Source: Gammaproteobacteria bacterium (GTDB lineage: Bacteria > Pseudomonadota > Gammaproteobacteria > Thiohalospirales > Thiohalospiraceae). From it: a stretch of 42,394 bases of DNA. The position numbers and the translations under genes are program-made. The DNA lies in contig WFXP01000057.1 of assembly GCA_015490535.1 (NCBI GenBank), forward strand, positions 1 to 42,394, read 5' to 3'. This document shows positions 1-42,394 of this stretch, one piece after another (within the stretch, counting starts at the first letter, position 1; every line of letters begins with the position of its first letter). The notes beneath the pieces were generated by a model that made no database searches, had not been told where the DNA came from, and worked only from the letters and a program-made list of their open reading frames with translations.

Positions 1-114
1 GGCCAGCAAGGCCTCCTTGGTCCTGGAGCCAACTTCTCCGCAGGACGCAAGGTAGTCGGCCATTTCTTCTCCGGTAAACACCGGATGTTTACGAAAGAAC
101 TCTTCATGCTTCAT
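1..114 (-). CDS. AbiEi-like antitoxin / transcriptional regulator, N-terminal part (runs off window)
   Basis: The minus strand opens with ATG at 112-114 and stays open for 38 codons to the window edge. It begins MKHEEFFRKHPVFTGEEM and continues with a short helix-turn-helix-like stretch ending SRTKEALLA. This resembles the N-terminal winged-helix region of AbiEi-family antitoxins of type IV toxin-antitoxin systems, which repress their own promoter and neutralise an AbiEii nucleotidyltransferase toxin. A purine-rich AAGGA lies about ten bases upstream of the ATG, and a promoter with two palindromes lies further upstream. Only the first 38 residues are visible, so neither the rest of the protein nor a toxin partner can be seen; both would lie left of the window. 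The family call rests on resemblance of a short segment. A generic small regulator is the alternative. Confidence 0.5.
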   Translation of the reverse strand, partial: MKHEEFFRKHPVFTGEEMADYLASCGEVGSRTKEALLA

Positions 115-144
115 AGCGGACATCCTTGACAAAAAAACACGTTT

Positions 145-163
145 CCCATAAAAATATTATGGG
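145..163. promoter_or_regulatory. Palindrome CCCATAA-N5-TTATGGG over the -10 region
   Basis: This is a perfect 7-bp inverted repeat with a 5-base spacer. It covers the -10 box of the minus-strand promoter for the AbiEi-like gene, and the same CCCATA/TATGGG half-sites recur at 215-240. Paired operators are typical of AbiEi autoregulation, so it is a candidate operator. Confidence 0.5.
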
Positions 164-182
164 TTGCGCGTTAATAAGTCAA
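154..182 (-). promoter_or_regulatory. Sigma70-like promoter of the AbiEi-like gene
   Basis: Read on the minus strand, TTGACT (177-182) and TAATAT (154-159) are separated by exactly 17 bases and sit about 40 bases upstream of the ATG at 114. The -10 element lies inside the palindrome at 145-163, as expected for an autorepressed antitoxin promoter. The assignment is by consensus only. Confidence 0.5.
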
Positions 183-214
183 GCCAAAAACCCGATTACT
201 TGACAATTACCCTT

Positions 215-240
215 GTAACCCATATTAACTTATGGGTTAC
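215..240. promoter_or_regulatory. Palindrome GTAACCCATA-N6-TATGGGTTAC upstream of the AbiEi-like gene
   Basis: This is a perfect 10-bp inverted repeat with a 6-base spacer. It shares the CCCATA/TATGGG half-sites with the palindrome at 145-163 and lies about 35 bases upstream of the -35 box. It is likely a second operator for the same regulator. A divergent plus-strand promoter (TTGACA at 200-205) overlaps it, but no gene follows on that strand before 630. Confidence 0.45.
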
Positions 241-365
241 GCGCATGGTTGTCAAGTATCAGGGCTCGCTATCTGTCCAATTCCATGGTTCTGAGCCAGT
301 GGATTTCCATCCTCATCCCGCTCCTCCCGCCAAACCGACGCTTCTTCTCCGCCTCCGGTAGAATT

Positions 366-520
366 AACCCATTCAGCATGGTATTGAAACAGGCCGGCAG
401 CTGTTCAGATCGCCCCTGAAATCCGTCAGTTCAAGGGGAAAAATGGGAGTTTACGAGGGTAAATGACCACGCGGATTCAACGCAGCAATGGCGGATTTCA
501 GGGGTGAGCTGAATAGTTAC
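366..520 (-). repeat. Family A palindromic repeat, copy A1
   Basis: This 155-bp copy belongs to a dispersed repeat also seen at 4203-4318, 7220-7345 and 19782-19934. Its outer ends are inverted copies of AACTATTCAGC (AACCCATTCAGC on the left, GCTGAATAGTT on the right). Internal landmarks shared with the other copies are the TTTCAGGGG-type motif, a block around TTTACGAGGGTAAATGACC, and GGTATTGAAACAGGCCGG. It is inverted relative to A4. No open reading frame in it looks real. The small size, terminal inverted repeats and absence of protein suggest a MITE or REP-like element. The rest of the 115-629 gap shows nothing beyond the antitoxin promoter, two palindromes and a weak promoter near 604. 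Confidence 0.75.
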
Positions 521-603
521 AAAAGTTATTCGTTTGTGGACACACTACGAATAATGCCTGGACTACCATAGATTGCCCCGGATACCTCCTGACTCCCATC
601 TGA

Positions 604-612
604 TGCTAGAAT
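604..612 (+). promoter_or_regulatory. Possible extended -10 promoter for the MCE operon
   Basis: TGC-TAGAAT at 604-612 matches an extended -10 element (TGn plus a 5/6 match to TATAAT). No good -35 is visible at the usual distance. It lies 18 bases before the predicted start of the permease gene, which would leave a very short leader. Weak evidence. Confidence 0.3.
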
Positions 613-629
613 AATCCCGCCAAAACAGA

Positions 630-1811
630 TTGTTGAAACCCAACAACCGGGAAAATCAGCTGAACGCATCGCACCCCAAGGAACAACCGCCCTGGAAACT
701 GGCTCTCTCTCTCCTCGGCGACACCACCCTGCAGGTGGAACTGTCCGGTAGCTGGCGGATGCGGGACAGGCTTCCCCCTGCCGATGAGGTTCGGCGGCGG
801 CTGGAGAAACCGGCGCAGATAAGCAGGGTTGTTTTCAAATCAGAACACGTCTCGGCCTGGGACAGCGGCCTGATCAACTTCCTGCGTAACGTAACCAGGC
901 TCTGTAACGAGCGCAACATCGAGGTGGACGACAGCGGGCTTCCGGAGGGGGCGCAGCGGCTGCTGAAACTCGCCTTCGCGGTGCCGGAACAGGCCACCGG
1001 GCGGCATGTGGAGCCACCGTCGGTTCTGCGATATGTGGGTCAGGTGGCGCTGGATCTGATCCGCGGCGCGCCGGCGATGGTCCGCTTTGTCGGCGAGGTC
1101 ACGCTCTCCGTAGGACGGCTGCTGCGCGGCAAGGCGCAGTACCGGCGCTCCGATATGGCGCTCACCATCCAGGAGACGGGACCGCAGGCGTTGCCCATCG
1201 TCTCCCTGATCAGTTTTCTGGTGGGTCTGATCCTGGCCTACATGGGGGCGGTGCAGCTGGCGCAGTTTGGCGCCCAGATCTACATTGCCGATCTGGTGGG
1301 GATCGGCATGGCACGCGAGATCGGCGCGCTGATGACCGGTATCATCCTGGCTGGCCGCACCGGAGCCGCCTTTGCCGCGCAGCTGGGCACCATGCAGGTG
1401 AACGAGGAGATCGACGCCTACCGGACCCTGGGGATCTCTCCGGTGGACTTCCTGGTGCTGCCGCGCATGTTGGCGCTGATCCTGATGGCTCCCCTGCTGA
1501 CCCTGTATGCCAGCCTGGTGGGTATGGTCGCCGGCATGCTGGTGGCGGTGCTGGCCTTCAACGTGGATCTGAACGAATACTACCAGCAGACCCTGTCGGC
1601 GCTCACCATGCAGCACTTCCTGGTGGGACTCAGCAAGGGCGCGGTGTACGGCATCCTGATCGCCGTCGCCGGCTGCCTGCGCGGCATGCAGTGCGGACGC
1701 AGCGCCTCGGCGGTGGGTGAGGCAACCACCTCGGCAGTGGTCACCGCCATCGTATTCATCGTCGTCTCCGCCTCCCTGATGACCGTCATGTACCAGAAGC
1801 TGGGTATATGA
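630..1811 (+). CDS. mlaE: MlaE-family ABC transporter permease with N-terminal STAS domain
   Basis: The 393-residue protein has two parts. Residues about 20-115 form a STAS-like domain, with a conserved-looking SAWDSGLINFL segment. Residues about 130-393 form an MlaE permease with several hydrophobic helices and the family-like stretch REIGALMTGIILAGRTGAAF. In the MCE/Mla system the permease spans the inner membrane and, with its ATPase and MCE protein, moves phospholipid between inner and outer membranes. In E. coli the STAS protein MlaB is a separate subunit; here it is fused, as in many relatives. The start is a TTG (630, or the next TTG at 633) with a poor ribosome-binding site; no ATG occurs before residue 43, which would cut the STAS domain, so the upstream start is preferred. 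It overlaps the ATPase gene by four bases (ATGA). Confidence 0.88.
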   Translation: MLKPNNRENQLNASHPKEQPPWKLALSLLGDTTLQVELSGSWRMRDRLPPADEVRRRLEKPAQISRVVFKSEHVSAWDSGLINFLRNVTRLCNERNIEVDDSGLPEGAQRLLKLAFAVPEQATGRHVEPPSVLRYVGQVALDLIRGAPAMVRFVGEVTLSVGRLLRGKAQYRRSDMALTIQETGPQALPIVSLISFLVGLILAYMGAVQLAQFGAQIYIADLVGIGMAREIGALMTGIILAGRTGAAFAAQLGTMQVNEEIDAYRTLGISPVDFLVLPRMLALILMAPLLTLYASLVGMVAGMLVAVLAFNVDLNEYYQQTLSALTMQHFLVGLSKGAVYGILIAVAGCLRGMQCGRSASAVGEATTSAVVTAIVFIVVSASLMTVMYQKLGI

Positions 1812-2560
1812 GCGGCGAGGAGCATATCCGGGTGGTGGATCTCACCATGGCCTATGGCGACTTCGTGATCCAGCGGGATCTGAACTTTACCATCGAGCGG
1901 GGGGATGTGTTCATCATCATGGGCGGCAGCGGCTGCGGCAAGAGCACCCTGCTCAAGCACCTGATCGGTCTCAAGTCACCCCGCGAGGGGGAGATCCGGT
2001 TCGACGGGATCGATTTCTGGAAGGCCCCGCCGCAGGAGCGGGAGGCGCTGAAACGCTGCTTCGGGGTACTGTTCCAGAGCGGCGCCCTGTGGAGCTCCAT
2101 GACCTTGCAGGAAAATGTCGCGCTGCCGCTTGGGGAGTACACCGACCTGGGCGAACGGGAGGTGAACGAGATCGCCTCCCTGAAGCTGGCGCTGGTGGGG
2201 CTAGCCGGGTTCGAGCAGTTCTACCCTGCCGAGATCAGCGGCGGCATGCGCAAGCGGGCCAGCCTGGCGCGCGCCATCGCCCTGGATCCCGAGGTGCTGT
2301 TCTTCGACGAGCCATCCGCCGGACTCGACCCCATCAGCTCCCGGCGGCTGGACGAGCTGATCCTGGAGATCCGCGACAGCCTGGGCGCCACCATCGTGGT
2401 GGTGACCCACGAGCTGGCCAGTATCTTTACTATTGGAAACAATTCGGTTTTTCTCGATAATGAGAGCCGGACCATCATTGCCAGAGGCGATCCGAAAATG
2501 CTGCGTGACCACGCGGACAGCGCAAAGGTGCGCGCCTTCCTCAACCGGGGAGAACCGTGA
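1808..2560 (+). CDS. mlaF: MlaF-like ABC transporter ATPase
   Basis: This 250-residue ABC ATPase has all core motifs: Walker A GGSGCGKST (residues 39-47), Q-loop FQ (89-90), signature ISGGM (143-147), Walker B VLFFDE (163-168) and the H-loop histidine near 201. Its length and the ISGGMRKRASLARA form of the signature fit the MlaF family that energises MCE lipid transporters at the cytoplasmic face of the inner membrane. The ATG overlaps the permease stop (ATGA), and its own stop overlaps the GTG of the MCE gene, so the three proteins are almost certainly translationally coupled. The direction of lipid transport cannot be deduced from sequence. Confidence 0.92.
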   Translation: MSGEEHIRVVDLTMAYGDFVIQRDLNFTIERGDVFIIMGGSGCGKSTLLKHLIGLKSPREGEIRFDGIDFWKAPPQEREALKRCFGVLFQSGALWSSMTLQENVALPLGEYTDLGEREVNEIASLKLALVGLAGFEQFYPAEISGGMRKRASLARAIALDPEVLFFDEPSAGLDPISSRRLDELILEIRDSLGATIVVVTHELASIFTIGNNSVFLDNESRTIIARGDPKMLRDHADSAKVRAFLNRGEP

Positions 2561-3525
2561 GCAGAAAGGCCAATCCAACCCTGATCGGGCTGTTCGTGAT
2601 CGCCGCCCTCGGGCTGTTCCTGCTGGCGGTCTTTCTGCTCAGCGACGGCGCCATGTTCTCCAGGAAGAGGCACTACGTGCTGTTCTTCGAAAACAGCGTC
2701 ACCGGGCTGAACGAAGGGGCCCCGGTCAGCTTCCGCGGCGTCAAGGTGGGCACCGTGACCGACATCACCCTGCAGGTGGATCCGCAAACGGAGCAGATCT
2801 ACATCCCGGTGCATATCGAGATCAATCCGCGCCGCTTCTCCATAGCCACCGGCGAGGGGAAGGCCCCCGCCAGCTTCGACCTGCAGAACCTCGTGGAACG
2901 CGGCCTGCGCGCCCAGCTGCAGATCCACAGCTTCATCACCGGACAGCTGTTCATCCAGCTGGACTACTATCCTGGCAAACCCGCCAAATATGCGGGGGTG
3001 ATGACCGAATATCCGGAGATCCCCACCATTCCCTCCCTGCTGGACAAACTGGGCGGCAAGCTGGAGAACTACAGCTACGAAAAGCTGCTCGACAACCTGG
3101 CGGCCACCATGGCGGGACTGGAACGGCTGGTCAACTCACCGGATCTGGCGGAGAGCATCAGCTCCCTCAACCGTACGCTGAAGAGCGTCGATAGCATGGT
3201 AACCAATCTGGACGGACAGATAGCCCCGCTCTCCTCCCGCCTCGACCGCACGCTGCTCGATGTGCAGCAGGTTGTTACGGAGATCCGCACCCTGACCCGC
3301 AACCTAGACAGCCATGCCGAGACCATGTCCGCCAGCTTCCAGCACACCATGGAGCGGGCCAACGAGGCGTTCGGTACCGTCGGGGAGCAGCTCTCCGACG
3401 ACTCCGACCTGCACTACCAACTCGCGCGCGCCCTGCACGAACTGACCGAATCCGCCCGCGCGCTGCGCAATCTGGCGGACACCATCGAACGCAACCCAGA
3501 AACGCTGCTGAAAGGGAAAAAATAG
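2557..3525 (+). CDS. mlaD: MCE-domain substrate-binding protein (MlaD-like)
   Basis: The 322-residue protein starts at a GTG that overlaps the upstream stop. Residues about 8-28 form one transmembrane anchor. Residues about 40-130 are the MCE domain (YVLFFENSVTGLNEGAPVSF followed by RGVKVGTVTDI). A long helical C-terminus of about 170 residues is rich in coiled-coil-like heptads. It is longer than E. coli MlaD (about 180 residues) and closer in layout to the long MCE proteins that accompany PqiC-type lipoproteins. The expected role is a periplasm-facing ring or tube that guides lipids from the permease toward the outer membrane. The extended helix may bridge part of the periplasm; that part is inference. 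Confidence 0.88.
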   Translation: MSRKANPTLIGLFVIAALGLFLLAVFLLSDGAMFSRKRHYVLFFENSVTGLNEGAPVSFRGVKVGTVTDITLQVDPQTEQIYIPVHIEINPRRFSIATGEGKAPASFDLQNLVERGLRAQLQIHSFITGQLFIQLDYYPGKPAKYAGVMTEYPEIPTIPSLLDKLGGKLENYSYEKLLDNLAATMAGLERLVNSPDLAESISSLNRTLKSVDSMVTNLDGQIAPLSSRLDRTLLDVQQVVTEIRTLTRNLDSHAETMSASFQHTMERANEAFGTVGEQLSDDSDLHYQLARALHELTESARALRNLADTIERNPETLLKGKK

Positions 3526-3527
3526 CC

Positions 3528-4169
3528 ATGCATCGACCCGCCACGCTGATGCTCCTGGGGTGCTGCCTCCTCCTGCTGCTGGCGGCCTGCGGTGCCACCC
3601 GGCCCTCCTACTTCTACCTGCTGACACCGCTGGAGCAAACGGACGCGGCCCGGCAGAACGGCTACCCTGGAGTGGTGGTCGGCCCCGTAACCCTGCCGGA
3701 GTATCTGCAACGGCCGCAAATCGTGCGCCGCAACCGCGCCAACGAAATCGGGTTCGACGAATTTCACCGCTGGGCGGAGCCGTTGCAGGCCAACTTTTCC
3801 CGGGTGGTGGCGGAAAACCTCTCCCTGCTGCTGAACAGCTCCCGCATCACCCTCTATCCTGGATACAGAGCCACGCAACTGTCCTACCAGGTGGTGATCG
3901 AGGTGGTGCGCATGGAGGCGGGACCGGACCGGCGAGTGGAGCTGGTGGCCCGCTGGAGCCTGCTGGAGAGACGGAACAAGAGGCTGGTCACCAGCAGAAA
4001 GAGCACCATCATCGAGCCGGTGGATGGCAACAGCCATCGGGCGCTGGTCGCCGCCCAGAGCCGGACCGTGTCCCGGCTGAGCGGCGAGATTGCCGAGGCC
4101 ATTAGAATCTCCCGAACACAACAGCGCCCGGATAGTCCTGCCGTTTCCTCTTCGGAGCATGACCGGTAG
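3528..4169 (+). CDS. ABC-type transport auxiliary lipoprotein (PqiC/LAM-like)
   Basis: The 213-residue protein has a lipoprotein signal: a hydrophobic leader ending LLLLLAAC, with the lipobox cysteine at about residue 21. The mature part contains SYFYLLTPL, VVVGPVTLPEYLQRPQIV and FHRWAEPL, the pattern of the PqiC-like family of auxiliary lipoproteins encoded with MCE transporters. The gene begins two bases after the MCE stop, so it is the last gene of the operon. The likely location is the inner leaflet of the outer membrane, docking the MCE protein. No clear terminator follows; a family A repeat begins 33 bases downstream. Confidence 0.85.
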   Translation: MHRPATLMLLGCCLLLLLAACGATRPSYFYLLTPLEQTDAARQNGYPGVVVGPVTLPEYLQRPQIVRRNRANEIGFDEFHRWAEPLQANFSRVVAENLSLLLNSSRITLYPGYRATQLSYQVVIEVVRMEAGPDRRVELVARWSLLERRNKRLVTSRKSTIIEPVDGNSHRALVAAQSRTVSRLSGEIAEAIRISRTQQRPDSPAVSSSEHDR

Positions 4170-4202
4170 CGCAGCGTCAAAGGGAACAACTATTGCCTGC
4201 GC

Positions 4203-4318
4203 GTAACTATTCAGATGGTCATTTGCCCTTGTAACCCCCACTTTTTCGCCTTGAACTGACCGATTTCAGGGGCGATCTGAGCAGTTACCGGCCTGTTCCA
4301 TACCATGCTGAATGGTTG
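4203..4318 (+). repeat. Family A palindromic repeat, copy A2 (internally deleted)
   Basis: This 116-bp copy begins GTAACTATTCAG and ends GCTGAATGGTTGC. Compared with A4 it lacks the segment between the terminal ATTCAG and TGGTCATTT, but keeps the TTTCAGGGG motif and the GTTACCGGCCTGTT tail. It lies between the convergent MCE operon and the beta-helix lipoprotein gene, whose stop codon is about 11 bases away. It could act as a bidirectional terminator, although that is not shown. Confidence 0.75.
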
Positions 4319-4328
4319 CGTTTTTTGG

Positions 4329-7013
4329 TCAGTTGTCGATCCTGATCGTGGATTTACCTTCATCCACAAGCTCTTTTTCCTGCACGGAGATCGTGTTATT
4401 GAATAGCACGGTATCCTGCGCATTTTCATTCCCAATATTGATGCCCACGCTGGCCCCAGAGATGGTGTTTTTCTGAATAAGCAAAGAGCGTACAGACCTG
4501 TCCTTTGGCAGCCACCACTCATTGTTAACCGATATCCCCGTTCGGAAATCTATGTCTATTTCATTGCCCAGTATGTTGACAGATTGACCAAGGACTGGCC
4601 CGTAACCTCCTCTTTCGGCACCATACGACAAGGTGATTCCTCCCCGCTGCGTGCTGTCGGATCTCCCTTCGATGGTGTTTCCAAAGATCTCGCTGGCAAA
4701 CACTCCCGAGTAGAATGACTCGTTTCCGGGGGTGCCGGGGTTATCCCTGGTGTACAGTGTCCATACCAGAATGCCCTCCGTGTACTTTATCTTGTTGTAG
4801 GAAATGGTTGAATCCAGGAAATTGGCAAACCAGTTTATCAGCCCCTTTTGCCCCTCAAGGCGGCATCCAGTATGATCAACATCATTGTCCGTAACGTGGA
4901 CCTGCCAGTAAGTTTTGTAAACAACTATTCTGCTCTTTCCAGGCACGGGGATAACATCCCAGGCCGGCGAGACCCGGAACCGGACCCCTTTCCCCAGAAT
5001 GTCTTCGTAACTATCTATGCGGCGTGCCTGGCCCGTCCCGGGGCCATCGACCACAAAAACCCAGTGCCCACGATAGTAGTCCTCCTCTTTGTGAATCAGC
5101 TCATTGGAAGCCGCGCTGACCCAGTCCTCAGCTGCTCCGGAAACATATTGCACTTCAGCAAATCCGGCAATGCTATCCTTGACAAACTGGCCGGTCTGCG
5201 GGTCCCTGCGATAAAGCCCGTCGTTACTATCAAACGAAATTGCCTCGCCATCTCCGCTCTTGTCACCGGAACAGCTTATATCATTCGAAGCAACCAGCAC
5301 CTTCTCGTTGTTGTGCCCGAGGTGCCAGAAAAACCCCGCCCTCCATCCACCGTTGTTCCTGCCATCCACGACATTGTCGATGATGATCGAGCTATCCGAA
5401 CCGCCAACCTCCATCGCTATAGGCCCCTGACCTGTCGTTTTATACCCTCCGGGAGTAAAGCTGTTTCCTTCCACAATCAGATCCTTGATAATGAATTTAA
5501 CCGACTTTCCTCCACCTCCTCCCCAGAAGGCGAGCGCCGTAGAGTGAGCGGCCAGCTGATTCCCGGTTATGGAGAGACGCTCAATCCTCTGTCCCCCGCT
5601 GGCAATCGCGTTGTCCACCTTTTCAAACCTGCAGTTTTCGATTACCACGCCCTTGACAACTCCATTTAGATCCCCGGGAGGGCTGGACGGATGCAGCTTC
5701 ATTCCAATCCTGATGGCGGCAATTCCGTCAGAGTCCCCTTCCGACAGGGGTTTCTCCCTTTCGAAAGTTATGTTCCGAATGGAGTTGCTGCCGGCCAGGG
5801 TGAACAGGGCGCTACCCCCCAAGGTCCATTGAGATCCCTGCACCACCTTCGTCACGTCAGCACCTGCGCCAACCAGATCAACCCCCTCCGGAACCACAAT
5901 TCCATGTTCGTAGTTTTCCCATATCATGTTTACCGGATCGTCCAGTCTCCAGGTTCCGGCTGGCAGATAAACCTCGCCACCTCCCGCCTCTTCAGCCGCT
6001 TTCATGGCCCTGGTTATACACAGGATATCATCGCTGTCATCCGCACCGGAGCAGCCACCAAACTGGGTGATATCGAATCTCTGGCGTGAAAGATCCTCGC
6101 CCACCACCACCAGTCTCTCATCTTTCAACCTGGCCCAGCCATTTCCGTCAAGCGCCAAATCAACGGTATACGATCCCGCAGGCAGATCTTCGGGAAGTTC
6201 AAACTCGACCAGATACTCTCCCTCTCTCCCCTTGGGCTCCATCGCAGGAAAAATGTAGCTCCGTTCATTCTGCGAAAGACGAACGCAGCGTTTAAACCCT
6301 GGACGTACCGCCAGATTCCTGCCGGCAATCCGCACTGTCCTGGAGCTTTCAGCAAGCTTCAGTTCCCCTGGCGAGATCCACATCGGGAACGGGGCGTTCA
6401 CTATTATCGGGAGCGACCAGGAGCCGCTCTTATCCAGGGCCCAGACAGCATAGGTATTTTCTGTCCGTATGGCCTGCGGCAACTCCACGGAAATCACTTC
6501 CTTGCTGCTGTGGCGTACGATCCGTTCCGCCAAGCCCCCCTCCGATTTACTCATGCCCTCGAAAGACGCAGGAGGTGGTTCAACGCTCTTTCCAGACACC
6601 CGCCTGTACACAACCCTCTCTATCTCCTCCAGGCCCTCTCCCGTCAGGTTCAGCAGCGCCCCCCCTCTGGCCGAAAGGGGAGCCTGGTATCCCGCTGTCC
6701 GGTACAGCCTTACCGCGGCAGATGGCTGGACGCTTGACGCTCTCGGCATTTCGAATCCCAGTAATCCTTCAGATACTGATACCTCGCGAACCCGCGATGA
6801 GGACACGCTCCCCCCAAGGCATGCAGAAGCCTCATCTTCCGGCACGGCATCGGCCAAATCCCCCGGCAGCCCCTCCGGATCGTCTGCTTCCTCAAGCCCC
6901 CCTTTGATGCTGTTTTGAGAAACGGTGGAGCTGGAGTTGCAACCGACAATACCTGATCCGACTGCTATTGCTATCGCACCGGCGGCCCATATGATCAAAC
7001 GACGAATATCCAT
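4329..7013 (-). CDS. Large lipoprotein with a right-handed beta-helix (pectate-lyase-like) domain
   Basis: The 894-residue protein starts with a lipoprotein signal; the lipobox GIVGC places the modified cysteine at residue 25. A Ser/Asp/Glu-rich linker follows, then about 250 residues of beta-sandwich-like sequence. From about residue 320 there is a pectate-lyase-superfamily start (FDITQFGGCSGADDSDD, then GGGEVYLPAGTWRL) and repeated N/V/I-rich rungs of a parallel beta-helix up to the C-terminus. Proteins of this type are lyases, epimerases or hydrolases of uronate polysaccharides, or structural surface proteins. As the last gene of the polysaccharide locus it may trim, modify or hold the polymer at the cell surface. 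I cannot point to catalytic residues, so the activity is unknown. ATG 7013 is preceded by AGGTAC on the minus strand, a plausible ribosome-binding site. Confidence 0.75.
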   Translation of the reverse strand: MDIRRLIIWAAGAIAIAVGSGIVGCNSSSTVSQNSIKGGLEEADDPEGLPGDLADAVPEDEASACLGGSVSSSRVREVSVSEGLLGFEMPRASSVQPSAAVRLYRTAGYQAPLSARGGALLNLTGEGLEEIERVVYRRVSGKSVEPPPASFEGMSKSEGGLAERIVRHSSKEVISVELPQAIRTENTYAVWALDKSGSWSLPIIVNAPFPMWISPGELKLAESSRTVRIAGRNLAVRPGFKRCVRLSQNERSYIFPAMEPKGREGEYLVEFELPEDLPAGSYTVDLALDGNGWARLKDERLVVVGEDLSRQRFDITQFGGCSGADDSDDILCITRAMKAAEEAGGGEVYLPAGTWRLDDPVNMIWENYEHGIVVPEGVDLVGAGADVTKVVQGSQWTLGGSALFTLAGSNSIRNITFEREKPLSEGDSDGIAAIRIGMKLHPSSPPGDLNGVVKGVVIENCRFEKVDNAIASGGQRIERLSITGNQLAAHSTALAFWGGGGGKSVKFIIKDLIVEGNSFTPGGYKTTGQGPIAMEVGGSDSSIIIDNVVDGRNNGGWRAGFFWHLGHNNEKVLVASNDISCSGDKSGDGEAISFDSNDGLYRRDPQTGQFVKDSIAGFAEVQYVSGAAEDWVSAASNELIHKEEDYYRGHWVFVVDGPGTGQARRIDSYEDILGKGVRFRVSPAWDVIPVPGKSRIVVYKTYWQVHVTDNDVDHTGCRLEGQKGLINWFANFLDSTISYNKIKYTEGILVWTLYTRDNPGTPGNESFYSGVFASEIFGNTIEGRSDSTQRGGITLSYGAERGGYGPVLGQSVNILGNEIDIDFRTGISVNNEWWLPKDRSVRSLLIQKNTISGASVGINIGNENAQDTVLFNNTISVQEKELVDEGKSTIRIDN

Positions 7014-7219
7014 AGTACCTCTTGTTTAAGTTACCGTAACCATTGAGTCCATTCCGCCACGGATGTCGATATCAGGCCTCATCTGTTTATACAAGACAAC
7101 AGCTTATAGGAGGCGCGCCCTCTAGCCATGAAGAAACCCCATCATTGAGCAGACAACCATCCGGCTCGAATGTTCCCCACCTGCCCTGCCTTGTCATGGA
7201 ATATCTAGGTATTCGTTGA
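7014..7219. other. Intergenic stretch between the beta-helix gene and repeat A3
   Basis: This stretch is about 205 bases with no convincing gene or RNA. Together with repeat A3 it makes up the gap of about 310 bases between the beta-helix lipoprotein and the acetyltransferase. Any promoter for the lipoprotein gene would lie here, but I could not pick a clear one. Confidence 0.4.
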
Positions 7220-7345
7220 GTAACTATTCAGCTCGCTCCTGAAATCCGCGCGTCAATGCTGCGCTGAAATATGGCCATTTACCCTCGTAAACTCCCGTTT
7301 TTCGTCACGAACCGACGGATTTTTTCAGGGGTGAGCTGAATAGTT
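7220..7345 (+). repeat. Family A palindromic repeat, copy A3 (short form)
   Basis: This 126-bp copy begins GTAACTATTCAGCT and ends AGCTGAATAGTT, so the ends are near-perfect inverted repeats followed inward by CCTGAAATCCG and CGGATTTTTTCAGG. It lacks the roughly 40-bp GGCCTGTTTCAATAC tail of A1 and A4. It overlaps the 3' end of the acetyltransferase gene and provides that gene's last six sense codons and its stop. Confidence 0.8.
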
Positions 7346-7876
7346 GGCCCGAACCTTGATCTTCCTTGCCGGGTTACCCACGTATATTCCGTTCGCCTCC
7401 AAATCAGACAAGGCAACGCTCCCGATTCCGAGCACGGCCCCCTTGTTTACGGTTGTTCCAGGGGAAACCACGGAGCGCGCTGCAAGCCAGGCACCGTCGG
7501 ATATTTTGATCTCGCCCGCCTTGAGGGTGAAAGAGGGACTGTTCCAGTCATGATTACCGGTACAAATATAAACATCCTGTGAGATACAAACATTGTTTCC
7601 TATGGAAACCTCAAAGATGTTGTCTATCCAGCAATTTTCCCCAAACCATACATGGTCCCCCGCCCTTAACTTCCATGGGAACTTGATTCTGGCACGAGGC
7701 TTGACCACAACCCCCTTGCCAATCCTGGCCCCGAAAGCCCGAAGGAGGAGAACGCGCAGATGGGAGCCAGGAATCCAGGTGTTCACGAAAAAAGCGGCGC
7801 AGGCCATCCATGCCATCTCAACCGCCCAGTGACGGCCGCGAGAGTAATCACTGTTGTCGTAGCTAGAGAGATCCAT
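7325..7876 (-). CDS. WcaF-like sugar O-acetyltransferase (left-handed beta-helix)
   Basis: The 183-residue protein resembles colanic-acid WcaF acetyltransferases. It has an N-terminal hydrophobic segment (about residues 20-45), then hexapeptide repeats (IGKGVVV, VWFGENCWI, IGNNVCIS, KGAVLGIGS) forming a left-handed beta-helix, the motif ICTGNHDW with a candidate active-site histidine, and a C-terminal GNPARKIK. It would transfer acetyl from acetyl-CoA to a sugar of the repeat unit in the cytoplasm. The final residues NYSAHP and the TGA come from the end of repeat A3, so the native C-terminus has been replaced or extended. The core ends at about residue 177, so activity is probably retained. 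Confidence 0.85.
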   Translation of the reverse strand: MDLSSYDNSDYSRGRHWAVEMAWMACAAFFVNTWIPGSHLRVLLLRAFGARIGKGVVVKPRARIKFPWKLRAGDHVWFGENCWIDNIFEVSIGNNVCISQDVYICTGNHDWNSPSFTLKAGEIKISDGAWLAARSVVSPGTTVNKGAVLGIGSVALSDLEANGIYVGNPARKIKVRANYSAHP

Positions 7877-7917
7877 CTGTAACTACCCTGTATATCCGCC
7901 GGACCATCAGTGATTCA

Positions 7918-8889
7918 TCACTCTGTCTCTTCTCCCTTGCGATATATCATGGTCATTGTGGAAACAACCAGATCCAGGTACGAATACCGCTTGAGAAGCT
8001 CATCACGCCTGCCCGGGAATCTGGACAAGAATTCTACCGCTCTTGGATCAATTACCACTCCCATCAGCTCCCTCTTAAAACCCGAACCTTCAAATATCCT
8101 TACATAATCGGACGCTCCAAGATAGCTGAAAAGCCCGTGGAATACCCAGGTCCTGCCATCATCTTCGCTGTGTTGAAATGGGCCTTTTGACGCCAGGTAC
8201 AACTCATAATCCTTCTTGTCCAGAAGCAGATGATTGTACCCGTTCCCAATCCCATCCCAGCCGGATATATGGTCCCCGCCCCAGGAAGGCCACAACGGCC
8301 CGAATGTTGAGTAAAAAACACCACCCTCTACCAGTATTCTCCTTGATTCAGCGAGGACCCTGTCAATATCGGTGACATGTTCCAGCACCGCATCTGAACA
8401 TACGAAGTCATACCGTTCCGATGCTATGCCACTCATATCCCGCAGATCGCTTTGCATAAACTTGATATCGGTCGCCGGCGCAATACCTTTGCATACCTGC
8501 TTCAGCTCGCTCCAGGCTCGATCGTAGTTAAAGTAGTCAACGCCCGTGACAGATGCCGGGCCGAATCTCAACCATGAAAGCACATCCCGACCTGTTCCAC
8601 ACCCCGCTATCAGTATGTGTTTCCCCCTGATTGCGCTTACGGCGTTAACCTTGTTCCGCAGGAAAAAATATCCATTTCCCCGGTACCCGTACAAGCAGTA
8701 ATCGGGGTGGATATCGGCCAATTCGGAGACGCATCTTCTGGCATATAGATCACTAAACCTCCTCAGCAAAGGATATGCCAGCTCGCGCATGTGGTCCTTG
8801 ACGCGTGCCCTCCAGCACTGCTGCGGCGCCTCGTACCCAATTGGTGTTTTGTCCTCTGCGGGACAGCCCTGACTCAATGCGCTAGTCAT
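7918..8889 (-). CDS. Class I SAM-dependent methyltransferase
   Basis: The 323-residue protein has the SAM-binding motif I HILIAGCGTGR at residues 91-101, an acidic residue at the end of strand 2 (GVDYFN), the segment YDFVCSDAVLEHV and a later EGGVFYSTFGP, all typical of class I methyltransferases of the small-molecule type. In this locus it most likely methylates a sugar or a lipid-linked intermediate, but the acceptor cannot be told from sequence. The N-terminal 80 residues resemble no domain I know. It lies 41 bases before the acetyltransferase gene and 101 bases after the flippase gene, in the same direction, so the three are probably co-transcribed. Confidence 0.78.
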   Translation of the reverse strand: MTSALSQGCPAEDKTPIGYEAPQQCWRARVKDHMRELAYPLLRRFSDLYARRCVSELADIHPDYCLYGYRGNGYFFLRNKVNAVSAIRGKHILIAGCGTGRDVLSWLRFGPASVTGVDYFNYDRAWSELKQVCKGIAPATDIKFMQSDLRDMSGIASERYDFVCSDAVLEHVTDIDRVLAESRRILVEGGVFYSTFGPLWPSWGGDHISGWDGIGNGYNHLLLDKKDYELYLASKGPFQHSEDDGRTWVFHGLFSYLGASDYVRIFEGSGFKRELMGVVIDPRAVEFLSRFPGRRDELLKRYSYLDLVVSTMTMIYRKGEETE

Positions 8890-8990
8890 CTTCCTATCCA
8901 GTTACCAAGACAATAGTTCAAACATAAGACCAGTTGAAACCTTCGATGCCACGGAGCACCTTCTGCGCCCTGTTCAATCATGGGGCGGGC

Positions 8991-10490
8991 TTATTTTCGA
9001 CTATTCGGGACGCCATCCGCCCCCCTCGCGCGTCTGGGACCTATCAGCATCATGAGTTCGCTGTACGAAAAATGGTTCTTGTAGCCGTGAATCAGCACAA
9101 CGAGCCACGCCGCAAACAACAAGACAGCAAACTCCATTGAATAACGGTATATAACCAGAATTGCAAAAGCCGGGACTACCGCCTTTACGGCCACTCCGGC
9201 ATCAATTATCGGAACACACCGGGTCACATGAATCTGAATGGCGATCATGAGAAGCAGTACATCCGCCAAAGCGATTCCGACGATCACCCCGTATATGCCA
9301 TGAAACGTCCCCAGAATGTAGGACAGAAACAGCCCTATAATCGTGCTGGCAAGCAGGATCCGCGATACGGTCCGTTGCTCCTTCATGGAGAGCAACAGAT
9401 TGATAGCCGAATAAACGTATACAGAAAGCCCTGTCCAAACAAACAGAAGATAGACCACAACTGCATCATAGGCAACGTCCGGACCCAGCCACATGCCGAA
9501 TATCTGCTCACCAAAAGAGATAATAACCAATGCGGCGGCAACCGCCAGGACAATACTAACCTGCACGCTTACACTAAAGGTCAAAGCCAGGAGATTAAGG
9601 CTGCCCAAGGTATGGAGCCGGGTGAACTCCGGAGTGACTGAATGCGAAATAACTCCCAGCAATTGCTTTACTATATTTGCAGCCGTTCTCGCAGCATAGA
9701 AAAAGACCACTTCAGCTGCGCTGCCTATGGCCCCCACAACCAGAATAAGTCCTTGCATGGATAACATAAACGCCATCTGGACCTTGAAGAAATCCAGACT
9801 GGGTCGAATGAACTGCCTGGCGTACCCGAGATCCACCTTCTCCATGGAGAAAAAATCGAGATCCTGGTAGCGCATGGGCAAATCGCGCCCAAGGAACAGC
9901 ATCAGCACCAGTTGGGGCAGGAGATGTGCGCCCGCCGCCGCCACAAACCCTCCCCCTGCAAGCAGCACCAGCGCCTGCAGGACGATTTGCGCCATAAGCA
10001 GAGCGTTGGTCAGCATGGCCGATGTGGCTATGTGTCCGTTTGCACGGTAAACCCCCAGCATCAGTCCCAGAGGTAACGACAGGACAACACTGGTCCCCAG
10101 AATCCCCAAAGCGATCCTGCTGTCCCACGTATCTCCCTGCCACCAGTTTTCGTACGGCAAGAAGGAGAGCAGCAATAGCGCCAATGCCAACAGGACCACG
10201 AGGGCGAAGGATACCAGCGCATATAGCACCAGCGCCGTTTGGAATGTAGTATCAAATTCGCTCCTGTCGCCGGATGCCCGTAGCGCTGTCAATCTGATCG
10301 CAATATACTGCTGGCCTCCCAGATCTGCGAGCGAAAGATATGTTACAACCGCGCTGAGCAATATCCAGTGGGCATAGAGATCCTGCCCCCAGGAATAGAG
10401 ATAGAGAGGAACCAGTGCGAGACGACCAACCAGGGAAATCAACTGGCCCAGCGCGCCCGCTCCAACTCCCCGTATCACCCGACCCTTCAT
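8991..10490 (-). CDS. wzx: Wzx-like polysaccharide repeat-unit flippase
   Basis: The 499-residue integral membrane protein has about 12-14 hydrophobic segments, begins GAGALGQLISLVGRLALVPL and continues into YLSLADLGGQQYIA. This is the usual opening of the MATE/MOP-type polysaccharide exporters (Wzx/RfbX). It would flip undecaprenol-linked repeat units across the inner membrane. Its partner polymerase candidate is at 21981-23462. The C-terminus is charged (GPRRARG) and cytoplasmic by prediction. The gene has no close upstream neighbour: about 535 bases holding repeat C1 separate it from the epimerase, so it may depend on read-through or its own promoter, which I cannot identify. Confidence 0.82.
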   Translation of the reverse strand: MKGRVIRGVGAGALGQLISLVGRLALVPLYLYSWGQDLYAHWILLSAVVTYLSLADLGGQQYIAIRLTALRASGDRSEFDTTFQTALVLYALVSFALVVLLALALLLLSFLPYENWWQGDTWDSRIALGILGTSVVLSLPLGLMLGVYRANGHIATSAMLTNALLMAQIVLQALVLLAGGGFVAAAGAHLLPQLVLMLFLGRDLPMRYQDLDFFSMEKVDLGYARQFIRPSLDFFKVQMAFMLSMQGLILVVGAIGSAAEVVFFYAARTAANIVKQLLGVISHSVTPEFTRLHTLGSLNLLALTFSVSVQVSIVLAVAAALVIISFGEQIFGMWLGPDVAYDAVVVYLLFVWTGLSVYVYSAINLLLSMKEQRTVSRILLASTIIGLFLSYILGTFHGIYGVIVGIALADVLLLMIAIQIHVTRCVPIIDAGVAVKAVVPAFAILVIYRYSMEFAVLLFAAWLVVLIHGYKNHFSYSELMMLIGPRRARGADGVPNSRK

Positions 10491-10735
10491 ATCAAATCAG
10501 GAACCGGTTCAGTCAGAAAGATTGAAGAAAAAATCCGGGCAGCTATCTTGCGGTGAGGCCCGAGGCGTATGCCCCCAACAAGGCACAACGGGAGACACCT
10601 CTTGATCCCGCAGAGAGGCTGTACTACCCGACATGCTTGATATCCGAATCCGGAGCGGCCTTGACGAGGATCGGCCATTTCCCTAAGGCCGCGGCCTCGA
10701 TCCGGAACCCGCAGGATAGTTTGAATAATGTTTTA
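10491..10735. other. Intergenic stretch upstream of the flippase gene
   Basis: About 245 bases lie between the start of wzx and repeat C1. Possible reading frames here have no recognisable content. Local imperfect inverted sequence (for example GGCCGCGGCC near 10688) suggests more repeat debris, but I cannot delimit an element. Confidence 0.35.
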
Positions 10736-11016
10736 TTAACCCGGCAACATAATATGTCGCATTCAGCCGTGCTGTGCACGTCCGGGGCAAGGCGTCGAAA
10801 CGCCGCTGTAGCATTCCTACAGCAAGTTTCGACAACGCGGACCGCAGACGCGCACGGCACGGCCTGTCTTTTTGATATCAATAGGTTAGGAGCCTCAGGC
10901 CTCTCCCCTCCCAGCGTTGCGTACCTTGCCAAGGGAACGACCCTTGCCTGCGGCACGCGCCTTGACAGGGGAGAGGCATGAGGCTCTGAATGCGACATAT
11001 TATGTTTCCGGGTTAA
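10736..11016. repeat. Family C palindromic element, copy C1
   Basis: This 281-bp element is bounded by long inverted repeats: TTAACCCGGCAACATAATAT at the left and the inverse of TTAACCCGGAAACATAATAT at the right, both continuing through GTCGCATTCAG. It is flanked by TA on both sides (10734-10735 and 11017-11018), as for TA-targeting elements of the IS630/mariner type. The interior contains nested hairpins, including a CTGTAG/CTACAG stem, and no credible gene. It shares end sequence with C2 at 26726-27010. Confidence 0.8.
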
Positions 11017-11026
11017 TAGCCTTCAA

Positions 11027-11974
11027 TCATGTTGGTTTCCGTCCCGGTGCACAACATGCTTGAGCTGTTTTCTCAATCCCCTCGGATAACGGCACCAGCT
11101 CCCTGCCCAGAATCTCACGCATTTTCGTATTGTCAGGCTTACGCCGCGTCATATCTCCCTCTTTAAGAGGATCCACGTGAACAATTTTGGAACTACTCCC
11201 CAGCCGCTCTATTACCAGCTCGGCGAGCTTGCGGATGGATATCTCGACATCGCTTCCAATATTGATCACCTCGTTACGACAAAGGCCGTTCTCGAGTATC
11301 TTTATGACCGTTGACACGTTATCGTCGATGTAGCAAAAGGTGCGTGTCTGTGAACCATCACCATATACAATCAGATCCTCTCCAGCCAGCGCCGCCCTGA
11401 CAAACTTGGAGACCACAAAGTCTTCACTCTGCAGCGGTCCATACGTATTGAACAGCCTGAAAATGGTATACTCCAGCCCAAACTCCTGGTAATAGCTGCG
11501 ACAAAATGACTCGCCGACATTCTTTACTACAGCATATGGCAGTCGGGAGTTAAGGGGTGTACTGTATTCTCTTTGGGGTATTTCCACAGGCTCGCCATAG
11601 ACCTCTGATGATGAAGAGAAAAACACTCTCTTTACAAAAGTGGTCTTTGCCAGATCGAGAACATTCTGTATCCCCTTGATATCATCCAGCACACCCTTTG
11701 GATTGGCCAGGGTTCTCTGAACACCCACGAGCGCAGCATAGTGGAAGACATAGTCATAGCTACAGGAAGTAAACACACCGGAGATATCCCGCCAGTCGTT
11801 TACGTCGGCCTTGATAAATCTAACATTAGCTGCACTCTTCAGGGGAAGCTTGTCCAGAGATCCAGTAACGAGATTATCAACAACAGTAACCTCATAATCG
11901 GGATTTTCCAGAAGCCTGTTTACCAAGCTTGCCCCCACATTTCCAGCACCACCTGTAACAAGAATTCTCGTCAT
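11027..11974 (-). CDS. NAD-dependent sugar epimerase/dehydratase
   Basis: The 315-residue extended short-chain dehydrogenase has the nucleotide-binding motif TGGAGNVG (residues 7-14), an acidic residue after strand 2 (VVDN, NAD-preferring), FSSSSEVYGEP and the catalytic Y147-x3-K151 (YAVVK). It is related to GalE/UDP-glucose epimerase and dTDP-glucose dehydratase-like enzymes and would convert a nucleotide sugar for the locus. The exact substrate is not clear: the sequence does not show the full signatures of GalE, RmlB or Uxs. The gene sits between two repeats, C1 downstream (11 bases after the stop) and B1 upstream, so it is isolated within the cluster. Confidence 0.8.
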   Translation of the reverse strand: MTRILVTGGAGNVGASLVNRLLENPDYEVTVVDNLVTGSLDKLPLKSAANVRFIKADVNDWRDISGVFTSCSYDYVFHYAALVGVQRTLANPKGVLDDIKGIQNVLDLAKTTFVKRVFFSSSSEVYGEPVEIPQREYSTPLNSRLPYAVVKNVGESFCRSYYQEFGLEYTIFRLFNTYGPLQSEDFVVSKFVRAALAGEDLIVYGDGSQTRTFCYIDDNVSTVIKILENGLCRNEVINIGSDVEISIRKLAELVIERLGSSSKIVHVDPLKEGDMTRRKPDNTKMREILGRELVPLSEGIEKTAQACCAPGRKPT

Positions 11975-12060
11975 AACTCCCCCACTTTATTCAGATACTG
12001 TTTGACCAAGCAGTCCAACATCATATCAGGAACATGCACCAATAAAGATAATTTCTGCTA

Positions 12061-12409
12061 GTACTCTTTCAAGGTAATAAACCAGGATCCAGAGGGACGC
12101 TGAATCCGGATTGGGTCTTCCTCAAATCGTATGGGTGAAATGGTAAATCATCCTTGACAGGCGGAATGCACGCCGGAAGATGGTCGGCAGAAGGGGATTG
12201 GGGAGAGTTTGGGATAGCCGCACCAGTTGCAATCGGCGCAGGTGGTGGATATCCGCCACTCCCCGGTCAGACTGCCCCAATCCCCTTCTGGCTACCGAGT
12301 ATGTGGCGTGCATTCCGCCTGTCAAGGACGGAGCCGCTACGCGATGATTTACCATTTCACCCATACGATTTGAGGAAGACCATCCTAATTTATTACCTTT
12401 AAATAGTAC
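12061..12409 (+). repeat. Family B palindromic element, copy B1
   Basis: This 349-bp element has ends GTACTCTTTCAAGGTAATAAA and the inverse of GTACTATTTAAAGGTAATAAA, flanked by TA on both sides (12059-12060 and 12410-12411). The interior is a large imperfect palindrome: CCTCAAATCGTATGGGTGAA pairs with its inverse near 12355, TCCTTGACAGGCGGAATGCA pairs with TGCATTCCGCCTGTCAAGGA, and the centre lies at GTGGATATCC. One arm carries a short extra CGGAGCCGCTACGCG-type segment. The right edge forms the stop codon of the neighbouring glycosyltransferase gene. Confidence 0.85.
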
Positions 12410-13581
12410 TAGTTTTTTGCAATCTCCTCCTGCAGATAGTCGGCCAGACGCTCTCCATACTCCTGCCAGGTATTACCGGACAGGATGGTCTGATAGGCGT
12501 TTTGCCCCATCCTCCGGCGCTCATCCTGGTTTTCATACAAGTACGTCAGTCTCTCCTTGAGAGCTTCAACATCGCGTATGGGAATGACAAAGCCATTTTT
12601 TCCGTCTTCAACCAAATCTGCCGCGCCAACGTTTTCGGTCACAATTACCGGAAGGGCACAAGCCATAGCCTGGGTCACCACCATGCCGAATCCATCAGAC
12701 AGCGAGTTGAGAACAAACACGCTCCCTTGCTGATAAAGATATTTCAGCCTGTTCTGGGGATAGGTGCCCTTGAACTGGATATTTTCCGATCTGTTCTCTT
12801 CAAAAAATGTCTTAAGCGGTGAGTCCTGATATCCACCTCCAATAAGCCACAACTCCGAGTCTCTGATACCGAGCTCACGAAACGCCTTGATCAGGTAATG
12901 AACCCCTTTTCCCGGCCTCAGCCCCCCACACTGGATCACCCTGAAGGTATCATCTTTTTTTTCGCCAGGCTCGAACTGGTCAAGATTTACTCCGCACCGA
13001 TTGACAAAAATCTTTTTTTCATCTATCCCGTTTTCAACCATGGTCCGCCTGGCGTAGCTGCTCAAAACCATTATTCTGTCAGCCACCTCAAACTCCTCCT
13101 GCTCTCTATCGATAACCCATTGGGGAGGTTCCTGCGTAAAACCCCTAAAACCCCATAGTTCATCCTCCTCCCTCTGCAGTTGGCGCTCATACCTCTGGTG
13201 CGAACTCCCATGGTCCACTACGGTCAGCTGGCCCTTCTCCTTGGCCTGGTACAGGGCCTCCAGAGCGAACGAAGACAGACCGATAAACACATCCGACTGG
13301 TCTGGAATCTTATCTGCCACCTTGCGGGTAAATGCCCTGTGTGCACTGGAACTCAGGCGATCCCTCCAGCTTTTGTTGACAACCGGCGCCATCCGGTTCA
13401 CCGCCCTCATCCTTATGCCGCTACCCAAAAGGGAGATCACCTTGTCGTCCGGGATACCCCACTCTCTGGTTTTGAAGCGCGGATAGTCATTTATAAGTTT
13501 GTCCAACACGCCTATGCGATAAAGCTCTCTGGCTTGATCGAACACCCAAAAACGCCCGCTGCACGACGTTGTTACCTTCAT
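12409..13581 (-). CDS. Glycosyltransferase family 4 (GT-B) protein
   Basis: The 390-residue protein has a GT-B layout. The donor-binding half shows FRVIQCGGLRPGKGVHYLIK near the middle and NSLSDGFGMVVTQAMACALP with VIVTENVGA toward the end, which carries the E-x7-E-like region of GT4 enzymes. The N-terminal acceptor half begins at MKVTTSCSGRFWVFD. It would add one sugar to the lipid-linked repeat unit at the cytoplasmic membrane; donor and acceptor are unknown. The stop TAG (12409-12411) is made of the flanking TA and the first base of element B1, so the C-terminus (EEIAKN) may have been set by that insertion. Confidence 0.87.
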   Translation of the reverse strand: MKVTTSCSGRFWVFDQARELYRIGVLDKLINDYPRFKTREWGIPDDKVISLLGSGIRMRAVNRMAPVVNKSWRDRLSSSAHRAFTRKVADKIPDQSDVFIGLSSFALEALYQAKEKGQLTVVDHGSSHQRYERQLQREEDELWGFRGFTQEPPQWVIDREQEEFEVADRIMVLSSYARRTMVENGIDEKKIFVNRCGVNLDQFEPGEKKDDTFRVIQCGGLRPGKGVHYLIKAFRELGIRDSELWLIGGGYQDSPLKTFFEENRSENIQFKGTYPQNRLKYLYQQGSVFVLNSLSDGFGMVVTQAMACALPVIVTENVGAADLVEDGKNGFVIPIRDVEALKERLTYLYENQDERRRMGQNAYQTILSGNTWQEYGERLADYLQEEIAKN

Positions 13582-13694
13582 TTTGTTGCCATCCCCATAT
13601 GACAGATCCGGCTAATGCAGATACGTGATTCGGTTACTCTTGACCAGGTAACAAAAACAACGTCCATCAAGGTTGTCCGAAACAGGGCGCTGCT

Positions 13695-14678
13695 TTACGA
13701 GCCGCCATCTAAAACCACCCTTTTTGCCCTGGAATACCTCCCCTTGGAAAGGTGATGCAAGGCCCATAACATGAAGTTCCAGTATGACAGGGGATGAGTA
13801 ATCCCGAGCAGGATTCTGGAGCCTTCCAGAAAACGGCGCTGTTTCACTCTCCCTGCCACGCGAAGCAGCATTACCATCTGCTGAATGATTTTGACCGGCG
13901 GCAAATTCTTTTTGTCATCGATTTCCTTCCACAGAAGCTCTCTGAACCTGTCGAATTCGGCATCCTGCTCGTCGGCCGTGGTATTGCTGGTTTCCGTTTC
14001 ATGTCCCCCTTGATGCCACTCAACAAGTGGCTTTCTGTATATCAGAAAATCTCCATATCTGGCCAATTTCATCATGTACCAGCTGTCAACCATCCAACGA
14101 ATCCCCGGAGCACTTTCCATAGTGGCCCCTTTTCTTATCGCCTCACCTCGAACCATCAACTGCGAGGGGATTCCTCCCCCAACATTCTCCAGAAGATACA
14201 TTGCCTTGTGAATATCCTTTCTGGGAAGCAGCTCTACCCTGGGCCATCCGGGCTGAAACCGATCTGATGCGACATTCCCGTCCACAACGGTTATTGAGCC
14301 ACACAGCACGCAAGAGATATCTTCTGTACAGCTACTAGTAATATCTACCAGATCCTCCAGGCATGTGGGTAGCAGGGCGTCATCATCATGCAAAATCTTT
14401 ACCCACTCCCCTTTCGCCCTGATAAGACCGTTGTTTGTGTTTCCTATCTGCCCGTGAGGTCCACTGTTTCTGACCGCAATAATCCTGTCATCTTCGCGAC
14501 TCAGAGCAGAGATATAGCCCCATGTTTCCGAGGCGGGAGTTTCGCCATCTGTAATTATCAACTCCCAGTTGTCATAAGTCTGACGGCGCACGCTATCCAC
14601 CGCCCTCTTGAGTAGCTGCGGCCTCCGGAAAGTAGGTATGACAACTGATACCAAGGTACGCGCCCCGCTATTTGTCAT
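13695..14678 (-). CDS. Glycosyltransferase family 2 (GT-A) protein
   Basis: From the chosen ATG the protein is 327 residues and begins MTNSGARTLVSVVIPTFRRP, the standard GT2 opening. WELIITDGETP and KILHDDDALLP (a DxD-type motif) follow, then a helical C-terminus with LLRVAGRVKQRRFLEGSRIL. An ATG 33 bases further upstream (14711) keeps the frame open, but the added 11 residues look unlike a GT2 start. It would transfer a sugar from a nucleotide donor to the repeat unit. The next gene upstream, also GT2, ends 69 bases away, so they are likely in one operon. Substrate unknown. Confidence 0.85.
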   Translation of the reverse strand: MTNSGARTLVSVVIPTFRRPQLLKRAVDSVRRQTYDNWELIITDGETPASETWGYISALSREDDRIIAVRNSGPHGQIGNTNNGLIRAKGEWVKILHDDDALLPTCLEDLVDITSSCTEDISCVLCGSITVVDGNVASDRFQPGWPRVELLPRKDIHKAMYLLENVGGGIPSQLMVRGEAIRKGATMESAPGIRWMVDSWYMMKLARYGDFLIYRKPLVEWHQGGHETETSNTTADEQDAEFDRFRELLWKEIDDKKNLPPVKIIQQMVMLLRVAGRVKQRRFLEGSRILLGITHPLSYWNFMLWALHHLSKGRYSRAKRVVLDGGS

Positions 14679-14747
14679 GTGTGGAGTACCCCACGCTTTC
14701 GACAAGGGCATGCTGAATAGCCGACTTCGAACATCTTCTGCGCGCCG

Positions 14748-15686
14748 CTATCCGGACCGGAGTGCCACGGGGCTCCTTTCCGCCCTCTCAATCTCATCTA
14801 TCGACTCCCATTCTCCGACACAAAAAGATATTTTTTCGAGAGCCACCACGTATGTGAAGGGAACGGCATCCTTCACAACACCTCTGGGAGAGTATCGCGC
14901 CAATCTGTAGCCCTGTACGGCTATCGGCACCAGTGTGCCTATCTCGATAGCTGCCTTGAAGATGCGCAACAAAGCCCACGCCTTGATTCTCCCCAGGGAC
15001 CACCTCTCAAGATAACGGCGAATCTGGGGTGAACCCCTTCCTCTACCCTTTCGAATATGCCAGAATTCCGCAAATTCTCCCGGAGCCACATGCTCTACAA
15101 CGATATCCAAATCGATGCACTTTCTCGCTCCGATTTCCCTGAGGCGGCCGCCAAAAAAAACATCCTCACCCGCGCATATGGCCACCGGGTATCCGGTGGG
15201 AAACAGTCCGGCTTCTATGGCGATATCTCTCCTGCACGAAAACCCCTCGGTCCATTCCATGGATTCCGGATCATTGTCATAAAAACCATACTGGCTACAA
15301 CATTCGACATATCTGGCAAAAAGATCCTGCATATTCGAGACCTTCGACCCCACCAGAAGATAATCGCACCCTTTGTTGTATTGGGCAGCAATCCTATGCA
15401 GAAAATCGGGGTAAGGACGAACATCGGCGTTCAATATCACCACCACCTCCCCCGTTGATTCGAGGATTCCGATATTTCTGGCGCCGCACCTTCCCTCTTT
15501 TTTCTCCGGAATTATAAGTCTCACACCGAACTGCTCATAACTCCTTACTATATCCGGTGTGTCATCGGTAGAGTCATCCACCACTATGATCTCCTTGTCC
15601 CCGTAATCCAGACGGACAAGGGAGTTCAGTGTCTCCTCGATATCCTTGCTTTCATTGTACGTGGGTACCACTATGCTGATTTTCAC
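14748..15686 (-). CDS. Glycosyltransferase family 2 (GT-A) protein
   Basis: The 312-residue GT2 starts MKISIVVPTYNESKDIEETL and has IIVVDDSTDDTPDIV, GARNIGILESTGEVVVILNADVRPYP (catalytic DxD region as NAD) and the segment WTEGFSCRRDIAIEAGLFP near the acceptor site. The C-terminal quarter has a hydrophobic segment (ALLRIFKAAIEIGTLVPIAV), suggesting membrane association. It overlaps the upstream GT4 gene by four bases, so the two are coupled. It adds a sugar to the growing glycan; specificity is not readable. Confidence 0.86.
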   Translation of the reverse strand: MKISIVVPTYNESKDIEETLNSLVRLDYGDKEIIVVDDSTDDTPDIVRSYEQFGVRLIIPEKKEGRCGARNIGILESTGEVVVILNADVRPYPDFLHRIAAQYNKGCDYLLVGSKVSNMQDLFARYVECCSQYGFYDNDPESMEWTEGFSCRRDIAIEAGLFPTGYPVAICAGEDVFFGGRLREIGARKCIDLDIVVEHVAPGEFAEFWHIRKGRGRGSPQIRRYLERWSLGRIKAWALLRIFKAAIEIGTLVPIAVQGYRLARYSPRGVVKDAVPFTYVVALEKISFCVGEWESIDEIERAERSPVALRSG

Positions 15687-16876
15687 GCCACCCTCTCCGC
15701 CAGCCTCTTTATTGCCGCCACATCCTCCGCAAAGCTCCAGCGACCGATTATCTTTTGGCTTTCCTGCCCCATGGCTTCCAGATCCTCCCTGGTTCCAAGA
15801 AGCCCCAGTACCTCTCTGAGAGATTGACGGCTGCCGGCGTCAAAAATGTATCCATTCACCCCATGGCGCACTATATCCGGGGCACAACCAACCTCGTCAC
15901 TGACCACCACCGGCATCCCTGCGGCCATGGCCTCATTCACAACCAAGCCCCAGGGCTCCCGATCCGATGGCAGTACGAACACATCTCCAAGACTATAGTA
16001 AAGAGGCAGATCCCTCTGATTGACAAATCCGACAAACCTGACGGTATTGCACCCCGATCTCCTGGCCCTCTCTTCAAGCATCTGTCGCTCCTCCCCGTCA
16101 CCGACATAGAGCAGATAGGGAACCGGCATGTTCCGGTCTCTCCCCTCCAGCAGCTCCACGTATGCCTCCATAAGCATGAGGGCCCTCTTTCTTTTGGTCA
16201 TCTTTCCGCAAAATAGTATGACCACGGCATCCTGTGGAATGTCCAGCTTTTTCCTTAGCTCTCTGGCTTCCTCCGATCGCTCCAGGGAGCGATTCCTGAA
16301 ATAGTCGTTATCCACCGCGTATGGCATCATCTCAATCCTGTCTTCAGAAATACCACGAGATCTGTAGTACTCGTAGTTGAGTGAGCCGATGGCGAGAAAA
16401 ACGTCGATTCGCGAAAACAGCCACTTTATGAAGAAGCCCTTTACCGCCTTTCTGTATCCAGCGATATTTTCAGCATGAGTTCCGATCTCACCTCTTAAGG
16501 CCACCAGCGCCCCGAGACCTCTTGCCGAGATAATTGCCTGCAACAATGCCCAGTGCACCCATCCATGAACCCAGACTATATCCGGCTTGAACGCTTCAAG
16601 CTCTTTTTTCAGCCCAGCTACGATCGGCAACCAGAATGTGAGTCGCTCCTGTCCCGACAACACTCTCAAAAAGAGATGCTCATAGCCACGCAGCAGCGGA
16701 ACGTCCCAGGCAATCTTCTTGCCAAATCCGGAATCTTCATACCCTCTCGTAGAGATATCGCTAATGAAAAACACCCTTAATTCGATGCCGGGCTCTCTCG
16801 CTATCCTGGCCAGCATGGGCGCCTGGTACTGTATCGGGTGGGTTACCACGTAAGCCAGTCGAACCGGCTTAGCCAT
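15683..16876 (-). CDS. Glycosyltransferase family 4 (GT-B) protein
   Basis: The 397-residue GT4 protein begins MAKPVRLAYVVTHPIQYQAP. This opening, with TRGYEDSGFGKKIAWDVPLL, is common in a GT4 subgroup found in exopolysaccharide clusters. The C-terminal half has VVILFCGKMTKRKRALMLMEAY, YSLGDVFVLPSDREPWGLVV and NEAMAAGMPVVVSDEVG, the donor-binding region with the E-x7-E signature. The ATG at 16876 lies inside the last codons of gmd (AATGGCTAAG), giving an eight-base overlap; a longer frame to 16891 adds five residues and is less likely. Confidence 0.87.
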   Translation of the reverse strand: MAKPVRLAYVVTHPIQYQAPMLARIAREPGIELRVFFISDISTRGYEDSGFGKKIAWDVPLLRGYEHLFLRVLSGQERLTFWLPIVAGLKKELEAFKPDIVWVHGWVHWALLQAIISARGLGALVALRGEIGTHAENIAGYRKAVKGFFIKWLFSRIDVFLAIGSLNYEYYRSRGISEDRIEMMPYAVDNDYFRNRSLERSEEARELRKKLDIPQDAVVILFCGKMTKRKRALMLMEAYVELLEGRDRNMPVPYLLYVGDGEERQMLEERARRSGCNTVRFVGFVNQRDLPLYYSLGDVFVLPSDREPWGLVVNEAMAAGMPVVVSDEVGCAPDIVRHGVNGYIFDAGSRQSLREVLGLLGTREDLEAMGQESQKIIGRWSFAEDVAAIKRLAERVA

Positions 16877-17825
16877 TGAGCTTCTCCTCAATCATCTTGC
16901 GGATCACATGCTCCACGTGATATCTCGCCTTCCATCCCAGCAGTTTTTCCGCCTTGCGCGGATCCCCCATGCTCACAGCCAGATCGTCTGGTCGATAGAG
17001 GTCATGGTTTACGTTGACATGATCCCTCCAATCCAGATCGAGCTCTCTGAACGTTATCTCTACAAACTCTCTCAACGATACGCTTTTTCCCGTGGCCACA
17101 ACGAAATCCTCCGGACGTTCATGCTGCAGTATGCGCCACATGATTTCCACATATTCAGGAGCCCATCCCCAGTCCCTCTTTATATCCATGTTCCCGAGCT
17201 CAAGTGTTATCTCTTCTCCCTCTGCAATTCTTACCGCGGTGGAAATAATCTTCTGGGTTACAAAGCGTTCAGGGCGAAGTACCGATTCGTGATTAAACAG
17301 GATTCCCGAGGCGGCAAAGAGTCCGTATGCATTACGATAGTTCTGCACTTGCCAGAACGCGGCAGATTTGGCTACTGCATACGGGCTACGGGGTCTGAAA
17401 GCCGTGGCTTCGTTCGCCGGTTCACTAACGGATCCAAAGCACTCACTGGAACCTGCATTGTAAAATCTGATATCCCTATCTAGGAAACGGATCCCCTCCA
17501 GCAGGTAAAGGGTTCCAACGCTGATGCTCTCCATCGCCTCCACAGGTTGCTCAAACGACAATCCTACCGAACTCTGGCCCGCGAGGTTGTATACCTCCTC
17601 CGGCATGACCCGGGAAAGAACCTGCAGCACGCTGCGAAAATCGGTCAATACCATTGACGTTACATTGACCTGCTCCCGAATTCCCAGCCTGACCAGATTC
17701 TCAAAGCTACTCATGTGAGCATCCCTGGAGGTGCCATAAACCTCATATCCCTTGCTCAACAAAAGCTGCGCAAGCAGGGCCCCATCCTGCCCTGTCACGC
17801 CACAGATCAGCGCCCTTCTAGCCAC
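16869..17825 (-). CDS. gmd: GDP-mannose 4,6-dehydratase
   Basis: The 318-residue extended SDR has GVTGQDG (residues 9-15), NLAGQSSVGLSFEQP, the catalytic Ser-Ser-Glu at 126-128 and Y149-x3-K153 (SPYAVAK), followed by ILFNHESVLRPERFVTQKI, which is diagnostic for Gmd. It converts GDP-mannose to GDP-4-keto-6-deoxy-mannose in the cytoplasm. It is shorter than typical E. coli Gmd (about 370 residues) but similar to compact forms in exopolysaccharide loci. No obvious reductase (Rmd or Fcl) or aminotransferase that would use the product lies next to it. The start is GTG, and it overlaps the upstream glycosyltransferase by eight bases. Confidence 0.87.
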   Translation of the reverse strand: MARRALICGVTGQDGALLAQLLLSKGYEVYGTSRDAHMSSFENLVRLGIREQVNVTSMVLTDFRSVLQVLSRVMPEEVYNLAGQSSVGLSFEQPVEAMESISVGTLYLLEGIRFLDRDIRFYNAGSSECFGSVSEPANEATAFRPRSPYAVAKSAAFWQVQNYRNAYGLFAASGILFNHESVLRPERFVTQKIISTAVRIAEGEEITLELGNMDIKRDWGWAPEYVEIMWRILQHERPEDFVVATGKSVSLREFVEITFRELDLDWRDHVNVNHDLYRPDDLAVSMGDPRKAEKLLGWKARYHVEHVIRKMIEEKLNG

Positions 17826-18945
17826 GCCCCGCCTCCTCCAGCAGCTCGCTGTATACCTTGCATGTCTCCCGTGCCGTTCGCTCCCAGGTGTATCTGCCGG
17901 CGATTTCCAATCCGCGCTCTATTTGCTCTTCACGAAACGATGCATCCAGATCCAGCCTTCTCACCATGTTGGAGATCCCATCTACATCATGTGGCTCAAC
18001 GATCGTATCCAGTTCCCCCACCACCTCCTCGAGGGCTCCCGCCCTGGATGCCACCACAGGGGTTCCACAGGCCATCGCCTCAATGGGAGGCCATCCGAAC
18101 CCTTCATAGACGGACGGAAACAGGAGACAGTCAGCAAGATTGTATGCCACGGGCAGCAGCTCCCGCCTTATGGTTCCCAGCTCCTCAACCAGATCCACCA
18201 CCCCATATTTGGCCTTCTCCTCTTCCAGTTCCGGAAAGCTTCTGGCGATATGGAGCATTCCATAGCGACCGGGATCCAGGGAGTGAAGCATGGCAAGCGC
18301 CCGGATAGTCACCAGATGATTCTTGTACGGCTCACGCCCGGTAATCAACAGATATCGTTCAAACCTTAGTTTTATACCGAGCGATTCGGCCAGTGCGCTG
18401 CGCTCCTGCTTCAAATTGCGAAACAGCCCATGGTCCAGGCCGGGGTAAATTACTTCGATTTTCGAATCCTGAATCCCCACGATACGCATGAGATCCCGTT
18501 TGGTGGCATGGCTGATGGTGATGATCTTGTCCGCCTTGCCAAGAAATGCCAGAGAATACTCCAGCAGCCTCGGGCGGACAGGATACTTCATGCCGTCAAT
18601 CTCCCCTCTCCATGCGAGCATGGGAATAAGGTCCATGACTGTTATGACTCTCTTCCCCTTGACAAACGGGATAAGGTGGGCATATCCATGTTCACCTATG
18701 TGATTTATCCTGCAGCTCCTGGTCAAGGCAAGAACAGGATAAAGCATATAGCGGTAGAAGCGCATCCCCCATACCCCGGTACCCAGCAGGATTTTGGCCA
18801 GGGCGGGAATGGTTGGTCTGTACAGCTGAACATCATTGCACCCATTGGGACAGTTTTTCAGCGCCATATACAGGCCAGACGAATAATTCTCCATACTGAG
18901 ACGTGCGTCTTCCTGAAAATTCTGAAATATACAGATATCGCCCAT
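17818..18945 (-). CDS. Glycosyltransferase family 4 (GT-B) protein
   Basis: The 375-residue protein has the GT4 C-terminal domain: RYLLITGREPYKNHLVTIRA, YNLADCLLFPSVYEGFGWPP and IEAMACGTPVVASRAGALEEVVG. The N-terminal half contains VITVMDLIPMLAW and KIITISHATKRDLMRI, as in mannosyltransferase-like GT4 enzymes. Given the adjacent Gmd, a GDP-mannose-derived sugar is a possible donor, but that is inference from position. The gene overlaps gmd by eight bases and follows the methyltransferase gene by 15 bases. Confidence 0.87.
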   Translation of the reverse strand: MGDICIFQNFQEDARLSMENYSSGLYMALKNCPNGCNDVQLYRPTIPALAKILLGTGVWGMRFYRYMLYPVLALTRSCRINHIGEHGYAHLIPFVKGKRVITVMDLIPMLAWRGEIDGMKYPVRPRLLEYSLAFLGKADKIITISHATKRDLMRIVGIQDSKIEVIYPGLDHGLFRNLKQERSALAESLGIKLRFERYLLITGREPYKNHLVTIRALAMLHSLDPGRYGMLHIARSFPELEEEKAKYGVVDLVEELGTIRRELLPVAYNLADCLLFPSVYEGFGWPPIEAMACGTPVVASRAGALEEVVGELDTIVEPHDVDGISNMVRRLDLDASFREEQIERGLEIAGRYTWERTARETCKVYSELLEEAGRG

Positions 18946-18960
18946 CTATCCGGCCAACAT

Positions 18961-19677
18961 TCACTTGATTGACACGGAAAAAAAATTTTGCGTTAGAACG
19001 CTTTCCCACGCTCCGGTTTCCGCAAAAACCTCAATTTGACGGCCAAGCTTGAAGAGTCGCCATAAGGATCCCCGCAGTACCCCTTTTATCCCTCTGGCCA
19101 CGGGTGGATCGTCAAAACTCGCCGTGGAGCAAAACCCGCCTAGCAGGGCCAGTTGCTGCATGGAGGAAGGGGTATATGCCTGCTGGTGGGTATAGTCCCC
19201 GTACCTGATGCGCCCATGGTACGGAGAGATCCCGTTCGGTTGATGGCTCAGCCACTTCCCCCCTTTATCCAGTACTCTGTATATCTCGCCAACCAGGGCC
19301 AGCAGTTCTGTCTTGTCAAAGTGCTCAATAACGTCCAGTGTCACCACCATGGAAAGCGATTCAGGATCCTGCTGCCTGAGATAGGCGAGAAGATCCTGAC
19401 ACGACACCTTCAATTCTCCCAGCTCCCTGGCAGCCTGCACCTGCTCCGGCGATACGTCAACACCCTCTATGTGTGAGTAGCCAAACTCTCTGGCCACCTT
19501 TATCAGTGCGCCATGCCCACATCCAAGATCGCATATCCTGGCTGCCCTGTCTTTCGGGAAGAATCTGGAGACTATCATGGCCAGATGGGGACGACGCCTC
19601 TCCAGCGTGGTTTGATCACAAGAGGCTGATCCGGTGGTGATATAAGATTCATATATTTTGGATCTGTAATCAGTCAT
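18961..19677 (-). CDS. Class I SAM-dependent methyltransferase
   Basis: The 238-residue protein has motif I ARICDLGCGHGALIKVA (about residues 46-62), HIEGVDVSPEQV with the acidic ribose-binding residue, and MVVTLDVIEHFDKTELLALV, followed by DKGGKWLSHQPNG. This matches class I methyltransferases of the UbiE/Methyltransf_11/23 type. In a glycan locus it probably methylates a sugar or a lipid-linked sugar. It is the first gene after repeat A4, which separates it by about 240 bases from the next upstream glycosyltransferase gene, so it may start a separate transcription unit. No promoter is obvious. Confidence 0.82.
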   Translation of the reverse strand: MTDYRSKIYESYITTGSASCDQTTLERRRPHLAMIVSRFFPKDRAARICDLGCGHGALIKVAREFGYSHIEGVDVSPEQVQAARELGELKVSCQDLLAYLRQQDPESLSMVVTLDVIEHFDKTELLALVGEIYRVLDKGGKWLSHQPNGISPYHGRIRYGDYTHQQAYTPSSMQQLALLGGFCSTASFDDPPVARGIKGVLRGSLWRLFKLGRQIEVFAETGAWESVLTQNFFSVSIK

Positions 19678-19781
19678 TCGTTATCGCTTCTTTCAGCGTC
19701 CTGTAAGGCACGCGTGCAAAAACACCTCTCGGTTGTGCCAGCACTCGTTTAAGGCAAGGGATCATGGCTCAACCTCCCTTT

Positions 19782-19934
19782 GTAACCATTCAGCTCATCC
19801 CTGAAATCCGCCATTTCCGCGTTGCAAAATGGTCATTCACCTTCGTAAACTCCCATTTTTTACCTTGAACTGACCAATTTCAGGGGTGATCTGAACAGTT
19901 ACCGGCCTGTTTCAATACTATGCTGAATAGTTAC
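19782..19934 (+). repeat. Family A palindromic repeat, copy A4 (full form)
   Basis: This 153-bp copy begins GTAACCATTCAGCTCATCCC and ends with GCTGAATAGTTAC, with the internal blocks CCTGAAATCCG, GTAAACTCCCATTTTT, TTTCAGGGGTGATCTGAACAG and GGCCTGTTTCAATAC. It is the mirror image of A1 at about the same length. Its right end lies inside the 3' end of the glycosyltransferase gene and encodes that protein's last residues and stop. Confidence 0.8.
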
Positions 19935-20808
19935 GTCCCTTTTTAGTTTCATATATTTTTGCGTCTATCAGAAATCTGAACCAAAACCGCTGCAGCACAT
20001 GAAAAATCAGGCCCTCCCTTCCATCCAGAAATCCCATGCGCAAGATATATCCATACACAAAAAAGAGAAAGGGGCGGATGAACAGAGGAAACCTTTGATA
20101 TACCTTTGTCCTCAAAAAGCGCCTCCTCTGTATTGCATTGCCGAACAGTCTGGGTTCGACCTGTTTTCCCAGCTCCTCTTCACTCCTGTCCATCAGAATT
20201 TCGGCTGCTTCTGCTGCCGCCCATCTGTTATGCCGCTCCGTCCATTCAGAAAGATTGGAGGTAATGATGTCTATATAGTCATGCTCTGTTTTTCCAACTT
20301 TTCCGGATTTTACCCTGAAATGTTGATCATACAATCTATCTTCACAATAGCCCTGTCCATTTCGTACCATTCTAAGGTGGTATGCAGGATACTGGCCACC
20401 ATGCCTGATCCAGCGGCCAAGAAAATAGGTGCGTTTGCGGAACATGTAGCCATCAACTTTTTTGTCATCCGTTTGCACCAGACGATTCAGCTCTGCCACA
20501 ATCTCCGGAGTAAGCCTCTCATCAGCATCCAGGCTCACAATCCATTCCGATCTCGATCCGGCATTTGCAAAGGCCCAGTTTCTCTGCTTGGCATAGTTCT
20601 CAAACGGATGCTCAAGTATTCGCGCTCCATAGTCCCTGGCTATCTCCAGTGTGCGGTCGATACTGCCCGAATCAACAACCAGGATCTCACAATCCAGTCC
20701 TTTCAGACTATCCAGGCAATCGGGCAGATTGCTCTCCTCGTTCAGCGTCAGCACAATGACAAGAATGGGTGCCGCCGACCCCGTTTCCTTAATATCTGTT
20801 TTCATCAC
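19918..20808 (-). CDS. Glycosyltransferase family 2, WaaE/KdtX-like
   Basis: The 296-residue GT2 has LTLNEESNLPDCLDSL, EILVVDSGSIDRTLEIA, RNWAFANAGSRSEWIVSLDADER (DxD) and a basic hydrophobic C-terminus (FPLFIRPFLFFVYGYILRMG). The pattern matches the WaaE/KdtX family that acts on lipopolysaccharide core or related glycans at the inner membrane face. Sugar specificity is unknown. The last four residues NYSA and the TAG come from repeat A4, as with the acetyltransferase at repeat A3, so the natural C-terminus was probably replaced. It overlaps the upstream GT4 gene by four bases. Confidence 0.86.
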   Translation of the reverse strand: MMKTDIKETGSAAPILVIVLTLNEESNLPDCLDSLKGLDCEILVVDSGSIDRTLEIARDYGARILEHPFENYAKQRNWAFANAGSRSEWIVSLDADERLTPEIVAELNRLVQTDDKKVDGYMFRKRTYFLGRWIRHGGQYPAYHLRMVRNGQGYCEDRLYDQHFRVKSGKVGKTEHDYIDIITSNLSEWTERHNRWAAAEAAEILMDRSEEELGKQVEPRLFGNAIQRRRFLRTKVYQRFPLFIRPFLFFVYGYILRMGFLDGREGLIFHVLQRFWFRFLIDAKIYETKKGRNYSA

Positions 20809-21977
20809 CCTGTTGCTTTGTCATTGATCAGGCGCCGATAGAGATCCAATATTTTTCCGGCTTGGGCAGCATTTGAATATCGCGACGCAGCAAATGACTT
20901 TCCGGCCTGGCCCAGCTGTTTCCTGTACTCCTTGTCAGAGAGTCTTCCAACTGCCTCCACCAGAGCATCCTCCGAGTCCGGGGGTATGACAACACCCGCT
21001 CCGGCCCGCGCAACCTCATCTGAAATGCCAACCTGATCGGTTATTACTACCGGCAACCCCAGTGACATTGCTTCGGCCACCGAAATCCCGAAGTTCTCTT
21101 GATAGGATGGAAGTACATAGATATCGGATGACAGAAAGGCGCGCCGCTTTGCATCACCCTCCAGAAATCCGGCAAATCTGACCCGATGCTCAATTGCAAG
21201 TTCTTTGCATAACGCTCTCATTTCCGCCACATAACCCTCCTCCCCCTCTCCGGCAATTGTTAAATGGATCTCCATCCCGGATGCGACCAGGCGATTGAGG
21301 CTTCTGAGCAGAATAGGCAAGCCTTTCTTGGGATGTATCCTGGCGAGAAACAGGAGATTCAGCCTGCCATCATTCTGCTTTAAGTTATCTGCATCATGTA
21401 AATCATCAGGTTCACTGGAATCGATCTGAATTCCCAGCGGAATTACAACACATTTTTCGTAATATGGTGTATCCGCAAACCCGGCCTTTTCAGATTCCGC
21501 TGTGACATGCAGAGCATCCACTTTATTGAGCGTTTTCCTTTCCACCAGTTGGTAATAGGGCCATTTTTTCCAACCCCTGTGCGAGAGGCTCCAGGCATCA
21601 TGCATACCGGCCGGACTTAACACAACGGGAACACCTTCAGCATTGGCGCTTAGCACTGCCGGTATTTCCGGGTAGCAAAAGAGAGAGTGTGTATGAAGCA
21701 CATCAAACCTATGGACCGATGCCCGAAGCCAGCGCGCCATTGAGGGACTATATTTCCAGGACCTCGGCCAGCGACGATGAAAGTATATGGTGCGGATCCC
21801 CTCACTCTCCACCACCTCTCCGTCACTCCTGTCAAAATCTCCCTTGCCATGACCTGTAGTGGTAACGATTGTAACTTCCGCGCCAAGCCTCTCCTGGCCA
21901 CGCGCCATATCAAGTACCGATACGGTGGTTCCGCCATCCAGCGGGCTCAACGTAGGTATAACATGAAGCACCCGCAT
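20805..21977 (-). CDS. Glycosyltransferase family 4 (GT-B) protein
   Basis: The 390-residue protein starts MRVLHVIPTLSPLDGGTTVS and has FDVLHTHSLFCYPEIPAVL, RLNLLFLARIHPKKGLPILL, IYVLPSYQENFGISVAEAMS and LGLPVVITDQVGI, a full GT4 pattern with the E-x7-E motif. It is the kind of enzyme that adds a hexose to a lipid-linked glycan. It starts three bases after the polymerase stop and overlaps the next gene, so it is within the same operon. Confidence 0.88.
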   Translation of the reverse strand: MRVLHVIPTLSPLDGGTTVSVLDMARGQERLGAEVTIVTTTGHGKGDFDRSDGEVVESEGIRTIYFHRRWPRSWKYSPSMARWLRASVHRFDVLHTHSLFCYPEIPAVLSANAEGVPVVLSPAGMHDAWSLSHRGWKKWPYYQLVERKTLNKVDALHVTAESEKAGFADTPYYEKCVVIPLGIQIDSSEPDDLHDADNLKQNDGRLNLLFLARIHPKKGLPILLRSLNRLVASGMEIHLTIAGEGEEGYVAEMRALCKELAIEHRVRFAGFLEGDAKRRAFLSSDIYVLPSYQENFGISVAEAMSLGLPVVITDQVGISDEVARAGAGVVIPPDSEDALVEAVGRLSDKEYRKQLGQAGKSFAASRYSNAAQAGKILDLYRRLINDKATG

Positions 21978-21980
21978 CGC

Positions 21981-23462
21981 TCAGGAGCTCGGACGCAGGT
22001 TCATGGTGCTGATACGCAGCACGGCGACAAGCGCGACCCAGGTTGACAGCACACCGCCAAGCATCAACGCCAAATTGGATTCTGCATAAAACAACCCATA
22101 TCCGATGGCCAGGGCAACGGAGTACTCCAGTACGCCGGCTCGCTGTATATTGAGCATTGCCACCAGCCAGGCGAAAAAAGCACCAACCAGGGCCATGCCT
22201 ACCATGACGCCCCAGGTACCAAAATTTGCGTAAAACTCTATTATCCAGGGAAGATTATAGGTGGTTCCGAAATCATCTGGCGGAATCAGGAGATAGCGCC
22301 GTCCAAAATCGTTGCCCGTGGGGGCTATCGGTTTCCCCGGCCATAAAACTCGCGGGATCCAGCCGACAAAAAGGTACTTGTAGGTTTCCCCACCCCAGTA
22401 TGGGACCACATCGGGAGTAGTAGCGATTACGTGGGCAAACGTCCCGATATGATTGATTCGGTCCATCCTGGTGTAGCCATACAACTGGCTGCCCAGTTCC
22501 CCGCTGTAATAGTCCACCGTCAAATGGCCGAACAGGACCGCTTTGTCAACAAAGCTCATGTTTACATTGTTGCTTTGCCAGGTGATAGCCCTGAACTCAT
22601 TTTTCACCGGGTTGAGCACAATGAAGATCAGCGCCAGCACAGCGATGTAGTGCCAGGGAATGCTCTTTCTTACCTGCCAATATATGAGCCCCAGGAAAAG
22701 CACAATCAGGAGCATCTGGGCCAGGGCCCCGGAGGCTCCCCTGAGAACAAGCACCAGGGGAATCAACACATAGTAAAACAGTATCTTCTCGTAATCCCCG
22801 GTTTTTCCAAGCAGGATTTGCAGATATACTGCACCCATTCCCACAAGCCCAAGATTCTGAAGCAGCAGGCTTATGGTGGGCATATTCTGGAGGGCAGGTA
22901 TAAATTCGTACAGCAGATATGCGGTTATGAAGCCCCATGCCACACTTCTGATTTTTTGCCGTGAATGCTTCTCCTTGGGGATGTATCTCAAGGTGTGCTT
23001 GGGACGGACAAGGTTTGCTGTTACTGCGTAGGCGGCATACAGCACCAGCAAACCAACTATTGTGAGTGCCAAGGCTGCTCCGGTATCAACCGCCACCGAA
23101 CCCCACCAGCCCAGATCTGCAACCAGCGCCGGGGCCCCAAACGTTAGCGAATAGAACAGGCCGTGCAACGGTAAAATAGGGAGATACTTGCATACTCCTC
23201 CGTTCCACAGATAGAGAATAGCCGGGATAAACCCGATTACATATATCCCCAGCCCACCAGCAATCTGGGCAGGCGGCAGCTTGCCATAGGCGGCCACCAG
23301 AAGATAGGTTGCACTTGCAATCAGTATGGCAATAACGACCTTTGCATTTGCCCGGCTTCTACGCAAGATAGCCCGCCTGTTAGCCGGGCACTGGATGGCC
23401 AAGCTTTGTCCAAGCCGTTCGCCCACTCTAACTGGTCGAGCGCCACTCATGGCTGAGTCCAT
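21981..23462 (-). CDS. wzy: Wzy-like O-antigen/exopolysaccharide polymerase
   Basis: The 493-residue membrane protein has about 11-12 hydrophobic segments and a large polar loop in the second half (about residues 300-400) containing WGGETYKYLFVGWIPRVLWP and GNDFGRRY. A long periplasmic loop between helices, low sequence conservation and location beside glycosyltransferases fit the Wzy polymerase family, which links repeat units on the periplasmic side. The basic N-terminus (about 40 residues) is cytoplasmic. There are two possible ATGs, residue 1 and residue 5. The assignment is by topology and context, since this family has few conserved motifs; an uncharacterised membrane protein is the alternative. 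Confidence 0.7.
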   Translation of the reverse strand: MDSAMSGARPVRVGERLGQSLAIQCPANRRAILRRSRANAKVVIAILIASATYLLVAAYGKLPPAQIAGGLGIYVIGFIPAILYLWNGGVCKYLPILPLHGLFYSLTFGAPALVADLGWWGSVAVDTGAALALTIVGLLVLYAAYAVTANLVRPKHTLRYIPKEKHSRQKIRSVAWGFITAYLLYEFIPALQNMPTISLLLQNLGLVGMGAVYLQILLGKTGDYEKILFYYVLIPLVLVLRGASGALAQMLLIVLFLGLIYWQVRKSIPWHYIAVLALIFIVLNPVKNEFRAITWQSNNVNMSFVDKAVLFGHLTVDYYSGELGSQLYGYTRMDRINHIGTFAHVIATTPDVVPYWGGETYKYLFVGWIPRVLWPGKPIAPTGNDFGRRYLLIPPDDFGTTYNLPWIIEFYANFGTWGVMVGMALVGAFFAWLVAMLNIQRAGVLEYSVALAIGYGLFYAESNLALMLGGVLSTWVALVAVLRISTMNLRPSS

Positions 23463-23477
23463 GGCAGATTCCAGTTG

Positions 23478-24425
23478 TCAGACAAAGCGCCTGAAATACT
23501 CGATGGTTTTGACCAATCCATCCCTGAGGGGGATTCTGGGCTCCCATCCCAGGAGCTCTCTTGCAGCCGAAATGTCAGGGCGCCGCTGCCTGGGGTCATC
23601 GCTGGGCAGCTCTTTGTACTCAATCCTGGATTTGGAGCCTGTCAACTCCAGGACCGTCTCCGCCAGCTCATTCATCGTAAACTCTCCCGGATTTCCCATA
23701 TTGAAAGGACCGGTGACACCTTTTTCACTTCTCATCAAGCGTATGAAACCATCTATCAGGTCATCCACATAACAGAACGATCTGCTCTGGGTCCCATCCC
23801 CGTAAATTGTAATCGGTTCTCCCCGAAGAGCCTGCATTATGAAATTGGACACGACCCTGCCATCCGCCGGATGCATCTTGGGTCCGTATGTGTTGAATAT
23901 CCTTGCCACCTTGATATCAAGGTTGTGCTGGCGGAAGTAGTCGAAAAACAAGGTCTCTGCACAACGCTTGCCCTCGTCGTAACAGGAGCGAATTCCAATC
24001 GGATTCACATGCCCCCAGTATTTCTCGGGCTGGGGATGAACCTCCGGATCACCATAAACCTCGCTTGTGGAGGCCTGCATGATACGGGCACCAACCCTTT
24101 TGGCCAGCCCCAGCATGTTTATGGCGCCATGGACGCTGGTTTTGGTTGTCTGAACCGGATCGTGCTGATAGTGAACCGGTGATGCCGGACATGCGAGATT
24201 ATATATTTCGTCCACCTCCACATACAGGGGGAATGTAACATCGTGCCGGATCATCTCAAAATGCCTGTTCTCCATGAGCTCTAATACGTTGTCACGCGTC
24301 CCGGTAAAGTAGTTATCCACACATACTACTTCATTCCCCTCTTCCAGGAGCCGCTTGCATAAATGCGAGCCGAGAAATCCTGCACCTCCGGTAACCAGTA
24401 CACGCTTTCCACCCATTAAATTCAT
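23478..24425 (-). CDS. uxs: UDP-glucuronate decarboxylase (UDP-xylose synthase)
   Basis: The 315-residue extended SDR is a clear Uxs. It has TGGAGFLG (residues 12-19), [47 protein letters not shown], catalytic Y149-x3-K153 (YDEGK) and [20 protein letters not shown]. It oxidises UDP-glucuronate to the 4-keto intermediate, decarboxylates it and reduces it to UDP-xylose, using bound NAD. The glycan is therefore likely to contain xylose or a xylose-derived sugar. UDP-glucuronate would come from UDP-glucose dehydrogenase, which is not in the window. GAGG about nine bases before the ATG is a usable ribosome-binding site. The polymerase gene follows after 15 bases. Confidence 0.92.
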
Positions 24426-24630
24426 TGTGTTATACCTCTCATTTTATGATTTAGGGACGGCCCGAATCGTCAGGAAGTAGCCGAACACCACTCAGCCGCC
24501 TTCCAGGTTCCGCCGCAATATTCACGTCGGGACGATAGACTAAACGGTAGGAAATCGGTAAACGCGACCTTGCCAACAGTTGTTGCGGCAAATCATAACA
24601 CTCATTACGTTCCTGGATGAGTAACTCAGA

Positions 24631-25941
24631 TCAGCTTTTTTTTTCTCGAAGGACGGAAGTAGTAGCCCCTTGGTTACGGACCGCAATTTCACTGTCATCA
24701 GCGGTATCACACACCGACAAATCCAGTGAAAATATGCGTTGAAACATCTCTTTCCATCTGGCAAGCGGATATCCCAGCCCCCCTATCTCGCTCCTCACAG
24801 CCAACGAGTTTTTGGCCAGTTGTTCACTAAACTCCTGGTCTGCCGATAGCTTCCTGATCACCTCTACCAAACCGGCGGAGTCGCCCTGCTTTACAGTCAT
24901 TCCACAGGAGTATTTACGTATTTTTCTGGCAATCTCTCCATCATCATCCCCCAAAAAAATAACCGGCTTGCCAACGGCCACGACACTGTAGAACTTGCTG
25001 GGCACTATAAACCCCTCAAGGGCGGGATTCAAAGAAATGAGATGAACATCCAGTGACGACAGGCTTTCCGACAGTCGCTCCCGGGGCTGATACTCCTTGA
25101 AATAAACATTGGGCAATCCGCGTTTCTCACACTCCTTTCTGGCAGAGTCCATTCGGACTCCACCACCTATGAACAGGAATACTATATCGGGGTCATCTCT
25201 CAATATCTCCGCGGCATCCAGCATGGTGGAGAAATCGTGTGCCCTACCCAGATTGCCGGAGTAGCCTACCACATACTTGCCATCCAGTCCCCACTCTCTC
25301 CTTAGCCTGTTCTTTCCTGGCTCGACCGGTGCAACCCGTGAATTGTCCACCCAGTTGTCTATGACGGTGATAGACTCGCCCGGTATTCCCTCTCCTTGCA
25401 GATATTCCGCCATCCTCTCGCCAATCACCACGTTGTGCCTGGCAGATTTCAAGCTGCGGTTGCGCATCCACTTCAGAAGCCAATAGAGCCAGCCCCGGAT
25501 AAACTTGATTCCCAGCTTTTCGGCAACCTCGGGAAACAGATCCTGCAGCCAGTTGACAAGGTAGGCCGATTTCAATCTTGTTATGAAGGAAGCAGGAACC
25601 GCAATCAGCGGCGGATCGGTTTTCACCACCACAATGTCGCCTCTTCCTGCCCAGCGCGCCAGGCAGAACATGGATGTCAAGTAAAAGCTCAGATAGTCAA
25701 TAGCCCGACCGTAGTTGTTGTATCTGCCAAATCGGGTAGTCCAGACTCGGTGGATGTGGACGCCCTGAACAACCTCATCAAAGGGCAGCACCGCCTTGGC
25801 ATCATCATACATTTGCCGACTGGTGATGACATGGGTTTCGGAACTACCGCCCCTGAGATGAAACGCCAAATCGCTCAGCAGCTGGCTGGTTGCAGAGTGA
25901 TCCGGATAGAAGTACCGGTTTATGAAGATAATTTTTCTCAC
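24631..25941 (-). CDS. Glycosyltransferase family 4, WcaI/WbuB-like
   Basis: The 436-residue GT4 starts VRKIIFINRYFYPDHSATSQ, the N-terminus typical of WcaI/WbuB-type fucosyl or amino-sugar transferases. It then shows VVVKTDPPLIAVPASF, NWLQDLFPEVAEKLGI and the donor domain KYVVGYSGNLGRAHDFSTML, then GFIVPSKFYSVVAVGKPVIF. GTG at 25941 is preferred because AGAGG lies just upstream; a TTG frame to 25959 would add six residues. It appears to be the first gene of the locus in the direction of transcription, with only repeat debris upstream. The C-terminus (about 30 residues) is not conserved-looking. Confidence 0.85.
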   Translation of the reverse strand: MRKIIFINRYFYPDHSATSQLLSDLAFHLRGGSSETHVITSRQMYDDAKAVLPFDEVVQGVHIHRVWTTRFGRYNNYGRAIDYLSFYLTSMFCLARWAGRGDIVVVKTDPPLIAVPASFITRLKSAYLVNWLQDLFPEVAEKLGIKFIRGWLYWLLKWMRNRSLKSARHNVVIGERMAEYLQGEGIPGESITVIDNWVDNSRVAPVEPGKNRLRREWGLDGKYVVGYSGNLGRAHDFSTMLDAAEILRDDPDIVFLFIGGGVRMDSARKECEKRGLPNVYFKEYQPRERLSESLSSLDVHLISLNPALEGFIVPSKFYSVVAVGKPVIFLGDDDGEIARKIRKYSCGMTVKQGDSAGLVEVIRKLSADQEFSEQLAKNSLAVRSEIGGLGYPLARWKEMFQRIFSLDLSVCDTADDSEIAVRNQGATTSVLREKKS

Positions 25942-26138
25942 CCCATCCTCTTCAGGCAAGCTACCGCCCTACCATGTCATGGACATAGTATGGCCGAACC
26001 GTCACATTCACATCCACGCCACCTTGCCAAAGGCATTGCCATGGCACTCTTGCTCCTTGGCTTCAGATCTACCCCAGTAGTCAGTACGAGAGCTACCTAC
26101 TGTCATGCGTACCCTGCCCGCACCGACTCCAGGATCTA

Positions 26139-26334
26139 GGGCTCTTTCAAGGTAATAAATCAGGATTCAGTTGGCCTGTCAGCATTCAGGGCAAGGCGCC
26201 CCTCGCAGGGAATGGCCGTCGCCCTTTGCAAGAGGGGCAACGCGGCCATGGACGCTGACAGACCAACCTTTCTTCGGGCGTCCCTGGGGTGTTTCGCCGC
26301 GCTGAATCATAATTTATTACCTTGAAAGAGTACT
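26139..26334. repeat. Family B-ended palindromic element, copy B2 (short interior)
   Basis: This 196-bp element has ends GGGCTCTTTCAAGGTAATAA on the left and the inverse of AGTACTCTTTCAAGGTAATA on the right. TCAGGATTCAG is followed inside by its approximate inverse CTGAATCATAA. The interior is unlike B1 and carries the common core GGGCAAGGCG (26189) and GGCAACGCGG (26237). It forms part of the non-coding block upstream of the polysaccharide locus. Confidence 0.75.
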
Positions 26335-26335
26335 G

Positions 26336-27460
26336 GTACTCTTTCCCGACTGTAGATACTCGCTGAAAATCAACTGCCACCAAGCGGAAACACCGAAGGG
26401 GCCACCGGTCGGTTCCAAAACAGCTCGTAACTACCCACCAACCCACTGAGATCTGCCGTTCCATGTAGAAGGAACGTCACATGCCCGGCAACAAGTCCCA
26501 AGTTATTCCCATGAGCCGGCGAATTCCAAAGGATTTGCGAGCAATCATCCAAATTTTCCCGCTGAGCAGCTAAAGTTATTTTATGCGTGGTCTCCCGCTT
26601 GGCTGCAAACAGGTTTTTTGCGCGCGATTCCCTTACCGCGACAGGAGCCACTTGCCCTGTTTTCCCTATCTGCCCGCACAAAAATCTGGAGACAGACCTT
26701 TTGTGGCTACTAAATCTTTATAGTGTCAATCCAGCAACAATATACGTCATATTCAGCCGTCGCGCGCCGGTCTGCTGAAAGGCGGCAAAGCGCCGCTGGA
26801 GCCCCCTTCCCGGCAGGTTTTTGCCAATGCCGCCAGCAGACCGGCACACGACGGGCCTCTCTCCCGAAAAACAGACTGTCGGGGGTCAGGAACGGGCTTC
26901 CCGGCGCCCCGGCCTTTTGCCAATGGAGCGCAACCATCACCCGCAAGCCGCGCCCCGTTCCAACCCGCTCCTGAAACCCTGAATACGTTAGTATATTGTT
27001 GCCGGGTTAACAATAACCCATGATTTCCAGCACTTGGATCCTCCAATCCGGCGAGAAATCCGCCACACCCCGGTCCCTCTCAAAACTCCCCATCATTGAC
27101 CAGGGCCAACCAGATACCGGCCTTATCCGCGGCCCAGGTTCCTGCCACCCGCATCATCCAAGTGATATTGCATGGAAGCATGGCAAAAACCATTCCTACT
27201 ACACGCCGGACAGGCGTTCTCTTAACGGACTGGTTGGCAATCTTTAATGATACTGCAGCTTGCAACAAAATACTAACAATATGGACAAGCCATTCGACGC
27301 CGTGTTGTTGTAAACTCACCTGCAAGCAGGATTTTGGTTACCCCTCAACCAAGCATACCACCCTGTGCAGTTGCATCTACGCCAACATATGGCGCCAATT
27401 CAACATCCCCTGCGGGCAAATCCCTCTAACCTGCTTGAAAAGCAATCAATGAAAGAGTAC
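26336..27460. other. Gene-poor segment bracketed by GTACTCTTTC inverted ends
   Basis: This segment of about 1.1 kb starts with GTACTCTTTC directly after element B2 and ends with its exact inverse GAAAGAGTAC, so it has the same 10-bp end as family B. It contains copy C2 at 26726-27010. The remaining sequence has several short open frames on both strands, but none resembles a protein family or has a convincing start. It may be a degraded element or eroded former genes. With the flanking repeats it fills the gap of about 1.5 kb between the polysaccharide locus and gspN. Confidence 0.45.
26726..27010. repeat. Family C palindromic element, copy C2
   Basis: This 285-bp copy has left end TCAATCCAGCAACAATATAC (degenerate) and right end the inverse of TTAACCCGGCAACAATATAC, both continuing to an ATTCAG-like block. 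The ends match C1 at 10736-11016. The interior differs from C1 but is again a large hairpin, with CCGGTCTGCTGAAAGGCGGC pairing with GCCGCCAGCAGACCGG. No gene is present. Confidence 0.75.
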
Positions 27461-27462
27461 TA

Positions 27463-27476
27463 GTACTCCTTCAAGG
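27463..27476 (+). repeat. Solitary family B end next to gspN
   Basis: GTACTCCTTCAAGG abuts the right end of the preceding segment, forming AGTACTAGTACT across the junction, and lies 12 bases from the gspN stop codon. No matching right end is seen close by. It is probably the remnant of a family B element that was largely lost. Confidence 0.55.
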
Positions 27477-27488
27477 CGGTGCTTTCGG

Positions 27489-28268
27489 CTACTCACCGCG
27501 ACGAAACAGCCCGTTCAGGGGAAGGCGGCCGCTGAAGCTTAAACGATAACCACCCGACTCCGCGGGAGTGCCCAGCATGGCCATCCTGGTTGCCAGCTCT
27601 CCCTTGCCGTCGCGGGGGGTGAAGAGCCCTTCAAAGCTGTATTTCCCGTCGGGATGAAGGCTCAACTTTCCTTCCGCCTGCAGGGGGCCGCCGCTGTCCC
27701 GCAGCGTGCCGGTGATTCCGTTGTCATCGCTCTGCAGCTGCAGTGTGAACCCCCCCAGCTCCAGGGGCGAGCCGAAGATCAATACGGCATCGCTCCACGA
27801 GACCTTCCCGCCGAGCCCCCGCAGGACGCCCTCTGCAGCGGAGAGCTCCAGCTCCTCCAGACGCAGCTCTCCCTCCAGCGCCGGTACCCGGTACGGCGTC
27901 AGCTGCTGTACCCTGGCCACGGGAAGCCGCCCCTGCAGCCGTTTCAGATAGAGCTCCCCACCCAGCGTACGCCCCAGATCCCCATCCAGGCGCAGCGCGT
28001 CATCCCGGATCTGCAGGGCCACTTCGGTCCGGCCCAGGAGCAGCGGCCAGAGATGGATCTGCCACCCCACGTTCCGCAGGGTTATCCCCTGGACCCGAAC
28101 CAGTTCGGCGCTACCCGACCAGAGCGTTCCGTCCACTCCGGCGAGGGAGATCCCCTCGGTCCGCTCCTGCACCATGCGGTAGGCATGCCCGGCCGGGAAG
28201 GTGATCACCAGAAACAGGAGCCAGGAGACCACCCCCAGCAGCAGGAGGCGCAGCCACCGCCTCTTCAT
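27489..28268 (-). CDS. gspN: Type II secretion system protein N
   Basis: The 259-residue protein has one N-terminal membrane anchor (LRLLLLGVVSWLLFLVITFP), then a periplasmic beta-rich region with LAGVDGTLWSGSAELVRVQG and VGWQIHLWPLLLGRTEVALQ, which is characteristic of GspN. GspN is an inner-membrane component present in only some type II secretion systems, where it may link to the secretin assembly. It is the last gene of the operon and overlaps gspM by four bases. A solitary family B repeat end lies 12 bases after the stop. Confidence 0.86.
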   Translation of the reverse strand: MKRRWLRLLLLGVVSWLLFLVITFPAGHAYRMVQERTEGISLAGVDGTLWSGSAELVRVQGITLRNVGWQIHLWPLLLGRTEVALQIRDDALRLDGDLGRTLGGELYLKRLQGRLPVARVQQLTPYRVPALEGELRLEELELSAAEGVLRGLGGKVSWSDAVLIFGSPLELGGFTLQLQSDDNGITGTLRDSGGPLQAEGKLSLHPDGKYSFEGLFTPRDGKGELATRMAMLGTPAESGGYRLSFSGRLPLNGLFRRGE

Positions 28269-28768
28269 GCCCCGCCCCCGGACAGGCGCAGCCGAGCGTT
28301 TACCACTCCGGGAGAGTCCGCGCGCTCAATGGTAGCTTTCACCACACTTACTCCGTTATCCCTCTCCAGCCGCTCCAGCCATCCCACCAGTTTGTCGAAG
28401 CCGGCACCCTCCAGCCAGATGCGCACCTGTTTGCCATCCGGCTCCACCCGTTTCACCACCCCCCCCAGCGCCGCCTTGCGGGCCGACTGATCCACCAGAG
28501 AGAGCAGGGACTGTCCACCCTGCATCCTGTTCCCGGCCCCGCTGCCGCGCAGCCGCCGGGCCTCGCTGGCGGCGCCGTTCATCCAGCGCAGCAGGGCGCG
28601 CTGCTGGGCCACCTCCTGACGCATCTCGGCCCGGGAGCTCATCAGCGGCTGCCACAGGAAAAAATAGAGGGTTGCCACCAGCAGCACCGCGGCACCCGCC
28701 AGCAACGCCACTCTCTCGCGCGGCTGCAGTCCCTCCCAGTACTCGTTCAGCTGCTGCCAAGCCTTCAT
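28265..28768 (-). CDS. gspM: Type II secretion system protein M
   Basis: The 167-residue protein has a short cytoplasmic N-terminus, a transmembrane helix at about residues 18-42 (VALLAGAAVLLVATLYFFLW) and a periplasmic ferredoxin-like domain (VVKRVEPDGKQVRIWLEGAG followed by FDKLVGWLERLERDNGVSV). This is the standard GspM layout and length. GspM partners GspL in the inner-membrane assembly platform. It overlaps gspL and gspN by four bases at each side, so all three are translationally coupled. Confidence 0.88.
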   Translation of the reverse strand: MKAWQQLNEYWEGLQPRERVALLAGAAVLLVATLYFFLWQPLMSSRAEMRQEVAQQRALLRWMNGAASEARRLRGSGAGNRMQGGQSLLSLVDQSARKAALGGVVKRVEPDGKQVRIWLEGAGFDKLVGWLERLERDNGVSVVKATIERADSPGVVNARLRLSGGGA

Positions 28769-29979
28769 GTTCCCGCCACCACCCTGATGCGCGCCTCCAC
28801 GTGCCCGTCGCGGGACGAAGCGGAGAGTACCTCCGTCCGCAGCCGCGGGAGCTGCTTGAGCTTCTGCTCCAGACCATCCAGCTGCTGCAGATCCTTGAGG
28901 CGCAAATCCAGAACCAGGGCTCCCTCCTTGAACCCGATCCCCTGCAGGGCGGTGTCCCCCACACCTGCCACCACCGGCCCCGCATCGGCCAGGAGGGTGA
29001 GAAAACCGCCTCCGCCTCCCTGTCCACGCAGCTTCTTCAGGGCGCGCTCCGCCTGCAGGCGCGGATTGACGAGACGCTTGATCTCCGGGAAGCCGGCGCG
29101 GAAGCTGCCCTCAACCTGCTCCGCCAGATGCTGCTTCTCGGCGGCCAGGAGCCGGTACTCCACGCCCGCCGCCACCGCCTGCACCAGCAGCAGCGCCAGG
29201 GCCAGGGCCGCCGCGGGCCGCCACGGGCGCCACAGCTTGCCCAGCCGCTCCCGCTGGCTGTAACGCCCCTGCAGCAGGTTGATGGATGTGTCGCCACTGC
29301 TCCGGTGGCCGGAGGCAAACAGGGAGAGCACGCCATCCTCGCAGGTGGTGATGTGCCACTCCAGGTCGGGGAGCGGGGGAGCGGTCCGGGCGCCCTCCCG
29401 GCGGCACTCCATCAGCCGCAGCCGCTGCGGACGCTGCTCCCCGGCCGCAGCCAGCGCCTGCTCCAGCAGGATGGCCAAGTTGCCGGTATCGCAACAGAAC
29501 CCCTCCTGTTCACCGCTGCGGATCCAGGAGAGCCGCTCCCCTGCCACCACCGACCACTCTCCTTCGGCGCGGGGCAGGGTGAGCAGATCCGGAATCATGA
29601 TCCGAGTCTGGATGCCGGCCGCGGAGAGACGGTCCAGCCAGGCCTGCATCTGCTCGCGGGATACCGCCGCCACCGCCACCTCGCCGTTGCGGTAGCTGCC
29701 CAGGGCGAAGTGGAGCCGTTCCACATCCTCCACCAGCAGATCCTCCAGCAGATAGGGCACCGCCTGCAGCTGGCGCTGGCGATTGGAGGTGGGGACGGAG
29801 ACGGTGGTCAGCAACATCCGCTCGGCGGGAACCAGCACAATCACCTGGCAGCCGTGCGCCTGGGTGGCGATCTCCCGCAGCGTGGCGCCCTGTACCCGGC
29901 GGGCGGCGCGCTGCCCCTCCTTCACCAGCAGGCAGTCCGGCCGCGCATCCTCCGTCAGATGGATGTAGAGTCTGTCCAT
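28765..29979 (-). CDS. gspL: Type II secretion system protein L
   Basis: The 404-residue protein has a cytoplasmic actin-like domain (residues about 1-240, with VIVLVPAERMLLTTVSVPTS and LQAVPYLLEDLLVEDVERLH), a transmembrane helix (AAALALALLLVQAVAAGVEY, near 255-275) and a periplasmic domain that pairs with GspM. GspL anchors the GspE ATPase to the membrane platform. The gene starts five bases after the gspK stop, and its own stop overlaps the gspM start. Confidence 0.9.
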   Translation of the reverse strand: MDRLYIHLTEDARPDCLLVKEGQRAARRVQGATLREIATQAHGCQVIVLVPAERMLLTTVSVPTSNRQRQLQAVPYLLEDLLVEDVERLHFALGSYRNGEVAVAAVSREQMQAWLDRLSAAGIQTRIMIPDLLTLPRAEGEWSVVAGERLSWIRSGEQEGFCCDTGNLAILLEQALAAAGEQRPQRLRLMECRREGARTAPPLPDLEWHITTCEDGVLSLFASGHRSSGDTSINLLQGRYSQRERLGKLWRPWRPAAALALALLLVQAVAAGVEYRLLAAEKQHLAEQVEGSFRAGFPEIKRLVNPRLQAERALKKLRGQGGGGGFLTLLADAGPVVAGVGDTALQGIGFKEGALVLDLRLKDLQQLDGLEQKLKQLPRLRTEVLSASSRDGHVEARIRVVAGT

Positions 29980-29984
29980 TCGCT

Positions 29985-30971
29985 TCAGTAGTCCCCCTGG
30001 ATGCGCATCAGCACCCGGGCGCGGTGCGCCTTTTCGCTCCCGGAGCGGGTGCGCCGGATGAGGGAGCGCAGAACCACCTCCCCCTTGTCAAACCGGGCAA
30101 ACATGGTGGCCAGGAAGTAGTCGCTTGCAACTCCGCAATTTTCATTCATGTATTGTTCGAAATCGGCATGCTCCTGCCTGAGCTCCCTGAATCCGGGCAG
30201 CTCGAGCACCTCGCGGATCTTATCAAACCCCCTGTTGTTCTGCTTCTCCAGCTGCTCGCGCGCAGCCAGCAGCTCGGATACCTCCTCCCCGGAGAGATAC
30301 TCCAGGGAGGCCAGCACCTCCCTGCTGGCGGTATTCAGGTTGATCTTGGTCCGTTCCGCGCCCGGCAGCACCGCCACATGGTCCGCCAGTTTGCGATACT
30401 CCTCGCGGGACATGATCAGCAGCAGCTCACCGGGGCTCGCCAGCGGCATGTTGCCGGTACGGTAGGGGGGATCGAGGCGGGTGTACTCCCCATCCTCCGC
30501 CCCGTCCACCCCGTGCGGGGTGCTGTCCGCGTCCATCCAGTCAGCTATCCGGTCCGCCAGCGCCGCCGGCAGCTCCAGCTGTGTCAGCAGCCGGCGCAGC
30601 TGATCCAGCTGCGCGGGCACGATGGCTCCGTCCCTGTCCACCAGGTTGTTGAGATTGAAACGGCCCTGCAGATCGGTGATCTGCACCCCGATCAGGTCCT
30701 CCTCGGCGCCGCCGGGCGCCGGGTATTGTCGCGGCTGGTTCCACTCCTCCGCCCTGTGGTCGGTCCCGTTCCTCTCGGCGTCGTTGCGCAGCAGCTGCAG
30801 CGCCGCGCTCTCCATTCCCAGGGCAAACTGGAGCGCCTGGGCGCGATCCAGAACATTCTCGGTGCGCCGGATATCCAGCTGCTGCTCGGAGAGCATGGCG
30901 ACCGCCGTCACCGCCACCAGGGCGGTGACCAGCACCGCAGTGATCAGCGCAATACCCCGCTGGCGGTTCAC
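29985..30971 (-). CDS. gspK: Type II secretion minor pseudopilin K
   Basis: The 328-residue protein begins at a GTG that overlaps the gspJ stop (GTGA). It starts MNRQRGIALITAVLVTALVA, the pseudopilin prepilin-peptidase site (RG followed by a hydrophobic helix) without the usual Glu5, as expected for GspK. The body has LIGVQITDLQGRFNLNNLVD and the large alpha-domain with AERTKINLNTASREVLASLE. GspK caps the pseudopilus tip with GspI and GspJ. A longer frame to 31019 adds 16 residues that do not fit a prepilin leader and was rejected. Confidence 0.9.
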   Translation of the reverse strand: MNRQRGIALITAVLVTALVAVTAVAMLSEQQLDIRRTENVLDRAQALQFALGMESAALQLLRNDAERNGTDHRAEEWNQPRQYPAPGGAEEDLIGVQITDLQGRFNLNNLVDRDGAIVPAQLDQLRRLLTQLELPAALADRIADWMDADSTPHGVDGAEDGEYTRLDPPYRTGNMPLASPGELLLIMSREEYRKLADHVAVLPGAERTKINLNTASREVLASLEYLSGEEVSELLAAREQLEKQNNRGFDKIREVLELPGFRELRQEHADFEQYMNENCGVASDYFLATMFARFDKGEVVLRSLIRRTRSGSEKAHRARVLMRIQGDY

Positions 30972-31591
30972 TGCGTCACCGTGTCGGGCAGGCGGAACAG
31001 GCGCTTGATCCGGCCCCACTGGGGCAGCTCCAGGGTAACCTCGACAGCCACCGGCAGCGAAGGGAGGGTGTCGCGGTCACCGCCTGGAAGGGGCCACTCT
31101 CCGCTCCATTCACGCCGTGCATCCAGAAAGCGCAGCTCGAACCGGGTTACATCATCCAGCAGCGGCTGGCTGCGGGTGGGACGCTCGTCGGTGCGATCCA
31201 GCATCTGCCAGCTGTGCCGGATCAACTCTCCCTCCTCCAGGGAGTACGCCACCCGCTGCAGGGTGCTGCGGCGCTGCCCGGCCGGATTGCCCCACCCTCC
31301 CCGGGTGAACTCCAGCAGATAGCCCTGTTGCGGGGTGTACAGCGCTGGCAGCCTGTCTCCGTAGGTGCTGCGCACCGGACGATCCACCACCTGCTCCAAG
31401 TCCCGGGCCATGAACAGCATGGCCAGCTGCAGCTCGGCCAGCCGGGCGGTGCGTTCGGCGCTCAGCTCCCGGTTGAGCAGCGCGGAGCGCAGGCTCCCGT
31501 ATGCCAGGGCGGACAGCAGCGCGAAGATGGCCAGGGCTATCAGCAGCTCCAGCAGGGTAAACCCGCCGCTGCCCGCACGCATGCCTCTCAT
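30968..31591 (-). CDS. gspJ: Type II secretion minor pseudopilin J
   Basis: The 207-residue pseudopilin has leader MRGMRAGSGG followed by FTLLELLIALAIFALLSALA: prepilin-peptidase site after GG and Glu at mature position 5. The globular part has LQLAMLFMARDLEQVVDRPV and LLEFTRGGWGNPAGQRRSTL, typical of GspJ. It forms the pseudopilus tip with GspI and GspK. The ATG at 31591 overlaps the gspI stop (ATGA); a much longer frame to 32035 is spurious because it runs through gspI and gspH. The stop overlaps the gspK GTG. Confidence 0.92.
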   Translation of the reverse strand: MRGMRAGSGGFTLLELLIALAIFALLSALAYGSLRSALLNRELSAERTARLAELQLAMLFMARDLEQVVDRPVRSTYGDRLPALYTPQQGYLLEFTRGGWGNPAGQRRSTLQRVAYSLEEGELIRHSWQMLDRTDERPTRSQPLLDDVTRFELRFLDARREWSGEWPLPGGDRDTLPSLPVAVEVTLELPQWGRIKRLFRLPDTVTQ

Positions 31592-31977
31592 CGCTGGGGT
31601 CTGCCCAGCAGGGCAATCAGGGTCGCCACCGGCGACGCTCCGGCGTCCGGCTCGGCGAACACCTGGATGCGCACCTGCCGGTTGTCGGGCAGATCCTTGA
31701 GCGCGCTCACCTCCTGCACCCAGTACCACTCCCGGCCCGCCAGCATGCTGCTTCCCTTGGTGGTATCCGGCTTGGGCCATACATTGAGTACCCGCAGCTC
31801 GGCGATCCGGTTCTCCGCCACCCAGGTGGCCAGGGTTCTTTCCTGCAGGTAGGAGGCGTTGTCCAGGTAGCTGCTCACCCCTCTGCCGAGCGCCGCCAGG
31901 GAGATGGCCAGCACCGCCAGGGCCACCATCACCTCCAGCAGGGTGAATCCCCTCAGCGCCCTCTGTCCGCCAGCCAT
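31588..31977 (-). CDS. gspI: Type II secretion minor pseudopilin I
   Basis: The 129-residue pseudopilin has leader MAGGQRALRG followed by FTLLEVMVALAVLAISLAAL with Glu at mature position 5. The motif TLATWVAENRIAELRV is characteristic of GspI, and the short C-terminal beta part has WYWVQEVSALKDLPDNRQVR. It nucleates the pseudopilus tip with GspJ and GspK. The gene overlaps gspH by 25 bases and gspJ by four. Confidence 0.92.
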   Translation of the reverse strand: MAGGQRALRGFTLLEVMVALAVLAISLAALGRGVSSYLDNASYLQERTLATWVAENRIAELRVLNVWPKPDTTKGSSMLAGREWYWVQEVSALKDLPDNRQVRIQVFAEPDAGASPVATLIALLGRPQR

Positions 31978-32507
31978 TGGGCAAAATCCCGATCCCTGCT
32001 GCTGCGCGCCTCCAGCCCCCCCCAGGGGTCGCCAAGCAGCACCCAGTCGGTCTCCTCTCCCACCTTCACCCGCAACTCGAACGGCGTAACTTCACCGCTG
32101 GAGAGGAAGAACAGCATCACGCCCTCCTCCCCTTCCTCCGGCGTCCCCTCCATATCCTCCATCTCCATGCGCAGCCCGTCGGGCAGGATACGCTCGCGGA
32201 AGACGAGGTCTCCCTCCACCGGTTGCCACTGCTCCCCCTCTAGGCGCAGGAACTGATAGCGGTCGGGAAGCACGCGCAGCGCCAGCTGCCGGTTATTCAG
32301 GATCCCCTCCTGGCGGTAGAGTCTGATGAGGGCGGCCAGCCGCTGAACCTCCTGCTCGGCCCGCCGCTCCAGCCCTCCCCCGTCGAAGGAGATGGACGCG
32401 AAGCCCAGTATGATGCCGATGATCACCAGCACCACCAACAGCTCAATCAGGGTGAAACCGGCGTCGCGGCCGCGGCCTCCCGGACCGCGCGCGGGATGGC
32501 CTCTCAC
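31953..32507 (-). CDS. gspH: Type II secretion minor pseudopilin H
   Basis: The 184-residue pseudopilin has leader MRGHPARGPGGRGRDAG followed by FTLIELLVVLVIIGIILGFA with Glu at mature position 5. RAEQEVQRLAALIRLYRQEG and NNRQLALRVLPDRYQFLRLE follow, the usual GspH/FimT-like layout. It sits between the major pseudopilin and the tip complex. The leader is a little longer than usual. It overlaps gspG by four bases and gspI by 25. Confidence 0.9.
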   Translation of the reverse strand: MRGHPARGPGGRGRDAGFTLIELLVVLVIIGIILGFASISFDGGGLERRAEQEVQRLAALIRLYRQEGILNNRQLALRVLPDRYQFLRLEGEQWQPVEGDLVFRERILPDGLRMEMEDMEGTPEEGEEGVMLFFLSSGEVTPFELRVKVGEETDWVLLGDPWGGLEARSSRDRDFAQWLADRGR

Positions 32508-32953
32508 TCCAGATTCCAGTTCCCGATATCGGCGGCCAGATCACTGCCCCCCAGCTGGCCATCCGCCCCCAGGGAGTATATGTCTATGGCTCCGTGCTCG
32601 CCGGGATTGAGATACTGGTAGGGATTGCCCCAGGGATCCACCGGCAGGCGATCAATGTAGCCGCCCTGCTTCCAGTTGCGCGGCTCCGGCTCCCCCGAGG
32701 GGGGCTGGACCAGCGCCTCCAGCCCCTGTTCGGTGCTGGGGTAGAAGTGGTTATCCAGCTTGTACAGGTTGAGCGCCGCCTCCAGCACCCGGATGTCCTG
32801 GCGCGCCTTGGTGATGCGCGCCGTATCGGGCCGGTCCATGATGCGCGGCACCACCACCGCGGCCAGGATCCCGAGGATCACCACCACAACCATCACCTCA
32901 ATCAGGGTAAAACCCCGCACGCCACGAAAACGCCTGAATCTATCGATGTTCAT
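32504..32953 (-). CDS. gspG: Type II secretion major pseudopilin G
   Basis: The 149-residue protein has the prepilin leader ending RG before FTLIEVMVVVVILGILAAVV, then RQDIRVLEAALNLYKLDNHF, YPSTEQGLEALVQPP and PVDPWGNPYQYLNPGEHGAI, with the C-terminal calcium-binding-type loop LGADGQLGGSDLAADIGNWN. It is a textbook GspG, the main subunit of the pseudopilus. The gene starts 44 bases after the gspF stop, the largest gap in this half of the operon, and may be expressed more strongly, although no promoter or special ribosome site was recognised. Confidence 0.95.
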   Translation of the reverse strand: MNIDRFRRFRGVRGFTLIEVMVVVVILGILAAVVVPRIMDRPDTARITKARQDIRVLEAALNLYKLDNHFYPSTEQGLEALVQPPSGEPEPRNWKQGGYIDRLPVDPWGNPYQYLNPGEHGAIDIYSLGADGQLGGSDLAADIGNWNLE

Positions 32954-32997
32954 CGCACCATTTTCTCACATATCTTGCGGGCTGTCGCTTGGACCAT

Positions 32998-34212
32998 TCA
33001 GCGCACCAGCTGGTTCATATCGAATATGGGCAGCAGAATGGCCAGCACGATCACCAGCACCACCACGCCCATCACCAGGATCAGAACCGGTTCGAGGATT
33101 CCCATCAGGGCGGATACCGCCGTCTCCAGCTCCCGCTCCTGGCTGGTGGCGGCGCGCTCCAGCATCTCGTCCAGATTGCCGCTGGCCTCGCCGCTGGCGA
33201 TCAGGTGTACCACCATGGGAGGGAAATAGCCGCTCTGCTGCAGCGCCCGGTTGATGGTGGATCCCTCCCGCACCCGGCGCGCCGCCTCGTCCACCGCCCT
33301 GCGCATGGGGAGGTTGGCCACCACCTCGGACGCGATGCGCATCCCCTCCAGCACCGGCACCCCGCTGGAGCCGAGGATGCTGAAGGTGCGGGCGAAACGG
33401 GCGGTGTTCAGCCCGCGCACCAGCCTCCCCACCAAAGGCAACCGCAGCAGCCAGGCGTGCCAGACGGCGCGAAATCCCTCCCTGCGCAACAGAAGCCTGA
33501 ATGTCACAACCGCCGCCAGCAGCAGGAGCACCAGGGATATGCCCCAGGCGCTCAGGAAATCACTCACCGCAATCAGCCCGCGGGTGAGCAGGGGCAGCTC
33601 CTGTCCTATGTTATCAAACACCCCCACCACCTGGGGAACCACGTAGGCCAGCAGCACCACCACTACCAGGATGGCCACGACGATCATCAGGACCGGGTAG
33701 ATGAGCGCCAGCCCCATCTTCTGGGAGAGGGCCTGGCGGCTTTCGGTGTAGTCCGCCAGCCGCCCCAGCACCGCCTCCAGATGGCCGGAATGCTCGCCGG
33801 CGGCCACCGTGGCACGGTAGAGATCGGGAAACACATGGGGGAACTCCGCCAGCGCATCGGCCAGGGTGTGCCCCTCCAGCACCTTGCCGCGGACTGCCAG
33901 GATGATGCGTTTCAGGCGCATCTTCTCGGACTGTTCGGCCGCGGTGGCCAGCGCGCTCTCCACCGGCATTCCGGACTGTACCAGGGTGGCCAGCTGGCGG
34001 GTGACCAGCGCCAGCTCGGTGGCGTTGATCCTGCGCCGCAGGGAGAACCCCCGCTTGAGCCGCGCCTCGCGCTGCTCCACCGCATCCACCACCAGCGGAG
34101 TCCACCCCTTGTCGCGCAGCTGCTGGCGGATCTGGCGCGCGGTGTCTCCCTCGATTATCCCCCTGCATTCACGCCCGCTGGCATCCAGGGCTTGATACTC
34201 GAAGGCTCCCAT
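32998..34212 (-). CDS. gspF: Type II secretion inner-membrane platform protein F
   Basis: The 404-residue protein has two repeated GspF cytoplasmic domains, each followed by membrane helices: VTRQLATLVQSGMPVESALA in the first repeat and FARTFSILGSSGVPVLEGMR in the second, with transmembrane segments near residues 170-195, 220-240 and 375-400. It is the core of the inner-membrane platform that contacts GspE. The ATG is preceded by GGGAGGGGAG, a strong ribosome site that lies directly against the edge of repeat B3. The gspE gene ends 420 bases upstream with repeat DNA between them. Confidence 0.93.
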   Translation of the reverse strand: MGAFEYQALDASGRECRGIIEGDTARQIRQQLRDKGWTPLVVDAVEQREARLKRGFSLRRRINATELALVTRQLATLVQSGMPVESALATAAEQSEKMRLKRIILAVRGKVLEGHTLADALAEFPHVFPDLYRATVAAGEHSGHLEAVLGRLADYTESRQALSQKMGLALIYPVLMIVVAILVVVVLLAYVVPQVVGVFDNIGQELPLLTRGLIAVSDFLSAWGISLVLLLLAAVVTFRLLLRREGFRAVWHAWLLRLPLVGRLVRGLNTARFARTFSILGSSGVPVLEGMRIASEVVANLPMRRAVDEAARRVREGSTINRALQQSGYFPPMVVHLIASGEASGNLDEMLERAATSQERELETAVSALMGILEPVLILVMGVVVLVIVLAILLPIFDMNQLVR

Positions 34213-34228
34213 CAGCGCTCCCCTCCCA

Positions 34229-34526
34229 GTACTCTTTCAAGGTGATAAGCCAGGACAGTCTTCCTCAAATCGTGTGGGTAAAATGGTAAATCATCCTTGA
34301 CAGGCGGAATGCACGCCGGAAGATGGTCGGCAGAAGGGGATTGGGGAGACTTTGGGATAGCCGAACCACTTGCGATTTGCGCATCTGGCGGATATCCGCC
34401 ACTCCCCGGCCCAAACCGCCCCAATCCCCTCCTGGTTACCGAGTATGTGGCGTGCATTCTGCCTGTCAAGGACGGAGCCGCTACGCGGTGATTTACCATT
34501 TTACCCACACGATTTGAGGAAGGCCC
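34229..34526 (+). repeat. Family B palindromic element, copy B3, between gspE and gspF
   Basis: The left end GTACTCTTTCAAGGTGATAA lies 17 bases upstream of the gspF ATG. The interior matches B1 closely in the same orientation, with the TCCTTGACAGGCGGAATGCA arm, the GTGGCGTGCATTCTGCC return arm and the extra CGGAGCCGCTACGCG segment near 34472. The right end after GATTTGAGGAAGG is not a recognisable B end and runs into a second core-like sequence at 34528-34625. A one-base length difference from B1 near 34410 breaks the frame that is open in B1, so the element is not protein-coding. Confidence 0.8.
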
Positions 34527-34527
34527 C

Positions 34528-34625
34528 ATCAGGAATCAGCGTCCCTGTGGTGTTGCGCGGCAAGGCGCAGCGCGCGGGCGATGGTTGCTCCCTTGTCAAG
34601 CACTGCAACGCCGCAGCGGGACACC
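34528..34625. repeat. Core-type palindromic repeat fragment after B3
   Basis: ATCAGGAATCAGCGTCC is followed by GGCAAGGCG (34559) and GCAACGCCGC (34605), with a GTGTCC/GGACAC-like outer pairing. The order of motifs matches the interior of B2 at 26139-26334 and of D at 39419-39588, while its ends are unclear. It ends just before the gspE stop codon at 34633. Confidence 0.5.
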
Positions 34626-34632
34626 ACACTCT

Positions 34633-36171
34633 TCACTCCTCCTCGGTGACCCGCAGCACCTCTTCCAGGCTGGTGAGTCCTTCCAGCACCGCCTGCATCC
34701 CCTGCGCGCGCAGGCTGGGCGAACGGCTGCGCGCATGCTCCTCCAGCTGCTGCTCGTTGGCGTTCTCGTGAATCAGGGCGCGCATCTGCTCGTCGAACAC
34801 CACCAGCTCATAGAGGCCGCGCCGCCCCACGTAGCCCTGCTGGTTGCACCGCTTGCAGCCGCGGGGCCGGTATATGGTGGGTGGTGGCGCCGGAGAGACC
34901 CCCAGTTGAAGGCACTCCGCCTCGCTGGCGCGGTGGGCCTCCCGGCAGTGGGGGCAGAGGCCGCGCACCAGCCGCTGCGCCAGTACCCCCACCACGCTGG
35001 AGGCGAGCAGGAAGGACTCCACTCCCATGTCACGCAGCCGGGTGACGGCCCCCACCGCGGTGTTGGTGTGCAGGGTGGAGAGGACCAGGTGGCCGGTGAG
35101 ACTGGCCTGTACCGCAATCTCGGCGGTCTCCAGGTCGCGGATCTCCCCCACCATCACCACATCCGGGTCCTGGCGGAGGATGGCGCGCAGGCCGCGGGCG
35201 AAACTCATGTCCACCTTGGTGTTTACCTGGGTCTGGCCGATTCCGTCCAGGTAGTATTCGATGGGATCTTCCACCGTGAGGATGTTGCGGCTGGAGGTGT
35301 TGAGCCGGGTTACCGCGGCGTAGAGGGTGGTGGTCTTGCCGGAGCCGGTGGGGCCGGTGACCAGCAGGATGCCGTGCGGCCGGTGGATCAGCCGATCCAG
35401 CTCCTCGCGGGTGGCGGTGGGCATTCCCAGGTGCTCTAGATCCAGCCTTCCCGCCTGCTTGTCCAGCAGGCGCATCACCACCCGCTCGCCGTTGCCGCTC
35501 GGCAGGGTGGAGACGCGCACATCCACCGCCCGGCCGGCGATGCGCAGCGAGATGCGTCCATCCTGGGGGATGCGTTTCTCGGCAATGTCCAGTTTCGCCA
35601 TCACCTTGATGCGCGATACCAGCAGCGGGGCCAGCGCGCGATTGGGCTGCAGCACGTCGCGCAGCACCCCATCCACCCGGAAGCGCACCCGCAGGCGGCG
35701 CTCGAAGGGTTCGATGTGGATATCGGAGGCATCCACCTTGACCGCTTCGGTGAACAGGGCGTTTATCAGCCGGATGATGGGAGCGTCATCCTCGCTCTCC
35801 AGCAGATCCTCAGGCTCCGAGAGCTGCTGGGCGACGCTGGCCAGGTCCATCTCCTCATCCAGGCCATCCATCTGCAGCATCGCCTCCCCGCTGCCACTTT
35901 CGTACAGCTGCTGCAGCACCCGCTCGAACTGTTCGCTATCCACTATCTCCAGCTGCAGCGGGGTGGCGGTAAAGCGGCGCACCTCGGCCAGGACCAGGGG
36001 GGATACATCGCTTCTGCAGAGCACGCTGACGGATCCCTCGCCGCCCCCGGTAATCAGCACCCCGTGACGCCTGGCGAAGGGAAACGGCAGCTGTGGAGGA
36101 GGTTGCGGCTGCTCCTCCTGAACGGGTGGCGCCTCGCGCAGCGGTTCCATTTTGCCGGCCGGTTCGCTCAT
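34633..36171 (-). CDS. gspE: Type II secretion ATPase E
   Basis: The 512-residue traffic ATPase has Walker A GPTGSGKT at residues 273-280, Asp box VEDPIEY near 300, Walker B DVVMVGEIRD (337-346) and His box HLVLSTLHTN (361-370). A C-terminal four-cysteine zinc site is formed by C406, C409, C439 and C442. The N-terminal domain of about 130 residues would bind GspL. It powers pseudopilus assembly from the cytoplasm. The first 30 residues are Pro/Gln-rich and look variable. The ATG overlaps the gspD stop; downstream, repeat DNA separates it from gspF. Confidence 0.95.
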   Translation of the reverse strand: MSEPAGKMEPLREAPPVQEEQPQPPPQLPFPFARRHGVLITGGGEGSVSVLCRSDVSPLVLAEVRRFTATPLQLEIVDSEQFERVLQQLYESGSGEAMLQMDGLDEEMDLASVAQQLSEPEDLLESEDDAPIIRLINALFTEAVKVDASDIHIEPFERRLRVRFRVDGVLRDVLQPNRALAPLLVSRIKVMAKLDIAEKRIPQDGRISLRIAGRAVDVRVSTLPSGNGERVVMRLLDKQAGRLDLEHLGMPTATREELDRLIHRPHGILLVTGPTGSGKTTTLYAAVTRLNTSSRNILTVEDPIEYYLDGIGQTQVNTKVDMSFARGLRAILRQDPDVVMVGEIRDLETAEIAVQASLTGHLVLSTLHTNTAVGAVTRLRDMGVESFLLASSVVGVLAQRLVRGLCPHCREAHRASEAECLQLGVSPAPPPTIYRPRGCKRCNQQGYVGRRGLYELVVFDEQMRALIHENANEQQLEEHARSRSPSLRAQGMQAVLEGLTSLEEVLRVTEEE

Positions 36172-38384
36172 GGGGTATTCACGGCACCCCCGGATGGAGG
36201 CGGCAGGGCGAGATCGGTTCCTGCCGGTTCGTCTCGCAGCTGCCGTATCTCCCGCTCCAGCCCGGTCTCCTCGAACGGAGGCGGAAGCTGCAGCGTGTCA
36301 TCCAGCTCCTCCATCAGCGGGGTATCCTCGGCGCGCATCAGGGAGGAGAGGCTGTTGCGGATCTCCAGCTGCTCACCGCGCATATAGTTGTACTTGTCCC
36401 CGGTCAATCGCCCGATGGTGGCCTGATCGCGCAAGATCACCGGGCGCATGAACACCATCAGGTTACGCTTCTCCTTGGCGGTCTTGTTGTAGCGGAACAG
36501 CCAGCCCAGCACCGGAATATCCCCCAGCAGCGGCACGCGCTGTTCGCGCACCACCATCTTGTCGTCGATCAGCCCTCCCAGCACCAGGATCTTGCCGTTG
36601 TCCACCATTACGCTGGTCTTGATGGAGCGCTTGTTGGTGTATGGCCCCAGCTCCGAGTCCTGGCTCACGCTGGAGATCTCCTGCTCGATCTCCAGCTTGA
36701 TGGCGCTGCCCTCGTTGATCTGGGGGCGCACCTTGAGTTTCAGCCCCACATCCTCCCGCTTGATGGTCTGGAACGGGTTGGTGGGGGTGGAGGTGCCGCC
36801 GGGAGTGGTGTAGGAGCCGGTGATGAAGGGGCGGTTCTCACCCACCACGATCTCGGCCTCCTCGTTATCCATGGTGACGATGTTGGGGGTGGAGAGCACG
36901 TTGGTGCTGCCGTCCGAGGTGAGCGCCCGCAACAGCGCCCCGAAATCGGTGCCGCCGCCACCGATGCTGCCCACCACCATCGCCAGCCCGCTGCTCAGGT
37001 TAAGCCCCTTTCCGGCCTGGGCGCTGGCCACATTGGCGGCCAGGCCACTGATTCCCCCGAAATCTATGGTGCCGATGGGCGCCACGCCGGAGCCGCCGGC
37101 GGTTCCATCCACGATCCACTCCACCCCCAGCTCCCGCTTGCGGTCCAGGGAAACCTCGGCGATGATGGTCTCCACCAGCACCTGCGCCCGCGGTATGTCC
37201 AGCTTGGCGATCACCGCCTGCAGGGAGCGGAACTGGTCGGGAGGAGCGGTGATTATCAGGGCGTTGGTCCCCTCGTCCGCCTGGATGCTGACATTGGCCA
37301 GCATCGCGCGCCCCGCCGGACCGGCCGCGGGCGGGGACTTGCCCCCCTTGGCCTGCCCGCCCCTGCGAACACCCGCAGCCTGCTGCTGGGCCGCCTTTTT
37401 CTCCGCCTCACTGATCCCCGTGAGCACCTTGACCAGATCGGAGGCCTTGGCATAACGCAGATAGACAACCTGGGTATTGCCCCCACCCATCTCGATGGGG
37501 GTATCCAGTTCGGTGATGATGCGCCGCATGCGCAGCCGCTCGGCCGGATCCCCCCCCAGCAGGATGCTGTTGGTGCGCTCATCCGCCACGAACAGCGGAC
37601 CCTCCATCCCCTGGGCCTTACCCTTGCCCCCCTTCTGCTGCAGGCTTGAGAGGATTCGCACCACCTCGGCCGCGGAGGCGTGCTGCAACCGAATCACCTC
37701 CACCTCGCTGCTGCCCGGGCGATCGATGCTCTTGATGATCTTGCGCAGGCGGGCGATGTTGGCCGCCCGATCCGAGATGATCAGGGTGTTGGTGGCCTGA
37801 TAGGCGGCCATGTGACCCTGGGGGGGCACCAGCGGGCGCAGCACCGGCACCAGCTGGGCGGCAGAGACATGCTCCACCTGCACCACATGGGTGATCATGT
37901 CGTTGCTCGGAGCACCCTGACGCGCTCCGGTCACTACCGGCAGGCCGCCCTGCTTGGCATTGGCGGCCGGAACGATGCGGATGGTGCTGCCGTCCGGAAT
38001 GGCGGCAAAACCATGCACCTCGAGAACCGACAGGAACACCTGGTAGATCTCGTCCGCGCCCATGGGGCGGGAAGAGACCACCGTCACCTTGCCCTTTACC
38101 CGGGGGTCGATGACGAAGTTGCGCCCGGTTATGTCCGCCACGGTCTGGATCACCACATTGAGATCCGCATCCTTGAAGTTGAGTGTCACCTCCTCCTCCG
38201 CCCGAACCGGAGCGGTGGCCAGGACGAGCGCCAGAACCAGCAGAACCAGGCGGCAAGCCGCCGGCAGGGCGCACCTGGCGCCCCCCGGCCCACCGTCGCC
38301 GGTTCCGGACAGATTATCGAACGCATAAGGTGACGAAGGCATGTGGTGGCACCCTGTGGTGGTTGTTGTTCGGTTCAGCAGCAC
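36168..38384 (-). CDS. gspD: Type II secretion secretin D
   Basis: The 738-residue secretin has a signal segment (CRLVLLVLALVLATAPVRAE) then N0 (VTLNFKDADLNVVIQTVADI), N1-N3 repeats (VIRLQHASAAEVVRILSSLQ; VVYLRYAKASDLVKVLTGIS) and the C-terminal secretin core (DFGALLRALTSDGSTNVLST, VGENRPFITGSY, GLKLKVRPQINEG and VPLLGDIPVLGWLFR). A Gly/Lys/Ala-rich insertion lies between repeats near residue 340. It forms the outer-membrane channel. The GTG start has AGGAG nine bases upstream; an internal ATG 42 bases later would shorten the cytoplasmic leader and is possible. The final roughly 60 residues may bind a pilotin, but none is encoded nearby. Confidence 0.93.
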   Translation of the reverse strand: MLLNRTTTTTGCHHMPSSPYAFDNLSGTGDGGPGGARCALPAACRLVLLVLALVLATAPVRAEEEVTLNFKDADLNVVIQTVADITGRNFVIDPRVKGKVTVVSSRPMGADEIYQVFLSVLEVHGFAAIPDGSTIRIVPAANAKQGGLPVVTGARQGAPSNDMITHVVQVEHVSAAQLVPVLRPLVPPQGHMAAYQATNTLIISDRAANIARLRKIIKSIDRPGSSEVEVIRLQHASAAEVVRILSSLQQKGGKGKAQGMEGPLFVADERTNSILLGGDPAERLRMRRIITELDTPIEMGGGNTQVVYLRYAKASDLVKVLTGISEAEKKAAQQQAAGVRRGGQAKGGKSPPAAGPAGRAMLANVSIQADEGTNALIITAPPDQFRSLQAVIAKLDIPRAQVLVETIIAEVSLDRKRELGVEWIVDGTAGGSGVAPIGTIDFGGISGLAANVASAQAGKGLNLSSGLAMVVGSIGGGGTDFGALLRALTSDGSTNVLSTPNIVTMDNEEAEIVVGENRPFITGSYTTPGGTSTPTNPFQTIKREDVGLKLKVRPQINEGSAIKLEIEQEISSVSQDSELGPYTNKRSIKTSVMVDNGKILVLGGLIDDKMVVREQRVPLLGDIPVLGWLFRYNKTAKEKRNLMVFMRPVILRDQATIGRLTGDKYNYMRGEQLEIRNSLSSLMRAEDTPLMEELDDTLQLPPPFEETGLEREIRQLRDEPAGTDLALPPPSGGAVNTP

Positions 38385-38390
38385 GAAAGT

Positions 38391-39305
38391 TCACTCCTCG
38401 AGCGACAGGGTAACGGTCTGTTGCCGCCCACGCCGCTCCAGCACCACACTCACCTCGGTGGCACTGGAGAGCTGACTCAGCAGGGCCAGACCACTGGCCG
38501 GATCGTTCAGCTCCATTCCGTTTACACTCACTATGACATCTCCGGAGCGCAGCCCCAACCGCCGGAAAAGCGCCCGATCCCTGCCGGGAAACAGCTTGAA
38601 CCCCTTGATCTGCCCCCCTTCCTTCACCGGGCGGGTACGGATCAGCCCCACCAGCTCCTGGGGGTTGGTGAGCATCTTGTCCCGGTAGTCGCGCAGCTCC
38701 GCCGCCGAGATACGTGGCACGATCCGGTTCCTGTCAGATGCTCGTCCCTCCCTGGTGACCACCTTCACCGGCGAGCTGCTGCCGCGGCCGCTGCCCCCGA
38801 ATTTCTTGGGCAGGCGCAGGGTCTCCATACGTCCCGCACGGGTCTGCAATATGACGCGATCGGCTCCGATCTCCTTCAGCACCGCTCCACCCGGCAGTTT
38901 ATCATCCAGGGCGTAGTATTTCTCCTCCCCGGCCGGTCCCGAGATTATGGCCCGGGCAAGCGCCGGATCTCCGGTCGCAACCACCCCGCGCAGGGTAAGC
39001 CGCAGTTTGGTCTCCGGCGCCTCCCTGGTGGCGGGAACGGGACTCTCCCCTCTGGCCTGCACCTTCCCAAACAGGTGCAGGCCGCCCAGATTGAGAGGGG
39101 CGCTTCCCGCGGTCGGCGTGGCGCGGCGCATCTCCGTATCCCCCGGGTCGTCGCGCTCCCAGGCGGGCGGAGGGAACAGCACCCAGACCAGGGTTGCCAT
39201 CTGGTAGGCCAGAGCCACCACCAGGGCGCCGGTAACCCAAGGGGCGAGGCGCGGGAGCTGCTGCAGGAACGGAACCACTCTCTTGTCCAGGTAACTATTG
39301 GTCAT
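38391..39305 (-). CDS. gspC: Type II secretion inner-membrane protein C
   Basis: From the ATG chosen (MTNSYLDKRVVPFLQ) the protein is 304 residues, with one transmembrane helix at about 23-44, a periplasmic HR domain (LGGLHLFGKVQ and TLRGVVATGDPALARAIIS) and a C-terminal PDZ-like domain (FRRLGLRSGDVIVSVNGMEL). GspC links the inner-membrane platform to the secretin and helps select substrates. A frame to 39350 would add 15 residues that do not resemble a start. It is the first gene of the operon, so the promoter must lie in 39306-39740, but none is clear. Confidence 0.92.
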   Translation of the reverse strand: MTNSYLDKRVVPFLQQLPRLAPWVTGALVVALAYQMATLVWVLFPPPAWERDDPGDTEMRRATPTAGSAPLNLGGLHLFGKVQARGESPVPATREAPETKLRLTLRGVVATGDPALARAIISGPAGEEKYYALDDKLPGGAVLKEIGADRVILQTRAGRMETLRLPKKFGGSGRGSSSPVKVVTREGRASDRNRIVPRISAAELRDYRDKMLTNPQELVGLIRTRPVKEGGQIKGFKLFPGRDRALFRRLGLRSGDVIVSVNGMELNDPASGLALLSQLSSATEVSVVLERRGRQQTVTLSLEE

Positions 39306-39418
39306 GGTTGCAAACCGGTCAAAGCGGAGCGGGAAGCGGGCGGACTGCACGCGCTCCGGCCTCCCGGCATGGTCTCACAATATTAACGTTTATGATATGC
39401 AAACCTTAAACATTATCA

Positions 39419-39588
39419 CCAAGCCATTTGATGGCAAAGCCTCTTTCAGAGAGCCCCGCGGGTTCCGGACCAAGGCGCGGCGCGCAGGAAGCGGCCTACC
39501 CTCGCCAAGGGCCGCACCGCACGGACGGGCCGGGCGTCTGGATGATATCCGCTGAACGAGGCCTCTCTTTTGCCATCGAGTGTCTTGG
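39419..39588. repeat. Singleton palindromic element D upstream of the gsp operon
   Basis: This 170-bp stretch has imperfect inverted ends: CCAAGCCATTTGATGGCAAA on the left and the inverse of CCAAGACACTCGATGGCAAA on the right, followed inward by GCCTCTTTCAG and its inverse CTGAACGAGGC. The interior carries the same core motifs CCAAGGCG (39470) and GCACCGC (39514) as other elements in the window. The remaining intergenic DNA between gspC and the VanZ-like gene (39306-39740) holds no gene; it must contain divergent promoters. Confidence 0.55.
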
Positions 39589-39740
39589 CATGTCGTGTTC
39601 AGGGGCTCCAGGAACAGGGTGGGTCCGGCATCGCAGCTCTGCCGCGTTGCCCTGATCGGCTCCAGCCGGCTATTCTACTATGAATCTTCTGTTTCTGACC
39701 CGGCAACCGGGTACTTTTGGCCACTGGAGACCGGAAAAGT

Positions 39741-40247
39741 ATGATGACACCCTGGATTTCGGGCGGCAGGGCGGCATGGGGTGCCTGGCTGCTGCTGCTG
39801 ATAGCCATCCCCTCCATATCCGCATGGGGGCGGCCCTTGCTGGAGGCGCTGCTGGGACTCATGTCACCCACCTGGCTGGCGCTGCTGATGATCCTCTGCT
39901 CGCTGCTGGCTCTCGCCGCCTGTACCGTCTGGGCATACCGGAGACAGGGGACACGGCGGGCGGTACTGCTCTCGGGCTGGTTGATCGTGCTGTTTCTGCT
40001 GCTCCCCCTTACCCTTCCGGTGGTGGAGGAGCGCATCCACTTTCTGCTGTTTGGCGGCTTCGGTTTCTTCTCGGTACTGCTGTTTCCCCTGCTGGTGGCT
40101 CTGGCGGTGGCGCTGCTCGGGGCGGGCCTGGACGAACTGTGGCAATGGGTGCTGCCGGATCGGGTGGGAGACTGGCGTGATGTGGGTATCAACGCGATAG
40201 CCGCCGTGGGGGGAGCGGTGGCGGCCCGCCTTGGAGGCGGCAGATGA
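39741..40247 (+). CDS. VanZ-like integral membrane protein
   Basis: The 168-residue protein has four or five hydrophobic segments and the VanZ-like pattern ERIHFLLFGGFGFFS, then GAGLDELWQWVLPDRVGDWR followed by DVGINAIAAVGGA. VanZ-like proteins are poorly understood; some confer low-level teicoplanin resistance, but the motif is widespread and does not imply resistance here. The start ATG (39741 or 39744) has GGAGA about ten bases upstream; a TTG further back would add eight residues. It overlaps the next gene by four bases. Confidence 0.78.
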   Translation: MMTPWISGGRAAWGAWLLLLIAIPSISAWGRPLLEALLGLMSPTWLALLMILCSLLALAACTVWAYRRQGTRRAVLLSGWLIVLFLLLPLTLPVVEERIHFLLFGGFGFFSVLLFPLLVALAVALLGAGLDELWQWVLPDRVGDWRDVGINAIAAVGGAVAARLGGGR

Positions 40248-41110
40248 GAGCCGCGCTCTTCACGCTGCTGTTGCTGGCCAGTACGGCCGCCGGCGCCCTT
40301 TCCCTCACGGTACTGGATGTGGGAGAGGGACAGGCGCTGCTGCTGCATGAGGGGCGCCGCGGGATCCTCATAGACACCGGGCACCCCGGCAAGGCCGCCC
40401 AGGTGGTGCGCCGCCTCTCCTCCGTGGGAGTGGAGCAGCTGGACTATCTGGTTCTCACCCATCTGCATCCGGACCATGCGGGAGGCTACTTTCGCATCCG
40501 GGAGAGCTTCCCCGACACCCCGCTGCTCTACAGCGGGCATCCGCTGCCACCGGATGTCCAACCGGATCTGGTGCGCTGGCTGGACCGGTCGATCGCGGAG
40601 GATGGCCACTGGCGGCGCTTCGTCGCCGGAGACAGCATCCGGTGGCAGGGGGGGAGTCTGGAGGCGTTGTGGCCGACCTCTTTCAGCGGCGCCAATCTCA
40701 ACCGTCACTCCCTGGTGCTGCTGCTCCGCTACGGCGACTTGAGGCTGCTGTTCATGGGTGATGCCGACAGTGTGGTCGAGAGAGAGCTGATGGCCCGGGG
40801 AGCGCTTCCTGACAGGGTGGATCTGCTGGTGGCTGGTCACCACGGGGCTGCAGATGCCAGCAGCGAGCCTTTCATAGCGGCCATCGAGCCGGCGATTGCG
40901 GTGATCTCGGTGAACCGGGAAAACATCCGGGGTTACCCGGACCGGAGGGTGGTAGAGAGGCTGCAGCGTCCCGGAACCCGCCTGGTGCGCACGGACCGGG
41001 ATGGGGAGCTCCGCTTCCGGCTGCGGTGTGGCGGCGGTGCCGGCGGCGCCGCCTGTCGTGGCGGATGCTGCATAGAGATCGACCCGGGAGAGGCCGGGGC
41101 CAGGCGGTAG
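40244..41110 (+). CDS. ComEC/Rec2-related metallo-beta-lactamase-fold hydrolase, probably exported
   Basis: The 288-residue protein starts with a signal peptide (RAALFTLLLLASTAAGA), followed by LTVLDVGEGQALLLHEGRRG and the metal-binding THLHPDHAGG (His73, His75, Asp77, His78), then LFMGDAD and LLVAGHHGAAD. This is the ComEC-like MBL domain but without the ComEC membrane channel, and apparently exported to the periplasm. The last 30 residues are unusually rich in Gly and Cys (RCGGGAGGAACRGGCC). In ComEC this domain is linked to DNA uptake, but free-standing versions have unknown substrates. It overlaps the VanZ-like gene. Confidence 0.82.
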   Translation: MRAALFTLLLLASTAAGALSLTVLDVGEGQALLLHEGRRGILIDTGHPGKAAQVVRRLSSVGVEQLDYLVLTHLHPDHAGGYFRIRESFPDTPLLYSGHPLPPDVQPDLVRWLDRSIAEDGHWRRFVAGDSIRWQGGSLEALWPTSFSGANLNRHSLVLLLRYGDLRLLFMGDADSVVERELMARGALPDRVDLLVAGHHGAADASSEPFIAAIEPAIAVISVNRENIRGYPDRRVVERLQRPGTRLVRTDRDGELRFRLRCGGGAGGAACRGGCCIEIDPGEAGARR

Positions 41111-41164
41111 CGGAGCGGATCTCCACCGGTTACAATATCCCGCCCTGTTCGACGGAGCCGCACC

Positions 41165-41908
41165 ATGCAGGACTACTCACCACCAGACGATCTCCTCCAA
41201 GGGCGTGCCATCCTGGTCACCGGGGCCGGTGATGGCATCGGCGCGGCGGCGGCAAGGAGCTTCGCGCGCCACGGGGCGACCGTAATACTGCTGGGGCGCA
41301 CCATACGCAAGCTGGAGGCGGTCTATGACGCCATCGAACAGTCCGGGGGGCCGCAGCCCGCCATCTACCCGATGAACCTGGAGGGGGCTAGCCCCAAGGA
41401 TTACCAGGACCTGGCCGCAACCCTGGAGCGGGAGTTCGGCCGCCTGGACGGACTACTGCACAACGCGGCCATCCTGGGAGTCCTGACGCCCCTGGAGATG
41501 TATGATCTGGAGCTGTGGGCCAGGGTGATGCAGGTAAACCTGAACGCCCCCTATCTGCTGACCCGCGCCTGCCTGCCGCTGCTGAAGGGTTCGGAGGATG
41601 CCTCGGTGCTGTTCACCTCCTCCTCCGTGGGACACCGGGGCCGGGCCTACTGGGGCGCCTACGGGATCTCCAAGGCGGCCGCCGAGAACATGATGCAGAT
41701 CCTGGCCGATGAGCTGGAGGAGAACACCTCCGTCCGCGTCAACAGCATCGACCCCGGGGCGGTGCGCACCCGGATGCGGGCCAAGGCCTATCCTGGCGAG
41801 GATCCCAATATCCACCCCGCCCCCGAGGAGATCATGGGGATCTACCTCTATCTGATGGGCCCCGACAGCAGGGGCGAGACCGGCAGATCCTTCAAGGCGC
41901 AACAGTAA
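41165..41908 (+). CDS. yciK: YciK-family short-chain dehydrogenase/reductase
   Basis: The 247-residue classical SDR has TGAGDGIG (residues 19-26), LHNAAILG (the NNAG-like motif), catalytic Ser153, Tyr166 and Lys170 (YGISK), and VRVNSIDPGAVRTRMRAKAY near the C-terminus. The start MQDYSPPDDLLQGRAILVTG and the end RGETGRSFKAQQ are typical of the YciK group of gammaproteobacteria, whose physiological substrate is not established. It starts 54 bases after the preceding gene in the same direction and may be co-transcribed. The stop is followed by about 80 bases of plain sequence and then the terminal inverted repeat. Confidence 0.88.
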   Translation: MQDYSPPDDLLQGRAILVTGAGDGIGAAAARSFARHGATVILLGRTIRKLEAVYDAIEQSGGPQPAIYPMNLEGASPKDYQDLAATLEREFGRLDGLLHNAAILGVLTPLEMYDLELWARVMQVNLNAPYLLTRACLPLLKGSEDASVLFTSSSVGHRGRAYWGAYGISKAAAENMMQILADELEENTSVRVNSIDPGAVRTRMRAKAYPGEDPNIHPAPEEIMGIYLYLMGPDSRGETGRSFKAQQ

Positions 41909-41988
41909 GGGGAATACGCTCAGCCGGCCCCTGAAGTGGGACATCCAGGTCGCAGACTCAAGAAATTATCGCGACAATCCGGTAACAG

Positions 41989-42394
41989 GGGAAAAATGCC
42001 CGATACGCCGCCTGGGTGCTGGGGGCTGGTACTCTATTCAAGGCAATAAATCGGGAGGCTCCTCCTCAAATCGTGTGGGTGAAATGGTAAATCACCGCGT
42101 AGCGGCTCCGTCCTTGACAGGCAGAATGCACGCCACATAATCGGGAACCAGAAGGGGATTGGGGCCGTCTGGCCGGGGAGTGGCGGATATCCACCACCTG
42201 CGCCAATTGCAAGCGGTCCGGCAATCCCAAAGTCTCCCCAATCCCCTTCTGCCGACCAGTTTCCGGCGTGCATTCTGCCTGTCAAGGATGATTTACCATT
42301 TCGCCCACATGATTTGAGGAGGAGCCTCCCGATTTATTGCCTTGAATAGAGTACCAGCCCCCAGCACCCAGGCGGCGTATCGGGCATTTTTCCC
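41989..42394. repeat. Large terminal inverted repeat containing element B4
   Basis: The 40 bases at 41989-42028 are the exact reverse complement of the 40 bases at 42355-42394, the last bases of the window. Between them lies family B element B4, so the whole 406-bp stretch is one palindrome with a perfect outer arm. Other family B copies do not have such paired flanks. It may be a genuine inverted duplication or a fold-back assembly artefact at a contig end. Confidence 0.85.
42029..42354 (-). repeat. Family B palindromic element, copy B4
   Basis: This 326-bp element has ends GTACTCTATTCAAGGCAATA and its exact inverse. The interior is the family B palindrome in the opposite orientation to B1 and B3: the extra CGCGTAGCGGCTCCG segment is near the left arm here and near the right arm there. 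The outer arms are perfect for the first 45 or so bases (through GGAGGCTCC), then mismatches appear. It has no supported gene. Confidence 0.85.

Follow-up and report, generated by a model that had tools for sequence, protein, structure and literature searches.

Based on our data we propose that the last residues of a family 2 glycosyltransferase (GT2) were supplied by a mobile element. The gene lies in a window of 42,394 nucleotides from a gammaproteobacterial genome, and we consider it very likely that copy A4 of a repeat termed family A, a MITE of the ISBst12 group (IS66 family), inserted at its end, that the added tail is tolerated, that the recurrence of the tail NYSA stems from the terminal repeat of the element, and that the positions of the copies result from selection together with an A/T target. 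A4 would have transposed into the junction between the last codon and the stop of GT2, where the 8-bp staggered insertion would have left the Lys-Lys-Gly codons at the gene end intact, and four residues and TAG from the transposon end GTAACTATTCAGCATAG would have taken the place of the native TGA; the tail would be tolerated because the conserved fold stops a few residues earlier. The features of the window are collected in Table 1.

Table 1. Family A copies and the genes they touch in the window
Feature	Position	Strand	Remarks
MITE family A copy A4, long form, 153-bp	19782..19934		ends GTAAC...GTTAC; ~92% identical to many full-length own-genome copies
Left 8-bp target-site duplication copy, CTCCCTTT	19774..19781		7/8 match to 19935-19942
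Right 8-bp target-site duplication copy, GTCCCTTT	19935..19942		7/8 match to 19774..19781
GT2 gene, 296 aa	19918..20808	-	PF00535, E 1.9e-20; C-terminus element-derived
Last GT2 codons, element-supplied	19918..19935	-	cGT-AAC-TAT-TCA-GCA-TAG = (R)NYSA*, minus-strand reading
Family A copy A3, short form, diverged	7220..7347		gives NYSAHP TGA to the acetyltransferase gene
Hexapeptide acetyltransferase gene	7325..7876	-	PF00132; ends in element-encoded NYSAHP
Family A copy A2, degraded	4203..4319		right end 9 bp past the stop (4329) of a minus-strand 894-aa gene, 4329-7013
Family A copy A1	366..520		R-type end degraded, L-type end intact

On the minus strand the 3' end of GT2 reads gaa act aaa aag gga cGT AAC TAT TCA GCA TAG (...ETKKGRNYSA*), and A4 starts at the G of cGT (window position 19934), so that from the second base of the Arg codon onwards the sequence is that of A4. 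An earlier, sequence-only reading of this DNA, in which GT2 ends in element-encoded NYSA followed by TAG, is borne out by this boundary. A4 is oriented with its L-type end at 19782 and its R-type end (GTAACTATTCAGCATRGTATTGAAAC) on the gene side, and it is an insertion flanked by an 8-bp target duplication, which matches at 7/8 rather than 8/8 positions. Depending on the duplication copy retained, the empty site joins as ...AAA AAG GGA CGT TGA (KKGR*) or ...GGA GGT TGA (KKGG*), and because the flanks rejoined in this way read KKGR* or KKGG*, the insertion amounts to four additional residues on GT2. A search of the genus for an orthologous empty GT2 site yielded none, the best matches being ~32% identical with no close orthologue among them.

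The closest GT2 homologue found (L314, 58% identical) stops at aligned residue 290, where the element begins and 6 residues short of the GT2 end. The remaining homologues are 3 to 25 residues longer and their tails are unrelated; as the C-terminus is variable among homologues, tolerance of NYSA fits. Judging from these alignments the four added residues sit past the conserved core, in agreement with the earlier suggestion that the tail is tolerated as short and benign, and we infer that it is neutral for GT2. Some homologues carry 16-25 extra C-terminal residues, and there is a slight chance that the ancestral GT2 was somewhat longer than the KKGR form. On the other side of A4, the duplication copy distal to GT2 completes a GGAGG stretch, resembling a ribosome-binding site, upstream of the next ATG. 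A 31-codon ORF (MIPCLKRVLAQPRGVFARVPYRTLKEAITND) is found there on the minus strand at 19670-19770, between the element and a methyltransferase gene whose start it overlaps, and its GGAGG stretch partly overlaps the target duplication.

Family A is a MITE: it is short, non-coding and present in high copy number, with terminal inverted repeats and a target duplication of fixed length. It occurs as a 153-bp form and as a 121-bp form without 32 bases at the R end, and copies carry the 13-bp terminal inverted repeat GTAACTATTCAGC at each end. Searching our own genome (G000, 2.1 Mb) gave 93 L-type and 45 R-type end matches and 0 with reversed control patterns, and the sister genome G003 gave 239 L-end matches; the surroundings were examined for ~2.5 kb on each side in 74 own-genome and 60 sister-genome regions. 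At k=8, 28 of the 41 two-ended own-genome copies have flanks matching at ≥7/8 positions, and the other lengths tested on the same 41 copies (4-7 and 9-11) gave 0-1 matches. The family is found in 7/7 other genomes of the genus and also in two genomes of other families (G020 being rich in copies), and the public records with an exact L end are mostly metagenome assemblies of uncultured Gammaproteobacteria. Within the window, the flanks of A3 showed no detectable target duplication, and A2 is a third copy near a gene 3' end.

That the repeat is an immobile, fixed RNA hairpin at the 3' end of these genes, acting as a terminator or mRNA stabiliser, is very improbable. The transcript strand does fold strongly (-65 kcal/mol, z = -8.4), but such a fold follows from the inverted repeats, and the target duplications, the ~90 copies in many contexts and both orientations and the insertion within another repeat family all speak for movement. 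The repeat may still influence the mRNA after insertion.

The other repeat family, B, is MITE-like, ~300-350 bp long with long inverted repeats, and is represented in the window at 12058-12413, 34226-34546 and 42037-42346, with relatives at 26136-26337; 13 of the 38 G000 family A copies with clean duplications sit in B-like sequence. The window also holds inverted-repeat pairs with TTAACCCGGCAACA-like sequence ~220-245 bp apart (10734-10766 with 10986-11018, and 26721-26745 with 26991-27015), and these may represent a third family of small elements.

IS66 elements feature GTAA ends and 8-bp duplications (PMC11946415), and ISDge4, a member of the ISBst12 group, is bounded by GTGACTACTCAGCA and GTAACTGCTCAGCA and has an 8-bp repeat (PMC12898284). 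As family A ends start with GTAA and are accompanied by 8-bp direct repeats, its assignment as a MITE of the ISBst12 group is well supported at the level of sequence. The PF03050 (IS66 transposase) profile found no match in G000, an assembly that is 92% complete in 171 contigs and fragmented at family A repeats, and a search of the same genome for an autonomous related copy found none. A MITE need not share its genome with the transposase, although one active in recent times would be expected to. IS66 relics consisting of a transposase fragment with GTAACTATTCAGC at one end are present in the sister genomes G002 and G003 (L137, L138). In G273 an 84% identical transposase sits in an element of 1727 bp bounded by GTAACCATTCAGC / GTAACTATTCAGC, and in G231 one that is 51% identical belongs to an element of 1722 bp with a perfect 8-bp AATTTTTT duplication; these two full-length IS copies of ~1.72 kb in other genomes (L338, L339) share the family A ends. 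It is reasonable to assume that an IS66 transposase was the enzyme that mobilised family A. The gene that interrupts the relic L138 (1750-2700) looks by eye like one for a REP-associated tyrosine transposase and is itself flanked by CACACATGGGGTCAGGTCTTGT-like repeats.

By phase, a gene entering any family A end would meet xxG-TAA (an immediate stop), xGT-AAC-TAT-TCA-GC... (the NYSA tail) or GTA-ACT-ATT... (a longer tail). Fourteen genes of the two genomes end inside a copy, 13 of them from a codon-usage caller and the other being the acetyltransferase gene, which the caller missed; 8 run into the immediate TAA, 5 into NYSA and 1 into the third phase. Compared with one third each, the chi-square p is 0.07 overall and p=0.52 for the NYSA phase, so that a preference for the NYSA frame (5/14), which the sequence-only reading had suggested testing by a survey of insertion frames against chance, is not supported in the two genomes. 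The tail recurs at different genes because the 13-bp terminal repeat sits at both ends of every copy. In the acetyltransferase gene, whose homologues align to query residues 174-176, immediately ahead of NYSAHP, the gene-side end (7347) is ...GCCAACTATTCAGCTCACCCCTGA, laid out like the right end of the short form. The two genes had been taken to share the same end of family A in the same frame and to differ in their stops. The phase is indeed that of NYSA at both and derives from the 13-bp repeat, but GT2 meets the long form at its R-type end and the 13-bp repeat is all that the two ends have in common. Nor is TAG peculiar to GT2: in both genomes pooled, GCA of R-type ends is followed by TGG in 47 and by TAG in 40, and as both are common, an identical stop at the two genes was never expected. 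At another locus (L166, around 4031) a predicted 669-aa protein ends in CNYSGNYSGNYSASYETSR, as if in tandem in-frame family A ends.

It is hardly credible that NYSA is a functional C-terminal peptide, domesticated and maintained by selection. Although such tails occur in at least five genes of two genomes, their frame is at chance, the peptide is what the 13-bp transposon end necessarily encodes in this phase, the host genes are unrelated, and what comes after NYSA varies (a stop, HP, others).

To place insertions relative to genes we used 90 copies with clean duplications (38 from G000 and 52 from G003, the latter exact-matching, young copies only), rebuilt the empty sites, called genes with an in-house codon-usage caller and compared the result with random positions. 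Only 3/90 insertions lie inside genes away from the 3' ends, as against ~69 expected at random over the genome, and family A thus strongly avoids gene interiors. An initial figure of ~18/46 copies near stops dropped after we turned to empty sites with a proper null. Between -24 and +15 bp of a stop, a window that was partly a post-hoc choice, 25/90 insertions were found compared with 18.4 expected in the same intergenic space (21/1000 shuffles reach 25) and 15.3 in any nearby intergenic space (5/1000 shuffles); the excess is clear in G000, and G003 alone (12 vs 9.7 or 7.8 expected) is not significant. In the wider window of -40..+15, fixed before G003 was seen, there are ~27 events vs 21. The interval of 0-7 bp beyond the stop holds 12 events vs 2.5 expected (8/38 copies in G000, 3/52 in G003); some convergent sites were scored once for each gene, and some sites are located in a different repeat family. 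Taken together, copies are slightly over-represented immediately after stop codons, chiefly in G000, and a preference for gene 3' ends is weakly supported.

Copies are inserted at a symmetric target, (A/T)2-N8-(A/T)2, in 16/38 cases in G000 (p = 3e-11) and 33/52 in G003 (p = 9e-26), compared with 5% and 7% of random intergenic sites, and weaker A/T runs are seen 5-7 bases outside the 8-bp duplication. In the literature searched, neither this motif with its outer A/T patches in the ISBst12 group nor IS66-derived MITEs carrying it have been described.

Whether family A truly targets the 3' ends of genes, with transcription terminators or stop-codon sequences as possible cues and the supply of a stop as a side effect, has to be weighed against these data, and we consider it unlikely. 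The excess at 0-7 bp is in its favour; an A/T target matrix trained on sites far from stops fails to account for it. The bias is nonetheless weak in G003, the -40..+15 excess is slight, several of the sites are themselves inside a different repeat family, and clean insertions that replace the stop (-24..-9) show no excess, with 5 vs 6.4 expected and, deeper in the gene, 0 vs 6.5. A preference for replacing the stop is thereby rejected and, since such insertions are at or below chance, the class that contains the GT2 case is not enriched. The preference for gene 3' ends claimed in the sequence-only reading therefore survives only as the weak excess just past stops and does not extend to the overwriting of stops. 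A still bolder idea, which strikes us as quite improbable, is that ISBst12-type MITEs are biased to the few bases past stop codons, either by way of the 8-bp target with its A/T flanks or by some local property of the DNA or of transcription, and that the terminal GTAA is a near-harmless landing device; if so, genes entering GTAA in one frame would stop at once and those entering in another would gain a tail of 4-7 residues. Under the explanation we prefer, insertion by an ISBst12-group MITE followed by tolerance, genomic position would be set mainly by selection against gene disruption and by the preference for A/T-flanked targets. Judging from the ~90 copies surveyed in the two genomes, landing at a gene end happens now and then by accident and is tolerated; family A is not built for it.

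The Correia/NEMIS, RUP and RPE MITEs belong to transposase lineages other than that of family A. They resemble it in their length of 100-200 bp, inverted repeats, strong transcript hairpin and high copy number, and RPE differs in being often in frame inside genes (PMC2229807). ISDge4 and the ISBst12 group share with family A the GTAACTGCTCAGCA-like terminal repeats and the 8-bp direct repeat, but they are autonomous with a single-ORF transposase, whereas family A encodes no protein (PMC12898284). C-termini of four residues supplied by a MITE are already known from near-identical cases. Delihas (2007) reported an ABC-transporter ATPase that is four residues longer (ERMG) owing to a 16-nt overlap with RU-2 (PMC2759123). 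This RU-2/YPAL element at ECA4072 of Erwinia carotovora, like A4 at GT2, is a small mobile repeat adding 4 residues past a conserved domain, and differs in repeat family, host and the tail itself (PMC2759123). At the amidase ECA3499 of the same species, RU-1/ERIC likewise removed the native stop and supplied the C-terminus, yet there the tail is of 35 residues and is read through the repeat's own ORF (PMC2759123). The GT2 case accordingly brings no new mechanism. It ties a previously unassigned repeat family, found in uncultured Gammaproteobacteria of marine origin, to the ISBst12 group of IS66 and comes with a target motif that is replicated. It also adds to the published examples a quantified one of MITEs editing protein C-termini, in which the tail is set by the transposon end and the frame does not depart from chance.
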